A stretch of 38,951 bases of DNA from Balneolaceae bacterium (GCA_007694035.1 RECM01000150.1:1-38951), one strand, 5' to 3'. Shown: positions 1 to 38,951, counted from the stretch's first letter. A program made the numbers and translations. Notes: a model not told the origin generated them from the letters alone.

Positions 1-8
1 GGATTCAA

Positions 9-1970
9 TCACGATTCCTTGATCAACCCTGTACGGTACGCATCCAGCAGTTTGTTCAGATCCTCGATCCTCGTTCTGATCTCCCGGCCGCTGTCGGTAT
101 CGCAAACCCTGATGCGTTCCGAATTGCGCTCAAGGATTTTTGTAGTCGAGTGGATATCCTGCTCCTCTTCGATTGCCTTCTGGGTCGACTCAAACGGCTG
201 GTGCGCCGACAACAGCAGGCCATAAGAGTTGTAGATGAGGGTGTAGCCGGCGATCCCGGTCTCATCCTGGTAAGCTTTTGCAAAACCGCCGTCGATCACA
301 AGCAGCCGCCCGCCCGCCTTCACAGGGCTCTCACCTTTTTTAACCTTCACCGGAACGTGCCCGTTTATGATGTGGCCATTGTCCGGGTCAAGGCCGAACT
401 CCTCCAGGATTTCCCGGGCCACTTTCTCCTCGGTACGGAATTCGTAGTAGGGATTTTTCTCCTCTTTATGGGTCTCCTTGTCTTCGATGAAATAGCGTTC
501 GAAGGTGGCCATTTTATCCTTGCCGAACAGCGGCGACTGGGCCCCGCTCCACAGGTACCACATGCTGTCCATGCCATACTGTTTCTTTTCGGGGTTGTCG
601 TGGGCAAAGTAACCCTGGCGCGCCAGCCGCTCGAGCCGGTCCATGAACCCCTTAGGGCTGTGGTCAACACCATCGAAGGTAAAATGGCGCAGCTTGCCGC
701 TGCGGGTCATGGGGATACATCCGTGGTAGAGCAGGTTGCCGTTGCATACCAGGTACATGCTCCCTTTCGAGAACAGGAAACGCACATGATTCTGCAGGCG
801 GCCACTGTTTTTGAACGACAGGCAGAGCTTGTCCATCACCATTTTTTCCTGCTCCGACAGCTCATAGGGATTTTCGGGATCGATTGTCGGGAAATGGCTG
901 TCGGTTAGTGGGTAACTTTTACCGTTAATCTGTACCGTGCCTTTCCCGTAGTCAATTTTGTCGAGCAACAGACGGTCTTCCATCAGAAACTGAGGCCGGC
1001 GTTGTATGATCTGGCCTTCCAGTTTGAGCTGTATTATGGATATGGCCTTGTGCATGCGGGCCATAAGCTGCTGTTCATTCTCGGTAAAGATCTCGGCCGC
1101 CTGTTTGGGCCTGAATTTCGTGCAGGGATCATCCCCGTAGACTTCAACGGCCAGCGAGATCAGCGGCAGCATGCTGATGGCGTAACCGTTCTCAAGTGTT
1201 TCCATATTGGAATAGCGCAGTGATACACGGATCACATTCGCGATGCAGGCCTCGCTTCCGGCTGCGGCCCCCATCCACACGATATCGTGATTGCCCCACT
1301 GGAAATCTACCGCATGGTGCTGCATCAGCGTATCCATAATGATGTGCGCGCCCGGCCCGCGGTCGTACACGTCGCCGATAACATGCAGCTGCGCGATGGT
1401 GAGCCGCTGTATAAGATGCGCCAGCGATATGATGAACGCACCGGCCCGGTCGGTGTTGATGATGGCGGTGATGATGCTGCTGTAGTACTCCTGCCGGTTT
1501 TTGCTGCTCTCCTGCTCATGCAGAAGCTCCTCAATGATGTAGTTAAAATCCTTCGGCAGCGTTTTCCTCACCTTGCTCCTGGTGTACTTCGATGAGTAGA
1601 CCCGGCATAGTTTGATGAGCTGAAACAGGGTTTTCCGGTACCATTCGGCGGGATTGTCGATCTCTTTGAGTATCATCGAAAGCTTCTGCTCCGGATAGTA
1701 GATGAGGGTGGCCAGGTTCCTCTTCTCCTTCTCATCGAGCGTGTACTCGAAAATCTCCTCTATCCGGCGTTTGATGGATCCCGACCCGTTGCGCAGCACA
1801 TGCAGAAACGACTCGTACTCACCGTGGATGTCGCTGATGAAATGCTCAGTCCCCTTGGGCAGCTCCATGATGGCACTCAGGTTGATGATCTCGGTAGATG
1901 CCGCCCGAATACTGGGGTACTGCTGCGAGAGCAGCTGCAGGTATCGCATCTCATTATCGGAAAAAGTCAT
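9..1970 (-). CDS. fbp: Fructose-1,6-bisphosphatase, class III
   Basis: Cytosolic gluconeogenic enzyme that hydrolyses fructose 1,6-bisphosphate to fructose 6-phosphate. At 653 residues it has the length of the class III (Firmicutes/Bacteroidota-type) enzymes, which belong to the calcineurin-like metallophosphatase fold. Visible metal-site motifs are SDIHGEYE (residues 46-53), GDVYDRGPG (199-207) and WGNHDIVW (225-232); NGHVPVK and IDGGFAKAYQ near the C-terminus match conserved family blocks. The gene is complete, with its TGA at bases 9-11. The start gives the usual N-terminus beginning a few residues before a long helical region. It is divergent from the M24 peptidase gene, with a 0.5 kb spacer between them. 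Family assignment is secure; regulation is not visible. Confidence 0.97.
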   Translation of the reverse strand: MTFSDNEMRYLQLLSQQYPSIRAASTEIINLSAIMELPKGTEHFISDIHGEYESFLHVLRNGSGSIKRRIEEIFEYTLDEKEKRNLATLIYYPEQKLSMILKEIDNPAEWYRKTLFQLIKLCRVYSSKYTRSKVRKTLPKDFNYIIEELLHEQESSKNRQEYYSSIITAIINTDRAGAFIISLAHLIQRLTIAQLHVIGDVYDRGPGAHIIMDTLMQHHAVDFQWGNHDIVWMGAAAGSEACIANVIRVSLRYSNMETLENGYAISMLPLISLAVEVYGDDPCTKFRPKQAAEIFTENEQQLMARMHKAISIIQLKLEGQIIQRRPQFLMEDRLLLDKIDYGKGTVQINGKSYPLTDSHFPTIDPENPYELSEQEKMVMDKLCLSFKNSGRLQNHVRFLFSKGSMYLVCNGNLLYHGCIPMTRSGKLRHFTFDGVDHSPKGFMDRLERLARQGYFAHDNPEKKQYGMDSMWYLWSGAQSPLFGKDKMATFERYFIEDKETHKEEKNPYYEFRTEEKVAREILEEFGLDPDNGHIINGHVPVKVKKGESPVKAGGRLLVIDGGFAKAYQDETGIAGYTLIYNSYGLLLSAHQPFESTQKAIEEEQDIHSTTKILERNSERIRVCDTDSGREIRTRIEDLNKLLDAYRTGLIKES

Positions 1971-2484
1971 CGGGAAACCTCGCTATACGATTAAAATAAG
2001 GCAACCTCCTGACATCTGATTGCGCTGTTGGCAAATCAACCCCAACTCACAAAAAATGCAGATAAACAGGATCAGAAGTATTTGTTATCAGAAGTTAATG
2101 ATCAATTTAGCCAATCTTGTACATATCTGAAAACTGTGCCTGATGTTCCCTGAAATGGTCTTATGTGTGCCGGCCAGCGGGTCATCGGCTCGTTAATCCG
2201 TTTCCGGCCCGGTGGAAGAACTGCATCCGGCAATCAGAAAAGAACTGGCAAAAATCAGGCGATTATTTGGTGATTATAAGGTTCGGGTAATTCAATTAAT
2301 AGCAAATTAAGTTAATCCAATCCCACTTTTATGAAAAAAAACAATTGACGACAAGTAATTCAAGATTTAAATAACTTCCCACCGGGTTAAGACAGATTCT
2401 ACCGGTAAACCCTGATAAACTCTGGTAAACCCTGGTAAACCCTGGTAAACAAATTAAGACCATTCCGTTATTAATAATAAAGTA
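1971..2484. other. Divergent intergenic spacer between fbp and the M24 peptidase
   Basis: About 514 bases without a credible gene. It is AT-rich in the half near the peptidase gene and ends in a 10-base tandem repeat. It must hold the promoters of both flanking genes, but I could not place a convincing Bacteroidota-type -33/-7 pair. No tRNA or strong hairpin seen. Confidence 0.6.
2401..2450 (+). repeat. Five 10-base tandem repeats in the M24 leader
   Basis: Five consecutive 10-base units ending in TAAAC, consensus CCTGGTAAAC. The last two are identical, and the third and second differ from them by one and two bases. The array ends 34 bases before the ATG of the secreted M24 peptidase, so it probably lies in its promoter or 5' untranslated region. 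One unit is about one helical turn. Confidence 0.9.
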
Positions 2485-3837
2485 ATGAAGAAATACTCCG
2501 GACTTATACTGATCATTTTACTTACCACAATCCTGCTTCCTGCCAGGCTCAACGCCCGTCAGGCGGCCATCCTCGACCTGCGCAGCCAGGCAGAGGTGAT
2601 CGACAACTGGCTTGAACATCGTCTGAACACCATTGTACCCGAACTGATGCGTCGCGAAGGCATCGATATGTGGATACTCGTTGCCCGGGAGTATAACGAG
2701 GATCCTGTGCTGCTCACCATGCTGCCGGCCACCTGGCACGCGGCGCGGCGGCGAACCATCCTTGTATTTCACGATCCGGGCGAAGGCCGGGCGGTTGAGC
2801 GTATCGCCGTTGCCCGCTACGATATCGGGCGCTTTTTCGCCTCGGCCTGGGACCCCGACTCGCAGCCCGACCAGTGGGCACGCCTTGCCGGGATCGTGGC
2901 TGATCGGAACCCCTCACGCATTGCGCTTAACTATTCGCCCGATTTCGGCCTGGCCGACGGCATTGCCTGGACCGATTTCACCGAACTCAGCGAGAACCTC
3001 CCCTCCCGTTACCGGAACCGGATCGTTTCGGCAGAAAACCTGGCGGTGGGTTGGCTGGAAACCCGCACCCCCGACGAAATGGCCGTTTACAGGCACATCA
3101 ACCGGATCGCCCATCAGATCATTGAGGAGGGCCTGTCGGAGAATGTGATCACTCCCGGCATCACTACAACCGCCGATGTGCAGTGGTGGTACCGCGAGCG
3201 GGTTCGGGAACTGGGGTTGCAGGTATGGTTCCACCCATCGGTTTCGGTGCAGCGCAGCGAAGCCCCCGAGCATACAGGCGATTTTTCCGGACCGGCCGGC
3301 GCCGACGTGATCCGCCCCGGCGACCTTATCCACATGGATTTCGGTATCACCTACCTGCGCCTGAACACCGACACCCAGCGCATGGCCTATGTACTGCGTC
3401 CCGGCGAATCGGAGGTACCGGAGGGATTGAGAGAGGCACTGAAAACCGGTAACCGGCTGCAGGACATCCTGACCGGTGAGTTCCGGACGGGTCGCACCGG
3501 CAATGAAATACTGCTCTCCGCACTGGAAAAAGCGAAAGATGAGGGCATTACCGCCACCATCTACACCCACCCTATCGGCTATCAGGGCCACGGTGCCGGG
3601 CCCACTATCGGGCTCTGGGATCAGCAGGGCGGTGTTCCGGGAAAGGGCGATTATCCCCTCTACCCGAACACGGCACACTCAATCGAACTGAATGCCGAGG
3701 TGTTCATTCCCGAGTGGAACCGCAATGTTCGTATTATGCTCGAAGAGGATGCGATCTTCGACGGCGAAACGGTACGGTATATTGACGGAAGGATGACAGA
3801 GTTTTATGTGATACCGCGGGTAAACAGCAGTAAGTGA
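2485..3837 (+). CDS. Secreted M24 family metallopeptidase (Xaa-Pro aminopeptidase-like)
   Basis: Predicted periplasmic or exported dimetal peptidase of the pita-bread fold, probably cleaving Xaa-Pro or related N-terminal bonds. A signal peptide spans about residues 1-25 (hydrophobic stretch followed by NARQA). An N-terminal creatinase-like domain covers about 30-190 and the M24 catalytic domain about 195-445. Candidate metal and catalytic residues keep aminopeptidase P spacing: D285 and D296 (11 apart), H362 and H369 (7 apart), E401, and a glutamate in LEEDAIF. The GHG around H369 is typical. The ATG follows an AT-rich leader with no evident Shine-Dalgarno. The stop codon TGA abuts the stop of the convergent VOC gene with no spacer. 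The exact substrate cannot be read from sequence. Confidence 0.92.
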   Translation: MKKYSGLILIILLTTILLPARLNARQAAILDLRSQAEVIDNWLEHRLNTIVPELMRREGIDMWILVAREYNEDPVLLTMLPATWHAARRRTILVFHDPGEGRAVERIAVARYDIGRFFASAWDPDSQPDQWARLAGIVADRNPSRIALNYSPDFGLADGIAWTDFTELSENLPSRYRNRIVSAENLAVGWLETRTPDEMAVYRHINRIAHQIIEEGLSENVITPGITTTADVQWWYRERVRELGLQVWFHPSVSVQRSEAPEHTGDFSGPAGADVIRPGDLIHMDFGITYLRLNTDTQRMAYVLRPGESEVPEGLREALKTGNRLQDILTGEFRTGRTGNEILLSALEKAKDEGITATIYTHPIGYQGHGAGPTIGLWDQQGGVPGKGDYPLYPNTAHSIELNAEVFIPEWNRNVRIMLEEDAIFDGETVRYIDGRMTEFYVIPRVNSSK

Positions 3838-4788
3838 TCACGGGAACCTGTACGGCTTCAGGTTGGCCTCTATCCGTTCACGGTGTGGTTCCTGCCATTC
3901 TGGAAGCTTGAGCGAACTGCCCAGATGCTCCCTGCTCTCATCCGCCATAAAACCAGGCCCTTCGGTAGCCACTTCAAACAAAACGCCTCCGGGTATCCGG
4001 AAATAGATCGACCTGAAATAGTTGCGGTCTTTGATATCCGTTACGTTGATGCCATGTTGTTCTTCAAGCCAGGCTTTCAATTTCAGTGAATCTTCTATGG
4101 ATGCTACCCGGTGTGCCACATGGTGTACGGTGCCAATTCCATTGATCCCGGCAGGAAGTTTATCTGACCCCATAACGGCAAGGCTGTTTCCGGCGCCACC
4201 CCCGGGAACCGAAAGCATGGTGTAATGCCGGTCTTTTTGCACCTGATCGTATCCGAATTCTTCCAAAAACCGGATGGTTTCAACAGACGATTCAACCGCA
4301 AGGGTTACATGATGTACTCCACGGATCGCATGATCCGCCGAAATACCGTCTGTGAGCCAAACGGGTTCACGCAGGTCGTTGGCATCCTCAAAAATGGACA
4401 GGTTAAGCCCCGACGGATCCCGGAACACCAGTATTTTCCGTTCAAACCTCTTTTCCTCCTTCACCTCAATCCGGTGATCCTGCAGCCGTTTTTTCCAGAA
4501 CGAAATGGAACCCTCCGTTGCTGAAAAAGCCGTTTCAAATACCTGCCCGGTTCCGATAACACCTTTCCGGACACCCTGGTCCCTGTAGGGAAATGTGGTG
4601 AATATGGTTGATGGCAACCCGGTTTCGTTACCATAATAGAAATGGTAAACGTTTTCGTTATCAAAATTTACGGTCTCCTTTATGAGCCGCTGGCCCAGGA
4701 TGTTCACATAGAAATTATAATCATCGCGGGCATCATCAACCGTTGCCGTTACGTGGTGCAATCCTTTTATCATACCTCGAATATTCAT
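3838..4788 (-). CDS. Two-domain VOC (glyoxalase-fold) ring-cleaving dioxygenase-like protein
   Basis: Cytosolic protein of the vicinal-oxygen-chelate superfamily with two tandem betaalphabetabetabeta modules. It resembles the proteins commonly annotated as ring-cleaving dioxygenase (LinE/MhqO group). Module 1 begins GLHHVTATVDD and module 2 begins GVHHVTLAV. The metal-site histidines in GTVHHVAHRV and the glutamate in LFEVATEGPGF are present. I chose the ATG at 4786-4788 (MNIRGMIKGLHH); homologues begin just before the first HHVT block. A GTG at 4861-4863 would add 25 residues with no family likeness, and an ATG at 4771-4773 is another possibility. The gene meets the M24 gene tail to tail. 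Substrate is unknown; members of the group act on catechols or hydroquinones or protect against quinones. Confidence 0.88.
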   Translation of the reverse strand: MNIRGMIKGLHHVTATVDDARDDYNFYVNILGQRLIKETVNFDNENVYHFYYGNETGLPSTIFTTFPYRDQGVRKGVIGTGQVFETAFSATEGSISFWKKRLQDHRIEVKEEKRFERKILVFRDPSGLNLSIFEDANDLREPVWLTDGISADHAIRGVHHVTLAVESSVETIRFLEEFGYDQVQKDRHYTMLSVPGGGAGNSLAVMGSDKLPAGINGIGTVHHVAHRVASIEDSLKLKAWLEEQHGINVTDIKDRNYFRSIYFRIPGGVLFEVATEGPGFMADESREHLGSSLKLPEWQEPHRERIEANLKPYRFP

Positions 4789-4916
4789 GGTAATGGAAGT
4801 TAATTCATAGTGGGGATGTACCGCTTTAATTCCGGGATGTGATAACATAATCAGAATGGGCACTAATTACCCGATCTTCCGATAATGTTTCGTTCTTCGG
4901 GCGGTATTGTACAGGC

Positions 4917-4954
4917 CGGGGGGATTAGCAGGAGCAGCCACAATCCGTCCCCCG
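4917..4954. other. GC-rich inverted repeat in divergent promoter region
   Basis: CGGGGG at 4917-4922 pairs with CCCCCG at 4949-4954, and GATT at 4923-4926 pairs with AATC at 4942-4945, leaving a 3-base bulge. It lies between the divergent VOC and LytTR genes. It could be an operator or an RNA hairpin; the sequence alone does not decide. Confidence 0.45.
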
Positions 4955-5022
4955 AATGCGCAACATATCATGCCTGTGTTTATATTATCACCAATGAATC
5001 ACTTACGCTGTCGCCAGGCTGA

Positions 5023-5889
5023 ATGAACATCACTTCCACCCATTATTTTTCACGGCCGTTTCCGGTCAATATCATTCTGCAAAGACCGCTTCCCGGCATT
5101 ACATTTGCAGGGCTGTTCATTTTCGCTTTCCTTGTGCTGTACCGCCCGCTCGATGCCCATGCCGGTGCCTGGTTCGGTTACGAACTGACCATGGCAATGT
5201 ACAGCATCGCCGCTGCAGTTGCCGCTATCCCGGTCATTATGGTGATCAGAATGCATCCGGGTATCAGGAACCCGGAAAAATGGACCATCATTGTAGAGCT
5301 CGCCGCGATTCTGATCATCGTTCTGGCCATGGGCCTGGCTGTCTATTTTGCAGCTTTCTTTCTCGAAGAGCCGGCCGACCGCTGGAACCTCGGCACCCTC
5401 ATCAATTCTGTTACGAATACAGCGCTCATTGGCATACTCCCGTTCCTGGCGGTTACCCTGTTCAATCTTCAGTTCCTGTTTTCGGGCACTACCCGGCTCT
5501 CCGAAACAGCCCTGCAGGATGCTAACCGTACCGGCGACCAGCTTGTAAAGATCGATACCCCGATCAAAAAGGATGAACTGAGCTTCCGCACATCCGAATT
5601 TCTATACGCTGTTTCGGAGGGTAATTACGTGGTATTTCATCTGCATGGCAACGGTTCCATCCGCAGGGAAATGATCCGGGTGCCCATAAGCAGCGTTGAG
5701 GAGCAGCTTGCTTCCCTCCCATTCATTATGCGCACCCACCGGGCGTTTCTGGTAAATCTGAAAAAGGTTGCCTCAGCCTCGGGTAACGCACTCGGGCTGC
5801 GGCTGAACATTCCTCCGGCTTCCGAACAGATTCCCGTTTCACGCAGCCGTATAAAACGGTTCCGGTCCATGTACAGAGAAATCAGATAA
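5023..5889 (+). CDS. Membrane-anchored LytTR-domain transcriptional regulator
   Basis: 288 residues. The N-terminal half has four hydrophobic segments (roughly residues 23-45, 55-75, 85-112 and 120-150), and the C-terminal ~100 residues form a LytTR DNA-binding domain. The domain shows the hallmarks of the family: an opening KKDELSFRTSEFLYAVSEGN, the MRTHRAFLVNL block, and a closing IPVSRSRIKRFR. There is no response-regulator receiver domain, so it is a membrane-bound regulator that would sense signals through its helices, an arrangement frequent in Bacteroidota. It sits directly upstream of, and in the same direction as, a TonB receptor (182 bases to the receptor start), which makes that receptor a plausible target. 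The target is an inference from position only. Confidence 0.9.
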   Translation: MNITSTHYFSRPFPVNIILQRPLPGITFAGLFIFAFLVLYRPLDAHAGAWFGYELTMAMYSIAAAVAAIPVIMVIRMHPGIRNPEKWTIIVELAAILIIVLAMGLAVYFAAFFLEEPADRWNLGTLINSVTNTALIGILPFLAVTLFNLQFLFSGTTRLSETALQDANRTGDQLVKIDTPIKKDELSFRTSEFLYAVSEGNYVVFHLHGNGSIRREMIRVPISSVEEQLASLPFIMRTHRAFLVNLKKVASASGNALGLRLNIPPASEQIPVSRSRIKRFRSMYREIR

Positions 5890-6071
5890 TGTAGTACGCC
5901 TTTCCATTCATCCCGGAATTTGACCATTCGTCACACGGGAATAGCCGGGCCTTACCGTTGGTGTCAAATACTTGCTGAGTGTCCCGCACACTTGGTAACG
6001 GTACTCCTGCCCACGTAGATTCAATTGAGGGACGTATTCAGTCCCGCAAACCGAATCATTTTGGAGGCCCT

Positions 6072-8555
6072 ATGAAAACCCGAATTAATACCATCTCAGC
6101 CATCCTGATCATCAATGCGGCACTTCTTATAACGGGGTTTAACAATTCAAATGCACAAAGGAGCGACGATGCACAGCAGTCGGGATTACTGCTCACCGGA
6201 ATCGTTACTGACAGCGACAACGCTGAACCCGTAGCGCTCGCACACGTCGCATTTTTTGATGCATCCGCCAACGAATTGCTTGCAGGTACGGTTACCGATT
6301 TTGACGGTCATTTCAGCCTGATGCTTCGTCACCGTGTGGCCGGCAGGCTTCGTATCAGCTATATCGGCTATGAAACCCGTTATCTGGCCATTGCTGTGGA
6401 TGTGGCTTCTGATGGAGGCCGGAACCCCGAAACAGCACCGTATTACGACCTTGGCCGAATCCACCTCACCCCCGTAACGCTGATGCATGATGACGTGGTC
6501 GTGTATGGCGAACAGGTGAGATCACGAACCGATGCGGACCGCATCTCCTGGTTTCCTCACGAAGCCATGCTGGCGGCGGCCAATACCGGTACCGATGTGC
6601 TCAGATTTATTCCGGGTATACAGGTCGACATCATGCAGCAGGTATCACTTGACGGCAGTCATCAGATCATAATAATGGTTGATGGGGTTGAACGGGACCG
6701 CCATTATGTAAGCCAGCTCCGGGCTGACCGTATCGAGCGCATTGAGGTGATGCCGGCTCCACCTGCAGCCTACAGCGCCTATGCCACGGGTGTGATCAAT
6801 ATCGTACAGAAACAACGCCGCAACCGTGACCTGAGCGGCCATGTGCACATTGAGCTGCCGGCTTCTTCGAATGAAATGTATCTTTTCCCCTCGTACAGCG
6901 TTCACTTTGGGGCCGGTCGTGTCGGTTTCTTCACTTCCTACAGCGGTGAACTCAGCTATTTCGATATACAGGATGTACACACCCGCACGTACAATGGTAA
7001 TACAGGCACCATACCCGGCGACGGTTTTAACGGCTACAGCGGTGAGGGTTCCGGCAGCTTCATTGGCAATATTCAAAGCCAGACCTGGCAGACGGTTCAG
7101 AACGTAAGGCAGCAAAACTGGTCCCACCGTTTCAATTTCGGGATCGACTTTCAGCCGGCCGACGGCCATTCAATGAACCTGTTCGCATGGGTACATCCCT
7201 GGTCTCGTGAGCACAGCGGCGATGCCGAACTTCGCAACCTTACATCCGATGGGATACCCTGGTCGGCCCTGAAATCGGACGACGACCAAAATACCGGACG
7301 CTTCGCCGCAGTCACCTACCGGTTTTCTCCCGAAGGAAAAAATGGCCACCAAATAACAGCCGACCTTTCGTACTATGCCCTCTCTGCTAAAAACAGCACA
7401 GTCTACCGAAATGACGAATCCGGCTACTATCAGGCCAACATCAAGAAACCGGGCCAGCAGACTTTGCACGGGCGCCTCGATTACGAGGGGCCGGATAGTG
7501 GTCCGGTTACAATTGGCAGCGGCATATCCTTCCGGGATCAGCTGTTTGAAGACCGGCTGCCGGCAGGTTTCCGCCATTCCGACCAGACCGCTGCCGCCTA
7601 CACCACAATTGGGGTCCGGAACGGGTTTTTGGATGTACAGGCTGGCCTGCGCACCGAGCGTGTATGGCAAAGCAGCCACAGCATGAACGGACCGCAGGGA
7701 TGGATGTGGTTTCCGAACGCCGCGGCAAGTTACCGCTTCCCGGGGGCAACCCGTACACTGAGGCTGGCATACCGCCGTTCGGTGCAGTATCCGCATCTTT
7801 ATCAGATGAATCCTGTCGTACATGTATACGATCCGTTGTACCTGGTTGCAGGAAACACATCATTGCGGCCCGAGATCCGGAGCACGGTACACCTGGAATA
7901 TTCCCGCAGCCATGGCAACTCGATGGCTGCGCTCAGGCTGTATCGTGATCGACGGGATCAAGCCATACAGGAAACAGGTTTTATTGATGAATCGGGCCGT
8001 TTTGTTGCTCAGATGCGGAATGCCGGCGACCTGCACCGCTATGGTGTTCAGATCTCGGGTATGGTCAGTATTGGTACCGCATCCGGCATTCAGCCCATGC
8101 TGAACGTGTATAAGAATGTCGCCCGACCCAATGAAAACGCCGAAATACAGGGTATTCCGGGCCGTACTGCAACAGGCTGGTCGGGCGGGCTTACGGCCTA
8201 TACCACCATCCCCGGCGGTATCACTGCCAGTGCCATCATCCAGCAGGCCGGCCGCGACCATGGGCTGCAGCGCTCCCGGTACAGCGGCACCCTGTACTTT
8301 GTATCGGTTGAAAAAGCGTTCGGCAGCTCACTGAAAGCCGGTATTACAAGCGCTCTTCCATTTGCGCGCACCTTCGTTTACGATGGCTTTGAAATCGACC
8401 AGCCGGGTTACCGGAGCCGCTCTGAAGGCAGCATTATGATGTCGGCGGTGCCGGTATGGCTGAAACTGAATTACAGCTTCTCGTCGGGCATCCGGCGGCA
8501 GGTCATTGCCCGCAGCGACGATCCCGGATACGTTGTTCCGCGGAAAGGATTTTAG
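6072..8555 (+). CDS. TonB-dependent outer-membrane receptor, CarboxypepD_reg-like N-terminus
   Basis: 827-residue outer-membrane receptor of the 'outer membrane beta-barrel family' type. It has a signal peptide (MKTRINTISAILIINAALL onward, ending near NSNAQ), a CarboxypepD_reg-like beta-sandwich (LTGIVTDSDNAEPVALAHV), a plug domain whose end reads IERIEVMPAPPAAYSAYATG and INIVQK, and a long barrel of alternating beta strands. I chose the ATG at 6072 because TTGGAGG at 6061-6067 is a good ribosome binding site five bases before it; an upstream in-frame ATG at 5979 would precede the signal peptide. The protein ends in RKGF, a weakly aromatic barrel end. The ligand is unknown. No SusD partner is nearby, so a glycan-uptake role is not supported. 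Confidence 0.9.
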   Translation: MKTRINTISAILIINAALLITGFNNSNAQRSDDAQQSGLLLTGIVTDSDNAEPVALAHVAFFDASANELLAGTVTDFDGHFSLMLRHRVAGRLRISYIGYETRYLAIAVDVASDGGRNPETAPYYDLGRIHLTPVTLMHDDVVVYGEQVRSRTDADRISWFPHEAMLAAANTGTDVLRFIPGIQVDIMQQVSLDGSHQIIIMVDGVERDRHYVSQLRADRIERIEVMPAPPAAYSAYATGVINIVQKQRRNRDLSGHVHIELPASSNEMYLFPSYSVHFGAGRVGFFTSYSGELSYFDIQDVHTRTYNGNTGTIPGDGFNGYSGEGSGSFIGNIQSQTWQTVQNVRQQNWSHRFNFGIDFQPADGHSMNLFAWVHPWSREHSGDAELRNLTSDGIPWSALKSDDDQNTGRFAAVTYRFSPEGKNGHQITADLSYYALSAKNSTVYRNDESGYYQANIKKPGQQTLHGRLDYEGPDSGPVTIGSGISFRDQLFEDRLPAGFRHSDQTAAAYTTIGVRNGFLDVQAGLRTERVWQSSHSMNGPQGWMWFPNAAASYRFPGATRTLRLAYRRSVQYPHLYQMNPVVHVYDPLYLVAGNTSLRPEIRSTVHLEYSRSHGNSMAALRLYRDRRDQAIQETGFIDESGRFVAQMRNAGDLHRYGVQISGMVSIGTASGIQPMLNVYKNVARPNENAEIQGIPGRTATGWSGGLTAYTTIPGGITASAIIQQAGRDHGLQRSRYSGTLYFVSVEKAFGSSLKAGITSALPFARTFVYDGFEIDQPGYRSRSEGSIMMSAVPVWLKLNYSFSSGIRRQVIARSDDPGYVVPRKGF

Positions 8556-8600
8556 CGGGCCATTATTTTACATTACCCCGCCATACTATCGCATTTATTG

Positions 8601-8641
8601 CCTCTGCAGCAACTGACCCGACTGTGAAGTTGCTGCAGGGG
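8601..8641. terminator. Hairpin terminator between convergent genes
   Basis: An 11-base perfect stem (CTGCAGCAACT at 8604-8614 with its complement at 8628-8638), extended by three more pairs, one of them a wobble. It lies between the convergent TonB receptor and propeller genes. On the plus strand a CTTGTTTAC tract follows; the minus side has only a weak T-tract. It probably acts in both directions. Confidence 0.75.
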
Positions 8642-8646
8642 CTTGT

Positions 8647-9837
8647 TTACTGCAGTTCGTAAACCCCGAAAGCCGGCTCATCATCCATAGATGTGAATAT
8701 TACATACATCCGGTCGTCTTTTATCTGCGTGACGTTGCCGCCGGGATGCGGGGCTGCGGCAATCAGCTCTCCCTGTTTACTGTACACAAGCCACTCCGGG
8801 TCATCTTCCTCAAATGGCCGGACAAGCACCCAGATGTAGCCCCTGTCGTCCATTACCAGCTGCCGGGCGAACCCCCTGTAATCCGGTATCTTTTCTGTCA
8901 GCCGGTCCCTGCTGATTCGGGATTGACCGGGATCCGGGATGTGCTGCACTGCCATTTCATTTTTTTCAGTTTCAGTAATGGCCATACGTTTGGAGGGAAA
9001 GCTGAATGAGGTTGAATCTTCACCGCTGATGTCCCTGATGGTAATCCTGTTATCGGCTGTCCAGGAGCTTACCAGGCGGCCGTCAGCAGTCATGGTACTT
9101 AGTGTCCGTCGCCCTTCCGGTATGGTCATCATGCTTACACTTCCCCCGCCGGGTGTTGTTACCCTTTCAACAACAGCATCCGACGCTACATGCCAGAAAT
9201 ATTCGCGGTCATCCAGCGGTTTAAGGTTATAATCGACAAATGTAAAATAATCAATGCTGTGCATTGACGTATCAACAGGTGTAAACGAACTTTTAAACCG
9301 GGCCAGGTAACCACCGTCAATCGGTATCAGGCTGTTGAAATTAAAAAATATGTCAGATCCGTAATCGCGGCTGCCTCTCGGGCGGTCGAGATAGCGCACT
9401 GCTGTCCAACTTTCATCCTTAACGGCAAAAAAGGTGATACGGTCATTTCGCCAGTCCACCACCTGAAGTGTGTCGGGTGTAAGCAGCGATACATGGCCAA
9501 TCTGCCTGAATTCACCGGGGCCCGATCCCACACCGCCTAAATACCCTTTATAGTCGCCCTTCTGACCGAACATGTAGATTTTACTGCCACGGTCGTCGCT
9601 CACAAATATCGTTCCGTCGGCACCAGCAGCGGCATATGATACCGATGAAAAAAATTCGTCCGACCCGAATGAAGATATCCTGAACTGTTCGTTCATGCTG
9701 AACACCTGAAGACGGTCGAAATCCGGACGTTTATCTTCAGCTCCCGGTTGCGACGGATCAGCACAGCCAACCACAAGAAACAGGGCTGATGTGAGTAAAC
9801 AAATGCTGAATAGCGATACATTGCAGTAACTTAACAT
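8647..9837 (-). CDS. 6-bladed beta-propeller lipoprotein
   Basis: 396 residues with a lipoprotein signal peptide: a hydrophobic stretch ending LVVGC, so cysteine 25 is the predicted lipidated residue. The body has propeller-blade repeats typical of the Bacteroidota '6-bladed beta-propeller' family, for example GGVGSGPGEFRQIGHV, then a blade ending DTLQVVDWRNDRITFF, and later GRLVSSWTADNRITI and GYIWVLVRPF. The family is of uncertain function; members are anchored in the periplasm or on the outer membrane and may bind sugars or peptides. It converges on the TonB receptor and is divergent from the DUF1326 gene across a very AT-rich spacer that must contain its promoter. Confidence 0.85.
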   Translation of the reverse strand: MLSYCNVSLFSICLLTSALFLVVGCADPSQPGAEDKRPDFDRLQVFSMNEQFRISSFGSDEFFSSVSYAAAGADGTIFVSDDRGSKIYMFGQKGDYKGYLGGVGSGPGEFRQIGHVSLLTPDTLQVVDWRNDRITFFAVKDESWTAVRYLDRPRGSRDYGSDIFFNFNSLIPIDGGYLARFKSSFTPVDTSMHSIDYFTFVDYNLKPLDDREYFWHVASDAVVERVTTPGGGSVSMMTIPEGRRTLSTMTADGRLVSSWTADNRITIRDISGEDSTSFSFPSKRMAITETEKNEMAVQHIPDPGQSRISRDRLTEKIPDYRGFARQLVMDDRGYIWVLVRPFEEDDPEWLVYSKQGELIAAAPHPGGNVTQIKDDRMYVIFTSMDDEPAFGVYELQ

Positions 9838-10044
9838 TAAGCCTATTATTATTATATATTTATATTATTTTTTTAGGTCATAATATACTTATTCAAGGAT
9901 TGATTAAAAACTAAATAAATATAGTAATACAGCACTGACGGTTCCTGTTTACGCTATCCGGGCAGGTGAAAATGATAGAGTTTCCCCGTTTTTCCGGCTT
10001 TTACAGGCGTACAGATTTTTCACAATCACTAAAAAGGTGAACCT

Positions 10045-10779
10045 ATGAAAAGAATACTCATTTTCAGCTTGATACCGGCCTTTTTACTTGGATCGGCCCT
10101 GATTCCGGTTGAAACAAACATCGACCCGGACAGGGACAAAAAAACGGACACTGAATGGTCGATGAATGCAACAGCTATAGAAGCGTGTACCTGCCCGATG
10201 TTCTGTCAGTGTTATTTCAACACCGAACCTGCATCACACAGCATGGACCACGGCGATGAAGAGCACTTCTGCAGATTCAATATGGCCTGGAAGGTTAACA
10301 AGGGGCATTATGGTGACACGAATCTGGAGGGGGCCGTTTTCTGGCTGGCCGGAGACCTCGGTTCAGGATGGGATGACGGAAACGTTGACTGGGCGACTCT
10401 GCATTTCGACCCGTCTGTTACAGCGACACAGCGTGAAGGCATAACCAGCATCCTCGGGCCTCTGTTTCCTGCCAACTGGAAATCATTTACTGTAAAAGAT
10501 GACAAACCGATTTCCTGGCGTGCCGATACTAAAAAAGCCGTTGCGCTGCTCGATAATGGCCGCGGAGCCGAAATGCGCCTGGTACATCCACCGACAGCCA
10601 TGACAGATGAACCCGCCGTTCTTACGAATGTTCAGTATTGGGGGGCACCACGCCATGACGGGTTTATAATGATGCCAAATGAAGTTCAGGCATACCGTGC
10701 CGGAGACAAGCCGTTTGAATCAAGGGGGACAAATGGCTTTATGATTACCATCGACATCAACTCTGCAGATATACAGTGA
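10045..10779 (+). CDS. Secreted DUF1326 domain protein
   Basis: 244 residues. Residues 1-20 form a signal peptide (MKRILIFSLIPAFLLGSALI). From residue 40 it matches the DUF1326 family: ATAIEACTCPMFCQCYFN carries Cys48, Cys50, Cys54 and Cys56, and the GAVFWLAGDLGSGWDDG region and the late ITIDI block fit the rest of the fold. Most DUF1326 proteins lack a signal peptide, so an exported version with intact cysteines is somewhat unusual. The function of the family is unknown; the clustered cysteines and nearby histidines (HSMDHGDEEHFC) suggest metal binding, which is inference. The ribosome binding site AAAGGTG lies just before the ATG. A perfect 10-base hairpin follows the stop. Confidence 0.88.
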   Translation: MKRILIFSLIPAFLLGSALIPVETNIDPDRDKKTDTEWSMNATAIEACTCPMFCQCYFNTEPASHSMDHGDEEHFCRFNMAWKVNKGHYGDTNLEGAVFWLAGDLGSGWDDGNVDWATLHFDPSVTATQREGITSILGPLFPANWKSFTVKDDKPISWRADTKKAVALLDNGRGAEMRLVHPPTAMTDEPAVLTNVQYWGAPRHDGFIMMPNEVQAYRAGDKPFESRGTNGFMITIDINSADIQ

Positions 10780-10792
10780 GGCGATAACTATA

Positions 10793-10825
10793 CCCCATTG
10801 CATTCCCTGATCGGGTGCAATGGGG
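10793..10825. terminator. Hairpin between convergent DUF1326 and kinase genes
   Basis: Perfect 10-base stem: CCCCATTGCA (10793-10802) with TGCAATGGGG (10816-10825), 13-base loop, starting 14 bases after the DUF1326 stop. No strong T-tract follows on either strand, so it is either a weak bidirectional terminator or an RNA 3'-end stabiliser. Confidence 0.6.
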
Positions 10826-10897
10826 TTCTGATTAGTCTGATGTACAGGCATTTTTAACTGCAGTACAGGCATTGAAAAACTGATCAACGTTTGCCCG

Positions 10898-13567
10898 TCA
10901 GTTCCTGGTTACCAGAAGTTCCTCCAGCTTTTCCCGCAGCCTCACAACATCGAAATGTTCACTGCTGCCCGTATGTTCAAACAGTTCAACTGCCTCTCTG
11001 AGGTGCTGTTCGGCAACATCCAAATCGCCGCGCTGCTGGTACAAACGGCCCAGGGCAGCAATCACCAGTGCGCCGGAGTTCTCACCATAATGTTGTGTCT
11101 GAATTTCCAGGGCCCTTGTGAACAGGCTGTCGGCTTCATCAAATTTTTGCCGGTCAACAAGTGTATTGCCGAGGCTGACCATGGCCCCGCTTACGGCTAT
11201 GTGGTCCGGCCCAAGTAGCGTCTCCCATATCCCCAGGGATTTCCTGAGGTAGTATTCCGCTTTTTCATGGTCACCCATACGGCTGTAACCACTGGCGAGA
11301 TGGCCAATCCCTTCAGCCGTAGATGGATGCTGCTCACCATAAATCTGCCGACGGATCATAAGGCCTTCCAGGTACAGTTCTTCTGCGGCGGCATGATCCC
11401 CTTTATCAGAAAGAAGTGTTGCCATGCCTGACAACCCATGCAATCTTGAAACGTGAACTTCACCCAAAACCTCATCCTGAATAGCAAGGGCTTCTCTGTA
11501 TAGTTTTTCGGATTTCACCGGGTCCATATTGTAGAGCCTGTACACATCCGCCATAAAAATCATGCTTTCGGCAACATCCGGGTGGACCGGCCCCAGTTCG
11601 TTTTTCCGAATCTCCATTGCTTTGCCAAAGAGATGAATTGCCTTTTCCGGATTGGCCCTGCTTCGCTCAATCTGCCCGACTCTCATATAGGCATCGGCCG
11701 TGAGCAGATGGTTTTCGCCGTATAACGCTATTCTGATTTCAAGTACCTTGTACCGTAGTCGTGTGGATTCTTCAAATCCGGTTACCGGTATCCAGGAACC
11801 CATCAGAGCCATTGTATTGGCCACTTCGGGGTGCTTTTCACCATACTGACTGATCAGGATATCCAGGGATTCCGTGTAGAGGGAGTAGGCTTCCTGATAT
11901 ATTCCCTGCCGTGTGAGGGCTACGGCAAGATCGTTCATATACCGGGCTGTTTCTGTTCCGGTGTCGCCGGAGAAACCGCGCTGAATATCGACCGCCTTTT
12001 CCAGGATTTCCACGGCATCATGGTACCGGCCGAGGCTTGTATAGACCTTGCCGATTACATTGAACATATTTGCCTGGAGCTCCGGCTGGTTGTCAAGGCG
12101 GTTTGCTTCACCGAGACCACGCTCCAGTAGCTCCCTTACGGTGATCTGATCACCCGGATTAACACGAGGGTCGCCAGCCCTGAACATGCCCAGCATAAAT
12201 TCAACTACCTGAGCCGATTTATCTGCCTCGCGTTGCGCTTCATCCAGAGCTGCGTGTGTTATTTGCGTGTGCCAGGTAATGGTGATTATATACGCGGCAA
12301 GCAGTATAAATACCAGCACCGCCGCCGTTATTTCAACCGGGTTTCGGCGTATATATTTTTCAGCCCTGTACAGTTTTGTTTGGGGATGAGCCAACACAGG
12401 TTTTTTTGCCAGGTATCTTCTGATGTCGGTTGCCAGCTGCTCAGCCGAATCGTACCGGCAGTCGGGTTCCTTTTGCATGGCCTTCATCACAATGGCATCA
12501 ACATCACCGCGCAGTTGCCTGCGGAGTTGGCTTACGGCTGTATCTCGGGCTTCACAAATCTGCAGAAGATCTGATGTGCTGGCAAGCCGTGAAAGACCGC
12601 TCTGAGTCAGACGTTTCCCGGGGCATAACGGTTCGCTGTCACATATGGTCCGCTCCAGCTCTTCCGGCGAATCCCCTTCCAATTTATATGGCTGGAACCC
12701 AACCAGCAATTCATACAGAACTACGCCGAGCTGATAGATGTCGGAAGCCGTGGTGATCGTCTCACCCCGTACCTGCTCCGGGCTTGCGTATGATGGCGTA
12801 AGGGGCTGGAATCCCTGCCATTCCGGCTGCAGATCGGGCAGTGGAGTACCGCCTGTTAATTCTCCGCCGTTTCCTAGCACTTTTGCGATTCCAAAATCGA
12901 GAAGCTTCACGCTGCCTTCATTCGTTACCAGAATGTTCGACGGTTTCAGGTCCCTGTGAACCACCAGTTTGCGGTGTGCATACTGAACGGCGCTGCACAC
13001 ATCCTGAAACAGTTCCAGGCGTTCATGTACAGTGAGCCGCTTCTCATCACAATACTCATCTATCGGTTTCCCATCTACAAATTCCATTACATAATAGGGC
13101 TGCCCGTGGTCGGTAAGCCCTCCGTCGAGTATCCGGGCAATATGATCATGTTCCAGTGAGGCCAGAATCTGGCGTTCGCTTTTAAAGGCCTTAACCTGCG
13201 ATTCTGATACGAACGGGCTGTGCTGAAGCTTAACAGCCGTGCGCTGAACATACTCACCATCAGCCCGTTCGGCCAGGTACACACTTCCCATACCACCATG
13301 CCCCAGATCATTGATGATTTTGTATTTGCCAATCATCCTGCCCAGCATCAGGTTGCTTCTGGCCAATGAAATAGCCGACATTCTGAGATTGTGCATGGGC
13401 TGGTCGAGCGTTCCGGGCACTTCATGGGAATCAAGTAACGACAGTACTTCACCCATCAGCTCACTGTCGCCTTCACAGATTTTATCCAGGTAGCGGGCGC
13501 GGTCATCCTTTTCAAGCATGAGCGCCTCCGAAAAAATACGTTTAATTTTGTTCCAGCGTGATTTCAT
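10898..13567 (-). CDS. Transmembrane Ser/Thr protein kinase with C-terminal TPR array
   Basis: 889 residues. The N-terminal leader (about 1-50) is the short helical segment that precedes kinases of the sigma-linked group. The kinase domain spans about 78-370 and is catalytically intact: glycine loop GHGGMGSVY (89-97), Lys113, HRDLKPSN (204-211), DFG (224-226) and the substrate-binding block SYASPEQ. A single membrane helix follows near residues 410-435, then about 430 residues of TPR repeats with the recurring Tyr-Gly-Glu-x-His-Pro pattern (YGEKHPEVANTMA, YGEQHPSTAEGI). Topology therefore puts the kinase in the cytosol and the TPRs outside. It starts 37 bases after the stop of the ECF sigma gene and is surely co-transcribed with it. 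The partner bound by the TPRs is unknown. Confidence 0.95.
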   Translation of the reverse strand: MKSRWNKIKRIFSEALMLEKDDRARYLDKICEGDSELMGEVLSLLDSHEVPGTLDQPMHNLRMSAISLARSNLMLGRMIGKYKIINDLGHGGMGSVYLAERADGEYVQRTAVKLQHSPFVSESQVKAFKSERQILASLEHDHIARILDGGLTDHGQPYYVMEFVDGKPIDEYCDEKRLTVHERLELFQDVCSAVQYAHRKLVVHRDLKPSNILVTNEGSVKLLDFGIAKVLGNGGELTGGTPLPDLQPEWQGFQPLTPSYASPEQVRGETITTASDIYQLGVVLYELLVGFQPYKLEGDSPEELERTICDSEPLCPGKRLTQSGLSRLASTSDLLQICEARDTAVSQLRRQLRGDVDAIVMKAMQKEPDCRYDSAEQLATDIRRYLAKKPVLAHPQTKLYRAEKYIRRNPVEITAAVLVFILLAAYIITITWHTQITHAALDEAQREADKSAQVVEFMLGMFRAGDPRVNPGDQITVRELLERGLGEANRLDNQPELQANMFNVIGKVYTSLGRYHDAVEILEKAVDIQRGFSGDTGTETARYMNDLAVALTRQGIYQEAYSLYTESLDILISQYGEKHPEVANTMALMGSWIPVTGFEESTRLRYKVLEIRIALYGENHLLTADAYMRVGQIERSRANPEKAIHLFGKAMEIRKNELGPVHPDVAESMIFMADVYRLYNMDPVKSEKLYREALAIQDEVLGEVHVSRLHGLSGMATLLSDKGDHAAAEELYLEGLMIRRQIYGEQHPSTAEGIGHLASGYSRMGDHEKAEYYLRKSLGIWETLLGPDHIAVSGAMVSLGNTLVDRQKFDEADSLFTRALEIQTQHYGENSGALVIAALGRLYQQRGDLDVAEQHLREAVELFEHTGSSEHFDVVRLREKLEELLVTRN

Positions 13568-13604
13568 AAGATGCAGCCTAACACAGCGGCCTGCACACCA
13601 GCCG

Positions 13605-14165
13605 CTATACGTTTTTCAATTCGCGGTTCAGCCAGGCCCGTGCCATTTTCCAGTCGCGGCTAACGGTTGGTTCAGACATACCCAGTGTGTTCGCCGTTTC
13701 TTCTATGGTAAGCCCGCCAAAGAAACGGCACTCCACAACTTTAGCCTGCCGCTCATCCAGCTTTTCCAGGCGCTGCAGTGCATGGTCTACCGATATAATA
13801 TCGTCCAGGCTCATTTCCTCTTTTAAGTGCTCCTCATCAAGGGTAACCCTGTTTCTTTTTCCACCGCGCTTTTGCACCTGGCGTTTCACGGCATAATCCA
13901 CAAGAATATTTCGCATTACCTGCGATGCCATACCGAAAAAATGATACCTGTTTTGCCAGTCGATCCTGTTGAAGTCGACCAGTTTGAGATACGCTTCATG
14001 CACAAGAGCCGTGGCGCTGAATGTGTGGTCAGGACGCTCACCTATCAGCCGTCCCCTGGCTATTTTGTGCATTTCGCTGTATACCAGTGGTATAAGCTCA
14101 TCAAGCGCATTCTGATCACCGGAGGCGTGGGCCTGCAATAACTGTGTAATCCGGGATGTATCCAT
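13605..14165 (-). CDS. ECF-family RNA polymerase sigma factor, kinase-associated (TIGR02999 type)
   Basis: 186 residues with sigma-70 regions 2 and 4. Region 2 has the signature ALVHEAYLKL and FFGMASQVMRNILVDYA, which marks the TIGR02999/Sig-70 group found next to Ser/Thr kinases in Bacteroidota and Planctomycetota. Region 4 has LDERQAKVVECRFFGG followed by the helix-turn-helix IEETANTLGMSEPTVSRDW. No anti-sigma factor gene is adjacent; instead the next gene is a kinase, so phosphorylation rather than anti-sigma sequestration is the likely control (known for the group, inferred here). The ATG sits 60 bases from a strong palindrome at 14225-14252, possibly the operator or promoter region of this operon. 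Confidence 0.93.
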   Translation of the reverse strand: MDTSRITQLLQAHASGDQNALDELIPLVYSEMHKIARGRLIGERPDHTFSATALVHEAYLKLVDFNRIDWQNRYHFFGMASQVMRNILVDYAVKRQVQKRGGKRNRVTLDEEHLKEEMSLDDIISVDHALQRLEKLDERQAKVVECRFFGGLTIEETANTLGMSEPTVSRDWKMARAWLNRELKNV

Positions 14166-14224
14166 GATTCATCCTCACCGGCCTAATTAACCCATTCAAG
14201 CAAGTCTCAAATCAACAAAACCCG

Positions 14225-14252
14225 ATTATCTTATCAAAAATGATAAGGTAAT
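14225..14252. promoter_or_regulatory. 28-base imperfect palindrome upstream of the sigma/kinase operon
   Basis: Core arms CTTATCA (14230-14236) and TGATAAG (14241-14247) are separated by four A bases; outer arms ATTA (14225-14228) and TAAT (14249-14252) also pair, with one mismatch between. It lies 60 bases upstream of the sigma-factor start. It could be a dimeric regulator's operator or a leader hairpin. Confidence 0.6.
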
Positions 14253-14683
14253 GTCCGTTTTACCGCTTTATACAATAAGCGGTTAGCTGAATTCTCAAGC
14301 ATTGGTTTCAATTCCATTGTAAATAAATAAACAATAAGCACTATTGCCAATGGAATCTCGGATCTGTGATTAACACAGAACGATACTGTTTTGTAAACAA
14401 CTAATATATAGCAGTTTATGATATATAAAAAATTCTGCGTACAGCATGCAGAAATAGTGATGTCTTAGTGATTGCACCACCAAAAGGTGTGTTTTATTAT
14501 ACCAGGATGTACGTCTGTGGTGCGAAAATATTGAAGTTATTCAAAATACGCATTACATTGAAAGTACATTACCCGGAATCAGCACTATAGGAAGGGGTAA
14601 GAGATCGGATCATCAGAGAATTTCTGCATCAGGGTGATCATCTGTTCATGCAGATATAATCATCTCTATTAAATATAACAGCC
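14253..14683. other. AT-rich spacer with further inverted repeats
   Basis: About 430 bases without a gene. It holds a perfect 9-base inverted repeat, ATTCCATTG (14311-14319) with CAATGGAAT (14348-14356), and a wider one, GCACCAC (14474-14480) with GTGGTGC (14517-14523), enclosing a small ACC-AAAA-GGT hairpin. It may encode a structured RNA or a multi-site control region; no tRNA or known riboswitch was recognised. Confidence 0.45.
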
Positions 14684-14911
14684 ATGAAAATAAAACGAGT
14701 CAAACCCGCAGTACTGCAGGTCACGCTCCAGGCCCATGAGCTGGCAGCACTGTCATCAGCCGTACGGTGGATAATAAACGGGGCAGCAGGTGAATTTCCG
14801 GAGGAGTCTGTTCGACAGCTCAAAAAGATACTCGACAACTATGAAACAGAGAGCCGCAGCCTGACCGGAAAACATAAAATTAAAAAAGCGCCTGTACAGG
14901 CGAGCCACTAA
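14684..14911 (+). CDS. Small hypothetical protein, 75 residues
   Basis: I do not recognise this protein. It begins MKIKRVKPAVLQVTLQAHEL and ends in a basic tail. The middle is predicted mainly helical (HELAALSSAVRWII and PEESVRQLKKILDNYE). The first part reads like a beta strand followed by an 'L-x-A-H-E-L-A-A-L' helix, a pattern seen in short cytosolic orphans of this group. No signal peptide or membrane segment. Support for a real gene: an ATG start, sensible composition, a defined helical pattern, and location in an otherwise empty 1.3 kb spacer. Against it: no clear ribosome binding site. A perfect 14-base palindrome (14889-14902) overlaps its last codons. Confidence 0.55.
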   Translation: MKIKRVKPAVLQVTLQAHELAALSSAVRWIINGAAGEFPEESVRQLKKILDNYETESRSLTGKHKIKKAPVQASH

Positions 14912-15512
14912 GCCTTCGGGTAAATCGAAGCGATATGCGGGGTTAAATATTTTCCTGATCGGTATTTATGTGCCCGTTCTGAAACCGTGCTTGCAGATAC
15001 TCAACCGGAAAATGATACAGGTCACGTGATCTGTTACCGTTTACCCGTAGATTACTAATATCATGTATTAATGTGCTTAAAAGCAGTTATCAGGTTCAAC
15101 AACACAAACATCAAGTGTTGTGGCGTGTCAGTCAAATAGCCTGTCAGAAGTGTAAGAGAAATTGCAGAGCGCAAATGAAAATTATCATCTCTTTTTTCTT
15201 GCGAAAGAAGATTAATGGGCAGAATCTTCCCCTGATGATGTGTAATATCATTGATTTTCAGCTGTTTGGATGAAGAGAATCAAAACACTTCCTGAATATC
15301 ATCAGTAATTTTTTTCCAGCGACTCCAGATGCCGTCACCTCGGCAAGAGGCTGTTCATGCTATAACCGGCCAATACTAATTTAAAAAGACCGGCTCTCAA
15401 TATTTTCCTGGCAAGGCTCTGTAGTGGTGAAAAGAAGGTTTTACAAACACTGACGACCGCAAGAATCAACACCCGTTGCAACTAACCGGAAATTTGCATA
15501 GCCTGAAAAAAA
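14912..15512. other. Spacer upstream of the lipid-like gene cluster
   Basis: About 600 AT-rich bases with no credible gene. A 66-codon plus-strand frame at 15073-15273 looks random. The promoter of the six-gene cluster probably lies in the last 200 bases, but I could not place its elements with confidence. Confidence 0.5.
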
Positions 15513-16535
15513 ATGACTAAATATCAGACAAATAGCGTTCAGCTGATACACGACTGGCATGAGTTTTCAGAAATCGGCAGAAAAATACGTGAGAAAAATG
15601 GTCTTCAGGATACAGTCGCGGACCTGAACCCTGTAGAATCATACAATTTTACCGGCCATGCCTGCTGGACAGTTGAAACAAAGCATCACAGTGCCCGTGT
15701 TACCGCATTTTATCATCCGGATTTTTCTGATGGCTTTCTGGGCTGGTTTGAAGCCACAGACGATCCTGAACTCTCAGTAAAATTGCTTTCGACTGCGGAA
15801 GGGTGGTTCAGAGAGCACGGCATTAACCATATAGCCGGACCGGTGAGCGGACTCACTTGGGATGCCTACCGATTCAATCTCAATGATGGATTGGCCCTGT
15901 TTCACGGTGAACCTGCCCAACCCGCTTTTTATGTGAATCATTGGAAAACTGCAGGGTTCCGGGAACGTCATCATTACTATAGCAAGGTTTTACCGGTCAA
16001 AAAAGATGAAGGCCTGACCCATAGCGAATTGGAATCCCGAATTGCCGGACAGAGGCTGAAACTGATTCCGGTTAATGCAGACACCTTTCCTGAGTACCGC
16101 TTCGGCGTCTATGAATTATTAATTCGCTGTTTCCGGTCTGTGGCAAATCCATTCTTCACCGAGATCAGCTTTGAGGGTTTTTGCAGCCGCTACAATCCGC
16201 TTATAAATAAGCTGCCGGCTGGATTTTCATGGCTGGTTGTCGATGAACGAAATGATCCTTGCGCATTCATGCTGAATTATCCCTCACCTATGAATCCAGC
16301 CACAGGCTTATCGGGCAACGCACTGGTTCACAAATCGCTTGGTGTTGATCCGGATCATCAGGGCGCCGGTCTCGGTTCCATGCTGACCCGTTTTGCCATG
16401 CATATCGCCGCCAGCCACAATTTAAAGTACCAGATCCACGCCCTGATGTACGAAGAGAACCCGTCTTTACGATTGTTAAATTCTCACGAACCAGTCCTCA
16501 CCCGGTCATACAGCCTGTTTGAAAAAACGATTTAG
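15513..16535 (+). CDS. GNAT-family acyl/acetyltransferase with degenerate first module
   Basis: 340 residues, cytosolic. The C-terminal half is a GNAT module: the acyl-CoA pyrophosphate loop is LGVDPDHQGAGLGSML (Gln283-Gly-Ala-Gly-Leu-Gly288). The N-terminal half has the features of the YghO-like group (GFLGWFEATDDPELSVKLL, an AEGWFREHGI helix, a glycine-proline turn IAGPVSG, and an NHWKTAGF segment), which look like a first, catalytically degenerate GNAT module. It is the first gene of the plus-strand cluster and lies 123 bases ahead of the adenylating enzyme. In that context it may acylate an amino group made by the pathway; this is inference. A simple N-acetyltransferase unrelated to the cluster is the alternative. 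Confidence 0.85.
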   Translation: MTKYQTNSVQLIHDWHEFSEIGRKIREKNGLQDTVADLNPVESYNFTGHACWTVETKHHSARVTAFYHPDFSDGFLGWFEATDDPELSVKLLSTAEGWFREHGINHIAGPVSGLTWDAYRFNLNDGLALFHGEPAQPAFYVNHWKTAGFRERHHYYSKVLPVKKDEGLTHSELESRIAGQRLKLIPVNADTFPEYRFGVYELLIRCFRSVANPFFTEISFEGFCSRYNPLINKLPAGFSWLVVDERNDPCAFMLNYPSPMNPATGLSGNALVHKSLGVDPDHQGAGLGSMLTRFAMHIAASHNLKYQIHALMYEENPSLRLLNSHEPVLTRSYSLFEKTI

Positions 16536-16658
16536 ATAGCGAACCCATCCCCCTCTTCTATAGAACTATCATATTATATCCATTACACAACACCCTAAGT
16601 TCTCAAAATACCAACCATTTCTCAGCCTGTCGTCTCAACCTATATACGAGAAAACTGA

Positions 16659-18170
16659 ATGATCTCTCTCATCTCCCCTTTCCTGAACCACTCACAATCC
16701 AGGCCAGATGCTCCGGCATTGATTGACCGGGGCGGACATGTAATTACCTACGGCGAATTGTACGTACGGGCTTGCCGTCAGCAGAAATTATTACGCCGGA
16801 ATGGTGTTAGGCAGGGAAGCAAGGTTTTGGTGGCCGTACCCATGTCGCCGGATTTATATGCCTGCCTGATCGCATTGCTGGGTTTGGGAGCGGTCTCCAT
16901 ATTTCTGGATCCCTGGCTCGGAGGGCGGACCATGAACCGTATCATCCGGAAAGTGCAGCCCGACGTGCTGCTCGCCACGCCGAAACTGCGAATGCTCTCA
17001 ATGCTGATGCCGGCCTCACACAATATCCCTCACAGAATTTCACCCGCGATTGGCCACGATACTACAACCGACTTAACGGATAGCGTGCCGGATGAAGAGG
17101 ATACAGCTCTTGTTACATTCACCGGCGGCACTTCGACCGGAAAACCGGCGGGAATCCGGCGCACTTACGGCATACTGAACGCCCAGTTAAACTCGCTGCA
17201 GTACTTGCTCAAAACCGGTCAGCACATCCGTAGCTTCACCCATTATCCGGTATTCGGTCTGCTGGACCTTGCCCTGGGCAACACATTGATCATTCCGGAC
17301 TTCAACCTGCTGAAACTGCATAAAGTCGGCGCGCAACAGCTTGTTGAACAACTCGCGACATCCCGGGCCGACCGCCTGATCTGTTCACCCCTGCTGCTTC
17401 GAAAAGTGATGGAGCATACCGATAAAACACGCATTAACCTGTCCATTACCTCCATATTCTGCGGTGGAGCCAGAGTTTCGCGGCTTTTGGCCCGAAACAC
17501 TCTGCAAACATTCGGCCCTGTCGCAGCTACAGCCATCTACGGTTCCTCGGAAGCAGAACCGATTGCCCACACCTCTTTCGAGACACTTGCCGGCAGTGAT
17601 CACGATCCGCTGGAGGGTGTTCTTTGCGGATCACCTGTTGATGAAGTGAATTTACGTACGCTGCCGGTTGGTGAAAATCCGGAGGCACTCCGGAATGCTG
17701 CAGGGAATTCATCCCGGCCTGGCGAGATTATCGTCAGTGGCGATCACGTTGCACGCGATTACTATATGGATGAAGAAGACCGTTTCAGCCACAGCAAGAT
17801 TAAGGACGAAAACGGAACCATCTGGCACCGAACTGGTGATGTGGGCACCCTGAAAAATAATATCATCTACCTGATGGGTCGCCGTGAGGGCATCATCACC
17901 TATAAAAATGAGAAATTTTACCCTTATCCTGTAGAGGAGTATTTCGAAGTTCATTACCTGTATACCGACCTGGCATATCTTCAGGATACGGAGGGTCGTT
18001 GCTGCTTCTGCCTGGGGAGCGGTATTAAAGGTGATAACTCCGAAATAAGAAAATCATTCAGGAAAATCGGTTATCCTCTCGACCGGATACATCTCTTCAG
18101 GAAACCGTTGCCACGCGATGCCAGGCACCGCAGTAAACTTCTTGAGACTGAGTTAAGGAAATGGATATGA
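16659..18170 (+). CDS. AMP-forming adenylating enzyme, OleC-like (ANL superfamily)
   Basis: 503 residues. It activates a carboxylate with ATP. The ANL motifs are present: P-loop TGGTSTGKPAG (155-165), YGSSEAEP (294-301), RTGD (391-394), the hinge region GRREGIITYKNEK (407-419) and the C-terminal catalytic lysine at about Lys493 in RHRSKLLETEL. Two blocks, FLDPWLG (82-88) and HYPVFGLLDLALG (195-207), resemble the olefin beta-lactone synthetase OleC group more than acetyl- or long-chain acyl-CoA synthetases. No OleA, OleB or OleD is near. The substrate may be a fatty acid, a hydroxy acid or an amino acid. It lies between the GNAT and UbiA genes, 42 bases before the latter, so it is probably in the same transcript. 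Confidence 0.88.
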   Translation: MISLISPFLNHSQSRPDAPALIDRGGHVITYGELYVRACRQQKLLRRNGVRQGSKVLVAVPMSPDLYACLIALLGLGAVSIFLDPWLGGRTMNRIIRKVQPDVLLATPKLRMLSMLMPASHNIPHRISPAIGHDTTTDLTDSVPDEEDTALVTFTGGTSTGKPAGIRRTYGILNAQLNSLQYLLKTGQHIRSFTHYPVFGLLDLALGNTLIIPDFNLLKLHKVGAQQLVEQLATSRADRLICSPLLLRKVMEHTDKTRINLSITSIFCGGARVSRLLARNTLQTFGPVAATAIYGSSEAEPIAHTSFETLAGSDHDPLEGVLCGSPVDEVNLRTLPVGENPEALRNAAGNSSRPGEIIVSGDHVARDYYMDEEDRFSHSKIKDENGTIWHRTGDVGTLKNNIIYLMGRREGIITYKNEKFYPYPVEEYFEVHYLYTDLAYLQDTEGRCCFCLGSGIKGDNSEIRKSFRKIGYPLDRIHLFRKPLPRDARHRSKLLETELRKWI

Positions 18171-18212
18171 CCACAGATTATTAATCACAGATTCACCATT
18201 TGGCGGATACCA

Positions 18213-19121
18213 TTGAACCGTGCCCAGGAACATAGATCAGCACAACATACCGGCAGTATACCGGTCCGGGTAAAACTGTGGCGCTACCAGAAAGAACGCT
18301 TTCCGGTTATCCTCTATGCCCTGCTCATACTGCTCACGCTGCTTACCGCGGGATTCGACCACCTGAAATCTGTTTCATTCGATATTATACCGGCGTTTCT
18401 GCTGTTCATGCTGTTTTTCTGGCGGCTGAGGCTATTTGATGAGATCAAGGATTATGAGCAGGACCTGAAGTGGCGCCCGGAGCGTATCGTAGCCCGTGGT
18501 GAGATTACACTCCCGGAAATTAAAACCTGGCTGGGCGTCACTGTCGTGCTTGAGATTGCTCTGCTCTTTTTCCTGCCTGTTAACGTGGTAATCTGGTATG
18601 CTGCCACCGCTTTCTACTCCCTGTTGATGTTTTACGAATTCTTTGCACATACGTGGCTTAACAGGCATTTTATCGTATACGGACTCAGCCATATCGTGAT
18701 TATGCTTCCCCTTGCAATGGCCATGAGAGGGGTGTTTATCGATCCACTGTACGATGAAACCGGACTGGTGCTGGCAGGCGGAATTCTGGGGATGTCGTAT
18801 GTTCTGGAGACCGGACGTAAACTTTGCCGGGAGCATGAGGAACAGAAAGGTGTAGAAACCTACTCATCCAGGCTGGGTATCATAGCAGCAGTACTCTGGC
18901 TTATAGCCTGGATCGTGATTACCCATGTCTGCTTTTTCCTTGCCATACAATCTGCACAGGTATGGATTGCTGTAACCGGTGTGCTGATGGTACTCATTGT
19001 GGCGATCCGGGTAACCCTGACCAATGCACCCCTGCGGGGATTCATGGAAAATCTTATCGGTGTCTATATGCTGGTCTTTTATGCAGGTGTAATCGGAATC
19101 ACGATATTCAACGCATCATAA
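18213..19121 (+). CDS. UbiA-family membrane prenyltransferase
   Basis: 302 residues with about eight hydrophobic segments. The first Mg-diphosphate motif reads RLFDEIKDYEQD (Asp76, Asp80, Asp84), followed by RPERIVARG (88-96), the analogue of the usual RPxxxG turn. The second motif is not the classical DxxxD; it is ETGRKLCREHEEQKGVETYS (199-218), which is the E-x-x-R-K / G-V-E-T-Y-S version of one UbiA subgroup. It should transfer a polyprenyl group in the inner membrane to an acceptor that cannot be named. The only in-frame start that keeps the N-terminus is TTG at 18213, with GGCGG just upstream; no ATG or GTG is available before the first helix. The gene ends six bases before the PEP-synthase-like gene. 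Confidence 0.88.
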   Translation: MNRAQEHRSAQHTGSIPVRVKLWRYQKERFPVILYALLILLTLLTAGFDHLKSVSFDIIPAFLLFMLFFWRLRLFDEIKDYEQDLKWRPERIVARGEITLPEIKTWLGVTVVLEIALLFFLPVNVVIWYAATAFYSLLMFYEFFAHTWLNRHFIVYGLSHIVIMLPLAMAMRGVFIDPLYDETGLVLAGGILGMSYVLETGRKLCREHEEQKGVETYSSRLGIIAAVLWLIAWIVITHVCFFLAIQSAQVWIAVTGVLMVLIVAIRVTLTNAPLRGFMENLIGVYMLVFYAGVIGITIFNAS

Positions 19122-19127
19122 AGGCCC

Positions 19128-21800
19128 ATGAAACCGACCTCCACATCACACAGCGATATACAGGCCGGCGGCAAAGGCTCCCGCCTGCTGCAGATGCAAA
19201 TGGCGGGTTTCCGTGTCCCGCCACTCAGAATAGTACCCCCCTCATTTCAACTGAACTGGCTGCACAGGCTGGATCTGGTTACCGACTACATCCGCTATTT
19301 TAAAAGTGAAGAGCCGGCCGGCAATCTGATCGGTAAGCTGAAGAAATCCCGGTGGACCGATCAGGAAACCGAACAGATTCTGGCACTTTACCGCGAGGTG
19401 AGCGATGATGGTAAATACCCTGTATCGGTACGCTCGTCCGGATTAATGGAAGATCTTCCCGGATATTCTTTCGCCGGCCAGTATGAAACCGTGCTCAACA
19501 TCACCAGCGGGGATGATGTATCCGAGGCAGTCCGGACCTGTTTGATATCGCCCCTGAATGAACGGATTCGGGAATACATCCGCTACCACCACTTGCAGGA
19601 TGTTTTCCGCCCGTGGATGGCCCTTGTAATCCAGAGAATGGTTTCGGGCGAGACCTCAGGTGTGCTCTTTTCCTGGAATGTGACCGCGCAAAAACCGGGT
19701 TTTGTGGTAAGTGCCGGCTACGGGCTTGGCGAGGGTGTGGTTTCGGGTAAAGTGGAAACGGATGAATGGGTATTTGATGAAAACAGGAACCTGATCAACC
19801 GGACGATTGCCAGTAAGACCAACCGAATGATCAGCCGAAGCGATGGCAGTGTTATGTTGGAAAACGTACCCGGCAAGGAGCAGGATGAACCCTGTATTTC
19901 AGAAATCCGGATGCGGACACTGCTGGATGAGGGCCAAAAACTGACTGACCATTTCGGGAAGCCACAGGATGTGGAATTCACCATCGCCGGTGGTGAGCTG
20001 TATCTGCTGCAATCCAGGGATGTAACCCGCATCGATCAAAACGGTCAGAAGGTCATTTTCGACAATTCCAATATTGTAGAGAGCTACTCGGGCGTAACTA
20101 CGCCATTGACCTATACATTCATTCGTCCGGCCTATGAGCAGGTTTACCGGCAGTTTTTCGATCTGATGGGGGTCAGGCCAAAGCAGATTGACAACCGGCG
20201 GCGGGATTTTGCCACAATGGTCACCTGGATCGACGGCCGGGTTTTTTACAATATGAATTCATGGTTCAGGGTACTCTCCCTGCTGCCCGGATACCAGTTT
20301 AACCGGTCGGCCATGGAAGATATGATGGGTGTTCGCGACAAGGGCAATTTTGAACACATCGAAACTCCGCCATCCTATACAGGACTCAAAAAGCTGACCC
20401 ACGGACTGCCTCAGATCTTGTACCTGATTTACCGGCTGATCCGCAATATTGTTCTGAGCCAGCGGATCACAGACCGGTTCAACCATCTGTTTCATACGAT
20501 TTTTGATGACCTGGAACAGCAATCCCTTGACGCGTATAACTCCGTCGATCTGGCCAATCTCTACTGGAAACTCGAGGAGGAACTGCTGAAGAACTGGAAA
20601 GCACCCATAGTCACAGATTTCAATGCCATGATCTTTCATGGTATGCTGAAAAAGCTGTCCGAAAAGTGGCTGCCGGATGAGAAAAAGGGACTCACCAATG
20701 ATCTGCTGGTGGGTCTTGGCAATGTGGAGAGCGCCGAACCCACCCGGCTGCTGGTAAAAATGGCGGAAACCTGCCGTGAACACCCGGAAATAGTCGAGAA
20801 GCTCAACCTGCTGGATCATGAGGAAGTGGCCGTCCGCTATTTGGTCGATCCCGATTTTGATCCCATCCGCGGCATGATTGAAGACTATTTGAGCCGGTTT
20901 GGGTACCGCTGTATTGGAGAGTTGAAACTCGAAGAGAGCACGGTACGCGACAATCCGGCCTTTCTGTTCCGTATGATCTGGCATTTTCTGCAATCTGGTA
21001 CCACCAACTCGGGCATGGAAGAGCAGGAAATGAAGAAACGCGCACAGGCAGAGGCCGATCTGAAAAACCATCTTGGCGGGTTCCGCCGTCTTTTCTACCG
21101 CCAGGTACTCAATCAGGCAAGGAAACACATCCGCAACCGCGAAGACCTGCGATTTAACCGAACCCGCATCTTCGGCAAGATCCGTGAAATATTCCGCGGT
21201 ATTGGCCGTGAAATGGCCGCCAACAAGCTTATTGATGATCCCAAAGATGTGTTCTACCTCACCCGCGATGAACTGCTCGGCTATACCGATGGCACGTCGC
21301 TGGTGCGTGATCATAAAAAACTGATCGCACTCAGAAAAGAGGAGCGGAAGCTAAACCAGACCCAGCAAGTCGAAGATCATTTTGAAACCCGGGGAGCCGT
21401 AATGGTAGCCAGGGATCAGTGGCTGAGAAGAGAACCACAAAACACCGACGGTCTGCGTTCTCTGAAGGGAACAGCCTGCTCACCGGGCCGCGTAAAGGGA
21501 GAAGTCATAGTAGTACGTTCGCCGGCCGATCAGATTGATGTTCGGGGCAAAATTATGGTGGCCGAGCAGACCGATCCGGGATGGGTACCCCTGTTTCCGC
21601 TGGTATCGGGACTGCTGGTTGAACGGGGCGGATTGCTCTCACATTCGGCTGTTGTTGGCCGGGAAATGGGCATTCCTACCGTCGTAGGCCTGCGCTACCT
21701 CACCCAGATCCTGAACAGCGGCGATCTGGTCGAAATGGATGGGTCAACCGGGGAAGTTACCATACTGAACCGGAAGGATGCGGACGAGAACAAATCCTGA
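19128..21800 (+). CDS. PEP-synthase/rifampin-phosphotransferase-like dikinase
   Basis: 890 residues. An N-terminal ATP-grasp (PPDK_N) domain spans about 14-305: GGKGSRL (14-20), VRSSGLMEDLPGYSFAGQYE (101-120), VQRMVSGETSGVLFS in register, and LYLLQSRDVT at its end. A helical middle domain follows, then a C-terminal phosphohistidine swivelling domain with GGLLSHSAVVGREMGIPTVVG, where His839 is the catalytic residue. The TIM-barrel PEP/pyruvate domain of true PEP synthase is missing, so the order and length match rifampin phosphotransferase. It should move the beta-phosphate of ATP to His839 and then to a small hydroxyl acceptor, giving AMP and Pi. The start has AAAGG overlapping the UbiA stop. 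Acceptor unknown; a cluster intermediate is the likely one (inference). Confidence 0.9.
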   Translation: MKPTSTSHSDIQAGGKGSRLLQMQMAGFRVPPLRIVPPSFQLNWLHRLDLVTDYIRYFKSEEPAGNLIGKLKKSRWTDQETEQILALYREVSDDGKYPVSVRSSGLMEDLPGYSFAGQYETVLNITSGDDVSEAVRTCLISPLNERIREYIRYHHLQDVFRPWMALVIQRMVSGETSGVLFSWNVTAQKPGFVVSAGYGLGEGVVSGKVETDEWVFDENRNLINRTIASKTNRMISRSDGSVMLENVPGKEQDEPCISEIRMRTLLDEGQKLTDHFGKPQDVEFTIAGGELYLLQSRDVTRIDQNGQKVIFDNSNIVESYSGVTTPLTYTFIRPAYEQVYRQFFDLMGVRPKQIDNRRRDFATMVTWIDGRVFYNMNSWFRVLSLLPGYQFNRSAMEDMMGVRDKGNFEHIETPPSYTGLKKLTHGLPQILYLIYRLIRNIVLSQRITDRFNHLFHTIFDDLEQQSLDAYNSVDLANLYWKLEEELLKNWKAPIVTDFNAMIFHGMLKKLSEKWLPDEKKGLTNDLLVGLGNVESAEPTRLLVKMAETCREHPEIVEKLNLLDHEEVAVRYLVDPDFDPIRGMIEDYLSRFGYRCIGELKLEESTVRDNPAFLFRMIWHFLQSGTTNSGMEEQEMKKRAQAEADLKNHLGGFRRLFYRQVLNQARKHIRNREDLRFNRTRIFGKIREIFRGIGREMAANKLIDDPKDVFYLTRDELLGYTDGTSLVRDHKKLIALRKEERKLNQTQQVEDHFETRGAVMVARDQWLRREPQNTDGLRSLKGTACSPGRVKGEVIVVRSPADQIDVRGKIMVAEQTDPGWVPLFPLVSGLLVERGGLLSHSAVVGREMGIPTVVGLRYLTQILNSGDLVEMDGSTGEVTILNRKDADENKS

Positions 21801-21903
21801 ACTCTCACCCCGGGACATCACAGAAATAGAAATATCAAACAGAAACGTACATCAGATAAAAGTAATAAGTTAACATCAGCCTGAAAAAATCAATTTAAAC
21901 CGG

Positions 21904-23016
21904 ATGAGTGAGCAACAGTTAACCAGCGAAAAATCCTTTCAGCAGTTACTCTATGCCCAGTGCTGGGAAGATCCCCTTCTTAACCAGAGGGGGCTTGCAC
22001 TGCAGGGTGGTGAAACCGTTGCAGCTATTTGCTCGGCCGGCGATAATGTGTTTGCGCATCTGCTTGATGATCCCGAAACGGTCTATGCGGTTGATTTAAA
22101 CCCATCACAGATTGCTGCTGCCCGGCTCAAAATGCAGGCATTCATGAACCTGGACTGGGAACAGGTTGTCGCTTTTTTAGGCCTGGAAGAGAGCCATGAC
22201 CGCATGGAGACATACCGGTTGCTGATGGGCGACCTTCCCGATGAAGATCGTACGTACTGGAACGCCCATCAGAACCTGATCGGGCGGGGCATTATTCACT
22301 GCGGTAAATTCGAGGGCTATTTTCACAAATTTCAGAAATTTGTATTGCCGTTTACCCACAGCAAAAAAGTGCGGTTACAGCTTTTCGAGCCAAAATCTGC
22401 ATTGGAACGGGCCCGGTTTTATGATTCAAAATGGGACAACTTCCGCTGGCGCATGTTGTTCAGGCTGTTTTTCAACCAGCGGGTTATGTCGCGGTTTGGC
22501 CGCAGCAAGGCCCATTTTGCCCATGTTGGCGACGGCGACATCACCAGGCAGTTCCTGAGTCGGTCGCGAATGGCCATGGTGGAGCTCGACCCGTCTCAAA
22601 ACTGCTTTATGCAGTATATGATCCATGCCCGCTACCTGAACAGGCAAAGCTACCCCGAATACCTGAAACGAGAACATTTTGACACTATCCGTTCACGTCT
22701 GGACCGGGTCAGGTTCATCTCCGCCAGTCTGGGTGGATTTCTTTCGACATGTGATTCCGGCACCGTCGACGCGTGGAACCTCTCCGATATCTTCGAATAC
22801 CTGGATGAAGAGACCTTCAGGAACATCAGCGATGAAATACACAGGGTCTCCCGGAACGGAGCCCGCTGCAGTTACTGGAATCTGCTCGTGAGGCGGCGAA
22901 TGTCGGACATTTCCCCCGGGAAATTCCGTCATCATAAAGAGACATCCCACGACCTGTGGATGCAGGACCGGGCGTTTGTGTATGGAGATTACATATTGGA
23001 AAACGTGCAAAAATGA
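21904..23016 (+). CDS. BtaA-like 3-amino-3-carboxypropyl transferase (DUF3419)
   Basis: 370 residues of the DUF3419 family, whose characterised member BtaA moves the 3-amino-3-carboxypropyl group of S-adenosylmethionine to diacylglycerol to make the homoserine ether headgroup of betaine lipids. The family opening YAQCWEDP (17-24) is intact. The SAM fold follows, with AAICSAGDN (40-48) and VYAVDLNPSQIAAA (60-73). It is shorter than many BtaA proteins and has no fused BtaB-like methyltransferase; no separate BtaB lies in the window. The stop TGA overlaps the ATG of the next gene (ATGA at 23013-23016), implying translational coupling. Aminocarboxypropyl transfer is the family expectation; the lipid acceptor here is unproven. 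Confidence 0.9.
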   Translation: MSEQQLTSEKSFQQLLYAQCWEDPLLNQRGLALQGGETVAAICSAGDNVFAHLLDDPETVYAVDLNPSQIAAARLKMQAFMNLDWEQVVAFLGLEESHDRMETYRLLMGDLPDEDRTYWNAHQNLIGRGIIHCGKFEGYFHKFQKFVLPFTHSKKVRLQLFEPKSALERARFYDSKWDNFRWRMLFRLFFNQRVMSRFGRSKAHFAHVGDGDITRQFLSRSRMAMVELDPSQNCFMQYMIHARYLNRQSYPEYLKREHFDTIRSRLDRVRFISASLGGFLSTCDSGTVDAWNLSDIFEYLDEETFRNISDEIHRVSRNGARCSYWNLLVRRRMSDISPGKFRHHKETSHDLWMQDRAFVYGDYILENVQK

Positions 23017-24482
23017 CAATTGACGAATTGACGACAATCGAGTGGTTCGAAGCCGGAATTATCTCGCTGGCAATATTGTCACTGATGGTTATATCCCAGA
23101 TTATCAGTGTAAAAACCACGATAAATAAGGAATACACCCGCAAGCTGGTGCATTTTGGTGCTGGCTGCATTGTCTGCCTGTTCCCTTTCGTATTTGAATC
23201 GCTGGGTAGTGTTTTTCTGCTGAGTTCGGTATTTCTGGTGATCATGGCAGGCAGTAAAATGCAGCATAAACTGGATGCCGTTCATGAAATCGGGAGGGTA
23301 TCGGCCGGGGCCTTTTTGTACCCGGTAGCCGTGTTCATCATCTTCTGGTTCTCTGGTGGTGATTGGCTCTATTTTCTGGTACCCATGCTGCTTCTCACAA
23401 TATCGGATGCCGCCGCCGCGATTATCGGTAAAGAGTATGGATATATCCAGTATTCAGTAAACCGGCAGACCCGCTCTCTTGAAGGATCCTTCAATTTTTT
23501 CATGATCAGTTTCGTGGTGGTACTCATCCCGGTGCTGCTGTCGCACCAGGTGCAAAACGAGAGTGCGATATTGCTGGCACTGCAGCTGGCCCTGCTGATT
23601 ACCGCCATCGAGTCGGTGAGTGTGTACGGTATAGACAATCTTTTAATACCCGTGGTTGGCTTTGTGGGGTTGTTCTACCTGATGCCTATGGAACCGGCGA
23701 GGCTGATCACCCACATCAGCATACTGGTTTCGGCTTTTATTATACTGCTTGCCGTAAACAAGTGGAAACAGCTCACCATCTCGGGTATCATCGGTTTGTC
23801 GCTCATGCTATACGCGATCTATTCCTGGGGTGGGTGGCACTGGCTGATACCCTCCGTCTGGTACTGCCTCACGTTCAACCTCGGTGTTAAACTGACCGGC
23901 TTCAACCGTCGATCTCTCACAGTGTTATCAAGGGAAAAATCGAACGGACTTTATGAAATATCGGCGGTATTCCATTTATCTGCTGTACCCCTGTTTGTAC
24001 TCGTACTCAACCTGGTATATCCGGCGCCCTATTACTTCAGCCTGTTTATTGCACTGGTGGGTGTGGCCACAGCGATATCCTACTATCAATTCACACCTTA
24101 CGTACTTAAAAAATACCGGGTATCGTCTGTTCCGCGGAAATCAAAACGGTCTCAATTCTTCCGGTTCGCCATAAGTATGATGGGTACATCCGTCATTTAT
24201 GGGCTGGCGGTTCTGAGTGGCAGGGAACTGATGCACAGTATCTGGTCCCAGATCACCGTATCTATGGCGGGAATTCTGTTGATGATCTTCTTTCACCGCT
24301 ACATCATTAAACGATACCGTTGCATGCATTGCGACAGAAAGGTTGTTACACCGGTCCACTGCGGCGAAGATGCCGAACCAATTTCGGGCTATCGTATAAT
24401 CGGAATGTGGCAGGGTGTTTTCCTGACCATGCTGCTCATGGCACTTCTGATGGTGGCTATAAACAGAATGGGCATTGTATAA
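23013..24482 (+). CDS. Dolichol/phytol kinase-like integral membrane protein with Cys-rich tail
   Basis: 489 residues, about a dozen hydrophobic segments. The N-terminal ~200 residues match the CTP-dependent dolichol/phytol/diacylglycerol kinase family: a basic turn ending YTRKLVHFGAGC, and later the nucleotide-site block ISDAAAAIIGKEYG followed by QTRSLEGSFNFF (the usual SDAxAxxxG...KSxEGS). The second half is unlike those kinases: more membrane helices, then a soluble CMHCDRKVVTPVHC stretch (Cys437, Cys440, His449, Cys450) that looks like a small metal-binding knuckle, and a last helix. I took the ATG at 23013, overlapping the BtaA-like stop; a longer frame from 22956 is less likely. It would phosphorylate a lipid alcohol such as a prenol or diacylglycerol (family-level inference). 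Confidence 0.85.
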   Translation: MTIDELTTIEWFEAGIISLAILSLMVISQIISVKTTINKEYTRKLVHFGAGCIVCLFPFVFESLGSVFLLSSVFLVIMAGSKMQHKLDAVHEIGRVSAGAFLYPVAVFIIFWFSGGDWLYFLVPMLLLTISDAAAAIIGKEYGYIQYSVNRQTRSLEGSFNFFMISFVVVLIPVLLSHQVQNESAILLALQLALLITAIESVSVYGIDNLLIPVVGFVGLFYLMPMEPARLITHISILVSAFIILLAVNKWKQLTISGIIGLSLMLYAIYSWGGWHWLIPSVWYCLTFNLGVKLTGFNRRSLTVLSREKSNGLYEISAVFHLSAVPLFVLVLNLVYPAPYYFSLFIALVGVATAISYYQFTPYVLKKYRVSSVPRKSKRSQFFRFAISMMGTSVIYGLAVLSGRELMHSIWSQITVSMAGILLMIFFHRYIIKRYRCMHCDRKVVTPVHCGEDAEPISGYRIIGMWQGVFLTMLLMALLMVAINRMGIV

Positions 24483-24529
24483 ACCGGATTCATAAATGTA
24501 AATCCACCAAATTTCCGAAGCTTAACTAT

Positions 24530-25510
24530 ATGGCTCTCATACTTCATATCACACTGATAATTCTAGCATGTGCTACTATTGGTTCAGCACAGTTACACCT
24601 TAATATTGAGTCAGCAGTGTATAGTGAACAGAACACATCTCCCGAGAACGCTTTGAAGAATTATATTGATGCCCGCACAAGATTGGATGTCGCGGAAATT
24701 GAATCATTATTGTACCCTCCGGGACGGAAAAATGAATTCACTAATCCAATGTGGATTGATAGTGTAGTAATTGTCAAAAAAATTGAAATTGATCATATAC
24801 TCGCTCAAAAATTAAAACAATCTCCACAGCCAATTATTGGAGATATTCACTTTTACGTTGCGCACTACCGGATGGGTGGCAGGAGATATATGAGTATTTA
24901 TTCACTCAGAAAGTATGAAAACCAGTGGTTGATATATTCGGATGTATTTGTGCGATTCTCCACTTTTATTGAAGAAGAAGAAAACAATGAGATGCCAATA
25001 CAGATTATTTTTACACCACTACAAGGTACCGGCTCGGTAACAGATGAAGATAAATATGTATTCACTGGTGATTATGGTAATAGAATTGAAATAGACGCCT
25101 CCAATTTATTCTACAGGCAAACAGATTATTATGGCAATGTCGACCTGTGGATATATGTTGCTGTCAATAATAATTTTAAACTTGATTATAATGCAGCATC
25201 TTTAAAAATTAACGGTCGTGCAATTAAGTCAATAGGCGAAATGACCTATTATAATGGTTCTATTATGCATTTACCATTCCGAAGAGATGGCGAAAAAATA
25301 TGGGGTTGTATCACCGAGCTTTATGAAGAACACGGTTCCTACACCCCGGAAATTACTGTTCAACTATCATTTCCAATAGATATTAAAACACTCATATCTA
25401 CCAAAATTTGGCAGTTCAGCATGCCAACATTCATGGATTGTGAATCAGATGATCTCTTCTTCCAAAGTCATGAATTTCAATTTGAATCGTACATAAATGA
25501 CTATAATTGA
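24530..25510 (+). CDS. AT-rich secreted hypothetical protein
   Basis: 326 residues; family not recognised. I chose the ATG at 24530 because it starts a clean signal peptide, MALILHITLIILACATIGSA, 47 bases after the kinase-like gene; an earlier in-frame ATG inside that gene gives a nonsense leader. The mature part opens with a helical NALKNYIDARTRLDVAEIES segment followed by a beta-rich body without cysteine pairs or repeats I can name. Its base composition differs strongly from its neighbours: 25081-25140 has 20 G+C of 60, while 27061-27120 in mutS2 has 43 of 60. That suggests recent acquisition. No terminator separates it from the cluster, so it could be read through. Function unknown. Confidence 0.7.
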   Translation: MALILHITLIILACATIGSAQLHLNIESAVYSEQNTSPENALKNYIDARTRLDVAEIESLLYPPGRKNEFTNPMWIDSVVIVKKIEIDHILAQKLKQSPQPIIGDIHFYVAHYRMGGRRYMSIYSLRKYENQWLIYSDVFVRFSTFIEEEENNEMPIQIIFTPLQGTGSVTDEDKYVFTGDYGNRIEIDASNLFYRQTDYYGNVDLWIYVAVNNNFKLDYNAASLKINGRAIKSIGEMTYYNGSIMHLPFRRDGEKIWGCITELYEEHGSYTPEITVQLSFPIDIKTLISTKIWQFSMPTFMDCESDDLFFQSHEFQFESYINDYN

Positions 25511-25787
25511 ACTTTGATATTGCAATTACCAATTTGGTTGCAAACATCTGTGATTGCTGCGGTTCGGTTCATGTTTCATACTAAATCTACGTTAGATCCC
25601 CGGCCGCAGAACATCAGATCGGATGGCACGGCGGTAGTCGAGAATACGTATATGCATAGTGTGGTTTATGTGTGATTTCTGTTGTCATGTATCAGGACCC
25701 GATTCGCAGATGATTCGTAAAAACTGATCATTACCGGGACCAGAGGTCACTGTGTGCCAGGCCGCCTTTTTCCCTATCTTTCCATCC

Positions 25788-28172
25788 ATGATCATCTACC
25801 CCGATACCACCTTCCACAAACTGGGCTTCTCGGCCATCCGCGAGGCCATTATGGAATTGGTGCGTACCGAACCCGGGCGGGAGGAGACCGCCGTGCTGCA
25901 GCCGGTGAGCAACCCGAAAATCGTGGCCCATGAGTTGCAGCTAACCGGCGAGATGATGGAACTTACCGGGCACGACAGCGCCCTGCCTTTCGAAGACCTG
26001 CACGACATTCGGCCATACCTGAAAAGAGCCCGTGCCGAGAACAGCCTGCTTGATCCCGATCCCATACTGAACATCCGCCAGCTTGCGGCTGCGGCCCGCA
26101 ACCTGAAGCAGTATTTCAACAGCCGGAGCGAAAGTTATTCGGCTCTAACCGCGCTTGCCACCGGGCTCATCCCCCTTAAACAGCTCGAAGAGGAGATCGG
26201 CCGTGTGCTCTCCGACAATGGCCAGGTGCGCGACAATGCCAGCAGTGAACTGCACAGCATCCGTAAAGAACTGGGCCGCCTGCGCAACAGCCTGCGCACC
26301 ACAATGGCCAATATCATCCGCAAAGCGTCGAAAGACAAACTGCTGGCTGAGACGGAACCGACCATCCGGAACGGACGCATGGTGCTTCCGGTAAAAGCCG
26401 AACACAAGCGCAAACTGAGCGGCTTCATACACGATGAGTCAGCCACCGGGCAGACCGTCTATCTGGAGCCGGTGGAGGTACTTCAGATCAACAATGATAT
26501 CCGCCAGACTGAAGCCGCCGAGTTGCGCGAAATCGAGCGCATTCTGAGGGACCTCACCACGAAAATCCGTGAGCACCGCGACTCACTCTACCACAACAGC
26601 ACCCTCATCGGGCGTATCGACGCGATAAGAGGGCGCGCACGGTTCTGCAATTCGCTTAAGGCGGAAATTCCGGAGATTACTACGGCTCAGCACATCCGCC
26701 TGGATAAAGCCCGCAACCCCATTCTGCTCATGAAAGCCCTGAAGGGTTCCATGCACGAGCCGGTAATACCCCTCAACCTGGAACTCACCGGGCAGGAGAA
26801 AGCCCTTATAATTACCGGGCCGAACGCCGGTGGCAAATCGGTGGCCATGAAAACGGCCGGCCTTTGCCAGATGATGATGCAGAGCGGGCTGGCCATACCG
26901 GCCGGCGACCAGACCCGGCTGCCCGTATTCGACAGCCTGTTCATCGATCTGGGCGATGACCAGTCGGTCGAAGATGACCTGAGTACGTTCTCGTCGCGCC
27001 TGCTGTGGATGCGCGAAACCCTGGCCAAACAGACCGCCAACGCGCTAATCCTGGTGGATGAGGCCGGTACGGGCACCGATCCGGAGGAGGGCGTGGCCCT
27101 CTACCAGGCCTTCCTGGAGCAGGTAATCGACCGTGGCGCCCGCGTTATCGTGACCACCCACCATGGTCAGCTGAAGGTGTTCGCCAACGACCATCCCGAT
27201 TGTGTGAACGGGGCCATGGAATTCGACCAGACCCAGCTCAGCCCCACCTACCGCTTCACCAAGGGCATTCCCGGCAGCAGCTTCGCCTTCGAGATCGGCG
27301 GGCGCATGGGCGTGCCGGCCGGCGTGCTGGAGCGTGCCCGGAAACTCGTTGGTACCTCGCGGAGCCGCCTGGAATCGCTCATCGTGGAACTGCAGAAAAA
27401 AACGCAGGAAATGGAAGCCGCCGAACTGGATGCTGTTAAGCTGAAAGCCGCCCTGAATCGCGAAATCCGTGAGTATGAGGAGCAGAACCGCGTACTCAGG
27501 TCCCGCAAGGACGACTATCGTAAAAAAGCCCTCGATGAGGCCCGCAACATTGTGCTGGGGGCGAACAAACGGATTGAGGAACTCGTTGAGATGATCCGCT
27601 CGGAGAACGCCTCGAAGGGGTCGATAAAAACAGCCCGCGACCAGGTGAAAAAGCAGACCGGCGAGGTCGAACAGGCCCTTGAGGAGCTTAAGGAGAAACC
27701 TGTACGAACCTACAAGGATCCGCCGGTTGTGGGCGATACGGTGCGCATCTCCGATTCCAACTCCACCGGTGAACTGATCAGCCGCGACGGGCGCAGGGCC
27801 ACGGTACTGGTAAACGGCCTGACCGTACATACAGATTACGGCAAGCTGCTCAAGGCTGAGCCCCCCAAAAAGAAAAAAGAACTGAAGGCCGGCTACAGCC
27901 TGATTACTTCATCCGACCCGGCCTCCTCCTCATTCTCCGCCTCCCTCGACCTGCGCGGCAAGCGCGGCGATGAAGCCATCAAAGAACTAACCTGGTATAT
28001 GGATGAAGCCGTAAAACGCAATCTTCACAACCTGGAGATCATCCACGGCAAAGGCGACGGAATCCTGAAAAAACTGGTCAGCGAGTATCTTGCCTCCCGG
28101 AAAGAAGTAAAAAGCTTCGAACTGGCGCCGTGGGAAAGAGGCGGGCCGGGGTGTACGGTCGTCGAAATTTGA
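25788..28172 (+). CDS. mutS2: Endonuclease MutS2
   Basis: 794 residues. MutS2 acts on branched DNA to limit recombination and in some species on collided ribosomes. Domains: MutS core and clamp helices (about 1-320), ATPase with Walker A GPNAGGKS (344-351) and Walker B LILVDEAGTGTDPEEG (D424, E425), a long coiled coil (about 500-640) and a C-terminal Smr nuclease domain with LDLRGKRGDEA (720-730) and HGKGDG (from His753). The protein ends FELAPWERGGPGCTVVEI, typical of the family. I chose the ATG at 25788 (MIIYPDTTFHKLGF); the GTG at 25752 would add 12 residues without family likeness. All key residues are present. It is a housekeeping gene with its own spacer on both sides. Confidence 0.96.
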   Translation: MIIYPDTTFHKLGFSAIREAIMELVRTEPGREETAVLQPVSNPKIVAHELQLTGEMMELTGHDSALPFEDLHDIRPYLKRARAENSLLDPDPILNIRQLAAAARNLKQYFNSRSESYSALTALATGLIPLKQLEEEIGRVLSDNGQVRDNASSELHSIRKELGRLRNSLRTTMANIIRKASKDKLLAETEPTIRNGRMVLPVKAEHKRKLSGFIHDESATGQTVYLEPVEVLQINNDIRQTEAAELREIERILRDLTTKIREHRDSLYHNSTLIGRIDAIRGRARFCNSLKAEIPEITTAQHIRLDKARNPILLMKALKGSMHEPVIPLNLELTGQEKALIITGPNAGGKSVAMKTAGLCQMMMQSGLAIPAGDQTRLPVFDSLFIDLGDDQSVEDDLSTFSSRLLWMRETLAKQTANALILVDEAGTGTDPEEGVALYQAFLEQVIDRGARVIVTTHHGQLKVFANDHPDCVNGAMEFDQTQLSPTYRFTKGIPGSSFAFEIGGRMGVPAGVLERARKLVGTSRSRLESLIVELQKKTQEMEAAELDAVKLKAALNREIREYEEQNRVLRSRKDDYRKKALDEARNIVLGANKRIEELVEMIRSENASKGSIKTARDQVKKQTGEVEQALEELKEKPVRTYKDPPVVGDTVRISDSNSTGELISRDGRRATVLVNGLTVHTDYGKLLKAEPPKKKKELKAGYSLITSSDPASSSFSASLDLRGKRGDEAIKELTWYMDEAVKRNLHNLEIIHGKGDGILKKLVSEYLASRKEVKSFELAPWERGGPGCTVVEI

Positions 28173-28187
28173 ATCGGACAATCTCAA

Positions 28188-28334
28188 AAGCTCCGGAATT
28201 CGGGGCTTAAAAAACCTGTCCTTGTGTTTTTCCCGGACAACGATCGTACAGGCTGCTATTCGTGTGACACATCAGTTTCTCAGGAACAGGTCTGGGTTTT
28301 CCGGTTACCCGTACTTAATAAGAGACCGGGTAAC
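28188..28334. terminator. Two hairpins in the convergent mutS2/T9SS spacer
   Basis: First hairpin: an 8-base stem (28188-28195 with 28201-28208, one wobble on the plus strand) 15 bases after the mutS2 stop. Second: CGGTTACCC (28302-28310) with GGGTAACCG (28326-28334), perfect 9-base stem. Neither has a good T-tract, so they are candidate rather than proven terminators for the convergent genes. Confidence 0.5.
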
Positions 28335-28368
28335 CGTATGATAAACGAGACCTGCCGGAAATTTTTCA

Positions 28369-30750
28369 TTATTTCACCAGCGTCATCTTACGGGTTATCC
28401 TCTGTCCCCCCGCCTCCAACCGGTAAATATAGACCCCGCTTGAAAGCGCCGTCGCATTAAAACTGATCAAATGGCTGCCTGCCGCATATTGCCCGTCAGC
28501 AATCGTCGCAACTAGCTGGCCCAACATATCATACACCTCAAGGGTTACGGCTGCCGGCTCAGGAATCTCAAAACGGATGCTAGTTGCCGGATTGAACGGA
28601 TTCGGATAGTTCTGATCCAGACTGATCCGGCCGGCACGTTCACGAGCCCCGTCAATGCTGGTTGGCGGCGTGGCCTCTATCGTTATATCGGCGATGCGAA
28701 GCTGGTCTCTGGCCCCGCTTTCTTCACTCAGACGCACACCCGTAAAATAGTACTTCCACTGAAGCTGCACATAGGGAAGGTCCAGCAGTTCCTGCGGCAG
28801 CTCAACCGGCTCAAAATCGATGGAGTGCCCGCCGGTCTCATTTCTGATGTATTCCACGGGGCTTCCATCCGACATCAGGTCGGAGAATTCACCGTGAATA
28901 CCGGCCCTGTACTGCAGTCGGATGTGATATACCCTGCTGTTCGGAAGCACGGTTCCACCTGTCCACTGCACGGTAACACGCTCCGCGTTACGGGTGTCGA
29001 TGGCCGCTATGGCAGAGCCCAGGTCGCGCTCTCGGCCGGTATTGATGAAAGAAACACCGCCTTCGCCAAGCCCGTTTATTCGCGTTCTGCGGGTGAGCAT
29101 GTAGGGGAATCCAAGTGATGGAAGGTCATCTGCCTGATAATCGTTCTCGGGTACATCATAGGCAAACAACAGTGGATCGTTCAGCCCGGGATCATCCATA
29201 TCGGATTGCATGAAGATCATATGCCCGGGGAACGAACCGGCCGGCTCTTCCGGATCCCACTCGCTGAAGTAAAAATTCTGCATTACAATACTCTGTTCAG
29301 CTCCGTTTTCAGCCACCAGAATATGAGCTTCGGGGTAGACCAATACCCTGAATGTTGTCGATACCTGCGGGTTTACCCCGTCGTCGGCATTGATGGTTAT
29401 CTCACTTTCACCCTGGTATAATGCACGGATGCCGAGAACATTCCCCTCACGGGTGATGCCGGCAACACTCTCCCGGCTGTTCTCTACTGTGAATGTGAGC
29501 TCGTCACCATCAGGATCAGTGAATACATCTGTCATATCAACCATCACCTCATCGTCGGGGGCAATCATAGTGAACATATCAATCGGATTCGTCACAACCG
29601 GTGGCGAATTCGTTTCTTCGAGAGCCATCCCCTCGAGCGTCACATTATCAAACCGGTTATTCCCGGCTATGCCGCCGGCTCCCTGTTCAAATGTGATAAG
29701 AATGGCGAAGTCTGCATTGTCGCCGGCCTCTTCAATTCCCGAGAAATTAAACTCATGCAGTACCGGCATATCATCAAATACGGTTATGGTTCTGAAATGG
29801 GTAAAATTCTCTCCATCGGTCGTATAAAATACCTCCTGCTCTCCGGCCCCCTGGCCCGAACGCCGGGTTTCATACATGAAGCGGATGTACTCAAACCCGG
29901 TGGTTGACAGTGTGAACATGAGGGATGCACCCAGCGGGTTGTTAACCCTGAGATGTGAACCGGCCTCTTCACCAAACCGGGCGTTTGCTCCTATAAAATC
30001 CTGCCCTGATCCTGCAAGTACTTCCGTTTCCGGTCCAAGTTCTATCCCCAGGTCTGCAACGCCCAGGGTAAAAGAAGCAGCCGTGAGTGCGGCCGTATCA
30101 TTGAAATTCCAATAGTGTATGAGTACAGGTTTGGGAATTACATCAAAACTTTCAACGGTAAAGTTATCGAAGCGGTTATTCCCACCTTCACCTCCATCTC
30201 CAGCCTCGAATTCAATCTTCACCGCAAAAAACGGATTGTTGTTAACCTGGGGGATGTCTGTAAAATCAAGTGTCTGTACCGCTGGTGGGGCATTGTACGT
30301 GGTGATGGAGGCAAATGACGTGAATGTGGTGCCGTCGGTAGTGTAACTTACCAGCTGTACACCTGCCCCCTGGCCTGAACGGCGGGTTTCGTATTTGATG
30401 ATAATGTTCTCTTTTCCGGTTGTAGGCAGAAAAAAGATCAGGGATGAACCCAGGGGGTTATTCAAACGCAAATGCGCCCCGGCTTCATCGTCCATCCGGG
30501 CATTGGCACCGGTAAAATCCTGACCCGTATCGGATTCGATCTCTGATGCTCCGGCAAGATTTGCAGTCAGGCCGGCACTGCCTGTTGTAAAGGTTACTGC
30601 GGCCGGATTATCCTGGTCATTGAAATTCCAGTAGTGCATCAGTTCCGCCGGCTGCGCCAATGAAGCAGTTACTGAGAGCAGCAGAATAATAAACGGGAAT
30701 GTCGATTTTAATAATCTCATATCTGATAGTTTTTTTTCACGTTTTGTCAT
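28369..30750 (-). CDS. Secreted multidomain protein with T9SS sorting domain
   Basis: 793 residues. A signal peptide (after a basic leader, LLKSTFPFIILLLSVTASLA) is followed by two clearly homologous modules of about 170 residues (from 37 and about 210), each opening HYWNFND and sharing GANAR, NNPLG, YETRRSGQGAG, YTTDG and NNRFDN. Next is a cadherin-like/Ig-like domain (SPPVVTNPIDMF, FTDPDGDELTFTVEN), a beta-rich module, and a C-terminal type A sorting domain (LDQNYPNPFNP, GVYIYRLEAG, ITRKMTLVK). The protein is therefore exported by the type IX system, then attached or released at the cell surface. No catalytic site seen; a binding or adhesion role is plausible. ATG at 30748-30750 used; the ATG at 30718-30720 is an alternative start. 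It lies downstream of the STN-TonB receptor on the same strand. Confidence 0.9.
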   Translation of the reverse strand: MTKREKKLSDMRLLKSTFPFIILLLSVTASLAQPAELMHYWNFNDQDNPAAVTFTTGSAGLTANLAGASEIESDTGQDFTGANARMDDEAGAHLRLNNPLGSSLIFFLPTTGKENIIIKYETRRSGQGAGVQLVSYTTDGTTFTSFASITTYNAPPAVQTLDFTDIPQVNNNPFFAVKIEFEAGDGGEGGNNRFDNFTVESFDVIPKPVLIHYWNFNDTAALTAASFTLGVADLGIELGPETEVLAGSGQDFIGANARFGEEAGSHLRVNNPLGASLMFTLSTTGFEYIRFMYETRRSGQGAGEQEVFYTTDGENFTHFRTITVFDDMPVLHEFNFSGIEEAGDNADFAILITFEQGAGGIAGNNRFDNVTLEGMALEETNSPPVVTNPIDMFTMIAPDDEVMVDMTDVFTDPDGDELTFTVENSRESVAGITREGNVLGIRALYQGESEITINADDGVNPQVSTTFRVLVYPEAHILVAENGAEQSIVMQNFYFSEWDPEEPAGSFPGHMIFMQSDMDDPGLNDPLLFAYDVPENDYQADDLPSLGFPYMLTRRTRINGLGEGGVSFINTGRERDLGSAIAAIDTRNAERVTVQWTGGTVLPNSRVYHIRLQYRAGIHGEFSDLMSDGSPVEYIRNETGGHSIDFEPVELPQELLDLPYVQLQWKYYFTGVRLSEESGARDQLRIADITIEATPPTSIDGARERAGRISLDQNYPNPFNPATSIRFEIPEPAAVTLEVYDMLGQLVATIADGQYAAGSHLISFNATALSSGVYIYRLEAGGQRITRKMTLVK

Positions 30751-30840
30751 AGCACTGACATTTGTGGCTGTAAGTAATGATATCCGATTAATCTAAGGAA
30801 ACCCTGGCCATTTTACGACCCCGGAATTCGTTTGATTCTG

Positions 30841-30912
30841 GTGTTTTTTGTGTTTTCGGTGTTTTCGGCAATTCCGGTGTTTTCAATGTTTTCGATGTTT
30901 TCGATGTTTTCG
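30841..30912 (-). repeat. Eight 9-base tandem repeats upstream of the T9SS protein gene
   Basis: Eight contiguous 9-base units in strict register, plus-strand consensus RTGTTTTCG, six of them differing from it by at most one base; one unit (30868-30876) is divergent. Read on the minus strand, which is sense for the downstream T9SS gene, they are A-rich (CGAAAACAY). They lie in the 287-base spacer between the TonB receptor and the T9SS gene. Confidence 0.9.
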
Positions 30913-31037
30913 GCGCCAATGTTATCACTATGTACCGAAACAACGGCTTACTGCCCGTTGCTTCCGGTCTCCTGAAATCCGGTTTCGGTTTTCGGATCTC
31001 AGAAGTCAATAACAGCACATTACAAACGGCAAACAGT

Positions 31038-33680
31038 CTAAAAACCTACCTTCAGTGAAAACTGAGGATAAAACCCGGGCATTCTACGTTTCCGGAAATA
31101 GTATTCAGGCTCGGGTGAGCTCAGGTCGGTTATCACTACGGTATCCATATGATTCCTTCTGTTCAGGATATTCATCAGCTGCACCTTTATCGTGAAGTTG
31201 ATGTCTGCAATCCGTTGTCCGAAGATAATTCCCGCATCCAGCCGGTGCCATGCGTCCAGGCTGTGTTCAGCGGGATCAGGGTATTGCTGGTTTGTGAATC
31301 CGGGCCCTGATACCTGCCTGTACCGATAATACCTCTCATGCAGTGCCCGTTTCATGTTGCCGAACCGGGATACCCAGAGCATCTCCAGTTTCAGGTCACT
31401 GCCAACCGCCCACTGTGCCGTGGTTTTAACCTGATGTGGCACATTTCCTGCAGCCTGAACCCGTTCTCCGCCAAAACGGTCTGCGCTTATCTCAGTATGA
31501 TTACCGTAACTGTAGGAGAAGCCTGCTTCCAGGCCAGCCGCACGGCTGAATCCATATAATACACCACCAACCCTGAACTCCCGTGAATCGGTCAGGTATA
31601 CCTGGTCAGGCAGATCTGTCATTCCTGTTGCATCAACGAAAAAATCAGGTCGTTGCAGCTGCTTTTGATTTCCAATTCTGGCAAAGATTCTGATAATTGC
31701 CGTTTCATTAAAATGATATATCGCGTCAAAATAGCTATAGTTAATCAGAACCGGCTTTTCACCATCCCGCGATGCCAGAGTTATATCGTAAAACGGTACC
31801 GGTGCAGAGCCTGCCGCTAACGGCAAGCCTGATCTGTGCCGGTACTGTGAGTGTTGATGCCATCCGGCCTGCAGATGAACCCCGCGGAGGGGGAAACCGG
31901 CAGGCATATACTCCACTTCTATACCGGGATCCAGAACCGGAGATGTTGCCAGGTTACTCTGCAGAATGCCGAGCTCCGGACTGACCGACAGCCCCGAATC
32001 AAATTTCAGGGTAATCCCGGCAGTTACACGATGGTCAGCCACCCGGTTTTGACTGCCCGTTTCCGCATTGAATAGTTCTGATTTGAATTCTGCCTCATAG
32101 AAACCATAATCGAACAGATAACTGGCCCGCAACCCGGTCATTTGAGTCAGTGCCCGGGTATATCCCGCCTCCAGGCTGATTTCCTTCCGTGTGTGGCTGC
32201 CAGAATACCGCTGAACAGTTCTATTGGCATATTCCTGATGGTTAAACCTTGAATAACTGGTGTGAAACTTCTGATAGATAATGCCCTGGTTTCCGGTATC
32301 GTAGCGGATATACTGGGATATATCATTATACCGGCTTTCAAAAGAATCCGACACAGGATAGAGGAGAAATGTGCCAGCCGTCCGATTTACATCCAGGTCA
32401 CTGTTGCCCGCGTTCAGGCGTAATCCTGCGGTGAGGCGGTCGCTTCCGGTGTATTCCAGGTTTAATCCGGCTTCAAACAGACCGGCTTCCATGTGCAGCG
32501 GGGGTTCTTCCGCATGCGTCGTGTTTTGCCTTGTTACCGTATCAGAATAGAGCCATCTGGTCAGGTCATCAATCATTCTGCTGTTGTCTGCTGTTACCGG
32601 ATTGATCATCCGAAAGGATGCATCGGCCGTGACTGCGCCATTCCACAGGGGCACATGAGCCGGCGAGATCCCGCCGCCCAGAAAAGTATCAGACAGTTCG
32701 ATTTCTGCGGCCAGATCCGGGCGGTTGTCTGTTGTAAAAGCAGGTGCCCATATGTTACCGGGGCCGATGCTGCCCTTGCCGGTAGTATAGCCCGGCATAG
32801 GGCCGGTAAACAGAAAAAGGCCCTGTGCTGAGCCTGTACGTGCCGGTGACCAAAAACTGAGACCATGATATCCTGATACGGGTTGCATGGTTACGATACC
32901 CGGTAGTGTTGTCAGCCATGCGTGATGCCTTGTGCCGCTCCATTCCGGAAAGACAATCGAATCCTGGTCGTAGAGTCCGGCAATCACCGAATTATACACC
33001 GGTACATGCGCACTGTCTGACGTATCCGGAATTAAAACAGGTACCGGCTTTGGCTGAAGCAGGATGTACACATCAGTGGTTTCACCCGGCAACGCCTCAG
33101 CCCTGAAGAATGCCATGGAATAACCCTCTTTTCCGGCAACTACAAGGTGAGGACCGGCCGGAACATCAGGATACCGGAAGAACCCGGTTGAATCGGTAAA
33201 CACCGCCGGCATTCTGCCGGCACTTATTATTCTGACATTTGCCACTGGTTCACCCTTCTCCTCATCGAAAACACTGCCCTGCATAACTGCAGGAGGAGGA
33301 GGTGGTGGTGGTGGTGGCCGCTCACCTGGCGGCCGGTTGATGACGTAGGTTCCGGTATCCAGCCGGTGATACCGCAAACCGGCCTGCCGAACTACTGCCG
33401 CAAGAATCTGTTCTGCCGTGCCATCCGTCATATCGAGAGTGATGCGCTTACCCTCGGTCAGGGCCGGATTGTATACAAGGTCGATATCGGTCATTTCTAC
33501 CAGGTCGATAAGTACGGCATCCAGACTGACACTCGAATAGCTCACAGAATAGAGCGTATCCTGACCTGCTGCCAGTAAACTTCCTTGTGCATACCCCGTG
33601 AATAGCAAGGCAATTAAAGCCACTGCCATCAAATCCACACCTTTTTTACAGGTAATACGTAAAACCACCCGGAAGTTCAT
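31038..33680 (-). CDS. TonB-dependent receptor with STN signalling domain
   Basis: 880 residues. After a signal peptide (hydrophobic VALIALLFTGYAQG region) comes an STN/secretin-like domain (about 43-115; VSLDAVLIDLVEMTDIDLVYNP), the part by which such receptors signal to FecR. A run of nine prolines links it to a CarboxypepD_reg-like domain (GSVFDEEKGEPVANVRII). The plug is poorly conserved, and the barrel is long, closing with PGFYPQFSLKVGF, a typical aromatic end. It lies downstream of fecR- and sigma-type genes on the same strand, so cell-surface signalling control is likely (family knowledge plus position). Ligand unknown; there is no SusD gene. A FecR-independent assembly role for the plug-degenerate protein cannot be excluded. 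Confidence 0.88.
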   Translation of the reverse strand: MNFRVVLRITCKKGVDLMAVALIALLFTGYAQGSLLAAGQDTLYSVSYSSVSLDAVLIDLVEMTDIDLVYNPALTEGKRITLDMTDGTAEQILAAVVRQAGLRYHRLDTGTYVINRPPGERPPPPPPPPPAVMQGSVFDEEKGEPVANVRIISAGRMPAVFTDSTGFFRYPDVPAGPHLVVAGKEGYSMAFFRAEALPGETTDVYILLQPKPVPVLIPDTSDSAHVPVYNSVIAGLYDQDSIVFPEWSGTRHHAWLTTLPGIVTMQPVSGYHGLSFWSPARTGSAQGLFLFTGPMPGYTTGKGSIGPGNIWAPAFTTDNRPDLAAEIELSDTFLGGGISPAHVPLWNGAVTADASFRMINPVTADNSRMIDDLTRWLYSDTVTRQNTTHAEEPPLHMEAGLFEAGLNLEYTGSDRLTAGLRLNAGNSDLDVNRTAGTFLLYPVSDSFESRYNDISQYIRYDTGNQGIIYQKFHTSYSRFNHQEYANRTVQRYSGSHTRKEISLEAGYTRALTQMTGLRASYLFDYGFYEAEFKSELFNAETGSQNRVADHRVTAGITLKFDSGLSVSPELGILQSNLATSPVLDPGIEVEYMPAGFPLRGVHLQAGWHQHSQYRHRSGLPLAAGSAPVPFYDITLASRDGEKPVLINYSYFDAIYHFNETAIIRIFARIGNQKQLQRPDFFVDATGMTDLPDQVYLTDSREFRVGGVLYGFSRAAGLEAGFSYSYGNHTEISADRFGGERVQAAGNVPHQVKTTAQWAVGSDLKLEMLWVSRFGNMKRALHERYYRYRQVSGPGFTNQQYPDPAEHSLDAWHRLDAGIIFGQRIADINFTIKVQLMNILNRRNHMDTVVITDLSSPEPEYYFRKRRMPGFYPQFSLKVGF
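33292..33317 (-). repeat. GGA/GGT triplet run encoding the polyproline linker
   Basis: Uninterrupted GGW triplets on the plus strand, read on the minus strand as nine proline codons between the STN and CarboxypepD_reg domains of the TonB receptor. Length variation would change linker length in frame. Confidence 0.9.
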
Positions 33681-34151
33681 TGTTAAGTGATTTGATCAAA
33701 AGGCCTAAACTAACCGGATATAATGTACCCATATTTTTCCTTTGAACCCCCATTGTGAAGTCGCTGCATGATCCATACAGCGTATTTATTTGAACATTGC
33801 AAATCCCCTGTACCCCGACAAATATCTGCACTGAATCCAGCACAGTTCAAAAAAAATACCTCAGCACGATTCTGAAAGGATTACGATGCCTCCCGGGTTT
33901 ACACCTATATACCGATATCTGTGACTATACCCGTGCCTGTGCTTTTATTTGCCCATCTTTTCCCATAACCTTTCCTAATCCTTTGCCTGACCTTTGCCTA
34001 CCCCACTACCACTGTCATTGCCTTTACCTATACCTTTACATTTACCTGATCCGATACACGCAGTTAAATACTGGTACAATATCTAATACCAGTTTGGCTT
34101 GATTCAAAACGCCAGGGTATTAACGGGCACTATCCGGGGGCTGACAGGATC
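33681..34151. other. Spacer between fecR-type and receptor genes, with pyrimidine-rich repeats
   Basis: About 470 bases with no credible gene. From about 33950 to 34050 the plus strand is a degenerate CCTTTRCC-type repeat (CCTTTGCCTGA at 33980-33990 recurs at 33991 onward; CCTTTACCTA at 34021-34030 and a similar copy follow). On the minus strand, sense for the receptor, this reads GGYAAAGG. The receptor promoter should lie here but was not placed. Confidence 0.6.
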
Positions 34152-35123
34152 CTAATAAATTTCAAATTGGTTCTCGCCTATCACATTCATGGTCAGCATA
34201 TTCTCTTCACAAATATCACGTAAAACACGTTCGGCACTTTCCGGCCTGCTGTACAGCACCGAAAAACGCTGGTTTTGAATTGCTTCGGGATTGGCTTCGA
34301 TCCGGGCGTCAAACCGGCGTTCGATTTCAGAAAAAATAAGTTCAAGCGGCTGGTCATTGAAAAACAATCCACCCTGTCTCCATGCCAGGAATCGCTCAAC
34401 AGTAGCTTCCTCCGGCTCGGTCGGCCTTTCACTGAGCTCTTTGAGCCTGCTGAGCTGGCCGGGCTTCAGTAATACACTGTTGTCGGGGCGGGCACGTGGA
34501 TAAAATTCGACCTCGCCATCTGAAATAACAACTGAAGTTTCATCTTCTGCCTGATCCTGGCGCGAACGCACATTAAAACTCGTGCCCATCACTTTGACCA
34601 TGGCGTTATGTGTTTCAACGATGAACGGTCTCGAATCCTCCCCGATTTCAAAAAATGCTTCTCCGTTCAGCGTCACATGCCGAACAGACGATGAAAAACT
34701 GCGGCGGAAAGATATCGACGACCCGCTGTTCAGATCCACACTTGAACCGTCGGTGAAAACATAGGAAACCTGCTCACCATAAGCCGCATTCACATCTATA
34801 CTACCGGTTATATACAGCATGTACCCAAGTGATGCTGCGATGGTTAAAACAGCTGCAGCTGCCCAGTAATAGAGTTGACTCCGGCCGGTTAATTCACTGT
34901 TTGTGCCCCGGTATTCCGGCTTATTTTGATTGCTGTCTTCAAACAGAATACTGCTTACAGCAGCATATGCCTCGTTCAGTTCATCTTCGGAAACATCCGG
35001 GGCAGAAGCGGGCAGTTCTCCGGTTTCAAGCCACAGTTTCCGGTAGATCTCCTGATCTTCGGGATCCTGTTCACTAATCCATCTCTCAATATCCGCTGGT
35101 ATAAAATATTTTTCATTTTTCAT
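34152..35123 (-). CDS. FecR-family anti-sigma/sigma-regulator
   Basis: 323 residues, single-pass inner-membrane protein. The cytosolic N-terminus (1-88) includes ERWISEQDPEDQEIYRKLW, followed by a helix LYYWAAAAVLTIAASLGYML (about 84-103). The periplasmic FecR domain shows GEQVSYVFTDGSSVDLNSGS and HVTLNGEAFFEI and DSRPFIVETHNAMVKVMGTS. The C-terminal DUF4974/STN-like domain (LELIFSEIERRFDARIEA) is the part that meets the receptor's STN domain. It overlaps the sigma gene by four bases (ATGA), and its ribosome binding site GAGGGA lies inside the end of the sigma gene, so the two are translationally coupled. It passes the receptor's signal to the sigma factor. Confidence 0.95.
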   Translation of the reverse strand: MKNEKYFIPADIERWISEQDPEDQEIYRKLWLETGELPASAPDVSEDELNEAYAAVSSILFEDSNQNKPEYRGTNSELTGRSQLYYWAAAAVLTIAASLGYMLYITGSIDVNAAYGEQVSYVFTDGSSVDLNSGSSISFRRSFSSSVRHVTLNGEAFFEIGEDSRPFIVETHNAMVKVMGTSFNVRSRQDQAEDETSVVISDGEVEFYPRARPDNSVLLKPGQLSRLKELSERPTEPEEATVERFLAWRQGGLFFNDQPLELIFSEIERRFDARIEANPEAIQNQRFSVLYSRPESAERVLRDICEENMLTMNVIGENQFEIY

Positions 35124-35689
35124 TGATATCCCTCAATATTCATATCCTTTAAATACACTCTGAGGTTTTTCATGGCGCCGGTTATGTGATTATTTACAGT
35201 GGCGGGTTTACATTCCATAATATCGGCGATCTCGTCGTGCGTAAGACCTTCCTGCCTGCTCAGCAGAAGTGCCTCTCGTTGCCTTTCCGGCAACCTGGAT
35301 ACGATTTTTTCTAATAGTTCCTGTATTCCCATGTTCTCATTCATTATGTCAGGTTCGGAATTTTCCGAGCCCATCAGATTCTCGTAATTTTCTTCATCAA
35401 ACCCGACAAGCCGTCTGTCTCTTATCTGGTTCAGGCATCTTGTATATACAATACGGTAAAGCAGTGATTTAATTGACCTGTCCGGGTCTACGGTGTCTCT
35501 ATGGTTCCAAAGTGTGATAAACGCTTCCTGCACTACATCTTTAGCCGCCTCTCTGGATTCAAGAATCCTGCTCGCATACGCAAGCAACATGGCATAGAAA
35601 TGGTTAAATATATTTTTAAACGCTTCCCGGTCTGAGGCTTTCAGGGCCTTGCTCCAATGAGCAACCATATTTGCAGTGTCTGAATCCAT
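35120..35689 (-). CDS. FecI-like ECF RNA polymerase sigma factor
   Basis: 189 residues. Region 2 reads DREAFKNIFNHFYAMLLAYA and AAKDVVQEAFITLW; region 4 reads RLPERQREALLLSRQEGLTH followed by EIADIMECKPATVNNHI. This is the Bacteroidota type of extracytoplasmic sigma factor that pairs with FecR and a TonB receptor. It heads the minus-strand set of sigma, FecR, receptor and T9SS protein. Its own promoter must lie in 35690-35900, which also carries the terminator of the upstream gene. Confidence 0.95.
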   Translation of the reverse strand: MDSDTANMVAHWSKALKASDREAFKNIFNHFYAMLLAYASRILESREAAKDVVQEAFITLWNHRDTVDPDRSIKSLLYRIVYTRCLNQIRDRRLVGFDEENYENLMGSENSEPDIMNENMGIQELLEKIVSRLPERQREALLLSRQEGLTHDEIADIMECKPATVNNHITGAMKNLRVYLKDMNIEGYQ

Positions 35690-35902
35690 ATAAACGGTTC
35701 ATCAATCAGGGTAAGCAGGTTCTGTATTTGTAATGGTACGGCCAAAGCAGCAATTTTATACAACTCGATTGACTGTCAGCTTTGGTTACGTTTACATTCT
35801 GCCCGAACATAAGCGGAATATCCGCATGTATTGATGATAACCATTATAGTATTTAATTATCCATAGGCACATAAGGTGTTGCATACTCAAATTGTTGTTT
35901 TC
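35690..35902. other. Promoter region of the sigma/FecR operon
   Basis: About 210 bases, AT-rich, between the sigma start and the terminator of the next upstream gene. It has no gene. No clear -33/-7 pair was placed. Confidence 0.45.
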
Positions 35903-35942
35903 AAAAAAAAAGTGATACACCCGTAGTCACGAATGTATCACT
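35903..35942 (-). terminator. Intrinsic terminator of the small CarboxypepD_reg gene
   Basis: Read on the minus strand: a perfect 9-base stem AGTGATACA/TGTATCACT (plus-strand 35934-35942 with 35911-35919), 14-base loop, then an unbroken run of T (eight As at 35903-35910 on the plus strand). A smaller 7-base hairpin, ACTGGTG (35953-35959) with CACCAGT (35970-35976), lies between it and the stop codon. This is the clearest terminator in the window. Confidence 0.92.
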
Positions 35943-36000
35943 CTCTCGGGATACTGGTGGTCTGGCGCACACCAGTTATCTGTTACCTCTCTTGAAGGTA

Positions 36001-36345
36001 CTATTCAGCTCTTTCGAGGAGTATATTCAACGTAACAGGCTCATCCGTAACTACGATTTCCTGCTCATAGGTATCATAACCTTCGAGTTCCACTGTTACA
36101 GTGTACTCACCGGCTTCCAGAGTTTCGAAGAAGAAGTATCCCTCTTCATCGGTTGTAGCCTTCATGTCGTGACCGACAATTTTGACCTCAATACCGGCGA
36201 CGGGTGTTTCTGAAACAGCGTCCCAAACATATCCGGAAAGATGTGCATCTTCAAGAACTACGGGTTTGTCCGTTGTCACAGCGAATGCAGAACCTACAAG
36301 AACTGCCATGATTAAAACAAACGGGGTAAACATTTTAACAAACAT
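36001..36345 (-). CDS. Small secreted CarboxypepD_reg-like protein
   Basis: 114 residues: a signal peptide (MFVKMFTPFVLIMAVLVGSAFA) and one beta-sandwich of the CarboxypepD_reg/SusC-N type (LSGYVWDAVSETPVAGIEVK, DEEGYFFFETLEAGEYTVTV, ending VTLNILLERAE). The start at 36343-36345 is chosen because AAAAAAAGG lies six bases upstream; two earlier ATGs at 36369 and 36393 lack a site. Such domains normally sit at the N-terminus of large receptors; a stand-alone exported copy with its own strong ribosome binding site and terminator suggests an abundant small periplasmic or surface protein. Function unknown. It belongs to a separate transcript from the sigma operon. Confidence 0.85.
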   Translation of the reverse strand: MFVKMFTPFVLIMAVLVGSAFAVTTDKPVVLEDAHLSGYVWDAVSETPVAGIEVKIVGHDMKATTDEEGYFFFETLEAGEYTVTVELEGYDTYEQEIVVTDEPVTLNILLERAE

Positions 36346-36564
36346 AATTAACCTTTTTTTATTTAGCATTTTGATTACACCCCTATTACACATGAAATAC
36401 CGGAGGTAACTAGTGTTAATTTGAAAAAAAAATAGATTAATGGTTTATTTCTGTTCTTTTAAGCAAAACGCATCGCTCATAATCTCTATTAAATCATTAA
36501 ATAATAGATTCTTATAAAGATGCAAAAGATTTCCAACCTGCTTTGGTAATCCTTCAGGTGCGGT

Positions 36565-36783
36565 TCAAAGTTGGAGTGGATTAAGCCCGGAAAGCAACAA
36601 TAGTGCGAACATCAGAAGGGCGATAATGGCAAACAGCAATAATTTCATCAGTACAATCAGATAATCTTCCCTGTTTTGCGGGAAATGGGGTACCTCATAA
36701 CCCAATCGTTTCATCAGCCAGGCCGACCCGAGAGAGGCTGTGATAAATACGAGCAGGAGAATCAGGATGTTCAGAAACAGCAT
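36565..36783 (-). CDS. Small two-helix membrane protein
   Basis: 72 residues; not recognised. Two hydrophobic helices (about 1-22, LFLNILILLLVFITASLGSA, and about 46-66, KLLLFAIIALLMFALLLLSG) flank a polar loop KRLGYEVPHFPQNREDY. It probably sits in the inner membrane with the loop on the cytosolic side. It follows the Omp85-type gene on the same strand with a 60-base gap and may be its co-transcribed last gene. No clear ribosome binding site. Confidence 0.7.
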   Translation of the reverse strand: MLFLNILILLLVFITASLGSAWLMKRLGYEVPHFPQNREDYLIVLMKLLLFAIIALLMFALLLLSGLNPLQL

Positions 36784-36843
36784 TTGGAGTGAATTATGTT
36801 CAGTGTTACGTAATATCGGCCGGTGGGCATTACCACAAACCGT

Positions 36844-38193
36844 TTAAAAAGCATATCCAATTCCAGCGTAAAAACGGATCATCTCTTTGCTGAAGCCAAG
36901 ATCTCCCCTGAAGAATACATCCCTGCGTGTGGTTGCGATTACACCACCAAATCCCAGGGTCATGTGATGATCGCGGACCAGGTCATCCATGTTTACAGTA
37001 TCAAAAACGCGGCCCCCATCCATAAATATCTGCCCGCCGAGCTGTATGCCCGTTGCCTCGTGGTGGAAAAACCAGTTTCTGATTTCAGCGCTGTAGTTTA
37101 CTGATGCGTTGTCAAGGAACCGCCTGAAGGCATAACCGCGAAGGGTTGTTTCTCCACCGAGGGAGGGAAGTTTCCAGTAGGGCACCGTTCCAATAGCCTG
37201 ATTATAGCTGATCTGCATGGCCAGTACCTGATCAAGCAGCAGCCTGAATCCGATATACTGGCTCAGTGATGTACGGATAACCGATCCACTGAAGTCGCTG
37301 CCCAGCAAACGGTGAGAGGCATCGATGCGAAGATCTGCCCGGTTGCCCCGGGTTGGCAGGAATTCGCTGTCGCGGTTTTCCCAGTTCAGCCCGATTCCCA
37401 CCGTATTGAACCATCCTCCGCCAACACCAACCGGCGGATCGGTTTCCATAAGCGTGAGGTCGTTGGTCACGGCCCTTTCATAGCTTACACCAAGACCGGG
37501 AACCACATCCAGTCGCCGCTGCCCAGCCGACCGGCTTACCGGAATCCGTGCCCTGAGATTTCCGCTTGCCGAAAGGGATGTGAAAAAATAGTGGTCGCTG
37601 TTCCACAGGTCCGAATCAAAGGCCGACCCGTTACCGATGCCGAAGTACGTATCCTGCGGAAAACGGAATGCAAACAGATGCAGCGTGGTCCGCACATTTG
37701 AACCCAGTGTCCGGGTAACATCAGAGAACAATTCGCCCGCAATCAGGCCTTTTGTGGATGCAGCCAGTTTTAGCTCCCTGAATGCCCTGAAGGGTGAATG
37801 ACCGCCCCTGAAATCGTACCGGTTCAGTTTAACCGCCCCGTAAAAGCCGTGATCGGAATTGTAGCTGAATCCAGGTAGTATGGCCACGTATACAGAATCA
37901 CGGCCGGCAGATGCTGCCTCACCAATCTCAAAGGTCTCTGCAGGGGTCCGGCCAAAACCTTCAGCCAGTCGGGCCTCTGAAGTGGTCCGGCCCTCAGCAC
38001 CCTTTTCTGAAGCTCCATTCTTTGAAACTCCATTGCCTGACGTTCCATCCCCTGACACTCCATTCCCTGACGCTATAATCACTGAAATGCCATACTCTGA
38101 AGCACCAATCAACTGTGCCGACAACATCACCGGATACAAAACAACCAGTAATAGCAGCAAACTGCGGATGTATAAAGATCGCGATCCGGTCAA
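36844..38193 (-). CDS. Omp85/BamA-type outer-membrane barrel without POTRA domains
   Basis: 449 residues. Signal peptide (SLLLLLVVLYPVMLSAQ), then a low-complexity segment of (A/S)GNG(V/T)S repeats (about 31-50), then a 16-strand-like Omp85 barrel. The family signature LGGETTLRGYAFRRF and the closing block MIRFYAGIGYAF are present. There is no POTRA domain and no patatin domain, so it is a short 'surface antigen' type; its role may be outer-membrane transport or anchoring of an unknown partner. Its start overlaps the CMD-like gene's stop by four bases (38190-38193), indicating coupled translation. The repeat segment is encoded by a 15-base tandem repeat. Confidence 0.87.
   Translation of the reverse strand: MTGSRSLYIRSLLLLLVVLYPVMLSAQLIGASEYGISVIIASGNGVSGDGTSGNGVSKNGASEKGAEGRTTSEARLAEGFGRTPAETFEIGEAASAGRDSVYVAILPGFSYNSDHGFYGAVKLNRYDFRGGHSPFRAFRELKLAASTKGLIAGELFSDVTRTLGSNVRTTLHLFAFRFPQDTYFGIGNGSAFDSDLWNSDHYFFTSLSASGNLRARIPVSRSAGQRRLDVVPGLGVSYERAVTNDLTLMETDPPVGVGGGWFNTVGIGLNWENRDSEFLPTRGNRADLRIDASHRLLGSDFSGSVIRTSLSQYIGFRLLLDQVLAMQISYNQAIGTVPYWKLPSLGGETTLRGYAFRRFLDNASVNYSAEIRNWFFHHEATGIQLGGQIFMDGGRVFDTVNMDDLVRDHHMTLGFGGVIATTRRDVFFRGDLGFSKEMIRFYAGIGYAF
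38011..38100 (-). repeat. Six 15-base tandem repeats inside the Omp85-type gene
   Basis: Six units, each 15 bases and ending CTGA or TTGA on the plus strand, with consensus xACTCCATTCCCTGA. They are in frame and encode SGNGV/SKNGA-type five-residue units just after the signal peptide. Copy-number change would keep the reading frame. Confidence 0.88.
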
Positions 38194-38546
38194 TTTTTCA
38201 GATTTCCCTCTTTTTCAAGAATTTCAAGTGTACCCACGGCGTGCCTCATATGCGGAATTACAATACTGCCTCCCACAATCAGGGCCACATTAAGTGCATC
38301 AACTATTTCATCTTTGGTCCAGCCCGCCTCCGCACACTGTTCAAGGTGGTAGTCAATACAGTCGTTGCACCGTAATACCGCAGAGGCTACCAGCCCCAGC
38401 AATTCCTTGTTCTTTCCACTTAAGGCCCCATCCCTGTAGGTATTCGTATCAAGATTGAAAAACCGTTTCACGCCCAGATGGTCCAGCTCCATGATCTTCC
38501 CGTTCATGGCCTTCCGGCTGCTGCGAAATTCATCAAGTCTGTTCAT
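38190..38546 (-). CDS. Carboxymuconolactone decarboxylase/AhpD-like protein
   Basis: 118 residues, all helical, cytosolic. The AhpD-type redox motif is intact: RCNDCIDYH (Cys60, Cys63, His67). The family includes carboxymuconolactone decarboxylases and alkylhydroperoxidases; the CxxC-x3-H pattern points to the second. It overlaps the Omp85-type gene by four bases (ATGA). The combination is unexpected, as the two functions have no obvious link. The protein's length is that of small AhpD-like members. Confidence 0.93.
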   Translation of the reverse strand: MNRLDEFRSSRKAMNGKIMELDHLGVKRFFNLDTNTYRDGALSGKNKELLGLVASAVLRCNDCIDYHLEQCAEAGWTKDEIVDALNVALIVGGSIVIPHMRHAVGTLEILEKEGNLKN

Positions 38547-38836
38547 AGTAATCGTTTAATAGTCAACATTTAAACCAAAGCAAAAAATGCGGCAAATGCC
38601 TGCATCCGGTACGCTGCAAATCAGAACTGGCCCTCAACACACCGAAGCAGTTCCAAATTTACAATAAATTATCGCCCGAAAACCAGATCAAATGCAGCCC
38701 GGAATGGGCTGCAAATTTCGAAATCAACAACGGCGGCACTATAAGTAATCTTCAAATCAGGGAAGTTCAGAACAATAGTATTGTGAAGCGGTTTTCAGGA
38801 TTTACTCCCGCCAACTTCTGCCTCACTCCGAATCAC
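38547..38836. other. Spacer upstream of the CMD-like gene
   Basis: About 290 bases without a gene, followed by a tandem repeat. It contains a tight hairpin: TGCAGCCC (38693-38700) with GGGCTGCA (38706-38713), five-base loop. It could be the end of a minus-strand transcript from beyond the window or a local RNA structure. Confidence 0.5.
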
Positions 38837-38893
38837 TTTTGCCTTTTGCCTTTTGCCTTTTGCTTTGTGTCTTGCGTCTTGCGTCTTGCGTCT
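38837..38893. repeat. Two adjoining heptanucleotide repeats
   Basis: TTTTGCC repeats nearly four times (38837-38862), then GTCTTGC repeats three and a half times (38869-38893). On the minus strand these read GGCAAAA and GCAAGAC. Both are 7-base units, and the second looks like a mutated and re-amplified form of the first. Confidence 0.92.
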
Positions 38894-38917
38894 CAATGTG
38901 TAAGTGCCTGAAATAGG

Positions 38918-38951
38918 TTGACATTTTTTCACCAATAAAAAGGAGCAAGAA
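38918..38951 (+). promoter_or_regulatory. Likely start region of a gene beyond the window
   Basis: A TTGACA box at 38918-38923 and a strong ribosome binding site AAAAGGAG (ending 38945) lie at the right edge of the window. A plus-strand gene probably starts within a few bases after position 38951. I cannot see its product. Confidence 0.4.

Follow-up and report, generated by a model that had tools for sequence, protein, structure and literature searches.

Known members of the BtaA-like family act on diacylglycerol. The gene cluster described here resembles BtaA/BtaB betaine-lipid synthesis in carrying a DUF3419 (BtaA-like) protein, the expected enzyme for transfer of a 3-amino-3-carboxypropyl group from S-adenosylmethionine (SAM), but differs in that this protein falls in a separate clade and is accompanied by five other conserved partners; among the loci listed, neither a BtaB-like N-methyltransferase nor any other methyltransferase family recurs in the cluster. 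The nearest solved structures of its UbiA-superfamily enzyme, both by profile and by fold, are those of archaeal digeranylgeranylglyceryl phosphate (DGGGP) synthases, yet identity is only 14-15% at a TM of about 0.6, the first motif reads DExKDxxxD rather than NDxxDxxxD, and no archaeal lipid genes lie alongside. Its acid ligase has as nearest curated group the OleC beta-lactone synthetases of the ole cluster, with which it shares a PxDxRHxxK end, but no OleA, OleB, or OleD family recurs in the cluster among the loci listed. Its dikinase, like PigC/RedH and Rph, combines PPDK_N and PEP-utilizers domains without the PEP/pyruvate C domain and keeps the catalytic His, but scores far below the equivalog cut-offs over its full length and sits in a different operon. 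Among published systems the closest parallel is the ebo operon, which includes EboD (a sugar phosphate cyclase), EboB, EboE, and EboF (PMC5133447). It likewise groups six conserved genes, among them one for a UbiA-superfamily enzyme, and has a patchy distribution in bacteria, although a comparison of families finds only that superfamily common to both. Membership in the BtaA/BtaB, ole, PEP synthase, or ebo systems was rejected because defining features of each are missing. A sequence-only reading of the locus had stated that no pathway with this gene set is described, and this agrees with the open-access literature, where no paper describing the set was found (subscription papers and preprints lay outside the scope). 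The cluster appears to be new as a pathway: known systems share one or at most two genes with it, although each enzyme belongs to a known superfamily.

The six genes and their products

The cluster lies in a 38,951-nucleotide stretch of DNA from a Balneolaceae bacterium, the whole of which is referred to as the window, and consists of the following genes:

15513..16535, plus strand: tandem-GNAT acyltransferase (cluster GNAT), 340 aa; Pfam Acetyltransf_1
16659..18170, plus strand: AMP-forming acid ligase, OleC-like, 503 aa; Pfam AMP-binding, 122 bits
18213..19121, plus strand: UbiA-superfamily membrane prenyltransferase-like enzyme, 302 aa, TTG start; Pfam UbiA, 33.4 bits
19128..21800, plus strand: PEP-synthase/Rph/PigC-like dikinase (PEPS), 890 aa; PPDK_N and PEP-utilizers only
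21904..23016, plus strand: DUF3419 (BtaA-like) 3-amino-3-carboxypropyl transferase-like enzyme, 370 aa; Pfam DUF3419, 212 bits
23013..24482, plus strand: membrane CTP-kinase-like protein (dolichol/phytol/DAG kinase type; DolK), 489 aa from the ATG; conserved motifs

The sequence-only reading had proposed six consecutive plus-strand genes with three short gaps (42, 6, and -4 bp) and had assigned each a family. All six open reading frames (ORFs) are intact at these coordinates, the measured spacing from the first to the sixth gene (123, 42, 6, 103, and -4 bp) bears out the three short gaps, and the family assignments of genes one to five are backed by Pfam and NCBIfam searches. For the kinase-like gene, the mechanical ORF opens at 22956, ahead of the ATG at 23013; a start at 23013 forms an ATGA overlap with the DUF3419 gene. 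The gaps of 123 and 103 bp leave room for separate promoters. An Rfam search found no RNA families in the window, and promoter-like sites there were no commoner than in shuffled sequence.

An AlphaFold model of the first protein (pLDDT 86.8) matches tandem-GNAT structures (e.g., 2wpw, 7q3a, and mycothiol synthase), in keeping with its earlier description as a double GNAT. The best NCBIfam relatives of the ligase are PRK09274 and OleC, both far below cut-off (OleC at 112-120 bits, where the cut-offs are 850-900). The window ligase keeps the C-terminal PxDxRHxxK, but its P-loop, at about 17121-17150, carries an inserted residue and the change K164A, both unique among 59 members, because of which its activity is less certain in this strain. 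The UbiA-like protein falls 0.8 bit under the Pfam cut-off of 34.2 bits; its motifs DExKDxxxD and ExxRK...ExxGVxTY are invariant or nearly so, and its model (pLDDT 88.4) has a fold closest to archaeal DGGGP synthase (6m31/7bpu). The UbiA fold and the two acidic metal-binding motifs are thus present, the latter varying from NDxxDxxxD.

For the dikinase, a Pfam search found PPDK_N and PEP-utilizers domains and no PEP-utilizers_C (PEP/pyruvate-binding) domain, scores were below all NCBIfam cut-offs with PEP synthase and PigC/RedH/Rph as relatives, and relatives in the PDB by sequence include 5fbs. Since the ATP-site residues and His839 are conserved in the family and kept in the window, and the C domain is missing, the enzyme resembles Rph and PigC more than PEP synthase. 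The DUF3419 domain is full length (profile positions 3-381 of 385), and the cluster clade shares 25-29% identity with the DUF3419 proteins found outside clusters; a PDB sequence search returned nothing useful. The kinase-like protein matches no Pfam family and no PDB sequence, has a long C-terminal membrane part, and carries RKxxH, DAxAAxxG, and SxEGS motifs, conserved in 18 relatives, which we take to be those of CTP-dependent dolichol/phytol/DAG kinases.

Recurrence of the gene set across genomes

Loci were gathered starting from the DUF3419 gene, yielding at least 80 in the genome collection and 11 in a sample of the phylum. Among the loci listed, 42 had flanks no shorter than 7 kb and 6 kb. 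The sequence-only reading had suggested looking for co-occurrence of the families, and the outcome is positive: among the matches listed, all six families are present in 30 of these 42 well-flanked loci and at least five in 36. Neighbouring cluster genes in the 42 loci have a median gap of -4 bp, and 83% of gaps are 50 bp or less. A profile search of the ORFs of all 80 loci listed, many of which lie on short contigs, detected PEPS in 68, DolK in 64, the AMP-ligase in 56, UbiA in 55, GNAT in 54, and HMG-CoA reductase (HMGR) in 23. Apart from the six families and HMGR, the cluster neighbourhoods of the loci listed hold no gene family that recurs from one lineage to another. Among the matches listed, loci with all six families come from nine named phyla besides that of the window, and cluster-type DUF3419 from 21 named phyla. 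Carriers of the six genes include gut Clostridia, Gastranaerophilales, Verrucomicrobiota, and the culturable Desulfobulbus, Methylomonas, Dyadobacter, and Sphingobacterium. Most carriers are MAGs, and several are isolates. On a Roseinatronobacter plasmid all six genes lie in one run, two of them annotated as hypothetical and matching the DolK and GNAT profiles. Gene order varies among loci, with the pairs UbiA-PEPS, DUF3419-DolK, and GNAT-ligase usually kept; UbiA adjoins the phosphotransferase gene in nearly all loci.

Close to the window genome, the distribution is sparse. None of 10 genus- and family-level relatives has a DUF3419 match, and another family of the same order has only a divergent DUF3419 (~25% identical). 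Among 396 genomes of the phylum, the close form of DUF3419 occurs in 12, window included; of the 11 others, seven, from three families (f13, f20, and f32), carry the full six-gene set and two more carry partial or variant clusters. As a counter-test to the choice of loci by DUF3419, the same 396 genomes were searched with a GNAT alignment. Exactly eight genomes scored above 300 bits, the next best match reaching 135, and all eight were among the 12 with DUF3419 (hypergeometric p = 3.5e-14), the two genes lying on the same contig within ~8 kb of each other. Cluster-type relatives of the GNAT are therefore confined to cluster genomes in this sample. Similarly, every match above 200 bits in a kinase alignment search of the 396 genomes lay inside a cluster. 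Because the pairwise protein distances of the six genes correlate at 0.82-0.96 across 46 loci, a correlation to which species history contributes, the genes have largely diverged together. In the DUF3419 tree, phyla are intermixed and the window protein pairs with a Balneolales sequence to which it is 48% identical, a pairing that hints at, without proving, an origin of the window in that group. The conserved set, its operon-like spacing, the correlated divergence, and the co-occurrence in many phyla uphold the earlier claim that the six genes serve one pathway, which is strongly supported.

HMG-CoA reductase and a sister form of the cluster

In 23 of the 80 loci listed, about a third of clusters, an HMGR gene heads or adjoins the operon, and inspection by eye shows the catalytic motifs expected of its product, with Glu, Lys, Asp, and His. 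Because mevalonate diphosphate decarboxylase reached cut-off in none of 13 genomes with a cluster HMGR, HMG-CoA synthase was present in one of the 13, and IspH of the MEP pathway in 12, the cluster HMGR does not feed the classical mevalonate route in those genomes. A pathway that requires HMGR is ruled out, since in 14 of 16 genomes whose cluster is HMGR-less the enzyme is not encoded elsewhere either. The window operon has no HMGR, and the window genome carries one elsewhere (G000:C193); a role for that gene as the missing seventh member is not supported, since nine of the 10 cluster-less genus and family relatives also carry HMGR. IspH is present in the window genome, with no match there to mevalonate decarboxylase or HMG-CoA synthase.

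A sister form of the cluster was found at loci L037/L127 (identical), L043, L073, L088, and L120, where DUF3419 and PEPS are joined by a phosphatidylserine (PS)-decarboxylase-like gene and a distinct GNAT-like gene, and in most loci by a UbiA variant. Like the frequent HMGR, this form lay beyond the view of the sequence-only reading. No AMP-ligase was found in the sister-form loci, although three of them stop close to the edge of a contig. One can speculate that, should the aminocarboxypropyl group be the substrate of the decarboxylase, the headgroup made by the sister form would be an aminopropyl one. In L037/L127 a DAG-kinase-like gene occupies the kinase slot, a replacement of DolK that fits a lipid-alcohol kinase step, and a DAG-kinase-like gene is also found near the DolK-less cluster L110.

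Proposed product and alternative readings

On balance, we lean toward reading the locus as a dedicated, horizontally mobile operon of three gene pairs whose enzyme families point to a prenyl-containing amino-acid lipid or lipid-like product. The sequence-only reading had proposed a homoserine-type headgroup, possibly N-acylated, on a prenyl or diacylglycerol backbone, a putative chemistry that derives from family membership. The chemistry suggested by these families would most likely yield a prenylated, aminocarboxypropylated, and N-acylated amphiphile. In such a scheme, the DUF3419 enzyme would form a homoserine-type ether by transferring the 3-amino-3-carboxypropyl group of SAM to a hydroxyl of an acceptor; the UbiA enzyme would attach a prenyl chain to an acceptor, perhaps a phosphorylated one; the CTP-kinase-like enzyme would phosphorylate a lipid alcohol; and the PEPS-like dikinase, using ATP by way of phospho-His839, would act on a small acceptor by phosphorylation or condensation. 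Finally, a carboxylic acid activated by the AMP-ligase would be placed on the amine by the tandem GNAT.

In HMGR-bearing operons, mevalonate or another reduced acid or alcohol of that kind is a likely building block, because the other steps of the mevalonate pathway are missing from the genomes concerned. As the substrate of the ligase itself, mevalonate is weakly founded, since the window operon has no HMGR and ligase distances do not track its presence: distances between AMP-ligases separate HMGR-bearing from HMGR-less clusters no better than those of other genes do. Alternatively, the ligase might activate the homoserine unit at its carboxylate; this would fit the absence of the ligase where the decarboxylase is present. 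A precedent, both for the ligase/GNAT pair and for the use of mevalonate, is offered by the fungal mevalonyl-CoA ligase SidI and the transacylase SidF, which act in turn as acid ligase and N-acyltransferase on an acyl group that comes from mevalonate (PMC3709128); the likeness is a functional analogy only, and in the cluster HMGR is optional. The fullest version of the scheme, a widespread new class of lipids with prenyl chains and a homoserine-type ether headgroup, N-acylated by the ligase/GNAT pair and drawing on mevalonate as a building block, not as an isoprenoid precursor, in MEP organisms, we hold to be rather unlikely in all its parts. The tight conservation of the six- or seven-gene cluster over many phyla implies that a common molecule has so far gone unassigned in lipidomics and natural-product research. 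The cluster also gives a context to several orphan families, namely the DUF3419 subfamily, the PEPS-like dikinase, and the long kinase-like membrane protein, as well as to the HMG-CoA reductases of organisms that have no mevalonate pathway.

The operon could instead make a released small molecule rather than a membrane lipid, serving as a signal, antibiotic, or metal chelator; a beta-lactone or a prenylated amino acid would be examples. The patchy, horizontal distribution is typical of secondary metabolism, the ligase and the dikinase belong to OleC-like and PigC/RedH-like families, MMPL-type exporters adjoin some clusters, and MFS and P450 genes lie beside the cluster at L103. Yet no exporter recurs across most clusters, two of the six proteins are multi-pass membrane enzymes, and the DUF3419 protein belongs to a family with diacylglycerol as its known acceptor, so that we consider a released product possible but unlikely.

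Phytol is recycled to prenyl diphosphate by VTE5 and VTE6. By comparison, the kinase and dikinase of the cluster might recycle prenyl alcohols to prenyl diphosphate for transfer by UbiA to an aromatic or quinone-like acceptor, with DUF3419, GNAT, and the ligase decorating the ring. The DolK-like motifs of the kinase-like protein and the position of UbiA beside the phosphotransferase in nearly all loci speak for such a route, but the lack of any recurrent aromatic-precursor gene in the operon, the DGGGP synthases as nearest UbiA structures, and the DAG-kinase-like genes that can accompany DolK-less clusters make it improbable, and the amino-acid lipid or lipid-like product remains the preferred reading.

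That six unrelated genes became neighbours by chance in this strain, as the 123 and 103 bp gaps and the absence of the cluster from the ten nearest genomes might suggest, is extremely improbable and, for the set as a whole, ruled out by the co-occurrence (p = 3.5e-14) and by the same, mostly overlapping, genes in tens of distant genomes, although transcripts could still split the set in this strain.

P-loop of the ligase and genes flanking the cluster in the window

The AMP-forming ligase of the six-gene cluster departs from its homologs in the P-loop, where one residue is inserted and K164 is replaced by alanine, a deviation that no other member of the 59 relatives compared shares. This change may reflect drift, a new specificity, or an assembly error. 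The altered P-loop and the genes on either side of the cluster are as follows:

17121-17150, plus strand, ligase P-loop with one inserted residue and K164A
24530-25510, plus strand (that of the cluster), ORF with a signal-peptide-like start, beginning 47 bp past the cluster
10898-14165, minus strand, ECF sigma factor and protein kinase with many TPR repeats, a pair adjoining the cluster

The downstream ORF had no match in Pfam and is absent from the set of recurrent cluster genes in the other loci compared.

DUF3419 neighbourhoods in other genomes

Loci L037/L127 (identical), L043, L073, L088, and L120 hold a sister form of the cluster, in which DUF3419 and the dikinase are joined by two further genes, one PS-decarboxylase-like and one of a distinct GNAT-like type; no AMP-ligase was seen at these loci. 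A divergent DUF3419 (~25% identical) is widespread in another family of the same order (L003-L013 and further genomes of that family, f4); in the single neighbourhood examined (L048), cluster genes were not found around it. A Verrucomicrobiaceae cluster contains additional genes:

L074:4631-9278, additional protein of 840 aa that carries a class-III aminotransferase domain, together with a second PEP-synthase-like dikinase

MMPL/RND-type exporters lie within or adjoin some clusters (L064, L073, and L079), and similar proteins also occur in L043, L070, and L098.

HMG-CoA reductase in the window's own genome

The genome from which the window derives encodes HMG-CoA reductase (L131) elsewhere:

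G000:C193:2998-4539, HMG-CoA reductase with an additional N-terminal part

Directly downstream are fliS and fliD. IspH is present in this genome alongside the reductase, while searches of the same genome returned no match for HMG-CoA synthase or mevalonate decarboxylase. HMG-CoA reductase was also found in most relatives within the family.
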